Shown: positions 1-64,000 of the stretch, one piece after another
Layout of the letters: every line of letters starts with the position of its first letter
How positions within the stretch are numbered: position 1 is the first letter of the stretch
Assembly: GCF_008326425.1 (NCBI RefSeq)
Contig: NZ_AP018929.1
Coordinates: 696,875 to 760,874, forward strand
DNA: 64,000 nt
Direction: 5' to 3'
Origin: Sulfuracidifex tepidarius
GTDB taxonomy: Archaea > Thermoproteota > Thermoprotei_A > Sulfolobales > Sulfolobaceae
Program-made: the position numbers and the translations under genes
Notes under the pieces: model-generated
The model's database searches: none
Told to the model about the DNA's origin: nothing
The model's input: the letters and a program-made list of their open reading frames with translations, nothing else

Positions 1-152
1 TCGAGGGGAGTTCTCCTTCATCTTTACACCAAGTCTTCATAAAAGAAGGAGTAATAGTGTATTATCTCCTTCAGGCTAAAGGCGAGACTCTAGGTGTAGG
101 GTATATAGAGAAAGGAGGAGAGGATGAAGGTACCTTATTCATAGTAAAATGA
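1..152 (+). CDS. 3' end of an unidentified protein (partial)
   Basis: A reading frame beginning at base 3 runs open for 49 codons from the window edge and stops with TGA at 150-152. The encoded tail has alternating hydrophobic and polar residues and ends ..GTLFIVK. No family is recognisable from so short a piece. The stop is followed by AT-rich spacer, consistent with a true gene end. An open frame of this length could occur by chance. Confidence 0.4.
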   Translation, partial: EGSSPSSLHQVFIKEGVIVYYLLQAKGETLGVGYIEKGGEDEGTLFIVK

Positions 153-577
153 TTTCTTGTCCTCCAAAGTGAGAAAAATAGTGGAGTGTTCTCTTAGACC
201 AATTCAATTTTTATGTTTTCTAACTTATCTAACTTCTCTCTTCTCAGTATAATGTTCGAGTGAACATAAAACTTCAGAGGGAAGAGATAAGATAGCCATT
301 CAGGGATTCATTGCAAATTCAGTTTATTTATAGAAATAGAATGAACTTAATTGAGTATTCTAGTATGGACTAAGTGAAGATTCTCGCTTCGCAATTTCCT
401 TTATTCTAGCTGTTTTTGCCATAATTACAATCTGCAATGAGACCCGAATCGACTACAAGGTAGGAGAGTTAAAAAGTGAAGAGAAAGTAAAATATAATTA
501 TAATTTTTTAATATTTATCATTCTAAAAATTGTAGAGATATAAATCTTTATATATTACTGTTATAAAAAGCTCAGTT
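153..577. other. Intergenic region with promoter of the first binding-protein gene
   Basis: AT-rich spacer of 425 bases. Apart from the promoter near its right end, I see no coding frame, RNA gene or repeat in it. Confidence 0.5.
547..557 (+). promoter_or_regulatory. Archaeal TATA box for the 578 gene
   Basis: TTTATATATTA is centred about 26 bases before the ATG at 578. This spacing puts transcription initiation at or very near the start codon, so the mRNA is probably leaderless. Confidence 0.6.
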
Positions 578-2869
578 ATGCAGAGCAAGTCAAAAGTGTT
601 AAGCGTATTACTAGTAGGAATAATGCTGTTTTCAATGATAATAGATGTAGGAATATCCACTAACGCTGCATATGTCTCAGCTACAGCTAATGAACCGGTT
701 ATAAACTGGTACCAAGTGAGCTATACATGTCCGTGGGTTGGTAGCATAGAATACATATTTTCGATAAGTACCCACACAGCCGAGTTCTCAGCTCTCCAAA
801 AGGGACAAATAGACTTCGCTACAATAACCCACCAGTCTGACTTCGAGACTGGACAGAAGGATTCAAACTTGTGGGTTAACACGTCAGTTCAGGAATCATT
901 CGGATTGCTAGCGTTCGCCTTCGGAAACCCGCTTACCGCTAACGTCAACTTCAGGTATGCAATATCTAACCTGCTGAACTATCAAGTAATAACAGACAAA
1001 ATTAATGACGATGGGCTCTTAGGTATAGGCACTCCCTACTATCTGTTCCCAGGGATACCCTTCTATAAGCCATTCATAAGCGAAAACGCCTCTCTCTGGT
1101 ATCAGAAATACGAGTCCTACAACCTAAGCATGGCAGTATACCACTTAGAGCAAATACCAAACGTGACTCACGTCAATGGACAATGGTATTATCAAGGGAA
1201 GCCCCTTAAGCTCACTTTCACATATCCTTCAGGAGACACTCCCGCAGAGAAGTTAGCCACTTACTTGCAAGACCAAGCTGCAAGCATAAACCTCACTATA
1301 GTCCCCGTTCAAACTACTTTCGCTCAGTTGATTGAGGCAGCTACAACTCCTCCATACAATGCATTTAACATCACGACGTTCGGGTGGGTCAACTTAGGAC
1401 CGTTCGCTGAATCGTGGATGCAGGGAATATACACCAGCCCTTCAAACACTGGAGGATTTTCCAACTCTACGATAGATACCCTTCTAGATAAAGCGTCATT
1501 AGCCCCTTCACTGACACAAGCAGAAGTATACGTCAGAGAAGCTGACTTTTACCTACAACAGCAGTTACCATACATCATTACCTCCTGGTCAAATGCTGTA
1601 GACGGAATTTACTTGCCGGGTTGGGCTGACTACATATATCTAAACGTCACTTCAGAGTATGCATATTCAATAATTAATGTACATCCAAGGGGAAGCTTCC
1701 TAAACGGAACTTTCATATACTCCTCAGTGTCCTCGAGCGCTCCCAGACACATCAACCCGTACGCCAGCGCTTCAGTTTACGCATTCAATGTTCTAGGAGA
1801 CATATACCCAGGTCTAGTAAGTTATGAGTACGCGAACCAGACAGCTTTGTTACCTCTGCTAGCTAAGTCGTGGAATTTACAGTTGATACCCAAAGAGACC
1901 CTTCCGAACGGAGACTTGATAGTTAATGGTTCGGTGTTGACAGTTAACTTGGTGCACAACGCAACATGGGATAACGGAGTCCCGGTCACTGCGTATGATG
2001 TGAACTTCACTATATGGTGGTTGGACATCCCCGGCATGATGGGAACCAACACCTTTGACGGTCTACATGTGAACTACACTGCCTTATATAATAATGGAGA
2101 GATAAGCACAGACTACTTCGGATCTCAGCCTTACATAGTCTGGACCCAAGTTACTTCACCCTATCAAATAAAGATCTACATGAACGCTTCAAGCTATGCT
2201 GATGAGTTTGATGCCCTAGACGGTTACTACGTCTACCCAGCCTTCGTGTTTAACACAACTAACCCTGCGACCGTGTACACTGAGAAGATAGCCGACCTTC
2301 AATCAGGAGGTCCATACTACTTCGCTGGTGCCTTTAACAACTATCAGGAGTACCTAGTAAAGGCTAACCTACACTACGCTAGGATCGATCCACTGATCTT
2401 CCTACAGAACGTGACCCCAGGGAAAACTTACACCTTCACAGACAACGTAACGGCTTACGTATGGGACAACTCTACATTGAGCAACATGCCTGTTCAAATC
2501 AGCAACGCTACAGTATATGTCTACTTGAAGTACCTCGGAGACGGAATGCCGTATGAGAATGTTACTGTGAACGGAAAACCGTTCATGGTAATAGCAAAGA
2601 ATGACGGAAACGGAATATACACAGCTAACATAAACACGTCCTCTCTCAAGCCCGGAGTCTACGAAATAGTAGCTAAGGCTGTATGGAACGCGGGAGGAGC
2701 TAGCAGAGAACTATTCAATTTCGGTTCAATAGCTGTAGGTGCAGTACCTACTACAACGACCACATCGACCACAACCACACCGTCGTCCCTACCTGTAGTC
2801 GATATAGGAATAGCTGTAGTTGCCATAGTAATTATAGCTGCAGCTGTAGTATTATTAAGGAGAAGGTAA
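578..2869 (+). CDS. ABC transporter substrate-binding protein, family 5-like, with swapped halves
   Basis: Secreted solute-binding protein of 763 residues: signal peptide at about 1-37, extracellular body rich in N-x-S/T sites, Thr/Ser linker at about 724-737, C-terminal membrane anchor at about 740-760 ending in RRR. The body resembles peptide/nickel/sugar binding proteins (SBP_bac_5), but the order is unusual. Features normally in the second half (the VNFRYAISNLLNY stretch around 115-130) come first. Those normally near the N terminus (INPYASASVYAF, then WDNGVPVTAYDV) come after residue 390. It lies beside a Dpp/Opp-type transporter operon on the opposite strand, which it probably serves. 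The substrate could be a peptide or an oligosaccharide. The start is supported by the TATA box at 547-557. Confidence 0.8.
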   Translation: MQSKSKVLSVLLVGIMLFSMIIDVGISTNAAYVSATANEPVINWYQVSYTCPWVGSIEYIFSISTHTAEFSALQKGQIDFATITHQSDFETGQKDSNLWVNTSVQESFGLLAFAFGNPLTANVNFRYAISNLLNYQVITDKINDDGLLGIGTPYYLFPGIPFYKPFISENASLWYQKYESYNLSMAVYHLEQIPNVTHVNGQWYYQGKPLKLTFTYPSGDTPAEKLATYLQDQAASINLTIVPVQTTFAQLIEAATTPPYNAFNITTFGWVNLGPFAESWMQGIYTSPSNTGGFSNSTIDTLLDKASLAPSLTQAEVYVREADFYLQQQLPYIITSWSNAVDGIYLPGWADYIYLNVTSEYAYSIINVHPRGSFLNGTFIYSSVSSSAPRHINPYASASVYAFNVLGDIYPGLVSYEYANQTALLPLLAKSWNLQLIPKETLPNGDLIVNGSVLTVNLVHNATWDNGVPVTAYDVNFTIWWLDIPGMMGTNTFDGLHVNYTALYNNGEISTDYFGSQPYIVWTQVTSPYQIKIYMNASSYADEFDALDGYYVYPAFVFNTTNPATVYTEKIADLQSGGPYYFAGAFNNYQEYLVKANLHYARIDPLIFLQNVTPGKTYTFTDNVTAYVWDNSTLSNMPVQISNATVYVYLKYLGDGMPYENVTVNGKPFMVIAKNDGNGIYTANINTSSLKPGVYEIVAKAVWNAGGASRELFNFGSIAVGAVPTTTTTSTTTTPSSLPVVDIGIAVVAIVIIAAAVVLLRRR

Positions 2870-2870
2870 T

Positions 2871-2887
2871 TCTTTTTTTATTCTTTT
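2871..2887 (+). terminator. T-rich terminator after the binding-protein gene
   Basis: A run of T residues broken by single C and A residues directly follows the stop codon at 2869, as is usual for archaeal intrinsic termination. Confidence 0.5.
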
Positions 2888-3296
2888 AAAAATATCTATT
2901 TCAAACACTGCAAAGATATTTTAAACACTAGGTCATTTCATCAAAATTCTCTAACATATCTGCTAAATTCTTTCGTTAAATTCCCAAGTTATGCTTATAC
3001 CTAAATTAGATGTTATGGGTCCTCTTCATCCTCAGTTTCTCATATAGATTTAAACTTGAATCCAGGAGTGACTTCATCAAACTTTAAATAGCGAAGAAAC
3101 TTCTTCCAATATTGACGTCTAAGGCCTATTCCGTCCCTTACGAAAAATTAGATCGTTTGCTCTCTTGGATATAGGTTTTGTCTTTTAAGGTTTGACGGAA
3201 TATAAGAACTACTAGAGAAGGATGAAAGGCTCCTCATGATTAATTAGTTCAAATCTTCATCTGATTTATATTTTAGAAGTAATGACTAAGGGAAAG
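2888..3296. other. Intergenic, nothing recognised
   Basis: AT-rich spacer of about 410 bases between converging genes. I see no convincing reading frame, RNA or repeat. Confidence 0.5.
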
Positions 3297-3665
3297 TCAG
3301 GTTAATTTCCTGATTCGTTCTGCAACATCTTCAGGGAAATTGATATCCCATAGCCTCTTCACGTCCCCATTGAGGACAACGTACACCGATCCACACTTGA
3401 ATTTCCTTGCAATTAAACCTTGGCTTACAAAAACATCACGTATTTCCCTCACGTTTACTTTAAACGTCTTTGTAGGCGTCTTGAAGACAATTTCGTTCTC
3501 ATGTAATTGATAGGAATATGCCCTTTTCCATGTCATGTAGAGTAGAAGAAATACATACCATCCAGCAAGGAAAATCAAGTAGTTCAAGATGTTAGAAGAG
3601 TCAATCTTCATGAAAAGGGAGAAAATTAATACAGCTAAAGTTCCCTTAACTAGGGTTTTTCTCAC
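3297..3665 (-). CDS. Small membrane protein, two TM segments plus PH-like tail
   Basis: Two hydrophobic segments (starting LAVLIFSLF and YLIFLAGWYVFLLLYM) are followed by a hydrophilic beta-rich tail that resembles the small bacterial PH-like domains found after paired membrane helices. The frame stays open further upstream, but that part lies inside the preceding ATPase gene. A GTG at 3663-3665 gives a 123-residue protein overlapping that gene by 20 bases; an ATG at 3609-3611 would lose the first membrane segment. It is probably co-transcribed as the last gene of the transporter operon. Function unknown. Confidence 0.55.
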   Translation of the reverse strand: MRKTLVKGTLAVLIFSLFMKIDSSNILNYLIFLAGWYVFLLLYMTWKRAYSYQLHENEIVFKTPTKTFKVNVREIRDVFVSQGLIARKFKCGSVYVVLNGDVKRLWDINFPEDVAERIRKLT

Positions 3666-4608
3666 CGTTGGGCGAAAACAACCAGCACGCAACTTTCCTA
3701 TCACCGATTTCAAACTCAGGAGGTTCCTTTTCTTTGCACAAATCCGTCGCGAACGGACATCTCGGGCCAAACCTACACCCACGGGGTAAATTTATCAGGG
3801 ATGGCACCTCTCCCTCCGGTGGTTTCACTTCCTTCTTCTGGATTGATGGTAGGGAGTCAACCAACGACTTGGTGTAAGGATGTGCAGGCTCTTTCAGGAC
3901 CTTATCGGCGTCGCCTATCTCCATCACTTTCCCAGCGTAAAGTACCATGATCCTGTCCGAGATGAACCTTGCTACTGCAATGTTGTGAGTGATGAAGAGA
4001 TAAGAGATCCCTGTTTCCTTCTGTAAGTCGACTAACATGTTCAGCACCTGAGCCTGGACTGACACGTCTAAGGCTGAAGTGGGCTCGTCTAACACAAGGA
4101 ATTTAACCTTCTTTGAGAGTGCCCTCGCAATTGCTACCCTTTGGAGTTGTCCTCCCGATAACTCCCTGGGTAGCTTCTCGCCTACGTAATTGAAGTCCAA
4201 ACCTACCATGGACAGAACTTCCTTCACTCTCCCTTCATCGTATTTTCCTAAGGGTTCTGAAACTATTTCTTTCACCTTCATCCTGGGGTTCATTGAGGTC
4301 AACGGGTTCTGAAAGACCATACTTATGCTCTTCATGAGCTCGCCTCTGTTAGTTGTTACGTCTTTCCCCATGAAAGTCAGTTTCCCATGAGTGGGAGTCT
4401 CTATCATGGCCATTATCTTTCCTAGTGTGGTTTTCCCGGAACCGCTCTCGCCTACTACACCCATGACTTCTCCTTCTTTGATACTGAAAGACACGTCCTC
4501 CAAAGCCCTGATCTGCGGCACTTTCGTCCTGGACAGTGATTCGATCAGGTTCCTCTTGTAAGCCTGGAACTGTTTGGTTAGGTTCTCTACCTTGTACAGT
4601 TCACTCAT
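3646..4608 (-). CDS. Dipeptide/oligopeptide-type ABC transporter ATP-binding protein (DppF/OppF-like)
   Basis: Cytoplasmic ATPase of 320 residues that powers import by the adjacent permeases. Visible motifs: Walker A GESGSGKTT near residue 54, signature LSGGQLQRVAIA, Walker B FLVLDEPTSALD, and switch His in FITHN. The C-terminal oligopeptide-transporter extension carries the Cys-containing motif GCRFGPRCPF. Its ATG overlaps the end of the neighbouring ATPase gene by 8 bases, indicating translational coupling. The substrate cannot be read from the ATPase; Sulfolobales use this family for both peptides and oligosaccharides. Confidence 0.9.
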   Translation of the reverse strand: MSELYKVENLTKQFQAYKRNLIESLSRTKVPQIRALEDVSFSIKEGEVMGVVGESGSGKTTLGKIMAMIETPTHGKLTFMGKDVTTNRGELMKSISMVFQNPLTSMNPRMKVKEIVSEPLGKYDEGRVKEVLSMVGLDFNYVGEKLPRELSGGQLQRVAIARALSKKVKFLVLDEPTSALDVSVQAQVLNMLVDLQKETGISYLFITHNIAVARFISDRIMVLYAGKVMEIGDADKVLKEPAHPYTKSLVDSLPSIQKKEVKPPEGEVPSLINLPRGCRFGPRCPFATDLCKEKEPPEFEIGDRKVACWLFSPNGEKNPS

Positions 4609-5569
4609 AAAGGAAACACCTCACATTTCTTTTGTCCTTTGAAGTAAGCCCTGGTACGCTTTCCCTGCACTTGTCCATCACCTTCTCGCACCTCGGGCTG
4701 AACCTGCATCCCTTGGGAAGGTCTGTGAAAGAAGGTGGGTTTCCCGGAATCGCCTTCAACTTCCCCTCCCTCTTGTTTATGGATGGTATGCTGGAGATTA
4801 GACCTTGAGAATAAGGATGGAGAGGAACCTTTATCACGTCCTCGCTGGGCCCGTCCTCCATCACCTGTCCTCCGTATAGGACGAGGATCCTGCTCGATAT
4901 AGCGTATGAAAGAGCTATGTCGTGAGTTATGAATATGATTGAAACTCCGATCTCCGTGTTAAGTTGCTTCAGAAGCTTGACGACCTGGGCCTGAACAGTG
5001 ACGTCTAAAGCAGAGGTAGGCTCGTCGGCTATCAGGATCTTAGGCTTAAGCAACATTGACATAGCTATCACTATCCTCTGAATTTGACCTCCGGAAAGTT
5101 GGTGTGGATAACGTTTCATTATGTTCTCTGGGTCGGGTAGTCTCAAGTCCTTCAGTGCACCTAAGGACTCCTTGTAAGCCTCATCATTGTCTATTTTCTT
5201 GCCCTCCTTCTGATGTCTAATTAAGGAAGTTTCAATTAGCTGGTGTCCTACAGTCTTCACTGGGTTTAGACTGTTGAGAGGATTTTGGAAGATCATGAAC
5301 ATCGACGTACCCCTCAAGAAGTACATCTGTTTCTCATTAGCTTTCACTACATCAAAGCCGTCCACGAGGATCTTGCCTTTCAACCTCGCGTTATAAGGGA
5401 GAAGCCTAACTATGGAATGACCCAAAGTTGACTTCCCAGAACCGCTCTCGCCTACTACTCCTACTATCTCCCCTTTATCTACATCAAGGTTAACTCCGTC
5501 GAGAATCTTGACTTCTCCTCCCATGGTCTTGTAAGAAACTTCTAAATCCTCTATGTGAAGTAACGTCAT
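4601..5569 (-). CDS. Dipeptide/oligopeptide-type ABC transporter ATP-binding protein (DppD/OppD-like)
   Basis: Second ATPase of the importer, 322 residues. Walker A is GESGSGKST, the signature LSGGQIQRIVIA, Walker B ILIADEPTSALD and switch region FITHD. The C-terminal extension has GCRFSPRCEKVMDKC, typical of the Opp/Dpp D subunits. It forms the heterodimeric motor with the product of 3646-4608. The ATG at 5569 overlaps the permease stop by four bases (ATGA). Confidence 0.9.
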   Translation of the reverse strand: MTLLHIEDLEVSYKTMGGEVKILDGVNLDVDKGEIVGVVGESGSGKSTLGHSIVRLLPYNARLKGKILVDGFDVVKANEKQMYFLRGTSMFMIFQNPLNSLNPVKTVGHQLIETSLIRHQKEGKKIDNDEAYKESLGALKDLRLPDPENIMKRYPHQLSGGQIQRIVIAMSMLLKPKILIADEPTSALDVTVQAQVVKLLKQLNTEIGVSIIFITHDIALSYAISSRILVLYGGQVMEDGPSEDVIKVPLHPYSQGLISSIPSINKREGKLKAIPGNPPSFTDLPKGCRFSPRCEKVMDKCRESVPGLTSKDKRNVRCFLYE

Positions 5570-6513
5570 GCTAACCTACCTTGTATTATGTCTTGTAATC
5601 TATCTCCCAATAACACGAAACCTAGGACTATCAGGAGGATGGCCACGCTGGGGAAGATAGGCCACCACCAGTAGAGCGGTAACCCGGCCAGTCCGTCTGA
5701 AGCCATCTCTCCCAGCTCGGGTATATTGACAGTCACTCCTATGCCAAAGAAAGCCAAAGTCGAGTAAGCTAAAATCACGTTCCCGAAGTCAAGAGCTGAG
5801 TAAGCTATTATAGGGTCTATGGTGTTGAGCACCAGATACTTGACGAAGAACTTCACCTTAGAAACATTGTACAGCTTCGCTGCAGTGATGTAGTCCATCT
5901 CCTTCACCTTTAGTGTCTGTGCCCTGAACAGCCTAGCGTAGGTTGGCCACCAAACTAAGCTGAGCCCTACGATAACAGCGTCAAAGTTACCCTTAAGGAT
6001 TTCTGCCACGGCAATTACTAGTATTATGGCAGGGAAAGCCAAAATTGCGTCCGTGAGCCTCATGAGCAGGTCGTCAACTATCCCTCCGACGTAACCTGCT
6101 ATCACTCCTATTAACATCCCTACCACCACTGCCAGGAGTACAACGATGACTGAAACCAACGCGTCCCTAGGCATAGCGTAAAATATTCTAGAGAGGATGC
6201 TCTCCCCTTCAGCGTTAGCTCCCAGCAGATAAGTCCACGAAGAAAGGGATGGGGGGTGAAAAGCATTAGATAGAGAAGGCTTGAGCGGATCACTCGGAAG
6301 GAGGATCCATCCCAGATACTCGCGGTGTATGTAGCCTCCTATCAGCTGTAGAGCTCCTTCCAGGATTGACCAACCGAAGAAGAAGAGCACTATTATCAAT
6401 CCTGAGAAACCTAGCTTATCCCTCCTTATTGCATGAAGGTAGAACCTGACCCCCGAAGTCGGCTCCTCCTTCGCTTCCTCTTTCCTCTTCTTTTCATTCG
6501 CTGTCTCCGTCAT
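5566..6513 (-). CDS. ABC transporter permease (DppC/OppC-like)
   Basis: Integral membrane permease of 315 residues. A charged N-terminal cytoplasmic tail (about 1-30) leads into one membrane helix, then a long external loop. The BPD_transp_1 core of about five helices follows, with an EAA-type coupling loop around the ITAAKLYNVSKVKFF stretch. The long loop between the first helix and the core is typical of the C-type subunit. Start and stop overlap both neighbours by four bases. Confidence 0.88.
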   Translation of the reverse strand: MTETANEKKRKEEAKEEPTSGVRFYLHAIRRDKLGFSGLIIVLFFFGWSILEGALQLIGGYIHREYLGWILLPSDPLKPSLSNAFHPPSLSSWTYLLGANAEGESILSRIFYAMPRDALVSVIVVLLAVVVGMLIGVIAGYVGGIVDDLLMRLTDAILAFPAIILVIAVAEILKGNFDAVIVGLSLVWWPTYARLFRAQTLKVKEMDYITAAKLYNVSKVKFFVKYLVLNTIDPIIAYSALDFGNVILAYSTLAFFGIGVTVNIPELGEMASDGLAGLPLYWWWPIFPSVAILLIVLGFVLLGDRLQDIIQGRLA

Positions 6514-7544
6514 GACACTCTCACCCTGGGGTCTAGAACACCATAGAGGATGTCTGCAATCAAGTTAGCAACAATTACCAGCACTCCATCAATTAAAGTT
6601 ATGTCGAGGAGGGCAACGTAGTCTAACTGATATATTCCGGTGGTGAGAAGGTAGTACCCTAACCCGTGATAGTCGAAGATGTCCTCGATAACCACGTCTC
6701 CTGCTATGGACTGAGCGAAAAGTAAGGCTACCAGCGTCACTATAGGTAATGATCCGTTCCTCAGCGCCACACCGTAAGTCACTTGTGACTTGGTCTTCCC
6801 CTTCATGAAGGCTAACTTGGAGAAGTCAGACTCTAGGCTCTCTATCAGGGAACTCCTGGCCAGCCTCGTTATTACGCCGAAACTTACCAGAGCAATAGAT
6901 ATCACCGGAAGAACCATGTGCCTTATCAGGCTTATCAGATATGTAGTGTCTCCGGCTATTATAGCGTTCAGTATTGGAAAACCCGTGACGTTAGGCGGAG
7001 GAGTGAGGAGGGGATTTACCATGCCTGAGGAGGGGAAGAGTCCCAAGTCGTATGCGAAGATCAGGAGTATCACTGTAGCTATGAAAAAGGAAGGAGACGA
7101 CCATGAGGTGAGGTAAATCCCCTTCACGAGGAGATCCTTCCAGTTCCCCCTGTTGGACGCAGATATAGCTCCCATGACTATCCCTATGATGACGGTTAGA
7201 ATGGTTGCAGGGATAACCAACTCCAATGTTATAGGAAGGTATTGCATGATAAGCTGAGTTTCTGGAACTCCGTAGACCGGGTCTATTCCCAAGTTCCCGT
7301 GCAATACGTTCCATATGTAATCCAATATCTGGACGTAAAGAGGCTTATAGAACCCGTGCTCTCTGGCTATAGCCTCCAGCTCAGAGTAAGGCACGTGAGG
7401 GTTTCTTACGTATATTCTGGCCTTAGCTATAGGAGATGGTAAAATAATGTTGATCACGGCGAAGAGCACAACTATCAAAAATATGAGGGAGACTACAGCG
7501 TAAGCTACTCTCTTTAAAATAAATGCTAACAGACCGTAACCCAT
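6510..7544 (-). CDS. ABC transporter permease (DppB/OppB-like)
   Basis: First gene of the four-gene transporter operon, 344 residues. An N-terminal helix (about 7-30) is followed by an external domain with the family-typical pattern around AIAREHGFYKPLYVQ. The permease core of about five helices has a coupling loop near SKLAFMKGKTKSQV. It pairs with the DppC-like subunit to form the pore. The promoter for the operon lies in the divergent spacer upstream. Confidence 0.88.
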   Translation of the reverse strand: MGYGLLAFILKRVAYAVVSLIFLIVVLFAVINIILPSPIAKARIYVRNPHVPYSELEAIAREHGFYKPLYVQILDYIWNVLHGNLGIDPVYGVPETQLIMQYLPITLELVIPATILTVIIGIVMGAISASNRGNWKDLLVKGIYLTSWSSPSFFIATVILLIFAYDLGLFPSSGMVNPLLTPPPNVTGFPILNAIIAGDTTYLISLIRHMVLPVISIALVSFGVITRLARSSLIESLESDFSKLAFMKGKTKSQVTYGVALRNGSLPIVTLVALLFAQSIAGDVVIEDIFDYHGLGYYLLTTGIYQLDYVALLDITLIDGVLVIVANLIADILYGVLDPRVRVS

Positions 7545-7701
7545 CAGAGTTTTTAAACCCTTCAGATTATTTAAATTTTATCAACTGTTTCATGCTATTG
7601 CGTTTGTTATTTTTTAAACCTCATTGTACTTACAACATAGAGAATTGAGAAAATATTGGTAAAACTTAAAAAGTTGTCATAAAGAATCTAAAAGAGCAAT
7701 A
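7545..7701. promoter_or_regulatory. Divergent promoter region between permease operon and binding-protein gene
   Basis: Spacer between divergent starts. On the minus strand, an AAATTTAAATAATC box (about 7565-7578) lies about 28 bases before the ATG at 7544. On the plus strand, CTTAAAAAG (7665-7673) lies about 33 bases before the ATG at 7702, leaving a short leader. The shared spacer allows coordinate regulation of binding protein and transporter. Confidence 0.5.
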
Positions 7702-9654
7702 ATGAAGAAGCATGGATTTAGTATATCTCCTAAAACAGAACGTGCAATTTCTAAAACATTGGCGATAGTGATAGTTCTTGTAATAATAATAGCTGCCGCT
7801 GGAGCTTACTTCTTCCTGGTTCATAAAACATCAACCCCAACGTTGAACACTTCGACTCTAACTGACATAGCACAAGTTGCAGCGCCTGACTCCTTAGACC
7901 CTGCGACGGGATTCTATACTCAGGACGGTCCGCTCTTCACAGCAGTTTATCAGGAACTAGTTGAATTCAACGGGTCGGACTATCACAGCGTAGTTCCAGT
8001 CCTAGCCCAGAACTTCACTGAAGAGAACGATTATAACTCATTCGTGTTCAACATGAGGCCTTATGCTACGTTCAGCAACGGAATGCCGGTTAACGCCTCT
8101 GACGTGTGGTTCTCACTCTACAGGACCATATTGATGGGACAAGGAGTAGGAGTATCTAACTATGTAGGGCTACTGTTCAACTCTACGCAATATTCTATAT
8201 ACGGCATAGCTCTACCTTGGGGAGTATGCGATGCCATACAGAACGTCACTGGTATACACACTGAGGGGAACGTTAACTTGACTGCTAAAATTCTATCTCA
8301 GATATTATCCAACTTCAATCCGTCTAACTCTACGATAATGAAGATCATGGAGTACCCTGACCAAGCTGTAGTCGTTCTAGGAAACGACAAGGTAGAGGTG
8401 AACTTGCTCCCAGGAGTGCACTACAAGTTCTTCCTCACAGACATGGCAGCCTGGTGGGGAGCGATAGTGTACCCAGGCTACATTGACGCACACGGAGGTG
8501 TCCAATACAATCAGCAGAACGATTACGTCAACCTTCACGGTGCGATAGGGTCAGGTCCTTACGTAATTTCCTCTGTTCAAACCGGATTTTCTACGATAAC
8601 GCTTAAGGCCAATCCGAACTACTGGGGTAACGGACATAACGTTCCTGCACCTGCTCAGCCCGCAAAGATCCCGAATATAGTGATATACTACGGTCTGTCT
8701 CATACGGATAGGTTAGAGGAATTCGATAAGAACCAAGCCCAAATATCTTACGTTTCAGTTCCCTCTATAACTCAGATGGAATCTGGTTATTACAATAGCT
8801 CAGCCTCGTCTTCAATACTGGACAACTTGGGAGTAACACCCGGCGTCTTTTACATCTCAATGAACGAGCAAGTGTTCCCCACAAATATCACCGACTTTAG
8901 ACTAGCCTTAGAGCATGCAGTAAATTACACCGCGTTGTTGGATCTATACAGTAGTAATGGGCAAATACTAGCTAAGGAATTTCTAGGTCCTATATCTCCG
9001 ACTTTCCCAGGATATTACAATCCTAACAACTTACCAATGTATTCCTACAACATAAATGAGGCTATACATTACCTGCAGATGGCCGGTGAACAAGGACACT
9101 TCTACGTGACCTTACCGAACGGAACTAAGATAGGAGATACCAGCGGAAGTGCCCTCCCCACTCTGGACATTTACACGCTCTCTCCAGTTCCAGAAATAAC
9201 GCAGGAGGAGTTGACCCTAGTGAAGACCGAATTGAGCCAAATAGGGATATCGGTTAGCATACAAGCTGTTGCAGCGTCAGTAACGGACAACTGGGACTCT
9301 GCATCGTCAACTCCTGCATTAGTCCAACTGGGATGGGTTCCAGACTGGCCAGATCCGGTAGCCCAGCAGTTGATACCTTTAACAGACATCAACGACGGAG
9401 GACTATCAGGAGACCTAGCATGGATGAACGTGAGTACCCTAACGCAGATGTACACTACCTTGCCGTTCATAACGAACACGACGGAGCAAGAACACTTAGT
9501 CGGAGTGGCTTACAACATAACTTACAATAACGCTCCGTACATATGGTTACCTTATCCAAGTACTTACTACTTCGTTCAGCCTTACATAGGAGGGTTCACG
9601 TACAACCCTTACGTTGGGTACTTCTACAACATGATGTACTACAAGTACTCATGA
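7702..9654 (+). CDS. ABC transporter substrate-binding protein, family 5 (SBP_bac_5)
   Basis: Membrane-anchored solute-binding protein of 650 residues. It has one N-terminal transmembrane segment (about 18-40), a short Ser/Thr stretch, then a normal-order family 5 fold. Early elements are DSLDPATGFYTQDG and FSNGMPVNASDVWFS. GSGPYVISSV is in the middle, and FRLALEHAVNYTALLDL comes late. It lies divergent to the permease operon and is the obvious receptor for it. Compared with the 578 gene it is anchored at the other end and is not permuted, so the importer may have two receptors. Confidence 0.88.
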   Translation: MKKHGFSISPKTERAISKTLAIVIVLVIIIAAAGAYFFLVHKTSTPTLNTSTLTDIAQVAAPDSLDPATGFYTQDGPLFTAVYQELVEFNGSDYHSVVPVLAQNFTEENDYNSFVFNMRPYATFSNGMPVNASDVWFSLYRTILMGQGVGVSNYVGLLFNSTQYSIYGIALPWGVCDAIQNVTGIHTEGNVNLTAKILSQILSNFNPSNSTIMKIMEYPDQAVVVLGNDKVEVNLLPGVHYKFFLTDMAAWWGAIVYPGYIDAHGGVQYNQQNDYVNLHGAIGSGPYVISSVQTGFSTITLKANPNYWGNGHNVPAPAQPAKIPNIVIYYGLSHTDRLEEFDKNQAQISYVSVPSITQMESGYYNSSASSSILDNLGVTPGVFYISMNEQVFPTNITDFRLALEHAVNYTALLDLYSSNGQILAKEFLGPISPTFPGYYNPNNLPMYSYNINEAIHYLQMAGEQGHFYVTLPNGTKIGDTSGSALPTLDIYTLSPVPEITQEELTLVKTELSQIGISVSIQAVAASVTDNWDSASSTPALVQLGWVPDWPDPVAQQLIPLTDINDGGLSGDLAWMNVSTLTQMYTTLPFITNTTEQEHLVGVAYNITYNNAPYIWLPYPSTYYFVQPYIGGFTYNPYVGYFYNMMYYKYS

Positions 9655-10000
9655 TATGACGAAAGTGAAGAAGACCGGGGACAGAAAAGGAGACCATCCA
9701 TAAATTCATAAATCAGGTTTTTTGTTTTTTCTTGTCTCTTGTAATTTAATATTTTTCAAATCATTTCCCCTTAAACAGTTCCTTGTGTGGAATGACTTGT
9801 GATAATCCATCAGATTTAAGAAGATCGTTTCTCGTTCTAGAAGAGTTAGTTGTGCAGGAGGTCTTATAAACTCTGTACTAGAGAAAATTTCTCCACATAC
9901 TCTTGATGAAAAGGTCGTAGCCAAGGACGACCTCAACATATATCATAGAGATGTGAACTCTAGAGAACTTTCCATGCCTTTTACCTTGAAAACCTCAACT
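9655..10000. other. Intergenic, nothing recognised
   Basis: Spacer of about 345 bases with a T-rich stretch near 9717-9732 that may end transcription of the binding-protein gene. A 77-codon minus-strand frame inside has no recognisable features and is not called. Confidence 0.5.
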
Positions 10001-10007
10001 TTTATAA
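10001..10007 (+). promoter_or_regulatory. TATA box for the aminopeptidase gene
   Basis: TTTATAA is centred 25 bases before the ATG at 10029, the spacing expected for a leaderless transcript. Confidence 0.6.
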
Positions 10008-10028
10008 TCCTGGATATTTAATTCCTTC

Positions 10029-12344
10029 ATGATTCAAGTATCTTCGTATGAGATAGACCTATCTTTTAAGGATTTGGACTACTCTGGTAAGGTAAAAATA
10101 AGCCTGTCCTCTGACGAGGACGTAGTTCTCGACTCAGTTAAGCACGAGATTTATTCGGTGACGTCCTCGGGTAATTCTCTCAAGTTCGTGAGGGAAGGAG
10201 ACAAGGTGAGGATATACACTGGGAAGTTCTCGGGTACGCTTGAGGTCTCTTTCTCAGGGAAGGTAGACGAGGAAGGAATACAAGGGATATACAAAGCTCC
10301 CTACCCTGGTGGTTACATGATCTCAACTCAGTTCGAAGCCAACTACGCCAGGAGGTTCATTCCTTGTATCGACGACCCTTCAAAGAAGGCAACGTTCCTG
10401 ATCAGGGTCCAAGTCGACAAGGACAAGGACGTGATCTCCAACATGCCGATCAAGGAAGTCGTAGACCAGGGGAACAGGAAGACTGTGATATTCCACGAGA
10501 CACCCAAGATGTCTACTTACCTCCTTTACCTGGGGATAGGGAAGTTCGAGGAAGTGAAGGAGGACTTTCGCTTCCCCATCTTGTTGGCTACTGTCCCGGG
10601 GAAGTCAGTGAGGGGGAAGTTCTCTCTCGACGTGGCGAAGAAGTCGGTGGAGTTCTATGAGAAATACTTCTCCATACCCTACCAGCTCCCTAAGATGCAC
10701 CTCATTGCAGTTCCTGAGTTCTCCGCTGGCGCGATGGAGAACTGGGGAGCCATAACTTTCAGGGAAATAGCGCTCCTAGCAGACGACAAGACTCCTTTCT
10801 CCAGGAAGAGGAGAATAGCTGTCACTGTAGCCCACGAGTTGGCTCACCAGTGGTTCGGCGACTTGGTGACCATGAAGTGGTGGGACGACCTTTGGTTGAA
10901 CGAGAGCTTCGCTACCTTCATGAGCCACAAGGCAATGGACGCGATAAGGAAGGACTGGGACTTGATCGGATACTTCCTGTCAATTGAGACCAGTGAAGCC
11001 ATGGAGAGGGACTCCCTCTTTACCCACCCTATTCACGTACCCGTGAAGACTCCAGAGGAGATAGAGGAGATCTTCGACGAGATAAGCTACGGGAAAGGAG
11101 CAAGCATACTCAGGATGATAGAGAGTTACGTGGGAGAGGAGAACTTCAGGAAGGGAGTGTCGGAGTACCTGAAGAAGTTCTCGTTCTCTAACGCAGAGGC
11201 ATCAGACTTATGGACTTCCATCTCTAACGTGTCTGGAGAGGACGTAAACTCCATCATGGAGGAGTGGATAATGAATGAGGGCTACCCCGTCCTCAAGGTG
11301 AAGAGGGAAGGAGATGGGAAGATCAGGATATCCCAGGAGAGGTTCTCCCTAGTTGAGACTAAGGACAGGTTATACAAGGTCCCCGTCACTGCTCTCGTAG
11401 ACGGTAAGGAGAACAGCTTCCTCATGACCGAGAAGGAGAAGGTAATAGAGGGAACTAAAGCGAAACTCAACTTGGACAGAGCCGGGTTCTATCGCGTGTT
11501 CTACGACGACGTTGATTCATTCTTTGAGACCGACCCCAACCCCAAGGAGAGGTGGGGCCTAATCAACGACTACTTCGCCTTCCTCATGAAGGGAATGATC
11601 GGACAGGACGAGTATCTATCGTTGGTGAGGAGGATGGAGAACGAGGAGAACCACTTACCTGCAGGAGAAGTCGCGTCTCAGATGTTCCTGCTTTACACTA
11701 TAAACCCTGAGAGGTGGGGCATCGCAAAGCAAGTTTTAACCAAATACGCTGAGAGGTGGAAGACCAGGGAATCAGAGGTGGACAGACAGCTCTACGCTTC
11801 CCTTGTGGATTCCCTCTCTTACATGGACGAGAGCTTCGCGTCTACTATCGCCCCCATGTTCGAGAAAATGGACTCAATGATACCTGAAATGAAGGATGCA
11901 GTAGCTTTAGCTTACTCCGTCGCAGGGGGTGAGAAGGCACACGAGAGGCTCATGAGCTTGTACAAGGAGTCCAATTTCGACGAGGAGAAGTTGAGGTACT
12001 TGAGGGCAATGTTGGCTTCACACAAGCCCTGCTTGGTAGCCAATGCTCTGAACATGGCCCTCTCAGGGGAAGTGAAGAAGCAGGACATACCATTCATGGT
12101 GATCTGGGGTTCTATGTTCAACGAGTCTAGAGATGTAACTTGGGAATGGTTCAAGGCCCACATGGAGAGAATATCTCGCTATTATCAAGGCACTCCGAGG
12201 ATGGGAGTAATCATGGGGAACGTCCTCCCCTTGGTTGGGCTCACTCACGAAGACGCAGTGAAGGTAGCGGAGAACGTGAAGGAAGGGAAGGCCTTCGTGG
12301 AAGTAGGAAAACAGAAGCTACAGCTTTACAAGAAACTGTTTTAA
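10029..12344 (+). CDS. M1 family zinc aminopeptidase
   Basis: Cytoplasmic metallopeptidase of 771 residues that removes N-terminal amino acids from peptides. It shows the exopeptidase motif GAMEN at about 234-238. The zinc site HELAH lies at about 269-273, with the third ligand Glu in LWLNESFATF about 19 residues on. The beta-rich N-terminal domain and long helical C-terminal domain are usual for the family (Thermoplasma tricorn-interacting factors and Sulfolobus leucyl aminopeptidase). No signal peptide is present, which fits a role in peptide turnover, perhaps of peptides taken up by the neighbouring importer. The TATA box at -25 supports the ATG. Confidence 0.93.
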   Translation: MIQVSSYEIDLSFKDLDYSGKVKISLSSDEDVVLDSVKHEIYSVTSSGNSLKFVREGDKVRIYTGKFSGTLEVSFSGKVDEEGIQGIYKAPYPGGYMISTQFEANYARRFIPCIDDPSKKATFLIRVQVDKDKDVISNMPIKEVVDQGNRKTVIFHETPKMSTYLLYLGIGKFEEVKEDFRFPILLATVPGKSVRGKFSLDVAKKSVEFYEKYFSIPYQLPKMHLIAVPEFSAGAMENWGAITFREIALLADDKTPFSRKRRIAVTVAHELAHQWFGDLVTMKWWDDLWLNESFATFMSHKAMDAIRKDWDLIGYFLSIETSEAMERDSLFTHPIHVPVKTPEEIEEIFDEISYGKGASILRMIESYVGEENFRKGVSEYLKKFSFSNAEASDLWTSISNVSGEDVNSIMEEWIMNEGYPVLKVKREGDGKIRISQERFSLVETKDRLYKVPVTALVDGKENSFLMTEKEKVIEGTKAKLNLDRAGFYRVFYDDVDSFFETDPNPKERWGLINDYFAFLMKGMIGQDEYLSLVRRMENEENHLPAGEVASQMFLLYTINPERWGIAKQVLTKYAERWKTRESEVDRQLYASLVDSLSYMDESFASTIAPMFEKMDSMIPEMKDAVALAYSVAGGEKAHERLMSLYKESNFDEEKLRYLRAMLASHKPCLVANALNMALSGEVKKQDIPFMVIWGSMFNESRDVTWEWFKAHMERISRYYQGTPRMGVIMGNVLPLVGLTHEDAVKVAENVKEGKAFVEVGKQKLQLYKKLF

Positions 12345-12466
12345 ACCGCTTTTTTATCGATTACCGCCTCTTAAGAACAGACACCTTTATATGCGCCCCT
12401 TAATTTCACACTTTATCGTGTACAACTTGTATCTTATTCTTCTATGTAAATATGAACGGGTAAAGA

Positions 12467-12474
12467 CTTAAAAG
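12467..12474 (+). promoter_or_regulatory. TATA box for a 32-codon ORF
   Basis: CTTAAAAG is centred 25 bases before the ATG at 12495, matching the leaderless spacing seen at other genes in the window. Confidence 0.5.
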
Positions 12475-12494
12475 TGTTATCAAAAACATAAAAT

Positions 12495-12593
12495 ATGAGA
12501 GATATGAAATATCTTCTCAAATTACTAATGTGGGCACCCCTAATTGTTCCAATCTCCCTAATCGTAGTTAGAGGAGTGATAATGGGGCAGTAA
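12495..12593 (+). CDS. Candidate 32-residue single-span membrane protein
   Basis: A 32-codon frame starts at ATG 12495 and ends with TAA at 12593. It has a Lys-containing N terminus (MRDMKYLLKLL) followed by one hydrophobic segment of about 18 residues containing two prolines, then a short polar tail. A well-placed TATA box precedes it and a T-rich tract follows within 25 bases, so it is a compact independent unit. No family recognised. It may be a small membrane protein or chance. Confidence 0.45.
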   Translation: MRDMKYLLKLLMWAPLIVPISLIVVRGVIMGQ

Positions 12594-12606
12594 GAAAAAG
12601 GAATTA

Positions 12607-12628
12607 GTTTTTCTCTTTTTTGTTTCTT
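12607..12628 (+). terminator. T-rich terminator after the small ORF
   Basis: A pyrimidine tract with runs of five and six T residues lies 14-35 bases after the stop of the 32-codon ORF. Confidence 0.4.
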
Positions 12629-12848
12629 TCCATTTTCTCTGATATTTTAGGTTGTTACATACTAAATGCTTTATTCTTATCTTACAAAATAATTTAAGAG
12701 AGAGACATTACAAACCTTATACACGTCCTTTGAACCTCTGAAGATTGGGGATTAAAATTGTGAAGATTGAAAGTCTTTGCTTGGGCTGTAAGGCACATAA
12801 TAAGGTATTGCTTTGGCTTCCATATACCCATTTAGATAAAGGAAATCC

Positions 12849-13586
12849 TCAGCCGAAGAGGTAAGCCACCATGCTGACTCCGGGCCAAGGGACGTCGTGG
12901 AGGAGTTCCCTCCCTGTAGATCGAGAGTATCCCATGACAACAAGCAAAGGCTTCAGGTCTCCTTCTGGCATAGACTTTCTCCACTCCTTGCCCTTTGACA
13001 GAGAGATCACATAGTCTACACCTTTAGAAACGGCTTCACTCAGGACGGGGTCTAGAAAAGCTTCATTCCTTGAGGATAGCTGGAATAGATCAAGCCTGTG
13101 GGTAGGTGATCCCGTGCCCATGACCAACACCTTACCTTCCACTGCCCTCGAGATAACCCTACCCAGCCTAACGTGGTCCTCCAACGATAAGCCTGATATG
13201 GAGATAGGGACTGTAGGTTTACCTTTAGGGAACATATACATGAGGGGTATCCATGCACCGTGGTCTAAACCCCACGACGTATCCTCGACCACGGGTAGTC
13301 CCTCCTCTCTGACCTCCTTGAATATCCTGTGAGCTAGGTCAACGTTATTTGACGTAGAGTATCTAAAGCGGTAGAGTTCGTCGGGAAACCCATAAAAGTC
13401 GCGGATAGACTCCAGCTTCTCTTGAACCTCAACGTAGAAACGGGAGTAAGTGAAGAAATGAGGGCTTATCACGACCACTGATTCCACGTCTGAGAACTCC
13501 TCTCCCATTCTCCTCCAGAAATCCTTCCATCTGGACTCCTCTATCAGTATAGTAGGAGATCCGTGGGAAGTGAAAAAGCCCGTCAT
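12849..13586 (-). CDS. LigB-family extradiol-type dioxygenase (DODA-like)
   Basis: Soluble protein of about 245 residues, related to class III extradiol ring-cleavage dioxygenases and plant/bacterial DOPA 4,5-dioxygenases. Candidate metal ligands: His in TSHGSPT at the N terminus, ISPHFF about 40 residues on, and the conserved GLDHGAWIPLMYMFP segment. The C-terminal part with GTGSPTHRL is also family-like. The start was placed at ATG 13586 because the family begins at the FFTSHGSP strand; a TTG 48 bases upstream would add an atypical extension. The physiological substrate cannot be inferred from context. Confidence 0.8.
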   Translation of the reverse strand: MTGFFTSHGSPTILIEESRWKDFWRRMGEEFSDVESVVVISPHFFTYSRFYVEVQEKLESIRDFYGFPDELYRFRYSTSNNVDLAHRIFKEVREEGLPVVEDTSWGLDHGAWIPLMYMFPKGKPTVPISISGLSLEDHVRLGRVISRAVEGKVLVMGTGSPTHRLDLFQLSSRNEAFLDPVLSEAVSKGVDYVISLSKGKEWRKSMPEGDLKPLLVVMGYSRSTGRELLHDVPWPGVSMVAYLFG

Positions 13587-13747
13587 TATATATTTTTTTA
13601 ACTGTGGAAATAAGTATTTTGTAGTATAAAACAAGTTAGTTGGTGAAATAGCGTAAACTAACTTGGTTTATAGAAATCATGGAACTCTCTTTAAACTGCA
13701 TCACCTAGAGAAAATTTTTTATTAATTAATTTGTCTATTTTCACATC

Positions 13748-14785
13748 GTGAAATTCTACAATCATGAGGCAAAAGTAGCGCTCTTCGCTTTGACTACTGC
13801 GGTCTCCGTCCATTTCCTATTGACTTATCAGTTAGTGATTTACAACGATACGCTGGTGAACTTCCTCCTCAATTTGGGAATTTGGTCTCTCGCCGTTTCG
13901 CTTTTGTCCAAGACATACTTGGACGGGGAGGAGCCGGGGAAATACATCGTTTCCTGGTTCTGGGGGTTCTTCCTGAACTTCTTCTTTCTGGGAGGCTCTT
14001 TTTACCCGTTCAACCTTGACGACCTGAACCCCTTGGCTTGGTCCTTCCTTTTCTCTCTCCCGGCATCAGCAATTACCTCTCTGTTGAGGTTAACTAACCG
14101 TGAAGAGGTAAACGGCCTTCCCTCACTTCAGATGTGGAGCGCTACCGTGATATACGTTGCTTTCTTCCTCTTTTCCAGCCTAATTGACAGACCACTGATG
14201 GAGTTCATGATACCTTTCTTCGTTATATCTTACCTCCTCTCTTTCTTTGCGATAGGAGGGACTACGAAGTATAACCTCTCCTTGATAGGGCTGGTCCTCT
14301 CCTCTGGTTTGCTCACCTTACTTAGCCTCTTCCACACTGGGCTTCTACTTCCACTCCTGGTATTGTTGACTACATTAGCTTACTATTACCTCACCATGAG
14401 GGTCGTCTTGGTCGATACTGATAGGGGTATCATGGGAGGGGTCACCAGCTCTAAAGCGAGTTCCTTCCTCTTCCCCGTCGTGATAGTGGTTGTCTGGGAC
14501 TTGATCCATCACATGGTACACACTGTCCCAGAGCCCAATGTGTATGACTTCCCCGTGATATTCTTGCCGGGGGTAGTTGGAAACGTGATCGTAGACACAC
14601 TGAAGGGTAGGAAACTGGACGTTCTGGGTGGTGGAATAGTCTGCGGAGTTGGTATGGCGGACGGACTCTGGATAGACCTACTGTTTCTGCTCATCTATTT
14701 CCTCTTCTTCCTGGAGTACGGTCTGCTGGACGGTACTGTGATTTACCTGATAGTAAGCGTTATCGTCAGCTGGATTTCCCTCTAG
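13748..14785 (+). CDS. Polytopic membrane protein of unknown function
   Basis: 345 residues with about 9-10 hydrophobic segments. The C-terminal part contains a Gly-rich loop (GGGIVCGVGMADG) and an earlier acidic-Gly segment VVGNVIVDTLKG, as in membrane proteins with glycine-acid loops. No transporter family can be named with confidence. Translation starts at GTG 13748; a TTTTTTATTA box about 27 bases upstream supports this. The gene stands alone on its strand between the dioxygenase and a dead transposable element. Confidence 0.7.
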   Translation: MKFYNHEAKVALFALTTAVSVHFLLTYQLVIYNDTLVNFLLNLGIWSLAVSLLSKTYLDGEEPGKYIVSWFWGFFLNFFFLGGSFYPFNLDDLNPLAWSFLFSLPASAITSLLRLTNREEVNGLPSLQMWSATVIYVAFFLFSSLIDRPLMEFMIPFFVISYLLSFFAIGGTTKYNLSLIGLVLSSGLLTLLSLFHTGLLLPLLVLLTTLAYYYLTMRVVLVDTDRGIMGGVTSSKASSFLFPVVIVVVWDLIHHMVHTVPEPNVYDFPVIFLPGVVGNVIVDTLKGRKLDVLGGGIVCGVGMADGLWIDLLFLLIYFLFFLEYGLLDGTVIYLIVSVIVSWISL

Positions 14786-14891
14786 ACTTGATGGAAATTC
14801 GTAAAGCTATCTTGTCAATCATGTCAGAGGTTAAGCTATTTTTCCTTAGGGAAAAGATTTTTCACTACGTGATATACTCATGAGTTCAAAA

Positions 14892-14962
14892 CGCTAATGT
14901 TTATGGTAAGTTATTAACCAAGGCCAAGCATGTGGGGTAAATGTTTTGTGAGAATACTAGCG
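14892..14962. repeat. Short repeat R1, copy 1
   Basis: A 71-base segment starting CGCTAATGTTTATGGTAAG and ending GAATACTAGCG is closely matched at 32008-32075, with the first 28 bases almost identical. Its two ends are imperfect inverted repeats (CGCTAaTgTT against CGCTAgTATT), suggesting a tiny non-autonomous element. Confidence 0.5.
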
Positions 14963-15017
14963 TAAATCCGATCAGACCTGATCTAAATGAAAAGGGATCA
15001 AAGTCTGAGTCTCTAGC

Positions 15018-16279
15018 TGACTTCCTCCCCGCCACGGCGAGGGTTCCCCTCATCGGTTCGTGTTTACATATCTCATTTGAGGGGCAGTCGAGAGGGTCAG
15101 AGAACCCCTATTTAGGTTCATGATTGCAATAACGTCACGGTCGTTCTCGTAACCGCAAGACGGAAAGCGGAAAAATACCTATGAGAGATCTCCTCCATCC
15201 TTTTCCTACTTTTAGGGCATGAAACGGAAGAGTAACTGGGATTCACGAATTCTACGACCGCCACGCTTCCTAGCTTGCCACACTATCCAGTACTGAACAC
15301 GACGGTACTGCATTAAATACAGTTTATCACGAAACTCTTTAGATAATTTATCAACATTCTTAATTAGGTTCTTGAGGTTCTCCAACTTAATAACGTTGGC
15401 ACCGAAATCCTCAGCAACCTCAACAACCCACTTTCCCACTTTTCTAGCATCCTCCGTAATCCTCTTAGCCTTTTGATGAAGAGAACGAATCCTGTGAAGA
15501 ATCCTCTCGTTCTCCCTCCACCTCCTTGGGTACTTCTTCTGCAAATTCTCAGCTGAAGACTTGCAGTGATGAACTTCAAGCCTAGTTGGGATCCTAACAT
15601 AATGAGTATCATCATTTCCTACGACTACCTCACCCATGTTAACATCAACAGCAACACTTTCCCTTGGTTCATCTCTCTCCAACGGTTTGTCAAAAACGAC
15701 CTTGAGGAAAGCATTGTCTCCTTTAACTATTAGACGTGCTTCTTCATCCTCCAAATCATGTAGTCCTTGAGGTTCCTGGGATAACCCAGTGGTAGTTTTC
15801 ACCAACACTCGCTATCCTAACAGTCATGTTATCGAAGTCCACGCTATAGCTCGCTCTAGGGTAGCCACACTGTAGGTTTGTACACTCTCGGGAAACGTCC
15901 TCTTCTCGGGTTGTTGTACCAACCCTTGTATATCGCGAGAGCATCCCTATAACAGTCCTCAGCAACCTTTGATGGTAGGTCGTATTCCTCTCTTAACTTC
16001 GTGTATAACTCCTCGTGGACTTTTCCTAACACTCCCTTCTCTTCCGGGTTCGGAACATTTTCCTTCAACCAAAATAACGAAAAACGTATTGCTTTCACGT
16101 AGTTGTTCACGAGGGCTAGGAGGGGTTCAGAGAGAGCGATCTTCATAGAAACAGTAGCTCTGATCGCTTTAACCCTCCCAGCCATTAAAAAAAGAATTTC
16201 GAAAAAAGAAGTATTTAAACAAAGGGGACTATCCATCCCCGCCTCAGAGAGGCGAGGCTTTCCGCCCCCTTAACCCCCT
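15018..16279 (-). mobile_element. IS200/IS605-type TnpB element, type A, decayed
   Basis: Element without a TnpA gene. The left end (about 16203-16279) holds a hairpin-forming GC-rich motif, GCCTCGCC paired with GGCGAGGC, and the TATA box of tnpB. The right end (about 15018-15060) carries a GC-rich hairpin, CCCCGCCacGGCGAGG, typical of the guide-RNA (omega RNA) end of these elements. The interior is a tnpB pseudogene. A second partial copy of the left end and gene is at 22623-23277. Boundaries are approximate. Confidence 0.7.
15050..16185 (-). pseudogene. tnpB: TnpB (RNA-guided nuclease, IS605 OrfB) pseudogene, type A
   Basis: Four minus-strand frames must be joined to recover a TnpB protein. 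The N-terminal part ([14 protein letters not shown]..) starts at ATG 16185. A short second frame lies near 15756-15870, a third runs from about 15808 to 15212, and a final piece ends at 15050. All three RuvC acidic residues survive in the pieces: Asp in VDVNMGE, Glu in IKLENLK and Asp in ENDRDV (around 15140). The zinc-finger region before the last Asp appears damaged. Frameshifts and a damaged segment near 15130-15215 make it nonfunctional. A TATA box in the left end (TTTAAATAC, about 16210-16218) once drove it. Confidence 0.8.
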
Positions 16280-16345
16280 TTTTCTGTAAAAGGGCTTGCA
16301 ATTGTCTTTCCTTTCCTATTTCCTCTTCTCCTTCATCTCTTGACC

Positions 16346-17392
16346 TCATGATTCCTTCATCACGGAACATGAGGCAAGCCTAGACATCGGTTTCGGAGCT
16401 ATCTGCTCGGAGATAAGGTAGATCTCGTGTTCCCTCTCCTTGTCTAGGAATTCCACTTGGACTTCCTTCCTCACAGCAACCTCAAAACCTTCAGTGCTCA
16501 ACACAATTATTTCCCTGTCAAGGGCGGGGGATATCACGATCTCTCCTATCCTCCTCACTACCTCATGTTCGTAAGTTCCGGTCTTATCGACTACCCTGAA
16601 TAGCTTAGAGAAGAGCGTAGGTGGGATCATGACGATCACCTTGTTAAATCCTCCCTTAGAGACGTACTCGTACGCCTTTACTACGTCGTTCAATATGGAA
16701 CCTGCCTGATCCCAGTCGGAAGCGGAAATCCTACCGCCGAACTTTAGGGGTGATAGATCGTGAGTCTTCAGCAGGGTAGCTTCTTCCAGGATGGAGAACT
16801 TCTTTCCAGCGTTGAAGGCTACTTCCTTCCAGTTCGACGGTGATGAGTCCCTCAACCTAAACTGCAGGGAAAGGTAGGGTACGTGGTAAAGAGAAGATGA
16901 GACGGCTTGGGTTATTTCCCCTTCATCCTCGTCTATTTCGGCGACGCTTATAGTATCGCTCTCATACTTCACGTTCTTGACCCTACGCCTCAGCGTACCG
17001 CTAAGTCCCTCCATAGCCCACGATATTGGTCCCTCATGTTCCTTCCCTTCTTCCCTCTCCTTCTCGTCACTCCTGATTTCACCCGCTTTTATAGGGAACT
17101 CCGCTCCACTTATGATCCTGGAAGCCTCCTCCCAGCCTTTCTTTATCATGGAAAACTCGTCTGGGGAAACCTCGTACAACATGCGCAGGAACTCTCCGAA
17201 ATGGGTCATCTCTTCTCTAGCTATGTCCTCGTGAGCAGATCTAAGTCTTGGATCCTCTATCAGGTCTCCTTGCTGGAAATAGTAGTTTATTGCATCTATT
17301 TCTGCCGCAAGAGCTCCCCTGACTGCCCTTTTCAACTCATCTTTGGTGAACTTGTCCTTCCTCGTCAGAAAGGATGGGTCTGATGAAAACAT
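16346..17392 (-). CDS. Encapsulin shell protein with fused N-terminal ferritin-like domain
   Basis: About 348 residues. Residues about 10-95 form a ferritin-like helical domain with candidate iron ligands: Glu in LAAEIDA and the E-x-x-H of REEMTHF. A charged linker (SDEKEREEGKEHEG) follows. The remaining 230 residues match the HK97-fold encapsulin shell: GPISWAMEGL at the start and a C-terminal stretch near LISEQIAPKP. This architecture is known from Pyrococcus furiosus, where cargo and shell are one polypeptide that self-assembles into an iron-storing compartment. ATG 17392 was chosen over a TTG nine bases upstream. The gene is divergent from proC, with no separate cargo gene nearby. Confidence 0.85.
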   Translation of the reverse strand: MFSSDPSFLTRKDKFTKDELKRAVRGALAAEIDAINYYFQQGDLIEDPRLRSAHEDIAREEMTHFGEFLRMLYEVSPDEFSMIKKGWEEASRIISGAEFPIKAGEIRSDEKEREEGKEHEGPISWAMEGLSGTLRRRVKNVKYESDTISVAEIDEDEGEITQAVSSSLYHVPYLSLQFRLRDSSPSNWKEVAFNAGKKFSILEEATLLKTHDLSPLKFGGRISASDWDQAGSILNDVVKAYEYVSKGGFNKVIVMIPPTLFSKLFRVVDKTGTYEHEVVRRIGEIVISPALDREIIVLSTEGFEVAVRKEVQVEFLDKEREHEIYLISEQIAPKPMSRLASCSVMKES

Positions 17393-17590
17393 TTGTTTCA
17401 AGTATATACATCTGAAAATTTAACTTTAGATAATGAAAGTGATAAACTACAGCTTCCTCATGACAGACCCAGAGTAATGACCGGATTCATGCGAAGTGAG
17501 ATTCATGCACACGAAAACGTATGTATATGTATATACATTCTCTCCTTGAAAAGTCGTCTCTTATTTCATTCCCAGACCCTATTTAGTCTA

Positions 17591-17600
17591 GTTTTTATAT
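17591..17600 (+). promoter_or_regulatory. TATA box for proC
   Basis: GTTTTTATAT is centred about 26 bases before the ATG at 17622, indicating a leaderless transcript. Confidence 0.55.
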
Positions 17601-17621
17601 CAGAAACGTGATATTTCCTTC

Positions 17622-18416
17622 ATGAAGATTGCCATAATCGGAGGGGGGAACATAGGTTCGTCCCTCGCCCTCGCGCTGCGGGATAAACACGAGGTAAAAG
17701 TTACATCAAAGTCGGAGAAAACAGCTTCCCTACTTAGAGAAAAAGGGCTCACCGTCTCTTCAAATAGAAACGCCATATCCTGGGCCGAAGTCGTAATCAT
17801 AAGCGTGAAACCGTTTCAGTTCCCCGACATATTGAGGGAGAACTCCGATCTGTTCAACGATAAGGTGATAGTCTCAACTATGGCAGGCTTGACGAGGAAA
17901 TTCTTGATGAAGTCTACAGGCGGGAAGGAGGTGTTCAGGGCAATGCCCAACTTGGGCATAACAATAAGGAGGTCATTGACTGCCCTCGCTGGGTGTGGAG
18001 GCCACGCTAAGAGTGTGGAGGAAATATTCTCGGCTGTGGGCAAGACGTTCTGGATCGATGAACGCTCCTTTGACGCTTGGACAGCTTTGGCAGGAAGTGG
18101 TCCGGGGATAGTAGCTGAGCTTGTAGATTCCCTCATGTTGGGGGGAGTGAAGTCAGGTCTTCCAGCGTCACTATCCCTCACAGCTGCAATAGAGGTCATG
18201 GAAACTACTGTCGAGTTGTTGAAGAACGAGAAGCCTCACACTCTGAGGGACAAGGTTTCCACTCCAGGAGGTACTACAATACAAGCCATCTCGGTGTTGG
18301 AAGAGAGGGGAGTGGGAGGAGCTATAATGAGGGCAATTTACGAAGCTTCGATCAGATCAAAGGAGATCTCCAGGGAATTAGAGTGTTCGATCTCAGAGGA
18401 CACTCCTAGGAAATGA
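17622..18416 (+). CDS. proC: Pyrroline-5-carboxylate reductase
   Basis: Reduces 1-pyrroline-5-carboxylate to proline with NAD(P)H in the cytoplasm. At 264 residues it has normal family length. The N-terminal Rossmann motif IIGGGNIGSSLA, the FRAMPNLGI segment and the C-terminal dimerisation/catalytic region (ALAGSGPGIVAELVDSL, then STPGGTTIQAI) are all present. It is a single gene; the upstream spacer is shared with the divergent encapsulin gene. Confidence 0.93.
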   Translation: MKIAIIGGGNIGSSLALALRDKHEVKVTSKSEKTASLLREKGLTVSSNRNAISWAEVVIISVKPFQFPDILRENSDLFNDKVIVSTMAGLTRKFLMKSTGGKEVFRAMPNLGITIRRSLTALAGCGGHAKSVEEIFSAVGKTFWIDERSFDAWTALAGSGPGIVAELVDSLMLGGVKSGLPASLSLTAAIEVMETTVELLKNEKPHTLRDKVSTPGGTTIQAISVLEERGVGGAIMRAIYEASIRSKEISRELECSISEDTPRK

Positions 18417-18728
18417 CGAGAGACTCCTCTGACGCTAGTTTTAGTCCATGTCTTTAAAAGTTATCCAAATCATTTGTACTCACTTTCAAAAATAATTTTT
18501 CTTAAGATCTAGAGGAAACAAAGCGAGCTATCCTTCAGTAGGACTTCTACCTTACACTCGTCAGGTAAAACAGTTCATCGTTTTTCAAGAAATCTCATGC
18601 AGGGCTAAATCTACATGTCGAAGTCTGGGAATTATATGACACTTGAAAGATCTGTTAAAGATTGTTAAAAATATGTGATAACTCTATATTTTGAAAAGCC
18701 TTTTATTCTCTGATGAAACCTATCATCT
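18417..18728 (+). promoter_or_regulatory. Intergenic region with leaderless promoter
   Basis: 312 bases with no gene seen. CTTTTATTCT centred near 18704 lies 25 bases before the ATG at 18729. Confidence 0.5.
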
Positions 18729-20033
18729 ATGAAAACATCTTTAATAGCGGGCATTGTAGTTATCGTCATAATAATAGCAGCTGCAGCTGGGTTCATGTTA
18801 TATCATCCATCCAGCACGTCTTCAACTACTAGCTCACCGAGTACCGTAAGCGTCAGCTCCACCACAAGTTCATCTACATCCATTAGCATTTCGTCTACAT
18901 CTACTAGTACCATGGTTACTAATACAACTCCAACTCCAGTCCCATCTCAGACCCAGAAGTTCTCTATAGACGGACTGTTCTCTCCATCCAATGCGACACA
19001 AGCTACGGGCGTGAGTAACTATCAAGTAGTATCGTACGTAGAAGTACAGAACTTGAACACTCTTATGACCAATTTGATGAAAAGCGGAAGCTCTGGAATG
19101 GGTTTCCAACCTTCGACATCCAATTACTTAGCACAATTCAAGTACTTCCTTAACTATTCTTCTCCTATGTACATAGAGGTCTTAGCACATAATTCGTCTT
19201 CATATGTAACTGTAATAGCGTTTAACTACAACACCTCAGGAAAAGGAGTATACGTGGCTCAAGCAATATCGACAGTGTTAGGACTTTACCTGAACCACTC
19301 CTCCACGGGGAGCTATAACGGGCTCCAGTACGTCTACGGAGTATACGAACATAATGGTTCTACTTCCCTACCGAGGAACATGACAGCTTCATATAACGTC
19401 ACGATAGGAGTTGCGTACGGTTACACACATAACGGGAGAGCTTTCGCAGTTATAACTTACGGACTTCCAAACGATTCCAGCTCCGCGTTCAATACTCTGA
19501 AGATAGTTAGCATGAGGGCCTCAGGTCAAATTCCTTCTCCACCTATGGACCTAGTGAACACTGTGTTCCCAAGGATAGAGTATGGATATATTAACACGTC
19601 TTTCCTTGAAGATATGGTAAACAACACATACCTGAACCAAACCTTCTCTAAGGACAACATTCACTTCAACTCCTCGCTACTCACCTCTCTGAAGTACGTA
19701 AATGTCACTTCCGTCTCTGAGGGGGTTTACGCACAGTTCACAAGCCCTAAGTCATTCAACATGGTAGCTCTAGTGTTAGAAAATACAACGAATGGGACTG
19801 AGCTAACTCACTTGCTGGACGTCATGTCTCAGAACACCGGGAACGCAACAGTTTACTTCAATGGAACTAAGGACGGAGCGAGGATGCTTGTACTGTTCTA
19901 TCCTCATCTCAACGTAACTGAAGCAACTGCAGTTTATGGGAACTACGAGATAATGGCAGTTTACTACTCCAAGGTAGATCAAGGAGCTTACTTGATTTCC
20001 CTACTGGAGGACGAGATATCTCTAATATCCTAA
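18729..20033 (+). CDS. Secreted membrane-anchored protein of unknown function
   Basis: 434 residues. One N-terminal membrane anchor (about 5-25) is followed by a Ser/Thr-rich, presumably O-glycosylated linker (about 28-75) and an external domain with many N-x-S/T sites. The domain contains VSNYQVVSYVEVQNLN, VTVIAFNYNTSG and NGRAFAVITYGLPNDSS. The last two recur in a degraded paralogue at 23278-23756, so this is a locally duplicated family. No catalytic motif is recognisable. The leaderless promoter supports the start. Confidence 0.8.
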   Translation: MKTSLIAGIVVIVIIIAAAAGFMLYHPSSTSSTTSSPSTVSVSSTTSSSTSISISSTSTSTMVTNTTPTPVPSQTQKFSIDGLFSPSNATQATGVSNYQVVSYVEVQNLNTLMTNLMKSGSSGMGFQPSTSNYLAQFKYFLNYSSPMYIEVLAHNSSSYVTVIAFNYNTSGKGVYVAQAISTVLGLYLNHSSTGSYNGLQYVYGVYEHNGSTSLPRNMTASYNVTIGVAYGYTHNGRAFAVITYGLPNDSSSAFNTLKIVSMRASGQIPSPPMDLVNTVFPRIEYGYINTSFLEDMVNNTYLNQTFSKDNIHFNSSLLTSLKYVNVTSVSEGVYAQFTSPKSFNMVALVLENTTNGTELTHLLDVMSQNTGNATVYFNGTKDGARMLVLFYPHLNVTEATAVYGNYEIMAVYYSKVDQGAYLISLLEDEISLIS

Positions 20034-20282
20034 CTCAATTTCCTTTTTTACGTATATAACAACTAAATTATAATTATTTTTATTTCTATTATAATAGTAT
20101 AGTCCAATATTTATGTAAATAAAAAGCAGATACATACTCACACAATTTACAATACTTTCAATCCATGTACTCCACGGTTTGCCTTGTTGGAATGTATAAA
20201 CTTTTCATCAATTACTTTTACCATTTAAACTACTTCATATGCAACAACTGTTATAAAGGTTGTTTATAGTACTATGTATATA

Positions 20283-20423
20283 ATGATTAACACCGAGAAT
20301 GGACATGAAATGAGATGTGAAACGATAAGCTCTGGCTTCGAGATTTGCTTTACTTATTCCATCTCTGAAAGGGGCTACAGAGAACAAAAAGACGTTGAAG
20401 AGAAAAAAGGGCTTTTATCTTAA
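20283..20423 (+). CDS. Candidate 46-codon ORF ending at a mobile-element junction
   Basis: ATG 20283 opens a 46-codon frame ending TAA at 20421-20423. It encodes a hydrophilic peptide with two Cys. TATA-like TTATAAAG (about 20250-20257) lies about 29 bases upstream. The last codons coincide with the left boundary of the adjacent TnpB-type element, so this may be a gene truncated by insertion. It has no family match by eye. Confidence 0.35.
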   Translation: MINTENGHEMRCETISSGFEICFTYSISERGYREQKDVEEKKGLLS

Positions 20424-20701
20424 TGGGGATTCAAAGGGAGAAGACCCAATGAGGGAAGAGTCCTTTTGCAGTGAAAGTTAAATACAAGTATTTGTGTGTC
20501 GACGACGATCGCAGGCGGAGTAAGCTTCACCGAGACGCGACTATGCGAGGGTATTGTTTAGGCCTCTACTCATCAGTTCAAGACAAGTGGAATATTCACT
20601 CAGGACTAAGTCGGAATGACCTGTAAAGCTCCGCTCTCTGCCAGTCCTTAGCGAGGTACAGCCATAAAGCAGGAACCTATCGTGAGGGGGTGATAGTTCA
20701 C
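20413..20701 (+). mobile_element. Non-autonomous TnpB-type (IS605) element, degenerate copy
   Basis: Both ends match the element at 30129-30468 in the opposite orientation. The left end reads TTTTATCTTAATGGGG, followed by an A+G-rich hairpin region. The interior shares GGAGTAAGC and TCACCGAGACGC. The right end (20609-20701) matches the right end of the type B tnpB element (TCGG..GACC, CCGC-CTCT, AGGAAcc) and ends GATAGTTCAC. No tnpB remains. The right end is where these elements encode their guide RNA. Confidence 0.6.
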
Positions 20702-20795
20702 TATATCTTATCTAACGTGCTACTATTTTCTATTTCTGACGTTATTAGAGTGTAAATTTTCTATAAACTTAGACTTCTGAAACTTCATCCGGAAC

Positions 20796-21985
20796 TCAAG
20801 ATCTGGCGATTTTCTCCACTATTCCCTTTATAGCCTCCATCTGACCGCAGAGCTTGAACCTAGTGCAGGCGTCCTCCCTGGCGTTAACGCTCATTTCTTG
20901 GAAGAGGTCATCCTCCTCCAGAAGCGTTTCGGTCTTCTCCTTCATAGATTCGACGTCATTCTTCCCGACTATAAACCCCGTCTTACCGTCCCTTATTATA
21001 TTTCTTAGACACCCGGTGTCGAATGCGACCACAGGAGTTCCAGAAGCTAGAGACTCTATGGCTACCATGGAGAAAGGTTCGTCCCATATTGAGGGAATTA
21101 AGGTCACTCTCCCTGTTCCAAGGAGAGAAGAGAGCTCGTCTCTTGGGAGGGGTCCAGGGAACTCGACATGGCTCACCTTTTCAAACTCCGGGTAATTTCC
21201 CGTGGCTATGAACTTACCTTCTCCTCTCAACTGCTTCGCTATATCGAAAAAGATTGAATATCCCTTCACTGGATTATATCCGCCCAAATAGAGAACTATC
21301 TTCTCCTTCTTTGAAGGCTTGAAATGGGAACAATCAACTCCGTTAGGAACTACGTATATCTTGTCTTCCATTACTCCCATGTCTATCATAAGCCTCCTCA
21401 TCTTCTCAGTCAAGGTGACGACGAAAACATTTTCCCTGTTTAAAATGGAAATCCTTCTCTTCATCTTCTTATGAATTACGTTATTGCTCAAGAGGCCAAA
21501 CAAGTGCTTATATGCCTTGACCTTACCCTCTCCCCGAAGTGAGGAGATAATGCAGGACTTACAATCCTGACCTGGAAATCCCTCACATACTTCTCCATTG
21601 TGCATCCTCGTGTTGTTAGGACATACTGTCCACCATGCGTGGACATATACGATGGCTCTCTTACCAGCCTTTGTGGCAGCACTCACTGAGGATAGATCGT
21701 AGTCGTACTGTGTTATGATTACATCTGGCGAATGTTCCCTAATTTTAGACAAGTAAAAAGATTCTGCCAGCTTGAACGAGTCGGATGTGCCTATGGTTCT
21801 CCTGTACTCAGATATGAGGAAGTCAAAAATGGGCTTTATCCTTGGCTTATAATACTCCTTGAAGACGGCGAACTTAGGATCTCTAGATAGAGCCTCAATA
21901 GTTTGCCTAGCAACTACCGGTTCTCCCCACCCCAAGGTCCCAGCACTATTCCAGCATAGAGAACCCTAATTTTATCTGCTGACAA
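20796..21985 (-). pseudogene. Family 4 glycosyltransferase, N-terminally frameshifted
   Basis: The main frame (20796-21935) encodes a GT4-type glycosyltransferase with the C-terminal nucleotide-sugar domain: YLGGYNPVKGYSIFFD, the E-x7-E region SIWDEPFSMVAIESLASGTPVVAF, and GKTGFIVG. It lacks the first beta strand. That strand is encoded directly upstream in another frame from TTG 21985 (VLYAGIVLGPWGGE). Joining the two needs one base fewer in the G-rich run at 21923-21936. So either the gene is mutated, the base run was misread, or slippage restores the frame. It would transfer sugars to lipid or protein glycans at the membrane; no partner genes adjoin. Confidence 0.7.
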
Positions 21986-22622
21986 GATAACCTACTTAAC
22001 ACAGGTCTTTCATGTATTTAAGATAGCATAGATTTAACTTTTACTTAATTTTTTCTCTTATAATAAGTTATCTTTAATTAGTATTTAATTAGATATCATA
22101 GATATTATGCATTTGAGCTAAATATTGTAATCATCCTAACTTGATTACAAAGAAATAGATATCCAATATAAAAAGTAATTTTTACTATTTCCTTGGATCA
22201 TAGATAGAGAGAAATTCTATGTCGTCTTTATGCTCAAACCGTGCTATGATCCCCCTTCCTTGTAAGGTTTGAGATCTTATCTTGTTACCGTCACTGCGAA
22301 ATTCATGCATCAACTCTCCGTTGAATAAGAGCTCTAATTATTTTCTTTATCTTACTATTTTAAAGATTATTCTACAAGATATTTCATAAAAATTCGCTTT
22401 CGCGTCCTCGGGGAGTAGAGACTTTTAGTATTTAGTATATTAAAATGATTTTAAAGGAGATAAAAAGACGTTTAACTCTTCGTTAGGCGATTTAGGTTAC
22501 CATTGCGAATTGTAATTATGGTAAAAATAGATCAAATAAATGGAGTCGTTAACGCCAATTCTTACCCAGTCCATACGATATCATTAAATTAAATTTATCT
22601 CATATAATTTTACCAAAGATTG
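21986..22622. other. Long AT-rich spacer with a possible gene remnant
   Basis: Mostly AT-rich with no gene. The exception is a minus-strand frame at 22185-22310 (41 codons from ATG, extendable by a TTG). It encodes a charged, plausible-looking peptide with EFRSDGNKIRSQ and FEHKDDIEFLSIYD and is preceded at once by an in-frame stop. It reads like the tail of a decayed gene; no family is recognised. Confidence 0.4.
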
Positions 22623-23277
22623 AAAGCCTCGCCCTTCCAGGGGATGGAAATTTAAATACTTCTTTTCTTTTTAAATTTCCTTAATGGCTAGGAGGGCTAA
22701 AGCGATCAGAGCTACTGTTTCAATGAAGATCGTTCTCTCTGAACCCCTCCTAGCCCTCGTGAACAACTATGTGAAGGCAATTCGTTTTTCGTTATTCTGG
22801 TTGAAGGAGAACGCGAGAAATCCAGAAGAGAAGGGAGTGTTAGGAAAAGTCCACGAGGAGTTATACGAGAAGTTAAGGAAGGAATACAATCTACCCTCAA
22901 AGGTTGCTGAGGACTGTTATAGAGACGCTCTCGCGACGTACAAGGGATGGTACAATAATCCGAAAAGGGGTCGTTTTCCAGGGTATATAAGCCCACTCTA
23001 TGGTTAACTCCTAAAGAGAGCTATAGCGTGGACTTCGAGAGAATGACTGTTAGGATTGCCAGTGTTGGTGAGTTACCAATTTTGGGTTATCCTAGGAACT
23101 TGAAGGAACATTCAGACTGGAGGATGAGAGAGGCTAGTAGTCAAGGGTGATAAGACTTTCATTAAAGTAGTTTTTGAAAGAGAGGAAGAGAAGGTTGAGG
23201 CAAAGGGAAGTATTGCCGTAGACATTAATATATGGGTGAGATAGTTGTCGGCAAGGATGGTACCCATCATGTTAGGA
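22623..23277 (+). mobile_element. TnpB element type A, truncated second copy
   Basis: The left end (AAGCCTCGCC, then TTTAAATACTTC as TATA box) and the first half of a type A tnpB are homologous to 15018-16279 in the opposite orientation. The copy breaks off after the first RuvC segment. It is followed directly by a fragment of the secreted-protein family, so the right half was lost by deletion or recombination. Confidence 0.7.
22684..23277 (+). pseudogene. tnpB: tnpB pseudogene, type A, 3'-truncated
   Basis: ATG 22684 starts an N-terminal TnpB domain ([16 protein letters not shown]) closely similar to the copy at 16185. The frame shifts near 22985-23007 and further breaks follow. A later piece contains the first RuvC Asp (AVDIN) and VVGKDGTHHVRS. 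The Glu and last Asp regions and the zinc finger are missing, so no nuclease can be made. Confidence 0.75.
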
Positions 23278-23756
23278 GTCTGTCTAATGCGTCCAAAGTT
23301 ACGGAGAATGTTATCAATTCTTTATCTCCTCTCCCGCTCACCTAAAGAACCTGACTGATGCTCTAGTATCTCTTGGGCCTAGTGGATTGGGTTTCAGAAA
23401 TTTAACTTCGAACTTTAAGTGCTCAAACCTCTTTAATGACTCACGCCCTGTGGACATAGAGGTTCTAACCCACGACTATTCCTCCTGGATTTCAGTCATT
23501 GCTTTCAATTACAATACCTCTGGGGATGGGACACATATAGATAAACTGTTAGAGATACTGGAAACTCACATCTATAACTCGTCAAGCGGGAATTATGATG
23601 GGCTTAAATACCTATACGGATCCCTATGAAGGGAATCTCGATGTAGGTTTAGGTTACACGCAAAACGGAAGAGCATTCATAGTCTTAACAGAAGGGCTTC
23701 CCAACGATTCTATCACTGCGTTTAACGTTTTGAAGGTAATTGAAATGAACGCTTAG
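23278..23756 (+). pseudogene. Truncated paralogue of the secreted protein at 18729
   Basis: Pieces in two or three frames match the external domain of the 18729 gene: LKNLTDALVSLG, VIAFNYNTSGDG, SGNYDGLKYLYG, then after a frameshift NGRAFIVLTEGLPNDS, ending at TAG 23756. The anchor, Ser/Thr linker and C-terminal half are absent. It abuts the truncated tnpB, so the recombination that removed the TnpB right half probably joined these. Confidence 0.7.
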
Positions 23757-23876
23757 AATAACAAGAGTTCATAATTCCTTCGTCTTGAGAGCTTTACCTT
23801 GAAATTCACCGACCTTTCATACTAGCAGCTTTTGAGGCTATTGGAAATACTCAGTTATACAAGGAGGTGAAAATTA

Positions 23877-23991
23877 TTATACTTCGTCAGACCTTAAAAG
23901 CCAAGGCAAACATAAGTCGGTTCTTAATTATGGGCTCGAAAGGAATTATTAGGTAATCCCATCTTGCCCTTTATAGTCTGAGAGAGAATAA
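23877..23991. repeat. MITE-like element, copy A
   Basis: A 115-base segment whose ends are imperfect inverted repeats: TTATACTTCGTCAGACCTTA at the left, and the right end read in reverse as TTATTCTCTCTCAGACTATA. The interior TTCTTAATTATGGGCTCGAA is shared with copy C at 27818-27930. It encodes nothing. Confidence 0.7.
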
Positions 23992-24340
23992 GGAATATAT
24001 AGTTTTCCTATTTAGTTTTATATTTAAAAATACTTTTCTTTTAAGAGATTTTTTAAATAAAGATTTCTCTTTAGTTATTTTATGATATAGCTTTACGTGT
24101 TCAAGGAAAGCCGAAAAGTATGGAGAGTTCTCAAACCAAGTGGATCAGGTCATGTCTTCATTATGTACCCTTGATACATCACATGGGCTCTAAGGGACTA
24201 CTGACGTCAAATGTATGAAACTCCTCACACGTACGATAGAAAGCTCTAGAAATGATAGCGAGATTTCAGAACTCGTCAGACCCAGGTAAAATATTTAAAT
24301 CGTATTAAATATTAAACTGAAAAATCAAACTGTGGCCGTG
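23992..24340. other. Intergenic, nothing recognised
   Basis: AT-rich spacer of about 350 bases before the HEPN gene; TATA-like CTATAAAAA at 24345-24353 follows it. Confidence 0.5.
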
Positions 24341-24365
24341 AAGACTATAAAAACTCGTAAAGGAT

Positions 24366-24797
24366 ATGGATCAAGTGCATGAGCTTTACAAAACCCTTTG
24401 TGAAAGGTCGATAGAGTACCTTCAGGCGTCCGAGGACGCTCTTAACCACGGTCTCTACAATGCCTCAAGTCTCATGTCTCAAATATCTGCAGAACTGGCA
24501 ATCAAAGCTACGATAGCTTTCCTGGGTTACTCGTTTCCCGAGACTCACGAGATAAGGAAACTTCTGTCAGTCCTCTCTACGCTCTCAATGAAGGATGAGA
24601 TATCTGCCTTCGTCAAGGAGAGGAGAGGCGAACTAATTCTGTTGGAGAACGCCAGACAGAGAGGGCAATACTTCTCTTACGGGCTGGGAAAGGAGGACAC
24701 TGAAATCTGTTTAAATGTGACCAAGGAGATAATTAACTTGATGAAAAAGATCTGGGGTGAGAAGTGGTGTTCGGTGCAGAGAGAATCAGATACCTAG
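24366..24797 (+). CDS. HEPN-domain protein of a HEPN/MNT toxin-antitoxin pair
   Basis: 143 residues, all-helical HEPN fold. The N-terminal helix holds the usual Ser-Ala-Leu pattern (CERSIEYLQASEDALN), SAELAIKATIAFLG follows, and the RQRGQYFSYG segment corresponds to the active-site/modification motif (R followed by a Tyr pair). In this system (type VII toxin-antitoxin) the HEPN protein is an RNase toxin silenced by adenylylation by its MNT partner. The next gene overlaps it by 34 bases. A TATA-like box centred near 24349 would place initiation downstream of ATG 24366, so GTG 24375 may be the true leaderless start. Confidence 0.8.
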   Translation: MDQVHELYKTLCERSIEYLQASEDALNHGLYNASSLMSQISAELAIKATIAFLGYSFPETHEIRKLLSVLSTLSMKDEISAFVKERRGELILLENARQRGQYFSYGLGKEDTEICLNVTKEIINLMKKIWGEKWCSVQRESDT

Positions 24798-25096
24798 AGC
24801 AGAACTGGAGGGAGATCGCCTCTTTAGTCCTGAATCGTGCTAGGAAGTTCGCAGACGTAAAGGAGGTCGTAGTGTACGGCTCTGTGGTGAAGGGGGAGAC
24901 CATGGGTAGTAGCGACTTGGACATGGCTCTGATCGTCAGGAATCTGGATGTAACTCACCTCAGAGACCTCCTGGTGAAAGTCCACCTTTCTCTCCCTGAG
25001 GAGGTATCCGAGATCTTGGACTTAAACATCATCGAAGAAAATGACGAGGACGAGTTATTGAGGTTCGCCGGCAAGTATGTGATAGTGAAGAGTTAA
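24764..25096 (+). CDS. Minimal nucleotidyltransferase (MNT) antitoxin partner
   Basis: 110 residues with the nucleotidyltransferase signature: GSVVKGETMGSSDLDMALI fits GSx(8-10)SDxD, and a third acidic position lies in LDLNIIEE. MNT proteins transfer AMP to the partner HEPN toxin. The start is GTG 24764 (or GTG 24767), overlapping the HEPN gene, which is normal for the pair. Confidence 0.82.
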   Translation: MVFGAERIRYLEQNWREIASLVLNRARKFADVKEVVVYGSVVKGETMGSSDLDMALIVRNLDVTHLRDLLVKVHLSLPEEVSEILDLNIIEENDEDELLRFAGKYVIVKS

Positions 25097-25214
25097 ACCT
25101 TCCCCTATACAAGGTACTCTCTCGACGAACTGGAACTTTGTATAAGCTCTCTTATCGAAAAGCGATGAAAAGATAGAGTAGGTGTCAAGAACATGACAGA
25201 CGCTAGGAGTTTTG

Positions 25215-25332
25215 TTATACTTCGTCAGGTCTTAAAGGACAAGATTTATTTCAGATCTACATGGAACTTGATACCTTAAAGTGGGACGCTGAGAGGAAGT
25301 CCTCTTGCCCTTTAAAGTCTGATAAAGTATAA
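25215..25332. repeat. MITE-like element, copy B
   Basis: A 118-base element with the best-preserved ends: the left 29 bases (TTATACTTCGTCAGGTCTTA..) and the reverse of the right 29 bases (TTATACTTTATCAGACTTTA..) agree at about 24 positions. The interior differs from copies A and C. About 90 bases on (25420-25485), fragments of the A/C interior in reverse orientation and another TTAGTCTGAG suggest a broken extra copy. Confidence 0.75.
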
Positions 25333-25595
25333 CTACCTCAACGAGTTAGACTTTGGAGCAGTTTTCCACTAAACATGTCCCATGTACCAGCTCAGGTTGA
25401 AAAGTAAGTTGAAATTGCACATTAATTCCTTTCGAGCTCTAAATCCGTGTACCTATACCTACCTTGACTTTTAGTCTGAGTAATGCAAGTGGGGCTAACT
25501 CGTTTTCTAAAGGGATTGGAACGATTGCAAGGCATTGTAGGAGTTTTTTAAAAAAACAACGTATTTGTGCGCATATCTGTATTAAAATGCGATTG
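25333..25595. other. Spacer with degenerate repeat fragments
   Basis: No gene. AATTCCTTTCGAGCTC near 25425-25440 is the reverse complement of the interior of MITE copies A and C. Confidence 0.4.
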
Positions 25596-27626
25596 TTAAC
25601 TTAAAGCGAAGTCTGGATCAATAGGGGTCTTAGTGACCTTCTTGCCTAAGAGCTTCTCCAACGCTATCACCACCGCAGCTACTGAACCCGTAGTTCCCGC
25701 CTCTCCTACCCCTCTTGCTCCGTCAGGGAGTGATGAAGGAAATTCCACAACCCCTGGGATAACCTTATACGAAGCCTCAACTGCACTAGGAACTCCCTCA
25801 TCTGCTATTGATCCTATCAAAGGCATCCCGTTCTCGTCGTACTTAGCTTCCTCCCATAGGACTTGAGACACCCCCTGAAGTACTCCGCCTATGATCTGAC
25901 CTTCAACTTCCTCCTCAATGAATGCCTTACCGACGTCATCGAAGGCATAGTACTCCTTAACTCTAGGGAAATAACCATCTAGACCCACCACTGCAACATG
26001 AGCACCAGCAGAGAATATCACGTCTCCCTTGAAGAAGACCTCAACGGAGACTTCGTCCTGAGAGTTCAACGCTTCCTCAATAGTGACCCCTCTTGACTTC
26101 AGGCTCTCCAGGACGGACTTGCTAGCCACCGTCACTGCTGACCCTGCGACTGACGCAGTCCTACTGCCGAAACTGCCCACTCCCTCCTTTACGCCTTCAG
26201 TGGTCCCAGTGATTACCTCAATTACGTCCTGGCTAACGCCTAACACTTGGGACGCTATTTTCGCGAAGGTAGAGCGATGGGCTTGACCGTGGGGTCCGCT
26301 GGGCACTATCACCTTGACCTTACCGTTACCTACGGTGACCCTCGCTGATTCCCCTGGTGGTATACTCACCTGTTCTGCAAACACGATCAACGACTTGCCC
26401 CTCTCCTTTATGCTCCTGTAAATTTCCTTCGCCTTGTTGAACACCTCCCTATATCCTCCGTTATCTATCCTCAAACCCGAGGGAGTTACATACTCTCCGT
26501 CGATCAGGTTCTTCTCCCTCAGGTCGACGGGATCCATCTTCAGTTCTTTAGCGAGGTCTTCCATCAAGGTCTCGTGAAACAGGGTGGCCTCAGGCCTCCC
26601 GGCTCCCCTGTAAGGCCCGGTAGGTGGTAGATTAGTGAAGACTCCACGTGCCCTCACGGAGACGAACTCCATCTTATAAGGCCCCGTCAATAGCCTAGCG
26701 ATGAAGGTAGGGGTAATGGCGTTGATAGTGTAGTTATACGCGCCCAAGTCTACAATAACCTCTCCCTCAACCCCCAAGGCTCTACCTGTCTTATCTGCGT
26801 AAAGCCTCACTTTCCCGTGAACTCCTCTTCCCTGCGTGGGGTTGGTCAAGTGTTCCCTCCTCGTCTCTATCCACTTCACTGGCTTGTTGAGTTTCATCGC
26901 AGCCAAGGAAGCTAACACGTACTCGGGGTAACCAGGTACCTTGTTCCCGAAACCTCCTCCGACATTCTTGGGTGCAATGACGTTGATCTTCTCAGGGCTC
27001 AGGCCGAGAACTTCATGGATGTCGTTTCTAACCCTGAATGGAGCTTGCAGGGAGCCGTACAAGGTCAGAGACCCTCCCCTGAACAAAGCTATTACGCCTT
27101 TAGGCTCCATAGGGTTGGAGATTACTCTCCCCTGCTCTATTTCCCTCTCTACGTAAACATCTGCCTTCTCTTTCAGGCTCAAGTTACCTCCTTCAACTTG
27201 AGAGTCAGTGGATACGTTCGTGTGAAGGTTTGGGTGGATTATCTCCTCGTCCTTTAATGACTCACTGATCCTGGTTATCGGGGTCATGGGCTCGTAGTCT
27301 ACGTTAACTTCATCAGCTAAGTCTTCTATGTCGTACCTCTCCTCTGTCACTAATGCTGCGACGGGTTGACCGAAGAAGTTCACGTCCTCCTCTGGCAGTA
27401 CTGGCATTCTGGCTATTCTACTCTCAGGGAAAGAGACTGCAGGCATCTCAGCGTGGAACTCCTTTCCTGTCATGAACAGCAACGAGCGGGAAGGGGAAGT
27501 CACTCTCTTGATCTTAGCTCTGGCGTAGTTCGATCTTACAACGTACAAGTATACTTCATCGTCGAAGTGTAAATCGTCTATGTAAACGCTCTTCCCAGTT
27601 ATCACATCGTAACTTTCCTTTAACAT
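25596..27626 (-). CDS. Molybdenum hydroxylase large subunit (xanthine/aldehyde/CO dehydrogenase family)
   Basis: 676 residues, molybdopterin-binding subunit. N-terminal YDVITGKSVYIDDL begins the a/b-hammerhead domain. VGGGFGNK, TGPYRGAGRPEA and GPHGQAHRS line the cofactor site. The catalytic Glu sits in GARGVGEAGTTGS near the C terminus. Sulfolobales use this family as aldehyde or glyceraldehyde oxidoreductases. The usual FAD and 2Fe-2S subunits are not adjacent, and the protein is shorter than the common 740-780 residues, so partner and substrate are uncertain. The ATG lies 13 codons before the TGKSVY motif, as expected. Confidence 0.88.
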   Translation of the reverse strand: MLKESYDVITGKSVYIDDLHFDDEVYLYVVRSNYARAKIKRVTSPSRSLLFMTGKEFHAEMPAVSFPESRIARMPVLPEEDVNFFGQPVAALVTEERYDIEDLADEVNVDYEPMTPITRISESLKDEEIIHPNLHTNVSTDSQVEGGNLSLKEKADVYVEREIEQGRVISNPMEPKGVIALFRGGSLTLYGSLQAPFRVRNDIHEVLGLSPEKINVIAPKNVGGGFGNKVPGYPEYVLASLAAMKLNKPVKWIETRREHLTNPTQGRGVHGKVRLYADKTGRALGVEGEVIVDLGAYNYTINAITPTFIARLLTGPYKMEFVSVRARGVFTNLPPTGPYRGAGRPEATLFHETLMEDLAKELKMDPVDLREKNLIDGEYVTPSGLRIDNGGYREVFNKAKEIYRSIKERGKSLIVFAEQVSIPPGESARVTVGNGKVKVIVPSGPHGQAHRSTFAKIASQVLGVSQDVIEVITGTTEGVKEGVGSFGSRTASVAGSAVTVASKSVLESLKSRGVTIEEALNSQDEVSVEVFFKGDVIFSAGAHVAVVGLDGYFPRVKEYYAFDDVGKAFIEEEVEGQIIGGVLQGVSQVLWEEAKYDENGMPLIGSIADEGVPSAVEASYKVIPGVVEFPSSLPDGARGVGEAGTTGSVAAVVIALEKLLGKKVTKTPIDPDFALS

Positions 27627-28052
27627 GGTTTTAATCTCTCTCTTATAGATTTAAACTTAGCTTGAAGGTTTTCATCATCGACTAAAACGCCCTAACAACG
27701 TCTGATAAGATCAATAATGGTTGAGGACTCTATATATATATTCACTGTACTAGATTCGAACCTAAAACGTCAACTATCACCAAAACGTGATATACTTGAT
27801 CTCATAATTTCTTTACCTTATACTTCGTCAGACCTTAAAAGCCAAGGCATAGGTTCAGTTCTTAATTATGAGCTCGAAAGGAATTATCAGGCAACTTCCA
27901 CCCTGCCCTTTATAGTCTGGGCGAGAATAATATAAGCAGGCGTGGATTCCAAGTTATCCTAAGTCCAAGTCATGATGAGAAGCCTAAATTACTTGAACTT
28001 TATGAAAAATATGAGAGGGGCTTTACTGTTTGTAAGATAAAAAGAGACTTAC
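27627..28052. other. Intergenic region containing MITE copy C
   Basis: No gene seen in this 426-base spacer, which holds the repeat described at 27818-27930. Confidence 0.5.
27818..27930. repeat. MITE-like element, copy C
   Basis: A 113-base segment nearly identical to copy A in its left end (TTATACTTCGTCAGACCTTA), interior (TTCTTAATTATGAGCTCGAA) and right end (CCCTTTATAGTCTG). Three copies in about 4 kb suggest local spread. Confidence 0.7.
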
Positions 28053-28646
28053 TTAAGATCCAGAGAGCTTCTTAGCAACTTGAGCTATTCTCTTCCCTTG
28101 GAACCTAGCAATCTTCACTTCGTTCTCGTCCAATCCCTTCTTTGAGCCTAAGTGAGAAGAGCCGTAAGGGCTACCTCCGGTAGTCGTGGAGGAGATCTCA
28201 GGGATTGCATAGCCTAAGGGCACTATAACCATTCCGAAGTGGAAGGCATAAGTGGACATGGTCAAGATAGTAGTCTCATGTCCACCGTGAATAGTTGAAG
28301 ACTCTGTGAAGAACGTTACAGGCTTACCGTAAAGCTCTCCCGCGCTCCACAGGGGAGCTGTAGTATCGAGGAAAGTCTTCATCCCTCCCGCCATGTTTCC
28401 GTACCTAGTTGGGGATCCGATGGCTAGGCCGTCAGCCCACCTGAGGTCATCGTAACTCACCTCAGGTATGTCATTGGTGTTCTCTACTGGAACGTGGAAC
28501 TTCTCAATCAGCTCAGGGTACAAGGTCTCCCTTACCTTCCTCAGCCTGGTCTCGGCTCCCTCCTCTCCTGCTCCTTTTGCTATTTCCTTAGCTAACTCGA
28601 CTATCGACCCATACCCGTAGAACAGGACAAGTATTTTCGTGCTCAT
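28053..28646 (-). CDS. wrbA: NAD(P)H:quinone oxidoreductase, WrbA type
   Basis: Flavodoxin-fold FMN protein of 197 residues that reduces quinones by two electrons. It shows the N-terminal FMN phosphate loop (YGYGSIVELA), GSPTRYGNMAGGMKTFLD, and the WrbA hallmark ESSTIHGGHETTILTM. The length matches the family. Single gene on the minus strand. Probably protects against quinone redox stress. Confidence 0.9.
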   Translation of the reverse strand: MSTKILVLFYGYGSIVELAKEIAKGAGEEGAETRLRKVRETLYPELIEKFHVPVENTNDIPEVSYDDLRWADGLAIGSPTRYGNMAGGMKTFLDTTAPLWSAGELYGKPVTFFTESSTIHGGHETTILTMSTYAFHFGMVIVPLGYAIPEISSTTTGGSPYGSSHLGSKKGLDENEVKIARFQGKRIAQVAKKLSGS

Positions 28647-29226
28647 AAGTTAGGCACTCTTGTCCATTTTAAAAGTTAATTCGCCTAACTAACTAACAAA
28701 AGCAGCATGTTAAGTCGCATTTAAGAGATAGCGTGGCTAGTTTCGATGCAGGAGGGAATGTTCAGGCCTTACCTTTGCCGTCTCTGTACGTCCTTTCCCT
28801 CTCTCTATTTATCTCACTCTTCTTTATCTTCTTCATATTCTCATAAATTCTGAAAGAGTTCCATCTAAATGGCTATCACTTTGCACCAGACGTGATGCTC
28901 TCGGACTTGAACTGGAGCTCCCTCCTCTGTACGCGGAGACTCTATCTCCTTAAGATAGACAGACTTGACCTTGTGTGATGAGCTGAGGCTCCCTATGTGG
29001 GAGGATAAGGCTTGAATCAACTATATAATTGAATTTTGATTTATGAGTATACTCCAATTCCTTTAGATGCTAAGTCGTTTAGTTCGCATTTATAACTGTT
29101 TACTTAAAAGAAAGTTTCATGCAGGCCTAATGAGGATTGAAGTAATTCGTAAAGGAACTGAGTACATATTTGGATCAGAATATATAATTAGGCTTTAATA
29201 ATCCTGGGCTGTAATGACAAGACAGA
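28647..29226. other. Spacer with a possible decayed plus-strand gene
   Basis: No intact gene. A plus-strand frame from about 28766 to TGA 28978 encodes a hydrophobic segment (YVLSLSLFISLFFIFF), an in-frame TAA at 28844, then a polar stretch (LNGYHFAPDVMLSDLNWSS) that looks protein-like; it may be a dead secreted-protein gene. The segment 29083-29155 resembles 34155-34237 upstream of another secreted protein. Confidence 0.35.
29083..29155 (+). repeat. Shared upstream element, copy 1
   Basis: TTCGCATT, AAAGAAAGTTTC, then CCTAATGAGGATT and GAAGTA recur in the same order and spacing at 34155-34237. Both copies lie 50-75 bases before the start of a gene for a secreted or membrane-anchored protein on the same strand. 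Confidence 0.45.
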
Positions 29227-29939
29227 ATGCGAAACGAAAAGAAAATGAAGGCGATATCAACTCTCGTAGTCGTAATCATCGTCATTGCTGTCATAGCTGC
29301 GGCGACGGGACTTTTCTTAATCTACGACAGGGTGAGTGCTTAAAATTCTACGAGTTCTACGAGTCACAGCTCTCTCTCGACATCACAGACCGGTTCGCCG
29401 ATGAGCTCTCAAGCCCCTCCAACAATTAACTCAAACTCCAATTTACCCCTCCTACTTGCACCATCCGAGGTTGACGAGTCTACCGGGGGATCGTTCACCA
29501 TAAGGGGGAGTAACATATGTTACCAATACCTGAGCGGGAACCAACTCGTAGAGGTAGAGCCTAGCGTCGATTCCTCCACTCTGGAGGGCTCCCTAACATT
29601 TCTGACTTAATTTACTATGAGTGTCTATATAATTCAAATTCCCAAAACCAGACCGAAATTACCGTCTCTCTCGAGACATCCAACTCTAACTCTTTCACCA
29701 TGAGCGTAACCGAATCGAGTTACTCTCACGACGGTAACACTGTATGGGCATGGTCTTATAAGGGGTACAACTATAGTGGAGTTATTTATAGCACTAGTCA
29801 AGAGGGTGAGGACAAAGCTACATTGTGTGCAGTTAACGGTTATGATTCCATTCGAATAGCTGTAACAGGAGGGAGCAGTCTGACAATAACTCCCGGCGTT
29901 ATGATGACCTTATTTGAGGATGTGTTAAACAACGAATAG
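29227..29939 (+). pseudogene. Secreted anchored protein, broken by stop and frameshift
   Basis: ATG 29227 begins a membrane anchor (MKAISTLVVVIIVIAVIAA) of the type at 18729. An in-frame TAA at 29341 interrupts just before a Ser/Thr linker (NSTSSTSHSSLSTSQ) that continues in the same frame to 29610. A frameshift near 29605 then gives access to the rest (NQTEITVSLETSNSNSF, VWAWSYKGYNYSGVIY), ending at TAG 29939. Without the two lesions it would be a normal 237-residue secreted glycoprotein. Function unknown. Confidence 0.7.
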
Positions 29940-30128
29940 TTTGAGATTAGATTTATTTTTATCTTTATTTTATAAGTATATTTACATATATATAAAAATA
30001 AAAAAAGTGAGTTAGTTTTTTATTTATATATAGAATCTATATGTAAGAAAAGCCTTACAGTCAGGGTTCTCTACCCTCTATTCAAGGGAAGCTCATCGAG
30101 CTTGTTGAGGTAGTAGAAAGAGCTATGA
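29940..30128. other. AT-rich spacer
   Basis: Very AT-rich bases after the pseudogene; no gene seen before the element at 30129. Confidence 0.5.
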
Positions 30129-30468
30129 GTGAACTCACCCAGCCCTTACGGACGGGGCTTCCTGATTCACGGCTCCACCTTGTCAGTACCGAAGCACCGG
30201 TAGAGGGCGGAGCTCCACAGGCCCTAAGGGTCGTTCCAACCCCGATCTTACGAACATCTCACGTGCCCGGAGTACTAATGATTGGAGCAGAAGCGTACCA
30301 CATCGACCCTCGCTTTAACCAAGGCGTCTCGGTGACGCTTACTCCGTCGATCACTGTCATTAATATAGACGCGAATTTTTTCATATTTAAACTTTATAAA
30401 GGGGCTATCCATCCCCTCCCTGACGGAAGGGGTCTTCCGCCCCCTTTCAACCCCCATTAAGATAAAAT
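30129..30468 (-). mobile_element. Non-autonomous TnpB-type (IS605) element
   Basis: The right end (30129-30250) is almost identical to that of the type B tnpB element at 41097-41230, including the hairpin CCCTTACGGACGGGG and the GTGAACTC terminus. The left end (30385-30468) matches the other end of that element (GGGGCTATCCATCCCCTCC) and has the same outer TTTTATCTT. Between them are only about 130 bases, with no tnpB. It keeps everything needed to be mobilised in trans and to make a guide-RNA-like transcript. A more degenerate relative lies at 20413-20701. Confidence 0.7.
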
Positions 30469-30676
30469 ACGCCAAAGAGCAACCGAGAAGGAGGTTTCGA
30501 AGTTGAACTAAGCGTCGCGTAGGAAGAGCACTTCTCTTCTTTGCTATCTCTTCCACGTGAAGATGTAGTGATAACCTCACTGCGGTCTCCAGACTATTTC
30601 CTTACTCTCTTGGAACGCTTGAAGTGTTCGCTGTAGCGGTCTATAAGAGAAAGGCGTGAGGAACTCCTTTCAGCCC
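30469..30676. other. Spacer, nothing recognised
   Basis: About 200 bases between the element and the gluconolactonase-like gene; no supported feature. Confidence 0.4.
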
Positions 30677-31516
30677 TCACCACAACCTGAACCTATAACT
30701 GGGGACGCCTGAGACTTCTGCCTTCCCCGTGAACGTGTAACCGCTTAACTGCTCTTCCCCCTTCGCTGTGGTTATGAAGACCTCGTCCATTTCCTCCCCG
30801 CCGAAGGTAACCGACGTCACTCTCGAGGCTTGGACTTTGACCTCCCCCTTCTTCTCCCCCCTTGGAGACCACCTGCTGACTTTACCTCCTCCCCAGTGGG
30901 CTACCCACAGGAAACCCTCCTCATCCACGGTCATTCCGTCAGGGCTGCCCGGCTCGTGGCCGAAGTCCACAGCTACCCTCATGTTGTATATCTCTCCCTT
31001 GCTCAGGTCGAAGTCGAAGGCGAAAACTTTCCTCCTCAGCGTGTCTATCAAGTACATAGTCCCGTCGTCTGGATCCCATCCAAGCCCGTTAGATATGGTG
31101 AGGTTGTTCAGGACCTTCACGGGGGACTTGACGAACTTGTACAGGGAACCGGTAGGGTCCCTCTCCTTCATGTCCATCGTCCCTGCCCAGTACCTCCCTA
31201 ACTTGTCGCACTTACCGTCGTTGAACCTATTGTCCTCTTTTTCCTCTACCCTTCCGATCTCCTTCAGGGAACCGTCCCTGAGGTTAAGCAAGGAGAAAGA
31301 GTGCCTCACGGTAATTGCGAGCGTCTCGTTGTCTACGACGCACAGAGATGACACTGGACCGGGGAGAGTCATAGACGTCTCAAGACCGGTCTCCAAGTCC
31401 CTCCTCATTACCTTCATCCCTAGAATATCGACCCAGAAAAGGGAGTTCATGCCTATGTCGTAAACTGGGCCCTCTCCTAGAGTGAAACGCGTGTTGCTGA
31501 AAAGACTAAGCTCCAT
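30677..31516 (-). CDS. SMP-30/gluconolactonase family protein
   Basis: Six-bladed beta-propeller sugar lactonase-like protein of 279 residues. It shows FTLGEGPVYD (metal-ligand Glu), NRFNDGKCDKLGRYWAGTM, LTISNGLGWDPD and GSPDGMTVDEEGFLWVAHW (catalytic Asp). It would hydrolyse aldonolactones to aldonic acids, for example in the non-phosphorylative Entner-Doudoroff pathway of Sulfolobales. ATG 31516 is supported by the family N terminus and a TTTTAAAA box 25 bases upstream; a 53-codon extension is possible but unlikely. Confidence 0.88.
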   Translation of the reverse strand: MELSLFSNTRFTLGEGPVYDIGMNSLFWVDILGMKVMRRDLETGLETSMTLPGPVSSLCVVDNETLAITVRHSFSLLNLRDGSLKEIGRVEEKEDNRFNDGKCDKLGRYWAGTMDMKERDPTGSLYKFVKSPVKVLNNLTISNGLGWDPDDGTMYLIDTLRRKVFAFDFDLSKGEIYNMRVAVDFGHEPGSPDGMTVDEEGFLWVAHWGGGKVSRWSPRGEKKGEVKVQASRVTSVTFGGEEMDEVFITTAKGEEQLSGYTFTGKAEVSGVPSYRFRLW

Positions 31517-31535
31517 GATATAGGAAGGGAGACCG

Positions 31536-31546
31536 CTTTTAAAATT
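31536..31546 (-). promoter_or_regulatory. TATA box for the gluconolactonase-like gene
   Basis: GAATTTTAAAAG on the minus strand is centred 25 bases before ATG 31516, giving a leaderless transcript. Confidence 0.55.
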
Positions 31547-32007
31547 CTCCCGGTTAAGAGGTAGTGTATAGTTAGAAAGGCAGGAAAGAACATGCAAGTA
31601 CATATATACATACTTCTCTTTTTTAGAAAAAAGGGAAAAAACAGAAAATGGATATATAAATGTGCATGTAGCCAAAAAGGTCGTGAGCCTATCGAAGTAT
31701 GAAGTCGGATAGATAACAATAGAAATCTGGCACTAATAGGCGGACTCACTGCGTTGTGAGACATTTCAATTTCTTTAGATCAAGTCTTCCTAACCCGAGT
31801 TTAATTCTAAATTAAACGTTTAATTAAAAGGATGACCCCCGCTTGAACACTGATAATTAGAGTGACATGGAAAGCAGAAACTTACAGCTAAAGTGTGTAT
31901 ACATAAAAAATAAAGAGGCTATGCATGAATACAAAAAACTCTTCACACAATTCTTTAATTCAACTAAGAAAGCCTTCTATCTCCGAGATTTCATGATTGA
32001 GTCACCT
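31547..32007. other. Intergenic, nothing recognised
   Basis: About 460 bases, AT-rich, including TTAAACGTTTAATTAAA near 31813, an imperfect palindrome that could be a regulator site but has no other support. Confidence 0.4.
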
Positions 32008-32075
32008 CGCTAATGTTTCTGGTAAGTTATTAACCAGGGACTAGAGTCATAGGATATTTTCTGGGAATACTAGCC
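32008..32075. repeat. Short repeat R1, copy 2
   Basis: Matches 14892-14962: CGCTAATGTTTCTGGTAAG, TTATTAACCA and terminal GAATACTAGC. Its right end touches the stop codon of the DUF72 gene. Confidence 0.5.
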
Positions 32076-32740
32076 TAACCGTTCCCTGAAAAGTCTGACG
32101 CTATCTCTCTCATGGTTAAGGAGTTCTGGAACATGTTGTAGTTGTTGAAGAACACGACCGCCCTCTGGGGAGAAAGCCCTGCTATCCTGGTGAGGTCTTC
32201 CCTCATCTCCTCCTCGTTGTAAGAGTAAGCGTACCACTGCTTACTCCTTCCGTGCATCCTGAGATATACAGTTGACGATGTCTTCACCAGGAAGACCCCC
32301 ATGGGGGAGTCCACTGAGACTACAGTAACGTGAAGGGATAGCTCCCTCCTGTACCACTCCAGATCCCTGAACTCTATCGCCATCTTCTCGCCCACCTCGT
32401 CCTGGAACGTTTCCACTCTCTCCAAGTTCTCTTCGCTGAACTTGAAAGAAGGAGGCATCTGGAAGAGGTAGAAATCCGGGTTTAAAGGGTCTACAACCTC
32501 CCTGAACTTCCTCCATGACTCTAGGTCTGTCAGCCTCTTGACGTGTGTTATCAACCTGTTCACTTTCACCGACCACAATAACTTGTACTCCTTCCACTTC
32601 TTCACCTGCCCCTCCGAGGGAAAACGATAGAAGGTCGAGTTCACTTCAACTGCGTCGAAGCCTGAGTCGACGTACCACCTCAGGGACTTCTTCGGGTTCC
32701 AAGGGTAGAGCCACCCCGAGGTGCCTATGTGAATTTCCAT
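32075..32740 (-). CDS. DUF72 family protein
   Basis: 221 residues, TIM-barrel-like conserved protein of unknown biochemical role. The family signature is clear: IHIGTSGWLYPW at the N terminus, DAVEVNSTFYRFPS, FLFQMPPSFKF, MAIEFRDLEWY, YLRMHGRSKQWYAYSY and VVFFNNYNMF. Full length for the family. No operon partner. Some relatives are annotated YecE. Confidence 0.88.
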   Translation of the reverse strand: MEIHIGTSGWLYPWNPKKSLRWYVDSGFDAVEVNSTFYRFPSEGQVKKWKEYKLLWSVKVNRLITHVKRLTDLESWRKFREVVDPLNPDFYLFQMPPSFKFSEENLERVETFQDEVGEKMAIEFRDLEWYRRELSLHVTVVSVDSPMGVFLVKTSSTVYLRMHGRSKQWYAYSYNEEEMREDLTRIAGLSPQRAVVFFNNYNMFQNSLTMREIASDFSGNG

Positions 32741-32954
32741 GTGTAGGTGTATGACATGTTTAGGTTAAAAAATGAGGAATTGAGCGGAGTGATGAAACAG
32801 AGAATGGAGAGGAGATGAAAGTTGTTAAGACCGCTCTAGTCTCACGTGTCCCTCCGTTTTCCCTCTCTTCATACCTAGCTTGAACGCAACAGACTAGACC
32901 TTCAACCATCTCTCAATGATTAGTTTTTAAAATTTTTTAAGTATAAAATGTTGT

Positions 32955-33359
32955 ATGAAGAAAATCTATTTTCTCATCCCCGTGGTAGTCCTGATCGTAG
33001 CACTTGTACCTTTAGCTATTCTCTCTTATCACCCTGCCCCGAGCGTGGAGCCGACCAACGGAGTCTTGGGACACGGTTACCTCCAACTGGAGAAGAAGAT
33101 CGGCGAGAACGTCTCCATGTATTACGTGAACTTGACCATAGACAACCCCGGCAAGCCTGAGGCAGTATGTTACGCTGAAAACAACGGTAACACTATTCCT
33201 TTTAATTATATATACATATTCGCGGACGGAAGGTTTTACGGGGACAGCATACCCTCTGGAGTGAACAACTTGACGATAATGATAGACCAAAACGTCACTC
33301 TACCTTCATTGGAGTTGCACCTCTCGGACGGCCAGGATTTAGTCATCAACATGAAATAG
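32955..33359 (+). CDS. Small secreted or anchored protein of unknown function
   Basis: 134 residues. One N-terminal hydrophobic segment (about 5-25) serves as signal or anchor; a small beta-rich external domain with several N-x-S/T sites follows (NVSMYYVNLTIDN, NNLTIMIDQNVT). A single Cys is present. No family recognised. The AT-rich upstream region (TTTTTAAAATTTTTTAAG) could hold its promoter. The stop is followed directly by an ATPase remnant. Confidence 0.65.
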   Translation: MKKIYFLIPVVVLIVALVPLAILSYHPAPSVEPTNGVLGHGYLQLEKKIGENVSMYYVNLTIDNPGKPEAVCYAENNGNTIPFNYIYIFADGRFYGDSIPSGVNNLTIMIDQNVTLPSLELHLSDGQDLVINMK

Positions 33360-33865
33360 GACTTTCGCATTACCCTGCTTTTGACTTGACGGGGTCTGAG
33401 ATAGGGTTATTGTACGATTTCCTGAGGGTTGATGACCAATCCTCTCCCCTTTACGGGAGGCACCTAGAGGAGGTCAGAGTGAACAAGTTCGACTCTAAGA
33501 AGTCCCTTGATTTCCTGGAGAAGGGTTTCCAGCAAGTGGACATGGAGGTACAGGAGGAAGTGTTGAAGTACGCTACGGAGAAGCTCGACGGTATAGTGGG
33601 GTGGCTCACGGAGTTCGGCCACAGGTGTTTCAAGGTGAAGGAAGTTAAGAGGTCCATAGTGGACGATATTCTAGAGCTAGCGATGAAGACCACGGTTGAT
33701 GAGTTGAGCCACTTCTCAAAAGAGTACGTGTATGTAATCGAGGCGATCGCTAGGGGATATGAAAGGTGGAGCGAGATAAAGCGTTACATTGAAGAAAAAG
33801 AGAAGATGGTAATACACGACGCTGAACTCAGGAGACATTTGAGGACTCTAGAGAAGAGGGGGTAG
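33360..33865 (+). pseudogene. Remnant of an archaeal AAA-type ATPase (PF01637-like), 5'-truncated
   Basis: The open frame matches only the C-terminal part of the common archaeal ATPase family: GSEIGLLYDFLRVDDQSSPLYGR, EVLKYATEKLDGIVGWL, then the winged-helix segment IARGYERWSEIKRYI and ending LRTLEKRG. The P-loop domain and Walker motifs are absent and the frame is open to base 3359 without a good start; only a TTG at 33386 is available. It is probably a relic, though a standalone regulatory product cannot be excluded. Confidence 0.65.
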
Positions 33866-33987
33866 TCAATAGGAGCGAAAGAGGAAAGTAAGAGTTGACA
33901 GATCCAGTGATTAGGAACGTATTCATGTCCTAAGAATGAATGAATTGACCTTTTTCAAAGGAAGAACAATTCGCATAGCAGTTTACG

Positions 33988-34155
33988 GGAATCCTGAGGC
34001 CTAAATGTTTTCATCTTGTAGAGTCATGAAACAAATTTTATCTATTTACAGTGAGGAGATCTTAAAACCTATAGATATTATTTAATCCATATCACGTCAC
34101 TATTGAATTATTTTTAAGATCACGTAACTCTGCAAGGATTTTCCGATAAAAGCTA
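33988..34155. repeat. Repeat R2, copy 1
   Basis: Resembles 60757-60920. The strongest shared blocks are AAATTTTATCTATTTACAGT near the left and GTAACTCTGCAAGGATTTTC, GATAAAAGCT at the right. The interiors differ by substitutions and small gaps. Confidence 0.5.
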
Positions 34156-34237
34156 TTCGCATTAAGTCCTAAATCAAAACTTTAGTTGAAAGAAAGTTTC
34201 GAGTGTACCTGATAAGATTCGAAGTAGTCCATAACGC
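34155..34237 (+). repeat. Shared upstream element, copy 2
   Basis: Counterpart of 29083-29155 with TTCGCATT, GAAAGAAAGTTTC and GAAGTAGTCC in the same order. It lies about 50 bases before the thermopsin-like gene. Confidence 0.45.
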
Positions 34238-34285
34238 ATGTGAAAAACCAATATTTATATATAGAACAATAACCATTTTTCATTT

Positions 34286-37200
34286 ATGAGAAAGGCTCTC
34301 CTCCTCTTATTCTTCCTATTTTTCCTGCCTCCTCTAGTTACAGTCATCTACGTTTCCGCCTCGCAAGGGACATACAACTTCGGTTCCGACCCTGCGGTGG
34401 GGATTTCCGACAACGGAGTAGTGTGTACTCCTTCAGGCGAGAGGACGTACTCCTTCACCACTCGCGCCGTGAAAGGCGAGTTCACCTTCTATGGGGGTCA
34501 GTTCTTCTCAGGCCCTCCGGTAAACTCCCCGTCTTTCTCGGTACAGTTGAACGCGCAGCTCTTCACTGGTCATCAGGTTTACTGGGCCCAGGACGTTGCG
34601 CTGGTCAAGTCCTCCGGTTCGGCTTACGTCGTAGTTGCGGTGGACAACCTCTGGAACTTCACCATATACCATGCAGGCCTTCAAGGCGTGACTGGTAAAG
34701 GGATTGACAACGGTACTTTCTACGAGTACGCTTACCCCACCCGCTTCGTCACACGGGCCCCCTTCACGGTGACAGCTGAGATGGTAGCCATTACACAGGG
34801 AGGTCACCCGGCGGTAGAGATGTTCTTCTCCTTCTCCAACTCAACGTTCTCTACATCTTTCCAATACGATACGGTGGTCATCCCCGTGGGAGGGTATTCG
34901 TTCTTCGGCGTGGGACTCCCCTCCATCTACCCCGACGACATTGAATGGGTAGTCGGAGGAGGAGGGGGTGGGTCTTCCCTCTCTGTCAACGCTTGGAGTG
35001 CGACTATGACGGCGTGGTACCGCCACGACGGGACCTTCTACGTCTTGACGGGGGGATCACCTATCTCCCACGACACGGGAGAGAGCGCTACTGGGATATC
35101 CGAGACGTGGGACAACTCCCAGATGATAGTACAACAGACCTATGGGGGGATTACTTGTTCCCCTCTTTGGACAGCTCAAGCTCATGTAGAGAAGGAGAAG
35201 GACACTCTTCAGATTAACGTTCTACCTGATGGCGCTGAATGGTTAGGGAAGCTGGTGGGACCTGAGGACGAGTGCATCTCGCTGACTGACGGAGGAAGCC
35301 TAAACACGTCTTCCCTACCTCCTGGGCAGTACACACTGACAGTGAACCTACTGGTGGCTGGACAGGAGGTGTACTCGTACTCCTATCCTTTCTCTGTAGG
35401 CAAACCAGCGGAAGTGACGGTCACCTCTCCCTCTGGGTATTTCATAGCTAACGGTGTCGAGTACAAGTCCAACTCCACGTATAACTTCTCCGTGCCGGTC
35501 ACCATAACCTTCCCTCAGGTGAACGTTTCTACAGACGAGAGGTTAGTGTACTCTTACAGCTTGGTGAATAACGAGAAGGAGGAAGAGGTCAGCATTACTT
35601 CAGGCGGGATCTACAACGTGACCGCGGAGTACGTGAAGCAGTACTACGTGAATTTCCCATTCCCTGTAAAGGGTTCTGTGAACGGGGTGAACGGTACGCT
35701 CGACACGGGATGGTACAACGCGGGGGACGAGGTGGAGGTTTTCCCTCAGCTGGTGAACCTAGGTGAGGAGGAAGCCAACGTGTCAGGTTCGTCATTCACT
35801 GTCGAGTCGGGGGAAGCTACCCTGAATTACTATTACCTTTACTACGTCAACTTGTCCCAGGGGACTTACGTGTTCATTGACGGTAACCTGACGTACTTCA
35901 AGTCGGGGTTCCTGAGACAGGGGACATCTTTCAGCGTGGACAGGGTATTTAACGTGAGCATAGGGGAGAGGGAAGTCGTGAGCTCGAACGTCAGTAACGT
36001 CACGGTGATCTCGCCCTTGTTCGTGGAGATCAACCTGAAGGTACAGTACCTAGTGAAGGAGACTCTCCCTAACGGGACTTCGCTGGAGTGGGTTAACTCG
36101 GGAGAGAACATAACCTTCCCCAAGGTCATAGATGAGGGAGAGGAGAGGTACGTGATCAACGGGACAGACTGGTACGTGGTGAAAGCCCCAGAGAACCTTA
36201 GTCCTCCTTACTTGTTGCAGTTCCTGGTTAGAGCTACACTCCCTACCGGGAACGTGACTCAATGGGTAGATAACGGGACGTTGGTGAGGTTCCCAATGAT
36301 TTACGTGAACTCGTCGGTGAGGTGGTACACTAACTCGTCCGTGGTAGTGAACTCGCCCATGAACGTGACCCCTGCGTACGTGTTGCAGTACTTCGTCACG
36401 CTGAAGCTACCTAACGGGACAATAAAGGGGTGGTACGATGACCACTCGACGATCAAGTTCCCAATGATTTACGTGAACTCGTCGGTGAGGTGGTACACTA
36501 ACTCGTCCGTGGTAGTGAACTCGCCCATGAACGTGACCCCTGCGTACGTGTTGCAGTACTTGTTGAACGAAACCCTCCCTAACGGTACGTTGACAAAGTG
36601 GGTGGACAACGGGACGTTGGTGAGGTTCCCAATGATTTACGTGAACTCGTCGGTGAGGTGGTACACTAACTCGTCGGTGTTTGTCAGCTCGCCCATGAAC
36701 GTGACCCCTGCGTACGTGTTGCAGTACTTCGTCACAGTGACCCTGCCTAACGGGACAATAAAGGGGTGGTACGACAATGGAACCAAGATAGCTTTACCCC
36801 ACGTGATTAACGTCAAACAAGGGGTCAGATATGTAACGTCGATCCTTTGTGTGACAATTGAGAAGCCTATTAACTCCTCTCCTCAGTACGTGTTGCAGTA
36901 CTTGTTGAACGAAACCCTCCCTAACGGTACGTTGACAAAGTGGGTGGACAACGGGACGTTGGTGAGGTTCCCAATGATTTACGTGAACTCGTCGGTGAGG
37001 TGGTACACTAACTCGTCGGTGTTTGTCAGCTCGCCCATGAACGTGACCCCTGCGTACGTGTTGCAGTACTTCGTCACAGTGACCCTGCCTAACGGAACTG
37101 AGACGATGTGGGCGGACTACGGTAAGCCTATTAACATCCCGTCCATCATAAACGATACTGACGTCCTCTACGTCCTATCAAGTGAGCCTATAGCTCTCAA

Positions 37201-37504
37201 CCACTCCATAACCCCGGTATACGAGAAGGAGTTTAAGGTATCAATTCAATACCCCAACGGTACAGTCACTCGTTACATACCCGACCACAACTCGTTGAGG
37301 CTAGAGTACAACGCACCGTTCTACGACACCGTGAAGTGGGTAGGAACGTACCAAGTGTCTAACGGAGGGGAAGTGAAGGTGGACTCTCCGATTTACGAGA
37401 AGGCAGTAGTGACGTTTAACTATTTACTCTTGATCCCTATAGTCGTGATCTTGGTCTCGTTCTTATTCTTGATGGTAAGAAAAAGGTCAGCTGATCTTAA
37501 CTGA
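34286..37504 (+). CDS. Thermopsin-like surface protein with tandem repeats
   Basis: 1072 residues, exported. Signal peptide at about 1-27. An N-terminal domain of about 300 residues resembles thermopsin (peptidase family A5): PSFSVQLNAQLF, VYWAQDVALV, VAVDNLWNFTI, DDIEWVVGGGGGG. A beta-rich middle follows, then about eight repeats of 56-58 residues (about 580-1040), with PNGT..WVDNGTLVRFP and VNSSVRWYTNSS, each carrying several N-glycosylation sites. A membrane anchor lies near the C terminus (YLLLIPIVVILVSFLF). Ordinary thermopsins are about 340 residues, so this is a large wall-anchored relative. Protease activity is inferred from family only. Confidence 0.75.
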   Translation: MRKALLLLFFLFFLPPLVTVIYVSASQGTYNFGSDPAVGISDNGVVCTPSGERTYSFTTRAVKGEFTFYGGQFFSGPPVNSPSFSVQLNAQLFTGHQVYWAQDVALVKSSGSAYVVVAVDNLWNFTIYHAGLQGVTGKGIDNGTFYEYAYPTRFVTRAPFTVTAEMVAITQGGHPAVEMFFSFSNSTFSTSFQYDTVVIPVGGYSFFGVGLPSIYPDDIEWVVGGGGGGSSLSVNAWSATMTAWYRHDGTFYVLTGGSPISHDTGESATGISETWDNSQMIVQQTYGGITCSPLWTAQAHVEKEKDTLQINVLPDGAEWLGKLVGPEDECISLTDGGSLNTSSLPPGQYTLTVNLLVAGQEVYSYSYPFSVGKPAEVTVTSPSGYFIANGVEYKSNSTYNFSVPVTITFPQVNVSTDERLVYSYSLVNNEKEEEVSITSGGIYNVTAEYVKQYYVNFPFPVKGSVNGVNGTLDTGWYNAGDEVEVFPQLVNLGEEEANVSGSSFTVESGEATLNYYYLYYVNLSQGTYVFIDGNLTYFKSGFLRQGTSFSVDRVFNVSIGEREVVSSNVSNVTVISPLFVEINLKVQYLVKETLPNGTSLEWVNSGENITFPKVIDEGEERYVINGTDWYVVKAPENLSPPYLLQFLVRATLPTGNVTQWVDNGTLVRFPMIYVNSSVRWYTNSSVVVNSPMNVTPAYVLQYFVTLKLPNGTIKGWYDDHSTIKFPMIYVNSSVRWYTNSSVVVNSPMNVTPAYVLQYLLNETLPNGTLTKWVDNGTLVRFPMIYVNSSVRWYTNSSVFVSSPMNVTPAYVLQYFVTVTLPNGTIKGWYDNGTKIALPHVINVKQGVRYVTSILCVTIEKPINSSPQYVLQYLLNETLPNGTLTKWVDNGTLVRFPMIYVNSSVRWYTNSSVFVSSPMNVTPAYVLQYFVTVTLPNGTETMWADYGKPINIPSIINDTDVLYVLSSEPIALNHSITPVYEKEFKVSIQYPNGTVTRYIPDHNSLRLEYNAPFYDTVKWVGTYQVSNGGEVKVDSPIYEKAVVTFNYLLLIPIVVILVSFLFLMVRKRSADLN
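36232..37090 (+). repeat. Near-identical tandem coding repeats in the surface-protein gene
   Basis: Units of about 170 bases recur. The block starting TTCCCAATGATTTACGTGAA and running through GAACGTGACCCCTGCGTACG occurs four times (about 36288, 36460, 36626, 36968) with almost no changes. The units at 36557-36727 and 36896-37066 are identical, as are their translations. Confidence 0.85.
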
Positions 37505-37526
37505 CACGTGAGATAGAGGGGAAAAT

Positions 37527-37937
37527 CTAGGGAAGACGTATATGCTTCTTCAAATCAGCGTTGGCGAGACTATAGAGTTTCTTGTCGGTCGTAAGTAACG
37601 TCGTGTTTCTTTCAGACGCCAAATAAAGAAAGGCAGAGTCGTAAAACGGTACCCTTTGATCAACGGCTAAGTTAATTGCTCCATCTATGATGTCTTCAAT
37701 CCTTACTATACTACACAGAGTCTTGATGAAGTTTAGGGTGTTCCGTAACTGTTTCAATATAACAGCCTTGTCCTCATTGAATATGATTATCCTTTTCCAT
37801 GCTACGTTCGAAATTTCCGCCAAGGAAAAATCAAGCGTAATAAGCTCTTCGTCTACTCTTTCCACTATCTTTGTAACCCTTTCCGTAAAGTCGTCTCTAA
37901 AAAAGAGCGAAGCAATAGCCGAGGAGTCAAGTATCAA
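37527..37937 (-). CDS. vapC: VapC-type PIN-domain ribonuclease toxin
   Basis: 136 residues, PIN fold. The first acidic residue is in MILDSSAIASLFF, a conserved Glu in SLAEISNVAWKR, and the C-terminal Asp cluster in VPFYDSAFLYLAS and LLTTDKKLYSL. It cleaves RNA when freed from its antitoxin. Its start overlaps the antitoxin gene by four bases. The Sulfolobales chromosome typically carries many such pairs. Confidence 0.88.
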   Translation of the reverse strand: MILDSSAIASLFFRDDFTERVTKIVERVDEELITLDFSLAEISNVAWKRIIIFNEDKAVILKQLRNTLNFIKTLCSIVRIEDIIDGAINLAVDQRVPFYDSAFLYLASERNTTLLTTDKKLYSLANADLKKHIRLP

Positions 37938-38146
37938 CTTTCCCTATCCTCTCTTATTAGCTCTGCGTTGTCGATATTCTTCATCTTATCTAACTGCTCC
38001 CTACTCTCCTCGAGGTATTTGTTCATTAGCACCTTCCTGGCCCTCTCCTCTATGAATCCGCTTATCTCCTTTTGCCAATCAATGTCTACAGATGCCATCA
38101 ACTCCTTTAATCTCTTTGGGATTCGTATACTATAAACCGTAGACAC
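37934..38146 (-). CDS. vapB: VapB-type antitoxin
   Basis: About 70 residues. The N-terminal strand TVYSIRIPKRLKELM is typical of ribbon-helix-helix antitoxins, followed by a long helical, charged tail that would wrap the PIN toxin. I chose GTG 38146 because a TTATAA box (38170-38175) is 26 bases upstream, which fits leaderless transcription. A start at 38212 would add 22 residues lacking similarity to the family. Confidence 0.75.
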   Translation of the reverse strand: MSTVYSIRIPKRLKELMASVDIDWQKEISGFIEERARKVLMNKYLEESREQLDKMKNIDNAELIREDRES

Positions 38147-38169
38147 AAGAGTTGTTTTACCGCATAGAA

Positions 38170-38175
38170 TTATAA
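38170..38175 (-). promoter_or_regulatory. TATA box for vapBC
   Basis: TTATAA, 26 bases before GTG 38146; it decides the antitoxin start. Confidence 0.5.
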
Positions 38176-38379
38176 GCTTATTCCCTACGTTCCTGGCGAT
38201 CCAGCGATACATACGATTTCTATTTGTTTCTGTAAGATAAGACTAGAAAATTAATCGTGAACCGAAGGAAGATATTGAGGAGAGGCAGGAGGTAATATTA
38301 AGGGGGAGTATCCTCATGCAGTCATCTTATTCGAGATGTATCTATAAAATTATATGAAGGTATCTCTGATATACTACGC

Positions 38380-38600
38380 TCCCTAAGGTAGGCTTGGTTC
38401 AAGGGGGTATCCTCATGTGAGGACAGACGGGGTTTACACGACGTTAAGCAGGGTTAGGCTGTAGCCTGCGTCCTCCTGCTCCTGTTGACCGCTTCTGTCC
38501 CTAGCCAGTCTGGACAAGTGGGACTTGAGTAGGAGTTGTAGCTCTCTGCGGTGTGGGTGTGTCTCTTTCCCACCACGTGTAGGTGAAGCGTGGCTTAAGG
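38380..38600. other. GC-rich island in an AT-rich spacer; possible structured RNA or element remnant
   Basis: About 200 bases with clearly higher GC than surrounding spacer and no credible reading frame. It holds the palindrome TCCTCATGTGAGGA, a G-rich/C-rich potential hairpin (GTGTGGG to CCCACCAC) and several GTCC/GGAC pairings. AGGGGG-TATCCTCATG also occurs 80 bases upstream (38304-38320). In thermophiles such islands often mark stable RNAs. It does not match the TnpB element ends seen elsewhere in the window. Confidence 0.4.
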
Positions 38601-38623
38601 AAAACTTAAAACTAAAATATTAA

Positions 38624-39835
38624 ATGTTTAAACTAATGGATAGAGACCTAAACGTTCTATTGATAACTAGAGCCTTGCGTACTTTCGGGATGAGCTACTT
38701 GTCCTTCCTTCTCCCAATATACTTGAGGTCGCTCAAGTTCTCCTATGCTGAAATAGGAATTTACGTTTTGCTTACAACTCTCAGCAGCAGCGTATTGGTG
38801 ATCGTGAGCGGTTTCCTAGGCGACCTATGGAGCAAGAAGTATACCCTCGTCCTCATGTCAGGCCTACCCGTAGTGGCTTACGCCCTCCTCGTGTCTGGCT
38901 TACCTTCATTAGTTTTCCTGTCCTCCCTATTCGGCATAACCATGGGTGGTGGCGGAGGTGGAGCAGGGGGAGGCCCAGTGGCTCCTCTGACTTCCTCAAT
39001 GATAGCTGAGAGGTCCTCAGGCTCCATCAGGACTAAGGTATACTCCTTCATGATGGTCGCTTCCACCATCACTGGAGTTGCCGGGAGCGTCCTCTCATCA
39101 GCAGTCATATCCTTCGTCAGGGACTACTTCGTGGTCCTCTTCGCCCTGTCCTTGATATTGGATCTGGTCAGCACAGTACTCGTCCTCCTGATCAGGGAGA
39201 AGCGCGAGAAAGCCAAGGAGATGAAGGAGGAAAAGAAGGTGATCCCGAGGAGGTCTTTGACGACAATACTCAAGGTCTCATTCGCCGGAGGAGCAGGTAG
39301 CCTGGGGCTCGGGCTGGTCATCCCCTTCATACCGTTATACATGAAACACTTAGGGGCGTCCGACCTGATGGTCTCCGAGGCCTACGATGTGTCCTACGCT
39401 GCCATCGCGTTTGTGACCTTCTTCTCTTACAGGATAGAGAGCGCATTAGGGTCGTTGAATGGGATCGTGGTCCTCAGGGGACTTGGGTCGGCCCTCCTGA
39501 TTGCAATTCCCCTGTTTCCGTCATTCCTTTACGTGGCCCTTATATACGTGGTCAGGACCGCGCTCTACCAAGCTGCCCTTCCGATGAGACAGAACATGAC
39601 CATGGATCTCTACGATGAGAAGGAGAGGTCCAGGGGAGCTAGCATCTCCGGACTTTTCAGGAGGCTACCGTACGGAGTCGGAAGCAGCCTGGGTTCTCTA
39701 GTGATAGCACAAGGGCTATACTTGCTAGACTTCTTCGGGGCAGGGATAGTCTCGCTCCTGGATCCTGTCCTTTACTACTATTTCTTCAAAAAAAGAGAGA
39801 AGAAAGAGCAGGAGGAAGCTAAGGCGTCTAGATAG
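38624..39835 (+). CDS. Major facilitator superfamily transporter
   Basis: 403 residues with about 12 membrane helices in two halves separated by a charged cytoplasmic loop (EKREKAKEMKEEKKV, about residues 195-210). The loop after helix 2 has GFLGDLWSKKYTL, the MFS signature region. An unusual poly-Gly stretch (MGGGGGGAGGG, about 107-117) lies near helix 4. Substrate unknown. CTTAAAAC lies about 20 bases upstream of the ATG. Confidence 0.85.
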   Translation: MFKLMDRDLNVLLITRALRTFGMSYLSFLLPIYLRSLKFSYAEIGIYVLLTTLSSSVLVIVSGFLGDLWSKKYTLVLMSGLPVVAYALLVSGLPSLVFLSSLFGITMGGGGGGAGGGPVAPLTSSMIAERSSGSIRTKVYSFMMVASTITGVAGSVLSSAVISFVRDYFVVLFALSLILDLVSTVLVLLIREKREKAKEMKEEKKVIPRRSLTTILKVSFAGGAGSLGLGLVIPFIPLYMKHLGASDLMVSEAYDVSYAAIAFVTFFSYRIESALGSLNGIVVLRGLGSALLIAIPLFPSFLYVALIYVVRTALYQAALPMRQNMTMDLYDEKERSRGASISGLFRRLPYGVGSSLGSLVIAQGLYLLDFFGAGIVSLLDPVLYYYFFKKREKKEQEEAKASR

Positions 39836-40381
39836 GACCATTATGAAGTCTTCAGTCCAGGAGCCCAAGCTAGGGTTCTAGTCTAATCGTCAGACTAATG
39901 TTACCGAGAGCTGTTTCTCTCCACCATAAACAAAGGGTAGGAATCTACTCTAATTGTATATATACCCATTACATTATTTATTTCAGATAGTAAAGAGAAA
40001 TCAAAAATTTGGCAGTGAAAGGATAACGAAATATGTATTTTAAAACATGTTATTTTCCATGTAAATGCCCTCAATAAAAGGTTGATGATGCGACTTCACT
40101 ACCGAATTCAGAGTAACTTTCTTAGGGACTTTTTACAAGAAACAAGTTTGTATTAATCCTTAGAAAGTTTGAAAAAATTAAGTCAAGAACATCTTCATGT
40201 TTGAGTTGTTATGTTTATTCTTGAAGAATTTAGAAAATATTTAGAGCTCCATATTCAAGACAAAGTCTATCCAAAATTCTCTCATACTTTTACATATTAA
40301 ACTAAGAATAGCCCGTAACGAAATATCTATATAAATCTATTTCCGAAGAAATCTAAAAAAGCTAGGTTTCCTTTTTTTGAT
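39836..40381. other. Intergenic, nothing recognised
   Basis: 546 AT-rich bases between genes. TATA-like CTATATAAATC near 40328-40338 may serve the next gene with a leader of about 20 bases. Confidence 0.5.
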
Positions 40382-40933
40382 ATGGCATATAGATGTTGTG
40401 ATACAGATTTCAATAGAAAGGAGGACTTCTTCAAGCACGTGAAGTCCAACGACTTACACTTCCTCACCTTTTCAGATAGAGTAGACCTCAACTTGAGCAG
40501 GGACTCCGTATCTAAAGTAATAAGCAATCCTAACTTGCTTTTCACCGCTAGCGGTAAAGTGTCGATAGTCAGGAAAGAAGGGGAAGACGTAATCAAGACC
40601 GTGATCGTGAGGAACGACGCAGGTGATAGGATAAGCTTCGGGAGAGTTAAGGGACCTCTCTTCGACGGTCAGCTCCTCACTTACTTAGTGAAAGTTAATG
40701 GGAACCCAGCCCAATACAGGATCTCATTCAGGTTGATGGGAAGGGGAGACACCACGAACGTGACAATCCTGAACAGAATGGAAGCCAAGGTCGGCTTCCT
40801 GGGAAAGGCAATGCCGTGGTTAGTCCCCAAGGTAGTCAAAGGACCTGCTAGCTTTGCGGACAAATTGAATGAGATAATGAAGGCGAGCTTAGCTGAGATG
40901 GAGATACTGACCCCAAAGAAAGTCCATGAATGA
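40382..40933 (+). CDS. Conserved-looking protein of unknown function, possibly SRPBCC-like
   Basis: 183 residues, soluble, no signal. The alternation of strands around FTASGKVSIVRKEGEDV, PAQYRISFRLMGRGDTTNVTI and a long C-terminal helix (FADKLNEIMKASLAEMEIL) resembles START/SRPBCC ligand-binding proteins, but this is only a shape argument. The first 25 residues contain CC and may be an extension; no better start is visible. Confidence 0.6.
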   Translation: MAYRCCDTDFNRKEDFFKHVKSNDLHFLTFSDRVDLNLSRDSVSKVISNPNLLFTASGKVSIVRKEGEDVIKTVIVRNDAGDRISFGRVKGPLFDGQLLTYLVKVNGNPAQYRISFRLMGRGDTTNVTILNRMEAKVGFLGKAMPWLVPKVVKGPASFADKLNEIMKASLAEMEILTPKKVHE

Positions 40934-41096
40934 CGCTATTTTTTCTGTTCGATTTCCTGAACTTCATTTTATGTACCTTAAACACTTCAAGACACGTCTT
41001 TTTCTCGTTAATAGGAGAAGATTTCTCTCTATGTTTACCGTGAAAGAAAGAGAGGAAAAGTAAAGAGGACGATAATTAAAAATTGGCCTATCATTC

Positions 41097-42417
41097 GTGA
41101 ACTCACCCCGCCCTTACGGACGGGGCTTCCTGATTCACGGCTCCACCTTGCCAGTACCGATACCGGTAGAGGGCGGAACTCCACATCTAAGGGTCGCACC
41201 GACCCCGATCTACGCAAGATGTTCAGGGAGGCGTTGTAATCACGGTCAGTCACCCAACCGCATCGTGGACAGGAGAACACTCTGTCAAGGTTAGGTCTTC
41301 CCTCACGTAACCGCATTTGGCGCAGGTTTTGGACGTGTAGGGTGGGTCCACAAGGAGGAGTGCCTTACCGTGCTTCTCCATCTGGTACTTCAAGACCGTC
41401 TTAAGCTCGCGGAAGGCGACGTCGTGGAGCCTGAGCCTCAACTTCCTGGGGGACTTGTCCACGAGCTCCTTGACTTGTATGTCCTCCATCACGAGGGCGT
41501 AGTTCCTTGCGAAGTGTTTGCCCAGCCTCATGTAGATGTGTCTTTCCTCAGGTTCCTGAGGTGTTCGTATGCCTCGGCTAACTTGACCTTCGCCTTGAAC
41601 CAGTTCTTGGATAGGAACTGCTTCCCGGACAGGATTCGGTGTAGGTGCCTCACCTTCCACAAGGCATTCTCGTAAGGCTTCACGTTGGGGGAAGTACTCC
41701 CCATCGGACGTCATGATGAGGGTCTCGATGCCCACGTCCAGTGCCATGACCTTGTTAACCTTAGGTAGCTTGGGGAACTCGTAATCTACCGCGAAGGAGA
41801 TGTAGACCCTCTCGGAGGGGTCAACTTCACGACCACCCTCTTTACCTTATCGAGGGGGAAGTCCCTGTGCACGAGGACCTTGAAGACTCCCACGTGGGAG
41901 AGGCTCAGCTTCACCAACTTCTTGGGGTGGCCCTCCCTCGCCTCCCTGCTCTTCCCCCTTATTTCCCTTGAACTCAACACCTTCCATCCGCTCTGATAGA
42001 CCAGGGAGTACCATCTGTGGGGCTTCCTCTCCTTGGGGAACCTGGATAGTCCCTTGAAGAACCTCTCCCTAGCCTCGTAGAAGCGATCCGCAACGTTCTG
42101 AGCATGAGAGTGCATTTGTTGATACTCCCCGTCCTGCTTCCTCAGGTCCAAGGCGAGTTGCCTCAACTGGGTTTGATTCAGACCTTTCCCATCTCTTTGG
42201 TAGAAATAGGAGTCTGCCCAACGCAGGGTGTTTTACACCTCACACGCCACCCTCAACTGGGCCTTTAACGCCCTCAACGTTTGCGAATTTGTGTAAGCTC
42301 GAAACCTGAATCCTACGTCAGGCATTAGGAGATTTTTGAAGGGCCGATATTTAAATATGAGGGGGCTATCCATCCCCTCCCTGACGGGAGGGGACTTCCG
42401 CCCCCTTTGAACCCCCC
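41097..42417 (-). mobile_element. IS200/IS605-type TnpB element, type B
   Basis: The left end (about 42345-42417) has the hairpin-forming run GGGGCTATCCATCCCCTCC and TTTAAATAT as promoter. The right end (41097-41170) has hairpin CCCTTACGGACGGGG and terminates GTTCAC on the minus strand. It carries only tnpB, no tnpA. The guide segment of its omega RNA would be the roughly 16-20 bases just outside the right end (about 41077-41096). Its ends are shared by tnpB-less elements at 30129-30468 and 20413-20701. Confidence 0.75.
41100..42325 (-). pseudogene. tnpB: TnpB pseudogene, type B, multiply frameshifted
   Basis: ATG 42325 starts the N-terminal piece (MPDVGFRFRAYTNSQ), broken near 42235. A second piece ([17 protein letters not shown]) runs to about 41800. 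A third contains [13 protein letters not shown] (first RuvC Asp) and, after a double frameshift between about 41690 and 41560, YALVMEDIQVKELV (Glu) and zinc-finger Cys pair CAKCGYV. A last piece has CPRCGWV and [11 protein letters not shown] (third Asp). All catalytic residues survive, but at least four frame changes prevent a full protein. The 3' end overlaps the right-end guide-RNA region. Confidence 0.82.
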
Positions 42418-42443
42418 TATGAAGATAAAAACTTCCGAGAAAC

Positions 42444-43079
42444 TCAGGCTTTATTGAGCAACCTGTACACTCTACCCCTCTTGAGCTCATCCATCTCGTT
42501 CAAGATCTCGTCGAACGGAACCAAGGGGTTCAGTTTATCCCTTCCATCCTCTACTATCTTCCTCGCGTCCGGATAAATAGACTCTATCCTCTTCACGGCG
42601 TATTCAGGGGAGCCCACCAGGGTGATCCCGAAGTTTATATGTCTCGCCTCGTCCTCAATAATGTGCCTTATTCCAGCCAGGAAAGACTGAAGCGAGTACT
42701 TCTCACCCGCCCTCCTGAGGACGTCCAGCCCCGTAGTGGCTAGGATGCCTTCGGTCACCATGTGGAACCTTGTGACTATCCTGCACAAGTCCCCGCTCTT
42801 GAAGTCTTCTACCAGCTCGTCGAAGAACTTGATGTAAGACTGGGGGAGCTCTATTTCACTGAGAGGTTCCTCCTTGAAGTAGGACTCGAAGAAGTTGAAG
42901 TGGTCTATCTCCTCCTGTACTTGTTGCGGGGAGTACCCCTTTACTCTCTCTGACGCCTTCAAGCTCAGCGGTCTCAGAACTTCCCATCTGCTCATGTACC
43001 TCTGGGGGTAAAAATGCGCTGAGAGGTACCTTATTCCGAACCTGACCTCTTGAGGCAACTCGTACCAATTCTTGTCCAT
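42444..43079 (-). CDS. Ferritin-like diiron protein related to ribonucleotide reductase R2 / R2-like oxidases
   Basis: 211 residues, helical. Candidate diiron ligands: EEIDHFNFFE (E-x-x-H), Glu in MVTEGILATTG, and EDEARHINFG (E-x-x-H), the arrangement of R2-like and related diiron oxygenases. It is shorter than class I R2 (about 320 residues) and lacks a visible C-terminal R1-binding tail. Activity therefore cannot be assigned; it could be an oxygenase or oxidase. Stands alone, next to a TnpB element inserted downstream. Confidence 0.7.
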   Translation of the reverse strand: MDKNWYELPQEVRFGIRYLSAHFYPQRYMSRWEVLRPLSLKASERVKGYSPQQVQEEIDHFNFFESYFKEEPLSEIELPQSYIKFFDELVEDFKSGDLCRIVTRFHMVTEGILATTGLDVLRRAGEKYSLQSFLAGIRHIIEDEARHINFGITLVGSPEYAVKRIESIYPDARKIVEDGRDKLNPLVPFDEILNEMDELKRGRVYRLLNKA

Positions 43080-43207
43080 ATAGAGAAATATGAGTTTTAA
43101 CTTATAATTCTTTCTTTCAAAAATTATTAAAACTTAATAAACTTGGTTAAAGGTAGAAACAGGGAGAGGGTAGCGAAGGGGGTGTGAGGTACTCCTCTCC
43201 CCAAGGC

Positions 43208-44389
43208 CTAGTCGTGCCTCAACGCAATCGACGGTTCTTGCTTCGACGCTCGGTACGACGGTGCCAACGCTGCTACTAAGCTCAGGACCACAGCTATCCC
43301 TATTGCTTCCAGCAGGAAAGTCGACGAGAAGACAGGGGCTACCTGTAGTCCCTTCAGGAAGGAGAAGCCCAACCCGAAGTGTTCAGAGGTCAGAATGGTA
43401 GCCATGATAATCCCCGCTGCCAAACCTATGCCTCCCCCTATGAGTCCCATGACGAAGGCCTCCGTCAGGAACATGACCATGACGTCTCTCCTGGTGAAAC
43501 CCAGAGCCCTCAGCAACCCTATCTCCCTGGTCCTTTCAACCACTGACGTGAACATCGTAGTAGTCACGCCCATGAAGGAGACCACGAAAGACGTTGCCCC
43601 TGCAGATATGAGCAGACCGTTCAGTGAAGTCAGGGTATTGCCTATCAGCTTTATGAACTCTTCAGCTACCACTATGTTGAAGGAGTCCCCATACCTCGCC
43701 TTTATCGCGTTCACGATCGAGTTCACCTGCGACGTGGAGTAAGATACTAATATGATCCCGTTGAAGTAAGGGGAGAACTGTTCCCCGAACGAGAGGGGGA
43801 CTACAAGGGATTTATCGACGTCCACGCCGAGGAAGCTCCCGAACTCGTTCAGTACACCGCTGATGAGGAAGGACTTGGTGCTGTTAATGCCGTCGTAGAA
43901 AAGCGTAACTTGTACTGGTTTTCCCGCAGTGAAACCGTAGTCTGTCAGGAAGTCGTATCCCGCTACTGCCTCATAGTCCACAGGTGGAGGGTACTTACCC
44001 TGCATGAGGGAGAGACCCGGGGCCGCGACCTTGAGCTGGTCTATGTTGACAGAGAATATGGTCACTCCGCTCCTTCCCTGAGGTGTCTGGACGAGCGCTG
44101 GGATGGTGTAGAAAGGTATCCCCATCTTGACCCCTGGTATTGAGGACAACTGGTCTGCCACGTACTGTGAGATCGAGGGACCTACACCCGTGGGAGTTAT
44201 GACTATGTCATAAGGTGAGAGGAACCCTGAGATCTCGGAGAGGATGGTGTTAGAGTACCCCTCGACCATGGAGTTTATTGCAACTATCGCGGCAGGCCCC
44301 ACAGCTATACCTAGGATGGTCAGGAGAGCCCTTGTCCTCCTCTCCTTCACCGACTTGATCGCGAACGAGATGAACTTGAAGAGCCTCAC
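43208..44389 (-). CDS. ABC transporter permease, MacB/FtsX type
   Basis: 393 residues. It has an N-terminal membrane helix (about 20-40), a long extracytoplasmic MacB-type domain (about 45-250), then three helices with the FtsX core (VVERTREIGLLRALGFTRRDVM, then GGGIGLAAGII). Together with the ATPase at 46848 and the secreted protein between them it forms a mechanotransmission-type transporter. Its start overlaps the preceding gene by four bases. Confidence 0.88.
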   Translation of the reverse strand: MRLFKFISFAIKSVKERRTRALLTILGIAVGPAAIVAINSMVEGYSNTILSEISGFLSPYDIVITPTGVGPSISQYVADQLSSIPGVKMGIPFYTIPALVQTPQGRSGVTIFSVNIDQLKVAAPGLSLMQGKYPPPVDYEAVAGYDFLTDYGFTAGKPVQVTLFYDGINSTKSFLISGVLNEFGSFLGVDVDKSLVVPLSFGEQFSPYFNGIILVSYSTSQVNSIVNAIKARYGDSFNIVVAEEFIKLIGNTLTSLNGLLISAGATSFVVSFMGVTTTMFTSVVERTREIGLLRALGFTRRDVMVMFLTEAFVMGLIGGGIGLAAGIIMATILTSEHFGLGFSFLKGLQVAPVFSSTFLLEAIGIAVVLSLVAALAPSYRASKQEPSIALRHD

Positions 44390-46851
44390 TTCCTCCTCAC
44401 CGAGAGGTATATTATAAGGAAGACCAGGACGACTATCACAGCTGCTATTCCTATTCCCAAGAAGTCTACGTGTTTGGAGTCAGCAGTCGACGTGTTGTAA
44501 GACACACCCATGGAGATGGAGTAGGACACGTTCTTCTCCTGCATGACGGAGTTCAGGTAAGTAGCAGTGACGTTGAAGTGATAGAACCCCGGCGGGACCG
44601 TGAATGACACGCTGAACGGGGTAGGAGTGTCAGGAGACACGTCCCCAATGTAAACTGAAGTGTAGTTCCCCACGCTTACCACGACCCCCTTTGCGGGGTA
44701 GTTTCCCTCATCGACCAAGGTACCGCTAATCACGACGGAACCGTTCACCACTGAGGACGAGACTCCCGTCATCGAGAGGGACACATTCCCCGTAGAGAAA
44801 AGCTCAACTAGGCTAACTTGGTTGTATGGTAGACCGTGATAAACGTAGGACGTGTCCATTTCCAAGGGTATAGTGGACGTTGATGGTACCTCAGGGATCA
44901 CGTATTCCACGAAGGAGGAGGTGGTGTTTGGCGGTATCTCTGCGACTGTAACCGACGGAGAAGAGATGTACAGAGGTGACTGGCTAGACAAGGACACATG
45001 GACGTCGTACACGGGCGAAGGTAGAGGGTTGGTCAACGACAAAAGCACTGTGTTGTTTGATGAGTAGAAAACCGTCGTAGGAGAAAGGGACACACTAATC
45101 GACGGGTCTTGAACAACCACCAGAGGAACTACGTAAGTCTCGTTCAATGTTCTAGAGTACTCTGAGAAGAAAACCTTCAGCAGGGAGGGATATACCCCAG
45201 TATTAAGGTTTGGAGGAGCGTACAAGTAGAACACGAAGGAGGAGTTGGAGTGTGGGGATATGGAGAGGGTTGTCTGGTTGAAATAAGCTATCTCCTGCAC
45301 TCCCTCCACTTCGAGGATTGCGCCCACGTCTTGGACAGGAATGGAACCGTTGTTCACTACATAGACCGTCAGGTTGGAGTACCCTCCTACGGGGATAGGC
45401 TTGGTCATTGGCTCAGCGAAAACAGGGGATATCTGACTTATCACTGCGGTGAAGGTACCGTTGGCCTCTCCTCCTTCGTAGCTCATCACATACCTGAACG
45501 TGACCGGACCGGCACTGACGTTTCCGATTTGGACTGGGTAGGAAACTTCCCTGACGGAGAAGTTCCCGACCTCAGGGATGTCTACGTAAGGGTAAACAGG
45601 GGAAATCCCGTGGGGTGGTATCAAGGTCAGGTTCACGTTCTCCAGTGGTATAGGAAGGGGGTTCTCTACTACTAGGGTCAGGAGTGCAGCTCCCTCTTCA
45701 GGGAACGCTAAGGACTGGTTCCCACCCCAGAAGGAGTCCACGACCGAGGGAGTCTGGTTGTTCACTATGTTGAGGGGCTTGAGGAAAGTGAGGTTCTCTA
45801 TTTCCCCCATGTCGTCCAGTGTAGCCCTGAAGAGGACGGGGTACGTACCCGTGACTGTCTCCGGCGTTACTACTTCGTAACAGAACGTTCTTTCTTCGCC
45901 AGGTGAAAGGGGAGTCTCGGTGAAGTTAGTGTAAACCACTTTAAGGTCGGGGATCATGGATAACAGCACTCCGGTTGTAGAGGAGTTCAATTTCACGAAG
46001 AAGTGGGTCAGAGACCCGGCGTAAGCTTTTCCCTGCTCAAGCGTCACGTTGAACGGAGACAGGGAGTATATGGAAGTGTTTACCTCACCTTGGTGGGAGT
46101 ACTGAAATTCCAAGTAGTTCGTGAAGGAGATCGAGTAAGACATGGTGTAAACCCCAGGGGAGGAGAGGGCGGACACGTTGACAGGGACGGTGATCGGTAT
46201 AGTTTCTCCAGCAGGGATAGCAGACGCTTCCTCACACACGTACTTCTCCCCCGTCAAGGAGAACACTCCCTTAGGTAGAGTCACGTTGACCTTGACGTCC
46301 AATATAGGATGCTCTGACGGGTTCTCCACTACTAACGTCAGGGGAGTAACTCCCTCACCAGCCCTTGGGAAGGTAGGCGATGAAGATGTGCCCCAGACCG
46401 CCTGAAGGGTAGGATAGATCACGGGTTTCACCGGTATCGTCACGGGAGAGGATTCTACAACGGTCTTCCCACTCGTCAGGTTCACGTAGTAAACCGTCAG
46501 GTAACCCTGATAGTACCCGGGGGAAGTAGAAGAGGGAACGCTGAGATCGAACGTGAGGACATAGCTCCCCAACGAGGACTGGGAAGAGGAACCGTACGCT
46601 ACAGTAGTGCACTGTGAGGAGAGAACCTCTCCTGGCAAATCAAGGACTGCTTGTTGTGGTTGTAGGGTTATGGGTGCGCTTACGATCACGAAGAACGGCA
46701 CGTCCTTGTACCCTGGATGGGCGTTTATAGGATTGCTTGGTGTTCCCCATCCTGCTGCCCCTACAGCTGCTTGACTCTGTTGAGAGAAAAAGAGAGGGAT
46801 TACGCCTATCAATATCACGACCAAGAGAAGAAGTAGCTTAGCGTTCTTCAT
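44386..46851 (-). CDS. Large exported protein with repeated Ig-like (COG1361/CARDB-type) domains
   Basis: 821 residues. Signal peptide at about 1-28. Repeated beta-sandwich units follow, each with a phrase like LTLVVENPSEHPILDVKVNVTLPKG or LLSLTNPLPSPVYDV (at about 175, 385, 600). There are many N-glycosylation sites, and a C-terminal membrane anchor (IGIAAVIVVLVFLIIYLSV) ending RRK. COG1361-type S-layer-like proteins are often encoded with MacB-type ABC genes in archaea. It is the middle gene of a three-gene operon, overlapping both neighbours; a role as the external part of the transporter is inferred. Confidence 0.8.
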   Translation of the reverse strand: MKNAKLLLLLVVILIGVIPLFFSQQSQAAVGAAGWGTPSNPINAHPGYKDVPFFVIVSAPITLQPQQAVLDLPGEVLSSQCTTVAYGSSSQSSLGSYVLTFDLSVPSSTSPGYYQGYLTVYYVNLTSGKTVVESSPVTIPVKPVIYPTLQAVWGTSSSPTFPRAGEGVTPLTLVVENPSEHPILDVKVNVTLPKGVFSLTGEKYVCEEASAIPAGETIPITVPVNVSALSSPGVYTMSYSISFTNYLEFQYSHQGEVNTSIYSLSPFNVTLEQGKAYAGSLTHFFVKLNSSTTGVLLSMIPDLKVVYTNFTETPLSPGEERTFCYEVVTPETVTGTYPVLFRATLDDMGEIENLTFLKPLNIVNNQTPSVVDSFWGGNQSLAFPEEGAALLTLVVENPLPIPLENVNLTLIPPHGISPVYPYVDIPEVGNFSVREVSYPVQIGNVSAGPVTFRYVMSYEGGEANGTFTAVISQISPVFAEPMTKPIPVGGYSNLTVYVVNNGSIPVQDVGAILEVEGVQEIAYFNQTTLSISPHSNSSFVFYLYAPPNLNTGVYPSLLKVFFSEYSRTLNETYVVPLVVVQDPSISVSLSPTTVFYSSNNTVLLSLTNPLPSPVYDVHVSLSSQSPLYISSPSVTVAEIPPNTTSSFVEYVIPEVPSTSTIPLEMDTSYVYHGLPYNQVSLVELFSTGNVSLSMTGVSSSVVNGSVVISGTLVDEGNYPAKGVVVSVGNYTSVYIGDVSPDTPTPFSVSFTVPPGFYHFNVTATYLNSVMQEKNVSYSISMGVSYNTSTADSKHVDFLGIGIAAVIVVLVFLIIYLSVRRK

Positions 46852-47516
46852 TCTACCACCCTGCCGTCCCTTATCCTTATCGTCCTGTTAGCGTAGGAAG
46901 CTACTTCCTGGTCGTGAGTAACTATCACTATTGTGCTCCCCACTTCCCTGTTCACCTTCGAGAAGACCTCCATCACTTCCTCGGAGCTCTTGCTGTCTAG
47001 ATTTCCTGTCGGTTCGTCAGCTAAGATTATCTTGGGGGACTGCGCGACTGCTCTAGCTATAGCTACCCTCTGCTGCTGTCCTCCCGAGAGTTGAGACGGC
47101 TTCTTCCTGTAAAGTTCTCCTATCCCCACCGACTTCAGGGACTCCATGGCGATCTTCTCCATCTCGCTCTCAGGTAGGCCCCTGGGTATGAGAGGGACTT
47201 CCACGTTCTCCAGCGCAGTGAGCCTGGGTATCAGGTTGTAGCTCTGAAACACGAAGCCTATGTAGTAATTCCTCACCTTCGAGACCTCGTCATCAGACAT
47301 TGAAGTCACGTCCTTCCCGTATACCAGGACTCTCCCTGTGGTAGGCTTGTCCAAAGTACCCATGAGGGAGAGGAGAGTAGACTTGCCCGAGCCAGAAGGG
47401 CCCATGATTGCTACGAACTCCCTTTCCTCTATTGAGAGGTTAACTTCGTGAAGGGCCTCAGTCCTCACCTGACCCGGATATACCTTAGAAACGTTCTCGA
47501 GCTTTATTACTTCCAC
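46848..47516 (-). CDS. ABC transporter ATP-binding protein, LolD/MacB type
   Basis: About 222 residues. Walker A GPSGSGKSTLL, Q-loop FVFQSYNLIPRLTALENV, signature LSGGQQQRVAIARA, Walker B ILADEPTGNLD and switch His IVIVTHD define the MacB/LolD subfamily, which drives FtsX-type permeases. I chose GTG 47516 (VEVIKLENVSKVYPG) because a TATAAT box is 26 bases upstream; 26 more codons are open but have no family match. First gene of the operon. Confidence 0.88.
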   Translation of the reverse strand: MEVIKLENVSKVYPGQVRTEALHEVNLSIEEREFVAIMGPSGSGKSTLLSLMGTLDKPTTGRVLVYGKDVTSMSDDEVSKVRNYYIGFVFQSYNLIPRLTALENVEVPLIPRGLPESEMEKIAMESLKSVGIGELYRKKPSQLSGGQQQRVAIARAVAQSPKIILADEPTGNLDSKSSEEVMEVFSKVNREVGSTIVIVTHDQEVASYANRTIRIRDGRVVE

Positions 47517-47536
47517 AACTAAAGATGAGAGCGGGG

Positions 47537-47547
47537 GATTATAGCTA
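47537..47547 (-). promoter_or_regulatory. TATA box for the MacB-like operon
   Basis: AGCTATAATCC on the minus strand is centred 26 bases before GTG 47516. Confidence 0.55.
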
Positions 47548-47808
47548 TTTTCAAAATAAAATTTAACTTTCAAAAAGTCGAGAGAGGGAAGCACCAGAGA
47601 AGATGAAAGGGACTGATTTACCTTACCATTATGCCACTCTTTCTGCCATGCCCTATTTTCCTCTTCCTCTCATCATTTTTCCACCTCTATGTCTTGCTCA
47701 AGAAAGGTACAACCTCAACGCGTTCTATACATTAATTCTGACATTTAAACTCAAGTAAACTAAATAAAGTGTCGACTCACTTTAAACCTCAAATTCATAC
47801 TGATAACC

Positions 47809-48576
47809 ATGTCAGGCAAATTCGCAGGAAAAGTTGTCCTCGTAACTGGAGCTTCAAAGGGTATAGGAAAAGCGATAGCTAAGGCATTCCACGACGAGGG
47901 TGCAAGCATAGCTATAAACTATTCCTCTTCTGAGAAGCAAGCCAAGGAATTGAAGGGCTCGCTTGAGCGGGCTGAGATATTCAGGGCAGACGTATCCAAC
48001 AGGGAAGAGGTGAAGACCATGGTCGCTGAGGTGGAGAGGAAGCTCGGAAAGGTGGACATCCTGGTTAACAACGCGGGGATATGGTACCTCTTCGGAATAG
48101 AGGACTACGACGAGTCTAAGTTCAACAGGATGTGGGAGATAAACGTCAAGGGAGTAATCAACACTACCCTAGAGGTCTTACCTCACATGAAGGAGAAGAA
48201 AGGAGGAGCGATAATCAATATTGCGTCGAATGCGTCTCTAGGCACTTCCGCTTTCGGTAACACGTTCTACTCCCTAACTAAGGCTGCTGTGGTTATGCTC
48301 ACCAGGAGGATGGCGTTCGAGTTCGGAAGGTATAACATCAGGGTAAACGCGATAGCGCCGGGATGGATAGAGACGGACATGACTATAGGCGGAAAGACTA
48401 AGGAGGAAATAGATAACTTAGAGAAGTGGTTCAAGGAAAGGACCATGCTATCCATGGTGGGGAAGCCCGAGTACATCGCCAACGTCGCGCTGTTCTTAGC
48501 TGAGGCAGAGTACATGACAGGACAAACGGTGGTAGTTGACGGAGGTAGAATAGACTACTTAACGCACGGAATTTGA
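47809..48576 (+). CDS. Short-chain dehydrogenase/reductase (FabG-like)
   Basis: 255 residues, classical SDR. Cofactor motif TGASKGIGKAIA, structural NNAG, catalytic Ser in IINIASNAS, Tyr-x3-Lys in YSLTKAAVVM and the PG motif IAPGWIETDM. Likely an NAD(P)-dependent alcohol or 3-oxoacyl reductase; substrate unknown. CTTTAAACC about 25 bases upstream supports the ATG as a leaderless start. Confidence 0.9.
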   Translation: MSGKFAGKVVLVTGASKGIGKAIAKAFHDEGASIAINYSSSEKQAKELKGSLERAEIFRADVSNREEVKTMVAEVERKLGKVDILVNNAGIWYLFGIEDYDESKFNRMWEINVKGVINTTLEVLPHMKEKKGGAIINIASNASLGTSAFGNTFYSLTKAAVVMLTRRMAFEFGRYNIRVNAIAPGWIETDMTIGGKTKEEIDNLEKWFKERTMLSMVGKPEYIANVALFLAEAEYMTGQTVVVDGGRIDYLTHGI

Positions 48577-48746
48577 AGTTGAGGGTCCGGTTTCTTCTCG
48601 TTTATCTTCTTTTTCTCTCTTTGTTGACTCTCTTCTCTTTTGATATTTCTGATCAAAAAAGAGAGGAATATACATTTATAGCAGTTTACGGGAGAAGGAA
48701 AGGAAGGAAAAAAGGAAGAAGAATAATTAAAAAATGGGAAAAAGAT

Positions 48747-49658
48747 TTACATGAATCTCTTGAGGACGTCCAACGGGTTAGTTATGTTTGCTGTGAGAAG
48801 GGTCTCCGAAGGGCTGTGACCGAATGCGAAAGCCACTAGCTGGGAGAAGTAAACTAACGGCATTCTCAAGTCCTCTCCGTACTTCTCAGCTATCTTGTTC
48901 ATGTTAGTCTCTATAGCTACATGTCCTAGAGGGCAGTCGGTTATCAGGAGTTCAGCTCCGTTCCTCTTAGCTTCCTTCAATATTCTAGCTTCCAAGTGAA
49001 GGGCTACTTCCACATCAGAGTATGCGTGGGGGCCTCCACAGCACATGGTCTTAGCTTCGAATGGTACTACCTCTGCTCCTAATGCCTGCAATATCTCGTC
49101 CATGAATGAGGGTCTCTCTGGGTCGTCTCTCAGTCCCATGTAGCCCGATAGAGTGTAAGACTTAGGTCTGGTGTATAGACAACCATAGTATGGAGCTACC
49201 TTCAACCCGTTCAAGGGCCTCTTAACCCTGCTCTTAACTCCTTCCACACCTACGCTGTTGTAAATGTACTCCACCGCGTGTACCATGAGGAGCTTGCTGT
49301 CGTAAGGCTTGTTCCCCATCTTCTCTAGGTAAGTGTTGACTTTCTGTGCTACCTTAGGGTACCTCGTCATGAAGAACTGAGTCCTGGACAGGGAGTAGTG
49401 GCACCCAGGGCATGCAGATACTACAGCGTCGGCGTTCATCTCTCTAGCTAGGGAGAGGTTCCTCGCGGGCAAAAGCAGACCAGCCATGGTGTTGACGTTC
49501 TTTACCTCAAGCGCTCCACAGCAGTTGTAGTCGCTTATCTTGTCGAGTGGGAGACCTAGGTCTTTAGCTACCAGCTTCAGGGACTCCTCATAGGACTTCC
49601 CAAGGCCGTCGAGAGAACAGCCAGGGTAGAACGCAACTTTACCGTATGGAGAGTTCAT
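48747..49658 (-). CDS. hdrB2: sHdr subunit HdrB2 (heterodisulfide reductase B-like, CCG domain)
   Basis: 303 residues, last gene of the sHdr operon. Two CCG-type modules are visible. The first has [19 protein letters not shown] and ACPGCHYSL; the second has [20 protein letters not shown] and DCPLGHVA. In HdrB such cysteines bind noncubane 4Fe-4S clusters where the disulfide or sulfane substrate is handled. In sHdr the complex oxidises protein-bound sulfane sulfur to sulfite. The start overlaps hdrC2 by four bases. Confidence 0.9.
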
Positions 49659-50386
49659 TGTGGGACCACCTGATACCTGATGTTTGCCTGAAGGTCCTCA
49701 GGCTTTATCTCTTCTTTCATGGCATCCTCTAGAACAGTCTTAACCTTATCCCAGTCTTTAACTCTGCTTGGCTTCATTACGTCCTTTATTAACCCTGACT
49801 TGAGGAGAGCGCCGCTCATGGATATAAGGTCACGTAAGCTCAAGGTCACGAAACCTGCCTTAGCTGACGCTCCTCCCAGTGTGAGCTCCGATATCCTGCC
49901 TCCGTTCTTCATTACGACGTCTAGGAAGAGCTCGTCGAAGACTGTACCAGGGTCTGTCTGTACTAGACCGTGCTTTAGCAAGTAGTTATGAATGGAGTGG
50001 ACTACCTCCTCTACCAGGACTCCCTTAGGGCATCTGTGAGTGCACTTCTGGCATGAGACACACCTCCAGATGGAGTTCTGCAACTCTATGAGAGACTCTT
50101 TGTCTCCCTTCCTGGCTAGGTCGATGAACCTCCTGGGGCTGTAGTTGGGGTCATACTCCCTCATTGTGCACCCTGAAGTGCACGTACCGCACTGCCAGCA
50201 AGCGCTTATTGTAGCGCCCTCCAGTGTACCAGCTATTTCGTCCCACACCGAGGGATCGTACCCGGTCTGCGTCCTCTCTATCATGAACGCGTTCCAGGTA
50301 CCATCTACCTCTACTCCATCTACGACTACTTTCTCTTTTTCAATTAAACCTTTAATTATAGGTTTTTCAAGATTTGGAATTGGCAA
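49655..50386 (-). CDS. hdrC2: sHdr subunit HdrC2 (4Fe-4S ferredoxin-type)
   Basis: 243 residues with two 4Fe-4S motifs: [11 protein letters not shown] and [14 protein letters not shown], each continuing as in HdrC. It relays electrons between HdrB2 and the flavin subunit. Start ATG 50386 overlaps the upstream gene by 20 bases. Part of the conserved C2-B2 pair. Confidence 0.9.
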
Positions 50387-51095
50387 CTTGTATCACCTTT
50401 AAATATGGTTTTAAGCCCATAACCAGGGCTGTGGTGGACAGATGAGATGGGTAAAGCCCCCCGGCCTTCCTGTCCACGGCCAGGAGGGTCGCATAGTCCA
50501 CATATCGGACGTATGCGTAAACTAAAAAAATTGAAGTTCCGAAATAGTTCGGGACGTCTAGCCCGAAGATGGAAAGGGTGTCCCTCAGCTCTTTCACTGC
50601 GGAGAAGAACTCCTGTTCGTTAGAGAGCTTCAAGCCCTCTTTCAACACGTAAGTGATGGAGCCGGTGCCTCTCTCATTGTTCCATATCCACCTAGTCCAG
50701 AGAGGATAGTTCTCGGGCTCCATGAAGTGGATCAACTCCCTCGCCATGTCGCGTAAGTCTTCCTCAGCCTCAGGATAGGACAGGGAAGTTATGGCGCTGA
50801 CTCTCTCGTCGTAGGTCAGAGTGCTGTCCTGAAGCTTGGAGAAAGCTTGAGAGAACTTAGATATACCTACCCTCTCCATGATGGGGTTGAAGTACTTCCT
50901 CGCGTAAAACACTGAGTCGAAGACCTTTTTAGCGTCGTCCTGAGTGTTGATCTGGAGCTCCCTCATCTCTTTGGACTTAAGCTCCATCGCCTTGAGAATA
51001 TTGGAGAGGGCAGCTTTGGGATCCCCCTTAACAGTGTTAAAAGAGTCCCTACCTAGGACTGCCTGATAAATATCCTTAACATAATCTATTTGCAA
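50367..51095 (-). CDS. Conserved sHdr-cluster protein (Hyp) of unknown function
   Basis: 242 residues, mostly helical, no cysteine cluster and no membrane span. Its position between hdrA and hdrC2 matches the 'hyp' gene of the hdrC1B1A-hyp-hdrC2B2 clusters of sulfur oxidisers. It has no assigned biochemical role; features include [15 protein letters not shown] and a Tyr-rich [12 protein letters not shown] segment. Start ATG 51095, eight bases after hdrA. Confidence 0.8.
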
Positions 51096-51102
51096 AAAAT
51101 TG

Positions 51103-52206
51103 TTAATGGTGTACCACCTGGGCCACGGCCTTCTTGTTGAAGTCCGATTCCTCCCATATGCCCTTGGTGGCGTACTCGTACGCCTTTATCGCAGCTGCAG
51201 TACCTTCAGTGATTGAGTCTGAGATGGTCTTAGGTCCTGTCAATGCTCCTGCTAGGAATATGCCCTTCTTTGTTGACTGTACTGGCATCCTGTCAGGATC
51301 CATCGGTTTGATGAAACCGTGGTCTTCCAGCTCAAGGCCGAGAGCCTTCGCCACTTGTTTTGAGCCTAGACCTAGTTCCATACCATTAGCCAAGATTACC
51401 ATGTCGTATGGTACTGCGAGAGCTCTGTTGAGGTTCATCGTGTCTTCTCCCTTTATGATTACTGTGTCGTTTGGACCCCTCATGAACTCCGATATCCTTC
51501 CTCTTATGAAACCTACTCTATAGTCGAGCTGTGACTTCCAGTACAGCTTATCCTCCATTAGACCGTAAGTCCTTATGTCCATGTAGTAGATGTGGACTGT
51601 AGCGTCTGGTACCCTTTCCTTGATCTCCATCGCCTGTTTCGTTGAAACTGCACAACATACTCTAGAGCAGTATGTGTTCCCTACAGTAGCGTCCCTAGAT
51701 CCTACGCAGAGGAGTATGGCTACCCTCTTCGGAGGCTTTCCGTTAGTGGTAACTAGTTTGTTCTCTGAAAGCATCTTCTCAATGTCTGATATCTGGTAGA
51801 TATTGGGTACCACACCGTAGCCGTACTCGTATTTCCTCCTCGAGTCGAAGTGCTCGAAACCTGAAGCCGCAACTATCGCGCTTACCTTCTCAGTCTTCAC
51901 TGCTCCCTTCTTGTCCTTAAGGGACACCACGAATCCGTTACCCTCTTGCTTTATACCATCAACTATGGTCTCCATGTAGGTCTTAACGTTCTTGTTTTCC
52001 TGCACTGTCTTTATGAGTGGGTCTATAACTTCTCCCGCTGGTCTGAGCTCGGGGAATAGTAAACTGTACTTGAGCTTCTTGGGAGTTCCTCCTAGGTAAG
52101 ATTCTTTCTCCACCAGGACTACGTTAAGTCCCATGTTTGTAAGTTCTCTAGTAGCCGAGAGCCCTGCTGGGCCCGCTCCAATTACCATTACGGGTTCATT
52201 TGCCAC
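51103..52206 (-). CDS. hdrA: sHdr subunit HdrA (FAD-containing)
   Basis: 367 residues. FAD-binding Rossmann motif VIGAGPAGLSATREL near residue 6, VEKESYLGG next, second motif region ILANGMELGLG, and a 4Fe-4S Cys motif in CVGSRDATVGNTYCSRVCC as in HdrA. Electrons from sulfur oxidation would leave through this flavin. It is much shorter than methanogen HdrA (about 650 residues), as is normal for sHdr types. GTG/ATG-proximal pyrimidine-purine spacing is ordinary. Confidence 0.9.
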   Translation of the reverse strand: MANEPVMVIGAGPAGLSATRELTNMGLNVVLVEKESYLGGTPKKLKYSLLFPELRPAGEVIDPLIKTVQENKNVKTYMETIVDGIKQEGNGFVVSLKDKKGAVKTEKVSAIVAASGFEHFDSRRKYEYGYGVVPNIYQISDIEKMLSENKLVTTNGKPPKRVAILLCVGSRDATVGNTYCSRVCCAVSTKQAMEIKERVPDATVHIYYMDIRTYGLMEDKLYWKSQLDYRVGFIRGRISEFMRGPNDTVIIKGEDTMNLNRALAVPYDMVILANGMELGLGSKQVAKALGLELEDHGFIKPMDPDRMPVQSTKKGIFLAGALTGPKTISDSITEGTAAAIKAYEYATKGIWEESDFNKKAVAQVVHH

Positions 52207-52259
52207 TTTTTCACCACCTTTATTTAAGTAAAAATTATTAAAAAACTTTGCTTAAGATG

Positions 52260-53594
52260 TTACTTATTATCTTGCTTCTTGTACCAGCTTACCCTTTCAG
52301 GAAGAGTCAGGTAGAAGTCGATCTTCCTGTGCTTGGGGTAGAGGTACTGTGGTTCTGCCTTCCCTTCTCTCAGGTCTTGTAGGTACTGTATGAACTTCTC
52401 CTTGTAGTCGTCAACTGGTACTCCCACCTTCCTCATGAATCCTTCAACGTCGGTCGCGTGCCAGTGTACTTGCCCTACTGTATATGGGTCTGCTCCCATC
52501 AGTATAGCTCCGAACTGGGCGTCAGCTAACACCGGAAGGTTGTAGTCGAAACCGTGAGCCTTCCCTGCCCACTGGCTCTTGTCTAGAGTAGTCACACACC
52601 CTGTATCGCTGGTTACGAACACATCTGCGTGTCCCTCATTGACTGCAGGCATTACCTTCTTGAACAGCGCGAAAGACCTCGTGAACTCCCTCTCTGTCAG
52701 GATGTGCCTGAAGCCGAATCCACAGCAGTCCCACCAAGTGGAATAGTCAACCAGTTTAGCTCCGAAGTTCTGAACTGTCCCTGAAGGTGCAGCGGGCCTC
52801 CTTCCCTGCCATACTTCGCCGTCGTAAATCGTGTCCTCAGGAGCTAGCTTATAGATGTGGCAAGGTGTGTGAACTGCTGCCTTAACGTTGCTTACGTCAT
52901 ATTTCCTCTGAGCTGCTGCCTTCTTGCTCATGGCATACATCCACTCTGAATAATGGACTACCTCCTCTGGTATTACTATGTCCATGTCTAGCTTCCTCAT
53001 GATTGGTCTTAGCTTCTCCCTTACTTCTTTCTCCAAGATTATGGTGTTCCTGACCTCCTTGTAATGACCGAACGAAGTACCGCAGTGGATTAGAGGGAAG
53101 TAGTCAGTCTCGTAAGCCCTCCACATGTTCCTTACGTAGACTCCTGCTAGGGCTACCGGGTTTGAAGCTCCAGATGCGTGATAATTCCACCCAGTACATG
53201 AGGTCTGGTGCGGTTCGTCTAGGTAGTCTACCTCAAGTTTGTTCATTATCCAGAACACTGAGGTAGGATATCCCGGTATGTGACCACATTGTCCGCAGCT
53301 CTTGTGCTGCCATAACTTTGTGGTCGGGATCTTCTTTGTCAGTCCGTTCAAGGACTGGAAGTCCATTGGGTTATTATAAGGCTTTATGTGGTGTACTATG
53401 ATCTCTCCTTTGTCCTCCAACTTGTACATTTCCTCTTTTATATGGGCTAGACTGTGAGGAGATCCATATCTGTATATAACTCTCTGATATATGTCGTCCC
53501 AAGTTAACTGGTCTGACATCGGAAATGCGTCCTTTATTTCTTCATTCATCTTCTTTTCTACATTTTCCTGTGCCAACTTTTCACCATTTATCAT
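52260..53594 (-). CDS. hdrB1: sHdr subunit HdrB1 (CCG domain)
   Basis: 444 residues. It has a long N-terminal extension and a first Cys region (WQHKSCGQCGHIPG, then TSCTGWNY), followed by the CCG-type module with HTPCHIYKL, WWDCCGFGFRH and TSDTGCVTTLD. In sHdr complexes HdrB1 with HdrC1 and HdrA forms one half of the enzyme. Larger than HdrB2, as in other archaeal clusters. Confidence 0.88.
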   Translation of the reverse strand: MINGEKLAQENVEKKMNEEIKDAFPMSDQLTWDDIYQRVIYRYGSPHSLAHIKEEMYKLEDKGEIIVHHIKPYNNPMDFQSLNGLTKKIPTTKLWQHKSCGQCGHIPGYPTSVFWIMNKLEVDYLDEPHQTSCTGWNYHASGASNPVALAGVYVRNMWRAYETDYFPLIHCGTSFGHYKEVRNTIILEKEVREKLRPIMRKLDMDIVIPEEVVHYSEWMYAMSKKAAAQRKYDVSNVKAAVHTPCHIYKLAPEDTIYDGEVWQGRRPAAPSGTVQNFGAKLVDYSTWWDCCGFGFRHILTEREFTRSFALFKKVMPAVNEGHADVFVTSDTGCVTTLDKSQWAGKAHGFDYNLPVLADAQFGAILMGADPYTVGQVHWHATDVEGFMRKVGVPVDDYKEKFIQYLQDLREGKAEPQYLYPKHRKIDFYLTLPERVSWYKKQDNK

Positions 53595-53698
53595 CTTCTT
53601 CTGAACCTTTAAAAACTTTATTATAATAGATTTTTTAAGAATGAAAGAAGAAGTTTTAATAATTTAGAAAATTAAGCAAAAAATGAAGATTCCCTTAT

Positions 53699-54541
53699 TT
53701 ACATGTCCAGCCAGCTGTCGGGGAGCTCGTCCTCGTTCAACTCTCCCTTCTCCCACTTCTCCTTGAGGTCCTCTAAGGTCTGTTTCCTTTCCTCGTATAT
53801 GTCCATTATCATGTCGTACAAGTCCTTGTCTACACCCTTCAGGTACTCTATTACTCCAGACTCAATGAAGATGGTCATCATTTCAACTGCAGTCTGTAGA
53901 GAAGCGTGCCATCCTACGTCTGTCCTCTGAAGCAGGTCTACCGGGACTGCTTGCCTATAGACAGTCATGTTCTTTGATTCCTCTACTGCTTGGGGTCCCC
54001 AGTCTGGGAATGTGTCGGGCTGAATCATGTCTGGGGTTACTTGGTTTCCAGTCGTGATGACTGTTAGCAGGATCCTCCTGTAAGGAGCCAATATTTCCTT
54101 AGCTGACGGAAGGGCAAACTGAACTGAGTATTCCCTCAGGAGCATTATCAGACCGGCTATCTCATTGTTGAATGGACATCTCATTGAGCAGGTGAAGCAT
54201 TGTACGCAAGCCCAGACTTTCTTGTTTGTGAACTCCCATATCTTGTCTACTGCGTCCCTCATCATGTACTGTATCATTTCCCTGGGACCGAAGTCGTAGA
54301 ACTTCGCTGCTGGGCATCCTGAGGTACATACACCGCAGTTGAGACATCCTCTGAGATAGTCGTTGAATCTGAAGTCTTCTTTCACTGCGTTCCAAAACTT
54401 AACTGCTACCTCCCTTTCCTCGGGTTTGAGGTTGCTTAAAAAGTTTCTCTGTTCCTCGGGTTCAGCTCCCTGAACGTCGTAAGCCATGTCCATGAATCTT
54501 GGATCGTCCGGAAGAGGTGGAAGAACTGTTTTTGTTGCCAT
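53699..54541 (-). CDS. hdrC1: sHdr subunit HdrC1 (4Fe-4S ferredoxin-type)
   Basis: 280 residues. Two 4Fe-4S motifs: CLNCGVCTSGCPAAK and CVQCFTCSMRCPFNN, typical of HdrC, then a mainly helical C-terminal half. It transfers electrons between HdrB1 and HdrA. A spacer of about 100 bases separates it from hdrB1 and 60 bases separate it from tusA. Confidence 0.9.
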   Translation of the reverse strand: MATKTVLPPLPDDPRFMDMAYDVQGAEPEEQRNFLSNLKPEEREVAVKFWNAVKEDFRFNDYLRGCLNCGVCTSGCPAAKFYDFGPREMIQYMMRDAVDKIWEFTNKKVWACVQCFTCSMRCPFNNEIAGLIMLLREYSVQFALPSAKEILAPYRRILLTVITTGNQVTPDMIQPDTFPDWGPQAVEESKNMTVYRQAVPVDLLQRTDVGWHASLQTAVEMMTIFIESGVIEYLKGVDKDLYDMIMDIYEERKQTLEDLKEKWEKGELNEDELPDSWLDM

Positions 54542-54602
54542 GATCCTTCATTATAAAAATAAGATTAGTTACTTATAAATTTTGTTAAAAAAAAATTCGG
54601 AA

Positions 54603-54842
54603 TCACTTGACCCTCTTAACGAGGATCCTAGTGACTCCTCCTTCTTGGGTTATATCTAAGATCTGATTGCCCGTCCTTCTAGCCCACGCTTCAATGTCAG
54701 GTTTCGCTGCTGGGTCTGTCGCTACTACCTCCAGAACTTCACCTACGTTTATCTGCTTTATCGCCTTAGCTGTCTCCAGAACTGGTCCTGGGCAATACAG
54801 ACCTTTCGCGTCTAGGGTTTTGGCTATTTTTGTTTCTGCCAT
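54603..54842 (-). CDS. tusA: TusA sulfur-carrier protein
   Basis: 79 residues, two-layer fold protein with the essential Cys in GLYCPGPVLE (residue 17). TusA proteins carry sulfane sulfur as persulfide or thiosulfonate and, in Metallosphaera, exchange thiosulfate with DsrE3A. ATG 54842 was chosen over GTG 54851 because AAGGTGAT lies just before it as a ribosome-binding site. It follows dsrE2B directly. Confidence 0.92.
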   Translation of the reverse strand: MAETKIAKTLDAKGLYCPGPVLETAKAIKQINVGEVLEVVATDPAAKPDIEAWARRTGNQILDITQEGGVTRILVKRVK

Positions 54843-54852
54843 GTATATCACC

Positions 54853-55275
54853 TTAGATGAACAGAGTTATACCGCCTTCGGCTCTATCTAGGAAGGTAGC
54901 AACGCCTGCAACATCGTCAACGAATGGGGCTAGGTCGTCCCTCTTTATACCGAAGAACTCCATGGTGGTGGAGCATGCAATCACTTTCACTTCTCCTACT
55001 TCCTTGGCTTGCTCTAACAGCTGGGTCCACATTGGGAAGTTCATTTCCTTCATCTTCTGCATCATCATTGGACCGAACTGTTCGTAGTTCTTGTCTATTG
55101 GCTGCATTCCTTCCATTGACTTCTTGGTAATAGCATTCAACCCCCAGAAAGTGAAGAAGACGTTCACCTCGTATCCTGCCGCGGCTGCCCCTGAAGCCAA
55201 TATCCCCACTGGCATCAGTTTATCTATTGTTCCTGAAAATACTATGAGAGACAATTTCTTCTTATTCTCGGACAC
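54853..55275 (-). CDS. DsrE-family sulfurtransferase, DsrE2B-like
   Basis: 140 residues, DsrE fold. The candidate active Cys is in VIACSTTMEFFGI, which matches the DsrE2 pattern C-x-x-(S/T)-M-x-x-x-G better than the two-Cys DsrE3A pattern. The hydrophobic segment around MPVGILASGAAAAGYEV could associate with membrane. First gene of the minus-strand sulfur operon, start GTG 55275. Presumed to pass sulfur to TusA and the sHdr complex. Confidence 0.82.
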   Translation of the reverse strand: MSENKKKLSLIVFSGTIDKLMPVGILASGAAAAGYEVNVFFTFWGLNAITKKSMEGMQPIDKNYEQFGPMMMQKMKEMNFPMWTQLLEQAKEVGEVKVIACSTTMEFFGIKRDDLAPFVDDVAGVATFLDRAEGGITLFI

Positions 55276-55629
55276 GTTTTATCGCCTATTCTTATTTAAC
55301 AACTAAACTTATTTAAGCTTTTCCGATTTTGATGATTACTTTTATAAATTTTTTACTTAGAAAAAGTTTAAGAGAAAAAAACTTAAAAAATATCTAATTG
55401 ACTTATTGAAATCTTTTTCGTTCATGTCTGAGTTAGAACAAAAAATAGAGAGGTATAGATACTTTCATTCCTAAAATACACTAGTTGTATAAAATAGTAA
55501 ATAAGATTAGTTAAGTATTTAGTTAAAAAAGAAAATCTATGAAAGTAATAACTACTTGAAATCTAGAATGGTGTAAATCATCGAAAAAAAATTTAAGTAA
55601 GAATGTTAAGAAGATATATCAGATTAAAA
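55276..55629. promoter_or_regulatory. Divergent promoter region of the sulfur-oxidation gene cluster
   Basis: 354 AT-rich bases between the minus-strand dsrE2B operon and plus-strand dsrE3A. On the minus strand TTAAATAAG boxes lie about 20 and 37 bases before GTG 55275; on the plus strand AATTTAAGTAAG (55588-55599) lies about 36 bases before ATG 55630. The length leaves room for regulator sites, but none is recognisable. Confidence 0.5.
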
Positions 55630-56010
55630 ATGGCAGAAGAAGAACAGAAGAAAAAAGTCCTAATAGTCGTGACCCATGGACCAGAAGATCTAGACAGGAC
55701 ATATGCACCGCTTTTCATGTCATCTATCTCAGCATCAATGGAGTACGAGACTAGCGTTTTCTTCATGATAAAGGGACCTAAGCTTCTAGACAAGAAGTGG
55801 CAGGAAAGTGAGAGAGCTAAGGGAGACAACCCATTCATAAGGTTCTTCGACATGGCCAAAGACAACGGAGTGAAGATGTACGTCTGTGTGCAGAGCTTGA
55901 AGGACATGTGCCACATGAACGAAGGAGACGTAGTTGAAGGAGTAGAACTAGTAGGTGGTTCAACCCTCATAGACCTCACCTTCGACGCTGACAGATCCCT
56001 GTTCTTCTGA
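55630..56010 (+). CDS. dsrE3A: DsrE3A sulfurtransferase
   Basis: 126 residues. Two Cys eight residues apart (C86 and C94 in [16 protein letters not shown]) fit DsrE3A, for which work in Metallosphaera cuprina showed binding and transfer of thiosulfate to TusA. ATG 55630 (MAEEEQKKK) was chosen; an upstream alternative would add nine residues. It is divergent from the dsrE2B-tusA-hdr operon and six bases before the next gene. Confidence 0.88.
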
Positions 56011-56016
56011 TCTCTC

Positions 56017-57318
56017 ATGTATGAAGTCCTAGTGATCGGCGGCGGGTCTGCTGGATACGTGGCTGGAAGCGTACTAGCTAGAAAGGGTATAAAGACAGCC
56101 GTGGTGGAGAAGGAGAAGTTCGGGGGTACATGCGTAAACTCGGGTTGCGTCCCAAGTATTTTTCTTTTTGATTCTTCTTTTATGCTTTCTAGATGGAAAG
56201 AAATAGGAGATTATAAGGGAATTAACGTAGACGTTGAGATGAGCGACTGTACGTTCTCTAAGAGGGACGACATAGTTTCCTACTTATCATCTGCAGGAAG
56301 GTCATTGGTGGAAAACGCCGGGGCTCAAGTTTACCTCGGCGAGGCGAAAATCAGGGAGAAGGGGAAGGCGGAGGTCAACGGAGAGACAATTGAGTTCAAG
56401 AGACTGATCGTGGCGAGCGGCTCCTCTCCTATTTCTTACCCCGGCGTAATCACTGAGGACGAGGCTGTGAACCTGAGATATGTGCCCAGAGACATGATAG
56501 TCGTTGGAGGAGGGTATGCGGGAGTAGAGATAGCGCAGATCTTCGCCAGACTGGGTTCCTCGGTGACCCTAGTTACCAGACACAGGATCCTGAGCGGGTT
56601 CTCTGAGAAAGCACGGGATTACGTGATCCAGTCGCTGGAGTTCGACGGTGTTCAAGTCAAGGAATTTCACGAGGTGATAAAGATGGAAGGCAACGAGGTC
56701 GTGACCAACAAGGGAACTATGAAAGGGGAAGTTGTGGTCTCAGCGATGGGGAGGAGACCCGTATTACCTGAAGGTTTAACGAAGAACTACAACGTGAAGG
56801 TTAACGAGAAGGGAATAGCCGTCAGGAGGAACATGATGACTGACGACTGCGACGTCTTCGCTGTCGGGGACGTTATAGACAAGCCTAACAAGACCGCTCA
56901 CTCAGCCATGTACGAGGCAATAGTAGCTTCACAAACGATCTCCGGAACTCCGATGGAGGTGAGCTACGAGTGCATACCTAAAGTGATATACTCAGACCCT
57001 CAGGTCGGGATCGTAGGTGTGCCTGAGAAGGCAACTAAGATAGCAGAGTTCCCATTTAACGCAGTTACCCGTGCTACTATTTCCGGTCTTAGGGATGGTA
57101 TGGTGAGGATAGGGTTCAATGAGAGGAACGAGATTGTGTACGGAGAGGTAATAGGAAAGAATGCCGAAGAATTGATAAATATACTCACGCTCGCTGTCAA
57201 GTATAGGGTGAACATGTTCGACCTTGCAACCACAGTTTTCGTTCATCCTTCCCTTTCAGAAGCAATTTCAAACGCGTCTAAGTCGGTCTTTGACCTCGAT
57301 GTGGATCGCTTCAAGTGA
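56017..57318 (+). CDS. lpdA: Dihydrolipoamide dehydrogenase-type flavoprotein
   Basis: 433 residues. FAD motif VIGGGSAGYVAG, redox disulfide in GGTCVNSGCVPS (Cys39, Cys44), NAD motif VVGGGYAGVEIA, FAD-binding AVGDVIDK, and the C-terminal His-Glu pair in FVHPSLSEAI. It reoxidises dihydrolipoyl groups with NAD+. Next to sHdr genes it presumably serves the lipoyl carrier LbpA rather than a 2-oxoacid dehydrogenase. The CxxxxC motif and His-Glu pair are intact, so it should be active. Confidence 0.88.
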   Translation: MYEVLVIGGGSAGYVAGSVLARKGIKTAVVEKEKFGGTCVNSGCVPSIFLFDSSFMLSRWKEIGDYKGINVDVEMSDCTFSKRDDIVSYLSSAGRSLVENAGAQVYLGEAKIREKGKAEVNGETIEFKRLIVASGSSPISYPGVITEDEAVNLRYVPRDMIVVGGGYAGVEIAQIFARLGSSVTLVTRHRILSGFSEKARDYVIQSLEFDGVQVKEFHEVIKMEGNEVVTNKGTMKGEVVVSAMGRRPVLPEGLTKNYNVKVNEKGIAVRRNMMTDDCDVFAVGDVIDKPNKTAHSAMYEAIVASQTISGTPMEVSYECIPKVIYSDPQVGIVGVPEKATKIAEFPFNAVTRATISGLRDGMVRIGFNERNEIVYGEVIGKNAEELINILTLAVKYRVNMFDLATTVFVHPSLSEAISNASKSVFDLDVDRFK

Positions 57319-57370
57319 ACTTATTATATCAATTTATTAGACGCGAAGCCCAATTTTATCATGATCAACT

Positions 57371-57715
57371 TTGGCTTCACTTGAAGACTTCTTGAAAGGA
57401 AAAGGAGGAACAATAAGGAAAGAGGGTGAGAAGGAATGGATAGACATGGACGATTATTCGTTCTACGTCGTGGAGAACGCAGTCTACCTTCCTATACCAT
57501 TGCCTACAGGAGAGGAGAAGCTAGACGATTTAGTTGGCATGGGAATAAAGTACGCTAGGGCCTCAAGGATCTCCCAAGGGATAGGCTCTCCTTTACAGTA
57601 CGAGATAGTCGGGAAGGAGGTAATAGTGAGCAGAAAGTTTAACTCCAGGGAGGAACTTGAACAAAAGTTAATAAAAGCCCTTGAGAGCATCGAAGGATTG
57701 AGGTATTACATTTGA
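57371..57715 (+). CDS. Small conserved-looking protein of unknown function downstream of lpdA
   Basis: 114 residues, start TTG 57371. Acidic/basic, soluble; segments WIDMDDYSFYVVENAVYLPI and RASRISQGIGSPLQYEIVG suggest a compact alpha/beta fold. No Cys. It overlaps the next gene by four bases, so the two are translated together. No family recognised. Confidence 0.65.
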   Translation: MASLEDFLKGKGGTIRKEGEKEWIDMDDYSFYVVENAVYLPIPLPTGEEKLDDLVGMGIKYARASRISQGIGSPLQYEIVGKEVIVSRKFNSREELEQKLIKALESIEGLRYYI

Positions 57716-58269
57716 GTTACGATCCTATAGTGGAACAATACCTCAAGGCAATAAAGCCCAACCTGAGCCTGACCCACTGCAAGGCAGGAGACGTGCTCGA
57801 ACCTCTCAACTCAGTTGCGGAAATAAAGGAAACCGAGGAGTGCGATAAACCTTTCATAAAAGTAAAGAGGAAAGACGAGGACAGGGAGATATTCACTTAC
57901 ATGGGAGTTCCCATGATAAACGAGTTCTGGCCTTTCCTTAACGCTCTCGTCAGGACTTCTAACGGGTTAATCCACTTGGAGGAAAAGGAAAGGGAGATCG
58001 CTTCAAACCTCGCGGGAGACGTGAAGCTCTTCGTTACCCCCGATTGTACTAAATGCCCCGTTGCGGCTGAACTTCTGTATCAAGTTGCAATAATGAACGA
58101 TAAAGTGAAACTTGAAGTAATAGATTCAAGCGTATATGACGAGTTGGCCAAGAAGTTCAGGGTGATGTCTGTACCCAAGGTAGTGGTTAACGACAAGGCA
58201 GAGGTACCGGGAGGTTTCCCTCCAGATATCCTGCTCAAGATGATCTTGAAAGCGACTCAAGGTCAATGA
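57712..58269 (+). CDS. Thioredoxin/glutaredoxin-like protein
   Basis: 185 residues, start TTG 57712 overlapping the previous stop. The second half is thioredoxin-like: FVTPDCTKCPVAAELLYQ gives the CxxC (Cys-Thr-Lys-Cys), and VMSVPKVVVND gives the cis-proline loop. The first half (about 1-95) has two Cys and no recognised family. A role in thiol exchange with the sulfur carriers or the dehydrogenase is inferred from position. Confidence 0.75.
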   Translation: MSYDPIVEQYLKAIKPNLSLTHCKAGDVLEPLNSVAEIKETEECDKPFIKVKRKDEDREIFTYMGVPMINEFWPFLNALVRTSNGLIHLEEKEREIASNLAGDVKLFVTPDCTKCPVAAELLYQVAIMNDKVKLEVIDSSVYDELAKKFRVMSVPKVVVNDKAEVPGGFPPDILLKMILKATQGQ

Positions 58270-58576
58270 TCTTCACGCCGAGCTCTTCAGCCCTCTGCTT
58301 AACTTTTTCGTCCGTGGTCAGTAGAAATCCGTCAAGTTCCTTCGCGACCAGAGCTGCTTCTAGCTCATAATCCTCTATGCCAGGCACTTTGGGCGGTTTA
58401 TGAGAGAACGCTCTGACCTTGAACCCGACGTCGAGGAAGGAGTCCACGTCTATCTTATGTTTCAAAGCGAAGGATATACCCATAGTAGTCAGATAGAACA
58501 CTACGTTCTCTTTTTTCTGTATCTCAGCTAACTCTGGAAGGAGGGAATATGCACTTGGAGCCACTACGATTATCAT
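58235..58576 (-). CDS. PIN-like domain protein
   Basis: 113 residues. The C-terminal half (DYELEAALVAKELDGFLLTTDEKVKQRAEELGVKI) matches the late part of PIN nucleases with the Asp pair; the N-terminal acidic residue is missing or replaced (IIVVAPSAYSLL where a D is expected). So it may be catalytically dead. Its 3' end overlaps the convergent thioredoxin-like gene by 35 bases. No antitoxin-like partner adjoins. Confidence 0.6.
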   Translation of the reverse strand: MIIVVAPSAYSLLPELAEIQKKENVVFYLTTMGISFALKHKIDVDSFLDVGFKVRAFSHKPPKVPGIEDYELEAALVAKELDGFLLTTDEKVKQRAEELGVKIIDLESLSRSS

Positions 58577-59053
58577 GACGCAATATTAGAACGCACGGAG
58601 TAAAAAACTTCACATTTTTACGATACAACACTCTTCTTCCTTACACATGTTGTGTGGCTTTCGATTATTTTGTTTTTCGTAGTAACTATACCATGAATCA
58701 TGTTAAGTTCTCCACCTTTCTCAATAGATCCAATAATTTATTTCCAGAGAGATTTATAAATTTCAAAATGAGGAAGCTAAGAGTGAAACCAATTCACCCC
58801 ATAAAGGTTAAAACATCTAAAAAGACGTGACATCAATTTAATTTAGCGGCTTTTAATCGAGATGTTTTTCCTCTATATTGCTAAGCATTAAGTTCCGAAA
58901 GACAAATATAACGCGTGGCTCTCGCATATAGATTTCCAGAGAGATAGAATTAATAGGAACAGGAGACTTATTCCTAATCTAGAGTAGGACATACTACGTT
59001 ATAAGACATACTTTTTAACAAGTTAATATACTTAATAAATAGGTTAGTTAAAA
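58577..59053. other. Intergenic, nothing recognised
   Basis: 477 AT-rich bases. A repeated phrase CCAGAGAGAT occurs twice (near 58743 and 58933). No gene or RNA is evident. Promoter elements for the next gene probably lie in 59010-59040. Confidence 0.45.
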
Positions 59054-60424
59054 ATGTCATCGTCACAAAAGGTTTCAGATCCTTTAGAAGTGTTATCAAA
59101 CCAAGAAACCATAGAGAGCTTATCTAAGTTGCTAGAAGGTATGCCATCCCTAGTCAAGTTAACGTCAAAGATAAGCGAGATGGACAAAAAGGGAGAGCTA
59201 GACGTATTGATGACTATACTAGACCAGTCTGCCTCAATTCTTGACGCTGTACAGAAGGCTGACTTGATAAACACACTGATAACCTTCTCCATGGACCAGA
59301 TAGGCAAGGTACAAGCACTGTGGCCACTCCTGGAGAAGATGACCAGTGAAAGGGCACTCTCCCTGCTTCAGTCCATGGACATAGACGGCCTCCTCACCGC
59401 AGCAGAGAAGATGACCCCTGTCCTGCAGAAGATGACCAGCGACAAGGCCCTGAAGCTCATGGAGGGAATGAACTGGGACTCACTACTTGACGCTACTGAG
59501 AAGCTCATGCCGGTCATGCAGAAGATCACTGATGAGAGGGCACTCAAGGCAATTCAAAGCTTAGATTACGACACACTACTAGAGGCTACTGAGAAGCTAA
59601 CTCCTGCGTTAAACAAGATAGCCGGGCTCATGGTAGACATGCAGAACAAGGGTCAGATGGACACACTCCTCAACGCCATGGAACAGGGAATAGCCCTTCT
59701 TGACGCTGTACAGAAGGCTGACTTGATAAACACACTGATAACCTTCTCCATGGACCAGATAGGCAAGGTACAAGCACTGTGGCCACTCCTGGAGAAGATG
59801 ACCAGTGAAAGGGCACTCTCCCTGCTTCAGTCCATGGACATAGACGGCCTCCTCACCGCAGCAGAGAAGATGACCCCTGTCCTGCAGAAGATGACCAGCG
59901 ACAAGGCCCTGAAGCTCATGGAGGGAATGAACTGGGACTCACTACTTGACGCTACTGAGAAGCTCATGCCGGTCATGCAGAAGATCACTGATGAGAGGGC
60001 AATTAAGCTGATACAGAGTCTAGACGTGGAGTCTCTCCTCTCTACAATGGAGGCAGCTATGCCACTGCTCAAGAAATTCACTGACCCTAACATGGTGAAG
60101 ATGCTGACTCAAATGGACTGGGACTCAATGATGGGAATGATGGGTAAGCTGGCTGAACTTCAGAAGACGGGAGTCATGGACAAAATGATGTCAATGATGG
60201 ACACGTTTGCAGACCCACAAGTCATTGACGGGTTAGTCCTAATGTCCTCCAAGTTCGCCACTGCATTGAAGATGTGGATAAACGAACTGCCTTCAGTGAG
60301 GCCTGCAGGAAACGGGTTATTGCTTAAAACCGCTGGTATACCCGCAGATGACGACGTAAGATACGCACTAGGAATAATGATGAGCCTAGCGAAGGACATA
60401 GGGAAAGTGTTCAGACAAAGCTAA
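59054..60424 (+). CDS. DUF1641-like helical repeat protein
   Basis: 456 residues, no signal peptide, built from about ten helical repeats of 30-40 residues with [16 protein letters not shown]-like phrases; Met-rich. DUF1641 proteins occur near redox and sulfur genes, but their biochemical role is unknown. Residues 63-163 and 216-316 are identical because of a 302-base perfect duplication. The C-terminal segment ([28 protein letters not shown]) is the DUF1641-like end. Single gene, downstream of the sulfur cluster. Confidence 0.7.
59241..59542 (+). repeat. Perfect intragenic duplication, unit 1
   Basis: 302 bases identical to 59700-60001, offset 459 bases (153 codons). I found no mismatch when reading both through. 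Confidence 0.9.
59700..60001 (+). repeat. Perfect intragenic duplication, unit 2
   Basis: Second unit of the duplication at 59241-59542. The 157 bases separating the units also encode related helical repeats but have diverged. Confidence 0.9.
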
Positions 60425-60933
60425 TAAATAAGAACATAGCGTTTTTTTCCTCAAGGGTTATTATTGATTCAACTAGTAGGAGGCTATATTTTATTTATTT
60501 TCTTTATTTTTTCTCTTTTCTCAAAGATAATCTCTCTAAAGTAAAACTGAAATAAAAAATATGTCTATTAATTAACGTTCCTGAAGTAGTAGGTTCTGAT
60601 TACCCAACTTTGTATTCCTCCTTATCTTTCATATCTTAGGAAACTAAATGCACTCTTTTAGGAAGAAGTCTTGATGTTGCTGTTCCAGTAGATGACGTTA
60701 TAGAAAAAAGAAGATACAGTATGAAACTTGATTGAAAAACTCTGACAGCAGATTTTTCGGGAATTCATTATGTTTAATATTTTCGTCTTTTAGCATTATA
60801 AAATAAATTTTATCCATTTTACAGTGAGAAGATTTAGAACATAAAGCTATTTGTTTAACTTCTTCCCTAGATAAATTTTTTTACGCTATGTAACTCTGGA
60901 AGGATTTTCCGATAAAAAAGCTACACTCTGATT
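60425..60933. other. Intergenic region containing repeat R2 copy 2
   Basis: 509 bases without a gene. T-rich tracts at 60441-60447 and around 60490-60515 probably terminate the DUF1641-like gene. Confidence 0.5.
60757..60920. repeat. Repeat R2, copy 2
   Basis: Counterpart of 33988-34155: TCGGGAAT, AAATTTTATCCATTTTACAG, and at the right TGTAACTCTGGAAGGATTTT then CCGATAAAAAAGCT. Confidence 0.5.
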
Positions 60934-61953
60934 CTAACTCCTTCTCAGCTTATCCATCCTTTTCCTAGCTTCAATAAGAGTCGATGAATCCGTGATCGTC
61001 TTCACATTGTCTATCCCTACAGAAGTTAAGCTTAACCTCGATAAGCCGGCTAGAAACGCCAACATCCCCAGATGAGAGCACTCTCCATACCCTCCCCCAC
61101 CATATCCTATAACTTTGAAAGAAAGTTCTCTTTGCATTTTTTCAATTTTCTTACCTAGCATGTAGAAAGAGTGAGGGGTTAACGAAAGGGAAGCTAGGTT
61201 GTCATTCCTCATGCCGTCAACGCCAGCAACGACTACAACATAAGACGGAGAGAAGTCCTTCACCACATCCAAGAAGGAGAGGGATTCCTCGAAGACGTCG
61301 TCACCTGACCCCAGAGGGAGACCTATGTTGTAATTCAGGTTCGCTCCTTCACCTTCTCCCCTTTCCTCTATCTTCCCCGTGCCTGGGAAGAAAACACCGT
61401 TATATGCAAAGATATTGATCTTCAGCACGGGGTCGCGATAGAGTATTTCCTGCAGTCCGTTTCCGTGATGTGCGTCTACGTCCACTATCGCCACTTTTTC
61501 GCCCGAGCGAATGAGCCTCTTCACTGCAATCGCTACGTCGTTAACTGGGCAGAAGCCCATGGCTCTCCCCGGGAGCGCGTGATGAAATCCTCCCAGCGGG
61601 ACGTAGATCTGGTCTATGTACTTCGACCTAGCTATTGCAGTCAACGATGATCCTACCACAAGTAAGACGTCCTCATATATGCCGGGGTAATGGACTGTGT
61701 CACCTGAGTCTAGAAAACCTATGTAAGGTATCTTACTCACTTCCTTCAGTGACTTCACATACTCCTCGGTGTGGACTTCCTTGAGGACTTCCTCCACAGC
61801 AGGTTCAGGGGCTATCTCAATGAGGCTCAGGTTCTTCCTGGCGCTCTCTATGAACTTCCTAATCCTCTGCTTGCTCATGTCCCTTATCATGGGATGGGAG
61901 AAGGATATCTCGAGGAACCTATCATCCCAAACTAAGCCTAGCAAGTGCACCAC
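60934..61953 (-). CDS. Histone deacetylase-family (AcuC/HDAC-like) deacylase
   Basis: 339 residues, arginase-fold zinc amidohydrolase. Catalytic His pair in PLGGFHHALPG, zinc ligands in VDVDAHHGNG (Asp, His) and AGVDG (Asp), and transition-state Tyr region GYGGGGYGE are all present, so activity is expected. Substrates of archaeal members include acetyl-lysine proteins or acylated small amines. The GTG start (61953) overlaps the preceding gene by 32 bases, making it the last gene of an operon with radical-SAM genes resembling lipoyl synthases; action on an acylated (lipoyl?) lysine is only a hypothesis. Confidence 0.87.
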   Translation of the reverse strand: MVHLLGLVWDDRFLEISFSHPMIRDMSKQRIRKFIESARKNLSLIEIAPEPAVEEVLKEVHTEEYVKSLKEVSKIPYIGFLDSGDTVHYPGIYEDVLLVVGSSLTAIARSKYIDQIYVPLGGFHHALPGRAMGFCPVNDVAIAVKRLIRSGEKVAIVDVDAHHGNGLQEILYRDPVLKINIFAYNGVFFPGTGKIEERGEGEGANLNYNIGLPLGSGDDVFEESLSFLDVVKDFSPSYVVVVAGVDGMRNDNLASLSLTPHSFYMLGKKIEKMQRELSFKVIGYGGGGYGECSHLGMLAFLAGLSRLSLTSVGIDNVKTITDSSTLIEARKRMDKLRRS

Positions 61954-62779
61954 CTATGAAGGTCGATAAGTCTACCTCGTCCCCCTCCTTAAAGGGTGAC
62001 CTAAAGAAGAACCTTACTAGTGGATATCCGTCGTAGGAAAGGACGGACTCCATGAAAGGAGGCCCACACATAGGCTCGTTCCTCAACACCTTAAATGTGA
62101 TGTCGTAGTCCCACCTCCTGATCGCTCCTTCCTTCCACTCGAAAAGGGAGACGTTACTACCCCTCTTTGAGGCTACCTTCCCTATTTCCGTGCCATACAT
62201 GGTCACAGAAGTCCCCTTGAGCATGGACGTTCCTATCACTCCGCCGTAACATGAGAAGGGGTAGCTCGCGTTTAACATCCCCCCGCTCTCAATACCCATT
62301 CCGTGTAATTTGCCTGCACTAGCGAAGTCTATCACCTTAACGTCAAAGGAATCATTTCTCACGTTCATTACTCTTCCCAGTTTAGAGGTAACTTTCGTCT
62401 TAACCTCTGAGATCCTCAATGAAACTCCCTCTAGATGAGCGTGAGGAAAGTCTCCTCCAGTGTATGGGGACGAAATGAAGCTCCCTATCTCGTCCCCTTC
62501 CTTGAAGCCCTGACCCGGAGAAAGGAAGGGATCGACGTGTAACATCTTTATCTTTCTCCCCTCTACCTCGATGAAGGATATCACGTCGTAATCATGTTGA
62601 GCGTGCCTATTCGGTCTCCCTATCTTCACCTTCTCGCTCCCAAGAAAGATCCCTGAGAAAGGTGCTCTGAACACTTCCATGTCCACGGAAGACACGTCCA
62701 CAGCTCTCCCGTGAACGTGGGACGAGAAACCGCTAGAAAAAAGGCTTAGAGGAGTACACTTCTTCAGCTTCAGTATCAA
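61922..62779 (-). CDS. M23 peptidase/lipoyl-fold-like protein of unknown function
   Basis: 285 residues, cytoplasmic. The first half resembles M23 (LytM) domains: SSHVHGRAVDVS (His...Asp), KMLHVDPFL, a GQGFKEGDEIGSF turn, and DFPHAHLEGV (His-x-His). M23 enzymes share the barrel-sandwich hybrid fold with lipoyl domains. There is no signal peptide and archaea lack murein, so a cell-wall role is unlikely. The second half has MCGPPFMESVLSYDGYPL and no known family. Start TTG 62779 overlaps the radical-SAM stop (TTGA), so they are coupled. Confidence 0.65.
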   Translation of the reverse strand: MILKLKKCTPLSLFSSGFSSHVHGRAVDVSSVDMEVFRAPFSGIFLGSEKVKIGRPNRHAQHDYDVISFIEVEGRKIKMLHVDPFLSPGQGFKEGDEIGSFISSPYTGGDFPHAHLEGVSLRISEVKTKVTSKLGRVMNVRNDSFDVKVIDFASAGKLHGMGIESGGMLNASYPFSCYGGVIGTSMLKGTSVTMYGTEIGKVASKRGSNVSLFEWKEGAIRRWDYDITFKVLRNEPMCGPPFMESVLSYDGYPLVRFFFRSPFKEGDEVDLSTFIGGALARLSLG

Positions 62780-63822
62780 GATACTAAACTCACCACAGAA
62801 GGTAGCTTAGTGGCTTTCAGAGCTCTGACGGTCTGCTGTAGTGACGGGTACCAAGGTATGTTCTTCATCACTCCTCCAGGCCTCTCGTTGGAGTAAGGTC
62901 TGTTACACCCCGGACATCCGCTTGTCATGAACGCTGGGGACAAGTCTTCCGCCTTCAGGTCAGAGGGTAGCATTAAGTCCTTTAGCTTACCTTCCTCGTC
63001 AAAGACGAATGCGTCTTCGCCTACCACGTTGTTCTCTATCAACCATCTGGAAAGTTGCATCCTCCTGTACACCGACACTGGGACTGGCTTGACTTTCTCC
63101 ATGGGAGTCATCTCCTCCGGGTAAAAGGCGAACAGACTTATCTTGGCACCCCTACCGTGAGCGTAAAGCATCAAGTCTACAGCTTCCTTCTCAGTCTCAC
63201 CCAACCCTATGATCAGGTGTATCCCAGCGTTCATCTTCCCGAACACGTCTACTGCCTCATCTATTGCCTTGATGTACCTGTCCCAGGAGTGCATACTCCT
63301 TACTGGCTTCCCCCTAACGTTATCGAAGACCTCTCTGCTCGCTCCGTCTATAGCTACGTCTATCATGTTGGCCCCTGCCTTCCTCATGTCCTCCATGTGC
63401 CTCCTGTAGGTGTAAGTTGCAGTCACAAGTTCGGATATCTGAACTTCCACTCCGGCTTCTCTGATCCTCCTTGTTATCTCTATTGCGTCTGGCGAAGCTC
63501 TGGGATGTGCTAACTGTCCCACACATATTCTCTGGATCCCGTAGGTTGGATCCCCTTGTCTCTCCCTTATCCTCCTGATGACGTCGTCCAGTGGACGTAA
63601 AGGCCACTCTACCCTGATCAGTGTCTTACAATCTGGCCCTTCAGCCACTTCCCTAGCTTGTCCACAGTATTGGCAGTTAGCCTTGCACCCGTCAGGATAG
63701 TACTGAAGCAGGTTTATTGTAGTGTTCAGGGCATTTCTCAAGAAAACCCCTGGCGAGTAACCCAGGACCATGTCTGCCCCGAAACTCAACCTAACCCAAT
63801 CCGGACTGCTCATCTGTATCAT
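62776..63822 (-). CDS. Radical-SAM enzyme, lipoyl synthase LipS1/LipS2 type
   Basis: 348 residues. The radical-SAM cluster motif C-x3-C-x2-C is in GCKANCQYCGQAR; further conserved segments are MIDVAIDGAS, IHLIIGLGETEKEAV and the Cys pair SGCPGCNRPYSNERPGG near the C terminus. In archaea lipoate synthesis needs two such proteins, LipS1 and LipS2 (shown in Thermococcus), which add two sulfurs to an octanoyl group. Here two probable radical-SAM genes adjoin, and the sHdr pathway requires lipoate, so this assignment is favoured; a biotin-synthase-like role is the alternative. ATG 63822 overlaps the upstream stop (ATG inside TGAACATG). Confidence 0.72.
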   Translation of the reverse strand: MIQMSSPDWVRLSFGADMVLGYSPGVFLRNALNTTINLLQYYPDGCKANCQYCGQAREVAEGPDCKTLIRVEWPLRPLDDVIRRIRERQGDPTYGIQRICVGQLAHPRASPDAIEITRRIREAGVEVQISELVTATYTYRRHMEDMRKAGANMIDVAIDGASREVFDNVRGKPVRSMHSWDRYIKAIDEAVDVFGKMNAGIHLIIGLGETEKEAVDLMLYAHGRGAKISLFAFYPEEMTPMEKVKPVPVSVYRRMQLSRWLIENNVVGEDAFVFDEEGKLKDLMLPSDLKAEDLSPAFMTSGCPGCNRPYSNERPGGVMKNIPWYPSLQQTVRALKATKLPSVVSLVS

Positions 63823-63824
63823 GT

Positions 63825-64000
63825 TCACACCCTTAATATGTCCTGAACAACGTTGCCGCAGCAAGCGCTGCTCAGATGAATTTCCCTCCTCCCGCGGGCG
63901 TACTCTATTGTCTCTTCCTCGGGGAAAGCTATGCCGTCTATCCCGTAATCGACGGCGAACTTCTCCACCCTAAGGTAGGAGGAGCCACGAGGCCTGGCAC
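63825..64000 (-). CDS. C-terminal end of a second probable radical-SAM (LipS-like) protein (partial)
   Basis: An open minus-strand frame enters from the window edge and stops with TGA at 63825-63827. Its tail has FAVDYGIDGIAFPEEETIEY and a terminal Cys pair (SSACCGNV). This style of ending, with the acidic TIEYA stretch and CC, fits the larger partner of the LipS pair. It is directly upstream of, and coupled to, the radical-SAM gene. The protein's N-terminal part is outside the window, so the call is tentative. Confidence 0.55.
   Translation of the reverse strand, partial: ARPRGSSYLRVEKFAVDYGIDGIAFPEEETIEYARGRREIHLSSACCGNVVQDILRV

Follow-up and report, generated by a model that had tools for sequence, protein, structure and literature searches.

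What is the GC-rich stretch that interrupts the spacer upstream of an MFS transporter gene of Sulfuracidifex tepidarius: a gene for a structured RNA or the end of a mobile element? In the 64,000-nucleotide stretch of DNA analysed here (hereafter, the window), the original prediction had singled out about 200 bases, at 38380-38600, by their GC content, a perfect hairpin and a repeated motif, and had suggested that they may be an undescribed stable RNA or the end of an unknown element. The stretch 38304-38582, on the minus strand, is almost certainly the truncated and decayed 3' end of an insertion sequence of the IS1 family, that is, a molecular fossil. The repeat unit dispersed in the genome is 279 bases long (38304-38582), and the predicted island constitutes its larger part; the feature does lie where it was placed but starts earlier and ends at about 38582. 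Similarly, the suspected element end is indeed an element end, albeit of a known kind, truncated and decayed rather than novel. The features on which the argument draws are the following.

38304-38582, minus strand: decayed IS1-family insertion sequence, 3' end only, defined by DNA homology to three long copies in the same genome and to complete elements elsewhere
38304-38353, unstranded: surviving terminal inverted repeat, aligned without gaps to the 50-base inverted repeat of the complete element L027
38350-38582, minus strand: remains of the C-terminal codons of an IS1-family transposase, delineated by tblastn with the L027 transposase and by base alignment
38309-38318, plus strand: first copy of TATCCTCATG, in the inverted repeat
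38342-38349, plus strand: TATA-like CTATAAAA, created by A at 38344; the 16 other alignment rows with a base at this position carry G
38408-38417, plus strand: second copy of TATCCTCATG, in former transposase codons according to the alignment
38410-38423, unstranded: palindrome TCCTCATGTGAGGA, within former transposase codons
38599-38623, plus strand: probable promoter region of the MFS gene, with a AAACTTAAAA-like box, outside the remnant

Complete relatives of the remnant are found in other genomes. A search with 38300-38585 gave matches in 12 of the 41 genomes, its own included, with no match in the other two genomes of the genus (G001 and G002); a distant blastn search of plasmid and phage collections (E 0.01) gave no match. 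In several genomes, the outer 50-60 bases matched again in inverted orientation about 1.17 kb from a long match, and the complete relatives measure 1.13-1.17 kb, with inverted repeats of at least 50 bases. The element L027, for instance, spans 1174 bp, has 50-base inverted repeats that are 98% complementary and contains one open transposase frame of 316 amino acids, the stop codon of which lies inside the inverted repeat. The 20 loci examined for ends and target duplications represent 17 distinct places, 16 of which have paired ends (1126-1174 bp), L055 having none at the threshold used; a perfect flanking direct repeat of 8-9 bp accompanies 14 of these 16 distinct elements, all except L027 and L069. 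The three transposases tested, those of L027, L028 and L031, all score above the cut-offs of both the NCBIfam IS1 model (NF033558; 119.9-124.6 bits, cut-off 100) and Pfam DDE_Tnp_IS1 (PF03400; 27.9-44.1, cut-off 24.1). With the L027 transposase as query, 15 of the 31 family genomes searched gave matches at E up to 1e-20, that of S. tepidarius among them, and no solved structure was retrieved with this intact transposase at E 0.001. Classical IS1 has a two-frame arrangement, unlike the single transposase frame of the relatives described here. A literature search for the name ‘ISC1173’ in Sulfolobus found no paper, and we therefore claim no element name.

The window copy shares with IS1-family insertion sequences a homologous inverted repeat and homologous C-terminal transposase code, but differs from the complete relatives, with their IS1-type transposases and target duplications, in being truncated, with one end gone and the reading frame broken. 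Not only the corresponding ends but also the opposite ends of four elements match 38304-38353 (blastn), and the former transposase stop codon occupies 38350-38352. The L027 transposase matches the minus strand of the window, with stops, once at 38627-38385 in frame -3 (tblastn, E 1e-10), with a poor alignment of the initial bases past 38582, and once at 38574-38353 in frame -2 (E 2e-4). Across 79 aligned codons, five frameshifting indels, of 1 or 2 bases each, separate the window copy from the L027 gene. The stretch is too broken for a profile model, and its IS1 membership is tied in by the tblastn match at E 1e-10. Accordingly, the statement that the island does not encode protein holds insofar as there is no intact ORF, whereas the minus strand carries the wrecked C-terminus of a transposase. 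When four complete elements and three transposases were compared with the window, no second element end was found beyond 38582 and all other blastn matches had E 0.06 or worse, so that the opposite end is missing, as is the remainder of the transposase gene. With one terminal inverted repeat present and the other missing, the copy is filed as a truncated remnant and not as an intact element; due to the loss of the far end, a target duplication is not demonstrable for it, a point that we counted against the fossil reading. Overall, the remnant is ordinary in kind and real as a feature.

The repeat of TATCCTCATG that had been noticed is also real, although its two copies start 99 bases apart and not 80. 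A second occurrence of GGGGGTATCCTCATG, at about 38402-38417, was considered as a further element end and rejected: it lies within transposase codons, and the matching stretch differs in relatives outside the own genome.

The S. tepidarius genome contains other broken copies. A DNA search with 38260-38620 against its single contig of 2,560,765 bases recovered, besides the window, three copies over about 277 bases with 82-84% identity and two short copies of the outer end, 78 and 80 bases long and 87% and 85% identical, respectively. A further 24-base piece is located at the far end of copy L002, where it forms part of the opposite inverted repeat. The four transposase matches found in this genome at E up to 1e-20 represent two copies, and none of the four is free of stops. 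Inspected by eye, the outer-end copies of about 80 bases (L005 1501-1578 and L006 1501-1580) stop at different points of the transposase code, whereas L003 (approximately 1290-1540) is interrupted near the stopping point of the window copy, with a short transposase-like stretch resuming about 200 bases on.

The manner of divergence differs between intact and decayed copies. The region homologous to the remnant evolves as protein-coding in 14 intact transposase genes, in which the last 77 homologous codons show 1066, 762 and 2378 differences at codon positions 1, 2 and 3, respectively, over 91 pairs. The corresponding counts between the window and the three other long copies of its own genome are 9/10/16, 17/5/20 and 16/9/15; this weaker codon bias is what would be expected if the copies had diverged in part after decay.

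The surroundings of the remnant are informative as well. The minus strand directly upstream encodes a PIN-domain protein (PF01850) and a VapB-type antitoxin (NCBIfam NF050799); this VapBC-type toxin-antitoxin pair (37527-38212, minus strand) sits between the upstream gene and the remnant. The ORF at 34286-37504, on the plus strand, encodes 1072 amino acids with recurring segments of the ‘LPNGT..W.DNGT’ kind and a hydrophobic C-terminal segment, and is partly conserved in G001. The gene downstream is an MFS gene (PF07690); three of the 31 genomes have a match to it at E up to 1e-40, namely, its own, G003 (48% identity) and the congeneric G001 (80-81%). In G001, the MFS gene likewise comes after the end of this upstream gene, with the remnant absent between them; the spacer of about 450 bases shows no similarity to the VapBC genes or the remnant of the window. 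G001 is a draft, 71% complete, and its spacer is not alignable, so that the comparison demonstrates absence of the remnant, not an exact empty site. The G003 locus matches the window in the MFS gene only. Similarity between the window and G001 restarts at 38599, just past the remnant, and includes the AAACTTAAAA-like box, for which a promoter role is probable. We considered this promoter as part of the element and rejected the idea, given that the similarity to the remnant-free G001 begins outside the remnant. Farther downstream, the minus strand of 41035-42166 holds broken ORFs with CxxC motifs, which resemble pieces of a TnpB-type protein.

The history of the locus was probably as follows. 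An IS1-family element, with its transposase gene on the minus strand, inserted into the interval that separates the upstream gene from the MFS transporter gene; its 5' part, with the opposite inverted repeat and some three quarters of the transposase-coding sequence, was then lost; and the remainder decayed via substitutions, indels and stops. We infer this order of insertion, truncation and decay. The copy is unable to move by itself and presumably serves no function today.

Could the dead code nevertheless have been put to use? It is conceivable, but very unlikely, that the remnant is transcribed, yielding a regulatory RNA similar to RNA-257 or an alternative leader or promoter for the MFS gene. 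This possibility draws on the CTATAAAA box, which lies in the inverted repeat and points into the island: the A at 38344 that makes it is unique among the 17 rows with a base at this position, the long own-genome copies having CTGTAAAA there. It also has a published precedent in RNAs that arose from transposase remnants through promoter-creating exchanges (PMC3674436). According to that account, Sulfolobus solfataricus transcribes the RNA-257 paralogues from what is left of the distal part of an ISC1904-type transposase gene; its authors infer that the promoter was made by nucleotide exchanges, and point out that transcription in the parent should be blocked by a G in the fourth position of box A (PMC3674436). 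As described there, those paralogues resemble the window remnant in being intergenic, in deriving from the distal part of a transposase gene and in carrying a substitution that possibly strengthens a promoter. By contrast, they are of ISC1904 type, are transcribed and run sense to the transposase, whereas the window remnant is of IS1 type, is not known to be transcribed and would give an antisense RNA. The parallel is suggestive but turns on one base; a single such transition is expected by chance in a copy that is 16-18% diverged from its nearest relatives. Moreover, the window contains 26 looser TATA-like words (YTWTAAAA), against 11.2 expected, and the MFS gene has a promoter-like box of its own, common to the congener G001. 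The exact CTATAAAA is found three times in the 64 kb, and the plus strand of 38361-38765 contains no run of four or more T. Were the remnant transcribed, a start at about 38370 would lead antisense through the dead transposase code, perhaps into the MFS gene, and the G-to-A change in the box would have given rise to an RNA-257-type regulator or an alternative leader of the transporter.

It is hardly credible that the repeat unit is an IS1-type MITE, a miniature non-autonomous element that moved as a unit. The two short own-genome copies, L005 and L006, share the same outer end, and L003 appears, by eye, to be interrupted close to the stopping point of the window copy, as could be the case for such an element; yet just one inverted repeat is present in the window copy, where a MITE has two nearby inverted ends flanking a short non-coding stretch, its interior is transposase code, and the copies end at different points. 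The Sulfolobus MITEs SMN1 and SM3A, as characterized in PMC3718332, have two inverted ends and are linked with the transposases of ISC1733 and ISC1058. The window fragment is similar to these in being a short ORF-less transposon derivative from the same archaeal group, but unlike them, as they are portrayed there, it has one end and is of IS1-type ancestry.

The properties that had suggested an RNA are at the level of coding DNA or of chance. The GC contrast is real, with 56% at 38400-38599 compared to 36-39% in the 100-base windows covering 38200-38399. However, 3.1% of the 200-base windows in the 64 kb reach 56%, and the 100-base windows of the MFS gene between 38800 and 39749 have 51-59%; hence, the contrast is one of coding-like GC against a spacer. 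What makes the island appear GC-rich is the AT-rich spacer around its former coding DNA. The perfect palindrome, too, is present as predicted, but is not kept in homologues, and stems of its kind, 6 bp with a 2-base loop, are at the level of shuffled sequences: 24 in the window, compared to 15-24 in every one of its 10 shuffled versions. When the island was shuffled 1000 times, 34% of the shuffles reached its number of 6-bp stems with loops of 2-8 bases, and 6.5% had at least one stem of exactly the 6/2 kind; the complementary G/C blocks of the island are at chance level for its composition. Folding energies compared with those of shuffles, with z of +0.27 (plus strand) and -0.87 (minus strand) for 38380-38600 and of -0.65 (plus strand) for 38304-38582, indicate no excess of structure.

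Compensatory changes in homologues, the check named with the original prediction, were assessed in an alignment of 18 rows (A2), one of which, L040, is shorter and has no inverted repeat. The alignment excludes L030 (a frameshifted relative), L055, the loci L048, L053, L056 and L068, which duplicate places already represented, and further G041 copies (L063 and L077), as well as many more matches from the DNA and transposase searches. All six pairs of the palindrome are present in 3 of the 18 rows, namely, the window and two other copies from its own genome, with two to five pairs in the remaining 15. For the hairpin, 67.0% of the cells are paired, compared to 66.0% after shuffling (162 of 500 shuffles as high), with one double-change pair versus 0.6 (300/500), three double-change cells versus 0.7 (4/500) and a covariation score of 0.050 versus 0.030 (7/500); the three cells represent one and the same pair in the window, L002 and L004, all close copies. 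For the fold predicted over 38304-38582, 64.1% are paired versus 63.5% (24/500), with 17 double-change pairs versus 20.2 (485/500), 42 double-change cells versus 34.8 (19/500), 54 further pair types versus 61.1 (500/500) and a covariation score of 0.098 versus 0.093 (50/500). Sliding the partners lowers the percentage paired for the hairpin as well as the whole fold, an effect that a structure derived from a single row produces by itself. These mixed pair counts, obtained from aligned sequences, lend no clear support to a conserved fold, yet offer no proof against one.

No Rfam match was found in the window at the gathering threshold, nor at E up to 1 for 38200-38640, and a tRNA and tmRNA search of the window found none. 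A gene for a stable structured non-coding RNA unrelated to transposons is thus extremely improbable, for the GC contrast with the spacer, the perfect palindrome and some pair-count measures that exceed shuffles are set against homology of the whole stretch to the 3' end of IS1-family elements, the absence of an Rfam match, ordinary folding energy on both strands, a hairpin complete in just 3 of 18 homologues and codon-type evolution in intact copies.

Recognition of the island as a fossil IS1-family 3' end removes one candidate structured RNA from the list and exposes a general trap: decayed insertion sequences retain coding-level GC and chance palindromes once their frames are lost, and such remnants can therefore mimic structured RNA islands in the AT-rich spacers of archaea.

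Follow-up and report, generated by a model that had tools for sequence, protein, structure and literature searches.

M23L, an M23-like protein encoded beside LipS1 and LipS2 in Sulfolobaceae: a possible amidase in lipoate assembly on LbpA

A minus-strand operon of Sulfuracidifex tepidarius joins genes of lipoate assembly to that of an M23-like protein of 285 aa, here called M23L, and M23L is likely to be linked to lipoate assembly. The gene order is sLpl(AB) – LipS1 – LipS2 – M23L – HDAC-like deacylase. There is about an even chance that the operon is a Sulfolobaceae lipoate-assembly unit for LbpA, with M23L as an accessory and probable metal-dependent amidase of the acylated carrier. In the proposed mechanism, sLpl(AB) would attach octanoate or lipoate to LbpA, and LipS1 and LipS2 would insert the sulfur. 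M23L would be a dedicated accessory, an intracellular protein of the M23-type metallohydrolase fold, and would act as a metal-dependent amidase on the acylated GcvH/LbpA-type carrier, a site of action suggested by the genomic linkage.

Operon layout and the lipoate pathway

The DNA analysed (the window) is a stretch of 64,000 nucleotides, positions 696875-760874 of a single-contig genome of 2.56 Mb, and the operon runs past its end. sLpl(AB), a fused lipoate-protein ligase named from NCBIfam and its reading frame, heads the operon outside the window (64715-65749 in window numbering, minus strand), and the LipS1 gene (63825-64718, minus) crosses the window end, with only its 3' part (63825-64000) inside. 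On the DNA, the LipS1 gene ends at 63825 and the LipS2 gene (62776-63822, minus) begins with an ATG at 63822, leaving a gap of two bases. This ATG is probably the LipS2 start, the listed TTG at 63864 (reading frame 62776-63864) being less likely. The LipS2 and M23L genes overlap by 4 nt (TTGA), and M23L (61922-62779, minus, TTG start) overlaps by 32 nt the gene of the HDAC-family zinc deacylase (339 aa, 60934-61953, minus, GTG start). The reading frames and the DNA thus confirm the tight packing of four minus-strand genes given in the preliminary description, with its overlaps and two-base gap.

The remaining parts of the locus lie to either side. About 4 kb past the sLpl(AB) gene, outside the window, is the gene for LbpA, a GcvH/LbpA-type carrier (69669-70103, plus strand; PF01597, E=3.1e-31). 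Its divergent neighbour in the loci read, split ones included, encodes a 162-aa protein that is at most weakly phosphatase-like (L002:11126-11614, minus) and may be another gene of the lipoate module. On the other side are the sHdr cluster hdrB2, hdrC2, hyp, hdrA, hdrB1, hdrC1 (48747-54541, minus), named from sequence and gene order, and DsrE-like proteins with a dihydrolipoamide-dehydrogenase-like protein (54853-57318), named from sequence; the synteny of both is conserved. Lipoylated LbpA is essential to sHdr sulfur oxidation in the one bacterium tested. Between the sHdr side and the operon, a 456-aa DUF1641-like protein (59054-60424, plus) contains a long, nearly exact internal duplication.

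The identity of the radical-SAM pair is suggested by its best NCBIfam matches, both below the curated cut-offs and far above other families: NF053743 for LipS2 (E=1.5e-67, 228 bits, cut-off 270) and NF053742 for LipS1 (E=2.6e-58, 198 bits, cut-off 230). Both translations have the Cx3Cx2C radical-SAM motif (CKANCQYC and CAFNCKHC), and sLpl(AB) and LbpA are close by at each family LipS locus examined. Because of these matches and the adjoining sLpl(AB), LbpA and sHdr genes, we assign the pair to LipS1/LipS2 of the published sHdr lipoate pathway (PMC6067878, PMC10332631), as had been proposed from the sequence, and not to another cofactor pathway. The likeness to that pathway (Cao 2018, PMC6067878; Tanabe 2023, PMC10332631) extends to the ligase, the two radical-SAM synthases, the LbpA acceptor and the clustering with sHdr. 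The accessory named in those papers is LipT, an oxidoreductase, which differs from M23L, and a term search of them found no peptidase-like or deacetylase-like partner. Nor was M23L as a partner of the lipoate operon mentioned in the open-access papers searched, none of which dealt with M23 together with LipS1. Ligation of free octanoate or lipoate and insertion of sulfur are established for homologues and, by analogy, would be the steps carried out here.

The same genome holds a second LipS2/LipS1/LplA-like set at ~252,700-255,200 (L081:12749-15217), with no M23L or HDAC gene nearby, and, 9 kb from it, a GcvH-like gene accompanied by a ligase gene of its own (L081:2412-3954).

Gene neighbourhoods in Sulfolobaceae and other archaea

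Among the 31 Sulfolobaceae genomes surveyed, 27 have M23L, and LipS2 and close LbpA orthologues are found in exactly those 27. In each of the 27, the gene that follows LipS2 downstream is M23L, and the two lie within ~75 nt of each other in 27 of the 27 genomes that have either. M23L also adjoins the HDAC gene in 22 of the 25 genomes that have the latter. With such figures for both pairs, the clustering is far from chance, and the genes are co-conserved, as the preliminary description requires. The sHdr marker hdrB1 is present in all 31 genomes, M23L in only 27, so M23L tracks lipoate assembly and not sHdr itself; in the four genomes without it, lipoate assembly and sHdr come apart. Absence from the same four has a raw probability of 3e-5, a value that overstates the evidence, the four being partly related. 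These four keep sHdr and lack LbpA1, LipS, M23L and HDAC; in the three whose loci were read (L149, L150, L151), hdrB2 adjoins a second LbpA-like gene and a ligase of another kind.

Loci that have come apart are informative about which partner goes with which. Two Aramenus genomes and Metallosphaera yellowstonensis have a locus broken in two, with M23L on the piece that carries LipS2-LipS1-sLpl-LbpA and HDAC on that with DUF1641-lpd-DsrE-sHdr. The DUF1641-like protein accompanies HDAC in most family loci, and in two genomes (G032, G042) both are missing together while M23L is kept. The split loci and the HDAC-less genomes place M23L closer to lipoate assembly and HDAC closer to the sHdr group. 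M23L is thus likely to be the lipoate-linked enzyme, as far as gene content can indicate, and HDAC a looser deacylase of the sHdr cluster. Of the module first proposed, the lipoate operon with an M23-like partner stands, and the roles given to the two partners need to be redrawn in this way.

Outside the family, relatives of M23L occur patchily among archaea, most of them with unrelated gene neighbours. There are exceptions. Three genomes of one non-Sulfolobaceae genus have the order LipS2-LplA-M23L-LipS1, although one of the three contigs stops inside M23L or directly behind it. A genome from another family has M23L-LipS2-LplA-LplB, LipS1 being encoded on the other strand, and in two genomes of a further genus M23L is in looser proximity to ligase genes. 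In the tree, the M23Ls from LipS operons outside Sulfolobaceae are across a well-supported split from those of Sulfolobaceae, so that the association with LipS either has several origins or goes far back. These cases bear on whether M23L and HDAC are bystanders, kept in a conserved locus by genome inertia. Sulfolobaceae loci are highly syntenic overall and the four co-absences may represent few evolutionary events, as such an account would have it. We nevertheless consider it improbable, the least favoured of the alternatives, since M23L follows LipS-LbpA through the locus splits and recurs in distant archaeal LipS operons with different gene orders and in separated parts of the tree.

Across 398 genomes of the phylum, a strong LipS2 match was found in 16 of 18 M23L carriers outside the family, as against 115 of 361 others (p = 1.7e-6 by genome and 0.017 by family, neither corrected for phylogeny; the family-level counts were made by hand). 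M23L is absent from 115 of the 131 LipS2-bearing archaea sampled outside the family. Within the order of genome G368, also counted by hand, the association of M23L with LipS2 is not convincing (11 of 20 M23L-bearing genomes vs 4 of 12). Because the other nine of those 20 carriers, several of them incomplete genomes, are without a strong LipS2 match, the wider M23L family must, to judge from gene content, have another or a broader function. M23L is neither necessary to LipS1/LipS2 chemistry nor exclusive to it. More broadly, the relatives at L120-L131 and L154-L173 belong to a widespread uncharacterised archaeal M23-like family, found mostly outside lipoate loci and in hosts not known for peptidoglycan.

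Fold and active site of M23L

M23L is predicted to consist of an N-terminal M23 domain (~1-125) and a C-terminal beta domain. The sequence of the window protein alone found nothing in Pfam or NCBIfam, PF01551 above its gathering score included, and nothing convincing in the PDB; the M23 identity came only from orthologue sets and structure. Pfam M23 is matched by 13 of 18 orthologues (best 4.3e-6), and in distant relatives the matches shown are all under the curated cut-off. The AlphaFold model of M23L (pLDDT 90) gives a Foldseek list headed by M23 endopeptidases, and for the model of a distant relative (pLDDT 92) the top 50 are almost entirely M23/LytM structures. For both models the M23 matches have a probability of 1.0, with low whole-chain TM-scores because the N-terminal domain alone matches. 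The preliminary call of an M23-like protein therefore holds.

H21, D28, H81, H113, H115 and E117 are invariant in 69 of 69 archaeal homologues across the phylum. They form the pattern H21-x6-D28, H81, H113-x-H115 (HxHxE), in which H81 is 32 residues ahead of H113. M23 enzymes are defined by H(x)nD, in which n varies, by a His ~30 residues before HxH, and by HxH itself (PMC9662197). The agreement of the invariant residues with this definition points to a working metal site and not to a degenerate hub, and it is on this invariance that M23L is probably a catalyst. In lysostaphin, LytM, LasA and ShyA, the likeness is to the fold of the N-terminal domain and to H(x)nD / His / HxH; M23L departs from them in several ways: no signal peptide is evident by eye, its host has no peptidoglycan, the first His and the Asp are spaced as H-x6-D, a C-terminal beta domain is added, and the Pfam score lies under the cut-off. 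A cluster-binding role for a CC pair of M23L was considered and dropped, because the window protein lacks this pair.

The M23 and lipoyl folds are both barrel-sandwich hybrids. M23L might accordingly be a non-catalytic scaffold or carrier mimic whose lipoyl-related fold docks LipS1/LipS2 or sLpl, and degenerate M23 proteins do serve as hubs (PMC9662197). The lipoyl likeness is slight in sequence: no lipoyl-domain model matched significantly, Biotin_lipoyl_2 being found in one of the 18 orthologues (E=0.011). Degenerate hubs lose their catalytic residues, and in M23L the five of H/D/H/HxH are kept throughout. We therefore regard a scaffold as quite unlikely, and the inert, substrate-like protein suggested in the preliminary description is not what these residues indicate.

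The HDAC-like deacylase and the likely role of M23L

The HDAC-family protein (PF00850, E=2.1e-62) shares the whole catalytic domain and the active site of its family, which includes HDAC6/HDAC8, bacterial HDAH and archaeal HDAC-like proteins. H124/H125, D160/H162, D246 and Y289 (HH / DxH / D / Y) are invariant in 25 orthologues. It differs from other HDACs in belonging to a distinct orthologue group tied to the sHdr locus, whose members are at least 55% identical to the window protein, other HDACs of the order reaching ~42% or less. The alignment places L253 at the position taken as the gatekeeper of the acyl channel; Leu is presumably the residue there in HDAC6, and Glu in polyamine deacetylases. 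A polyamine deacetylase role was dropped on account of this Leu.

The preliminary description had suggested that this enzyme might erase lipoyl groups. As a lipoyl/octanoyl-lysine eraser or editing deacylase, it would free the LbpA lysine; its intact active site and the gatekeeper Leu would suit this role, in most genomes its gene runs into the M23L gene or almost touches it, and close orthologues are found only in LbpA-containing genomes. The split loci keep it with sHdr/DUF1641, and the two genomes from which it is missing have LbpA and LipS. Moreover, it could equally deacetylate an sHdr protein or another metabolic protein. The eraser role is thus weakly supported and unlikely, and we propose instead a zinc lysine-deacylase with an intact site that belongs to the sHdr cluster, shares the operon here and would be inessential to the lipoate module. 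Literature searches for HDAC-type delipoylases returned sirtuin papers only, and none was found on HDAC with sHdr in Sulfolobus.

M23L probably serves the lipoylated carrier protein by editing, recycling or maturing it. Most likely it would hydrolyse an amide, either on mis- or incompletely acylated carrier or in lipoyl/octanoyl-lysine, and both the carrier and the octanoate or lipoate would return in free form to the ligase. That the bond cut is an acyl-lysine amide is a guess. It is favoured because the ligase of archaea is believed to accept free acids only (PMC10332631), which an amidase would return. An acyl-carrier amidase is accordingly a tentative assignment for M23L, possible but short of probable. 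The second LipS1/LipS2/LplA set of the window's genome, being without M23L, counts against the model, as do the lack of M23L in most LipS2-bearing archaea sampled, the unconvincing association in the order of G368, and the lipoyl product that LipS1/LipS2 give in vitro with no M23L-like protein present (PMC9585515). M23 enzymes are not known to cleave acyl-lysine. Lipoamidases such as Enterococcus Lpa and sirtuins, among them SIRT4/CobB, are alike only in the type of reaction proposed; their folds and chemistry differ, and no homology is claimed.

The M23 enzymes of known activity are peptidases (PMC9662197), and the catalytic residues of M23L are all kept. Both points would suit a proteolytic maturase, which would cut a peptide bond to trim LbpA, LipS1/LipS2 or sLpl and would remove no acyl group. 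LbpA, however, has no known processing site. Furthermore, recombinant LipS1/LipS2 of T. kodakarensis give lipoyl product in vitro without an M23L-like protein (PMC9585515), and LbpA is lipoylated in vitro by bacterial sLpl(AB) (PMC10332631). A maturase is therefore unlikely.

The proposed amidase would have a wider implication: LipS1/LipS2 assembly might include an M23-fold metalloamidase that removes or recycles the acyl groups of the carrier, that is, a lipoate editing or turnover module, which we consider rather unlikely. For the supply, editing and recycling of octanoate and lipoate on archaeal carriers, M23L is a concrete, testable candidate. If the proposal is true, the M23 fold would extend from cell-wall hydrolysis to cofactor metabolism and would be used inside the cell.
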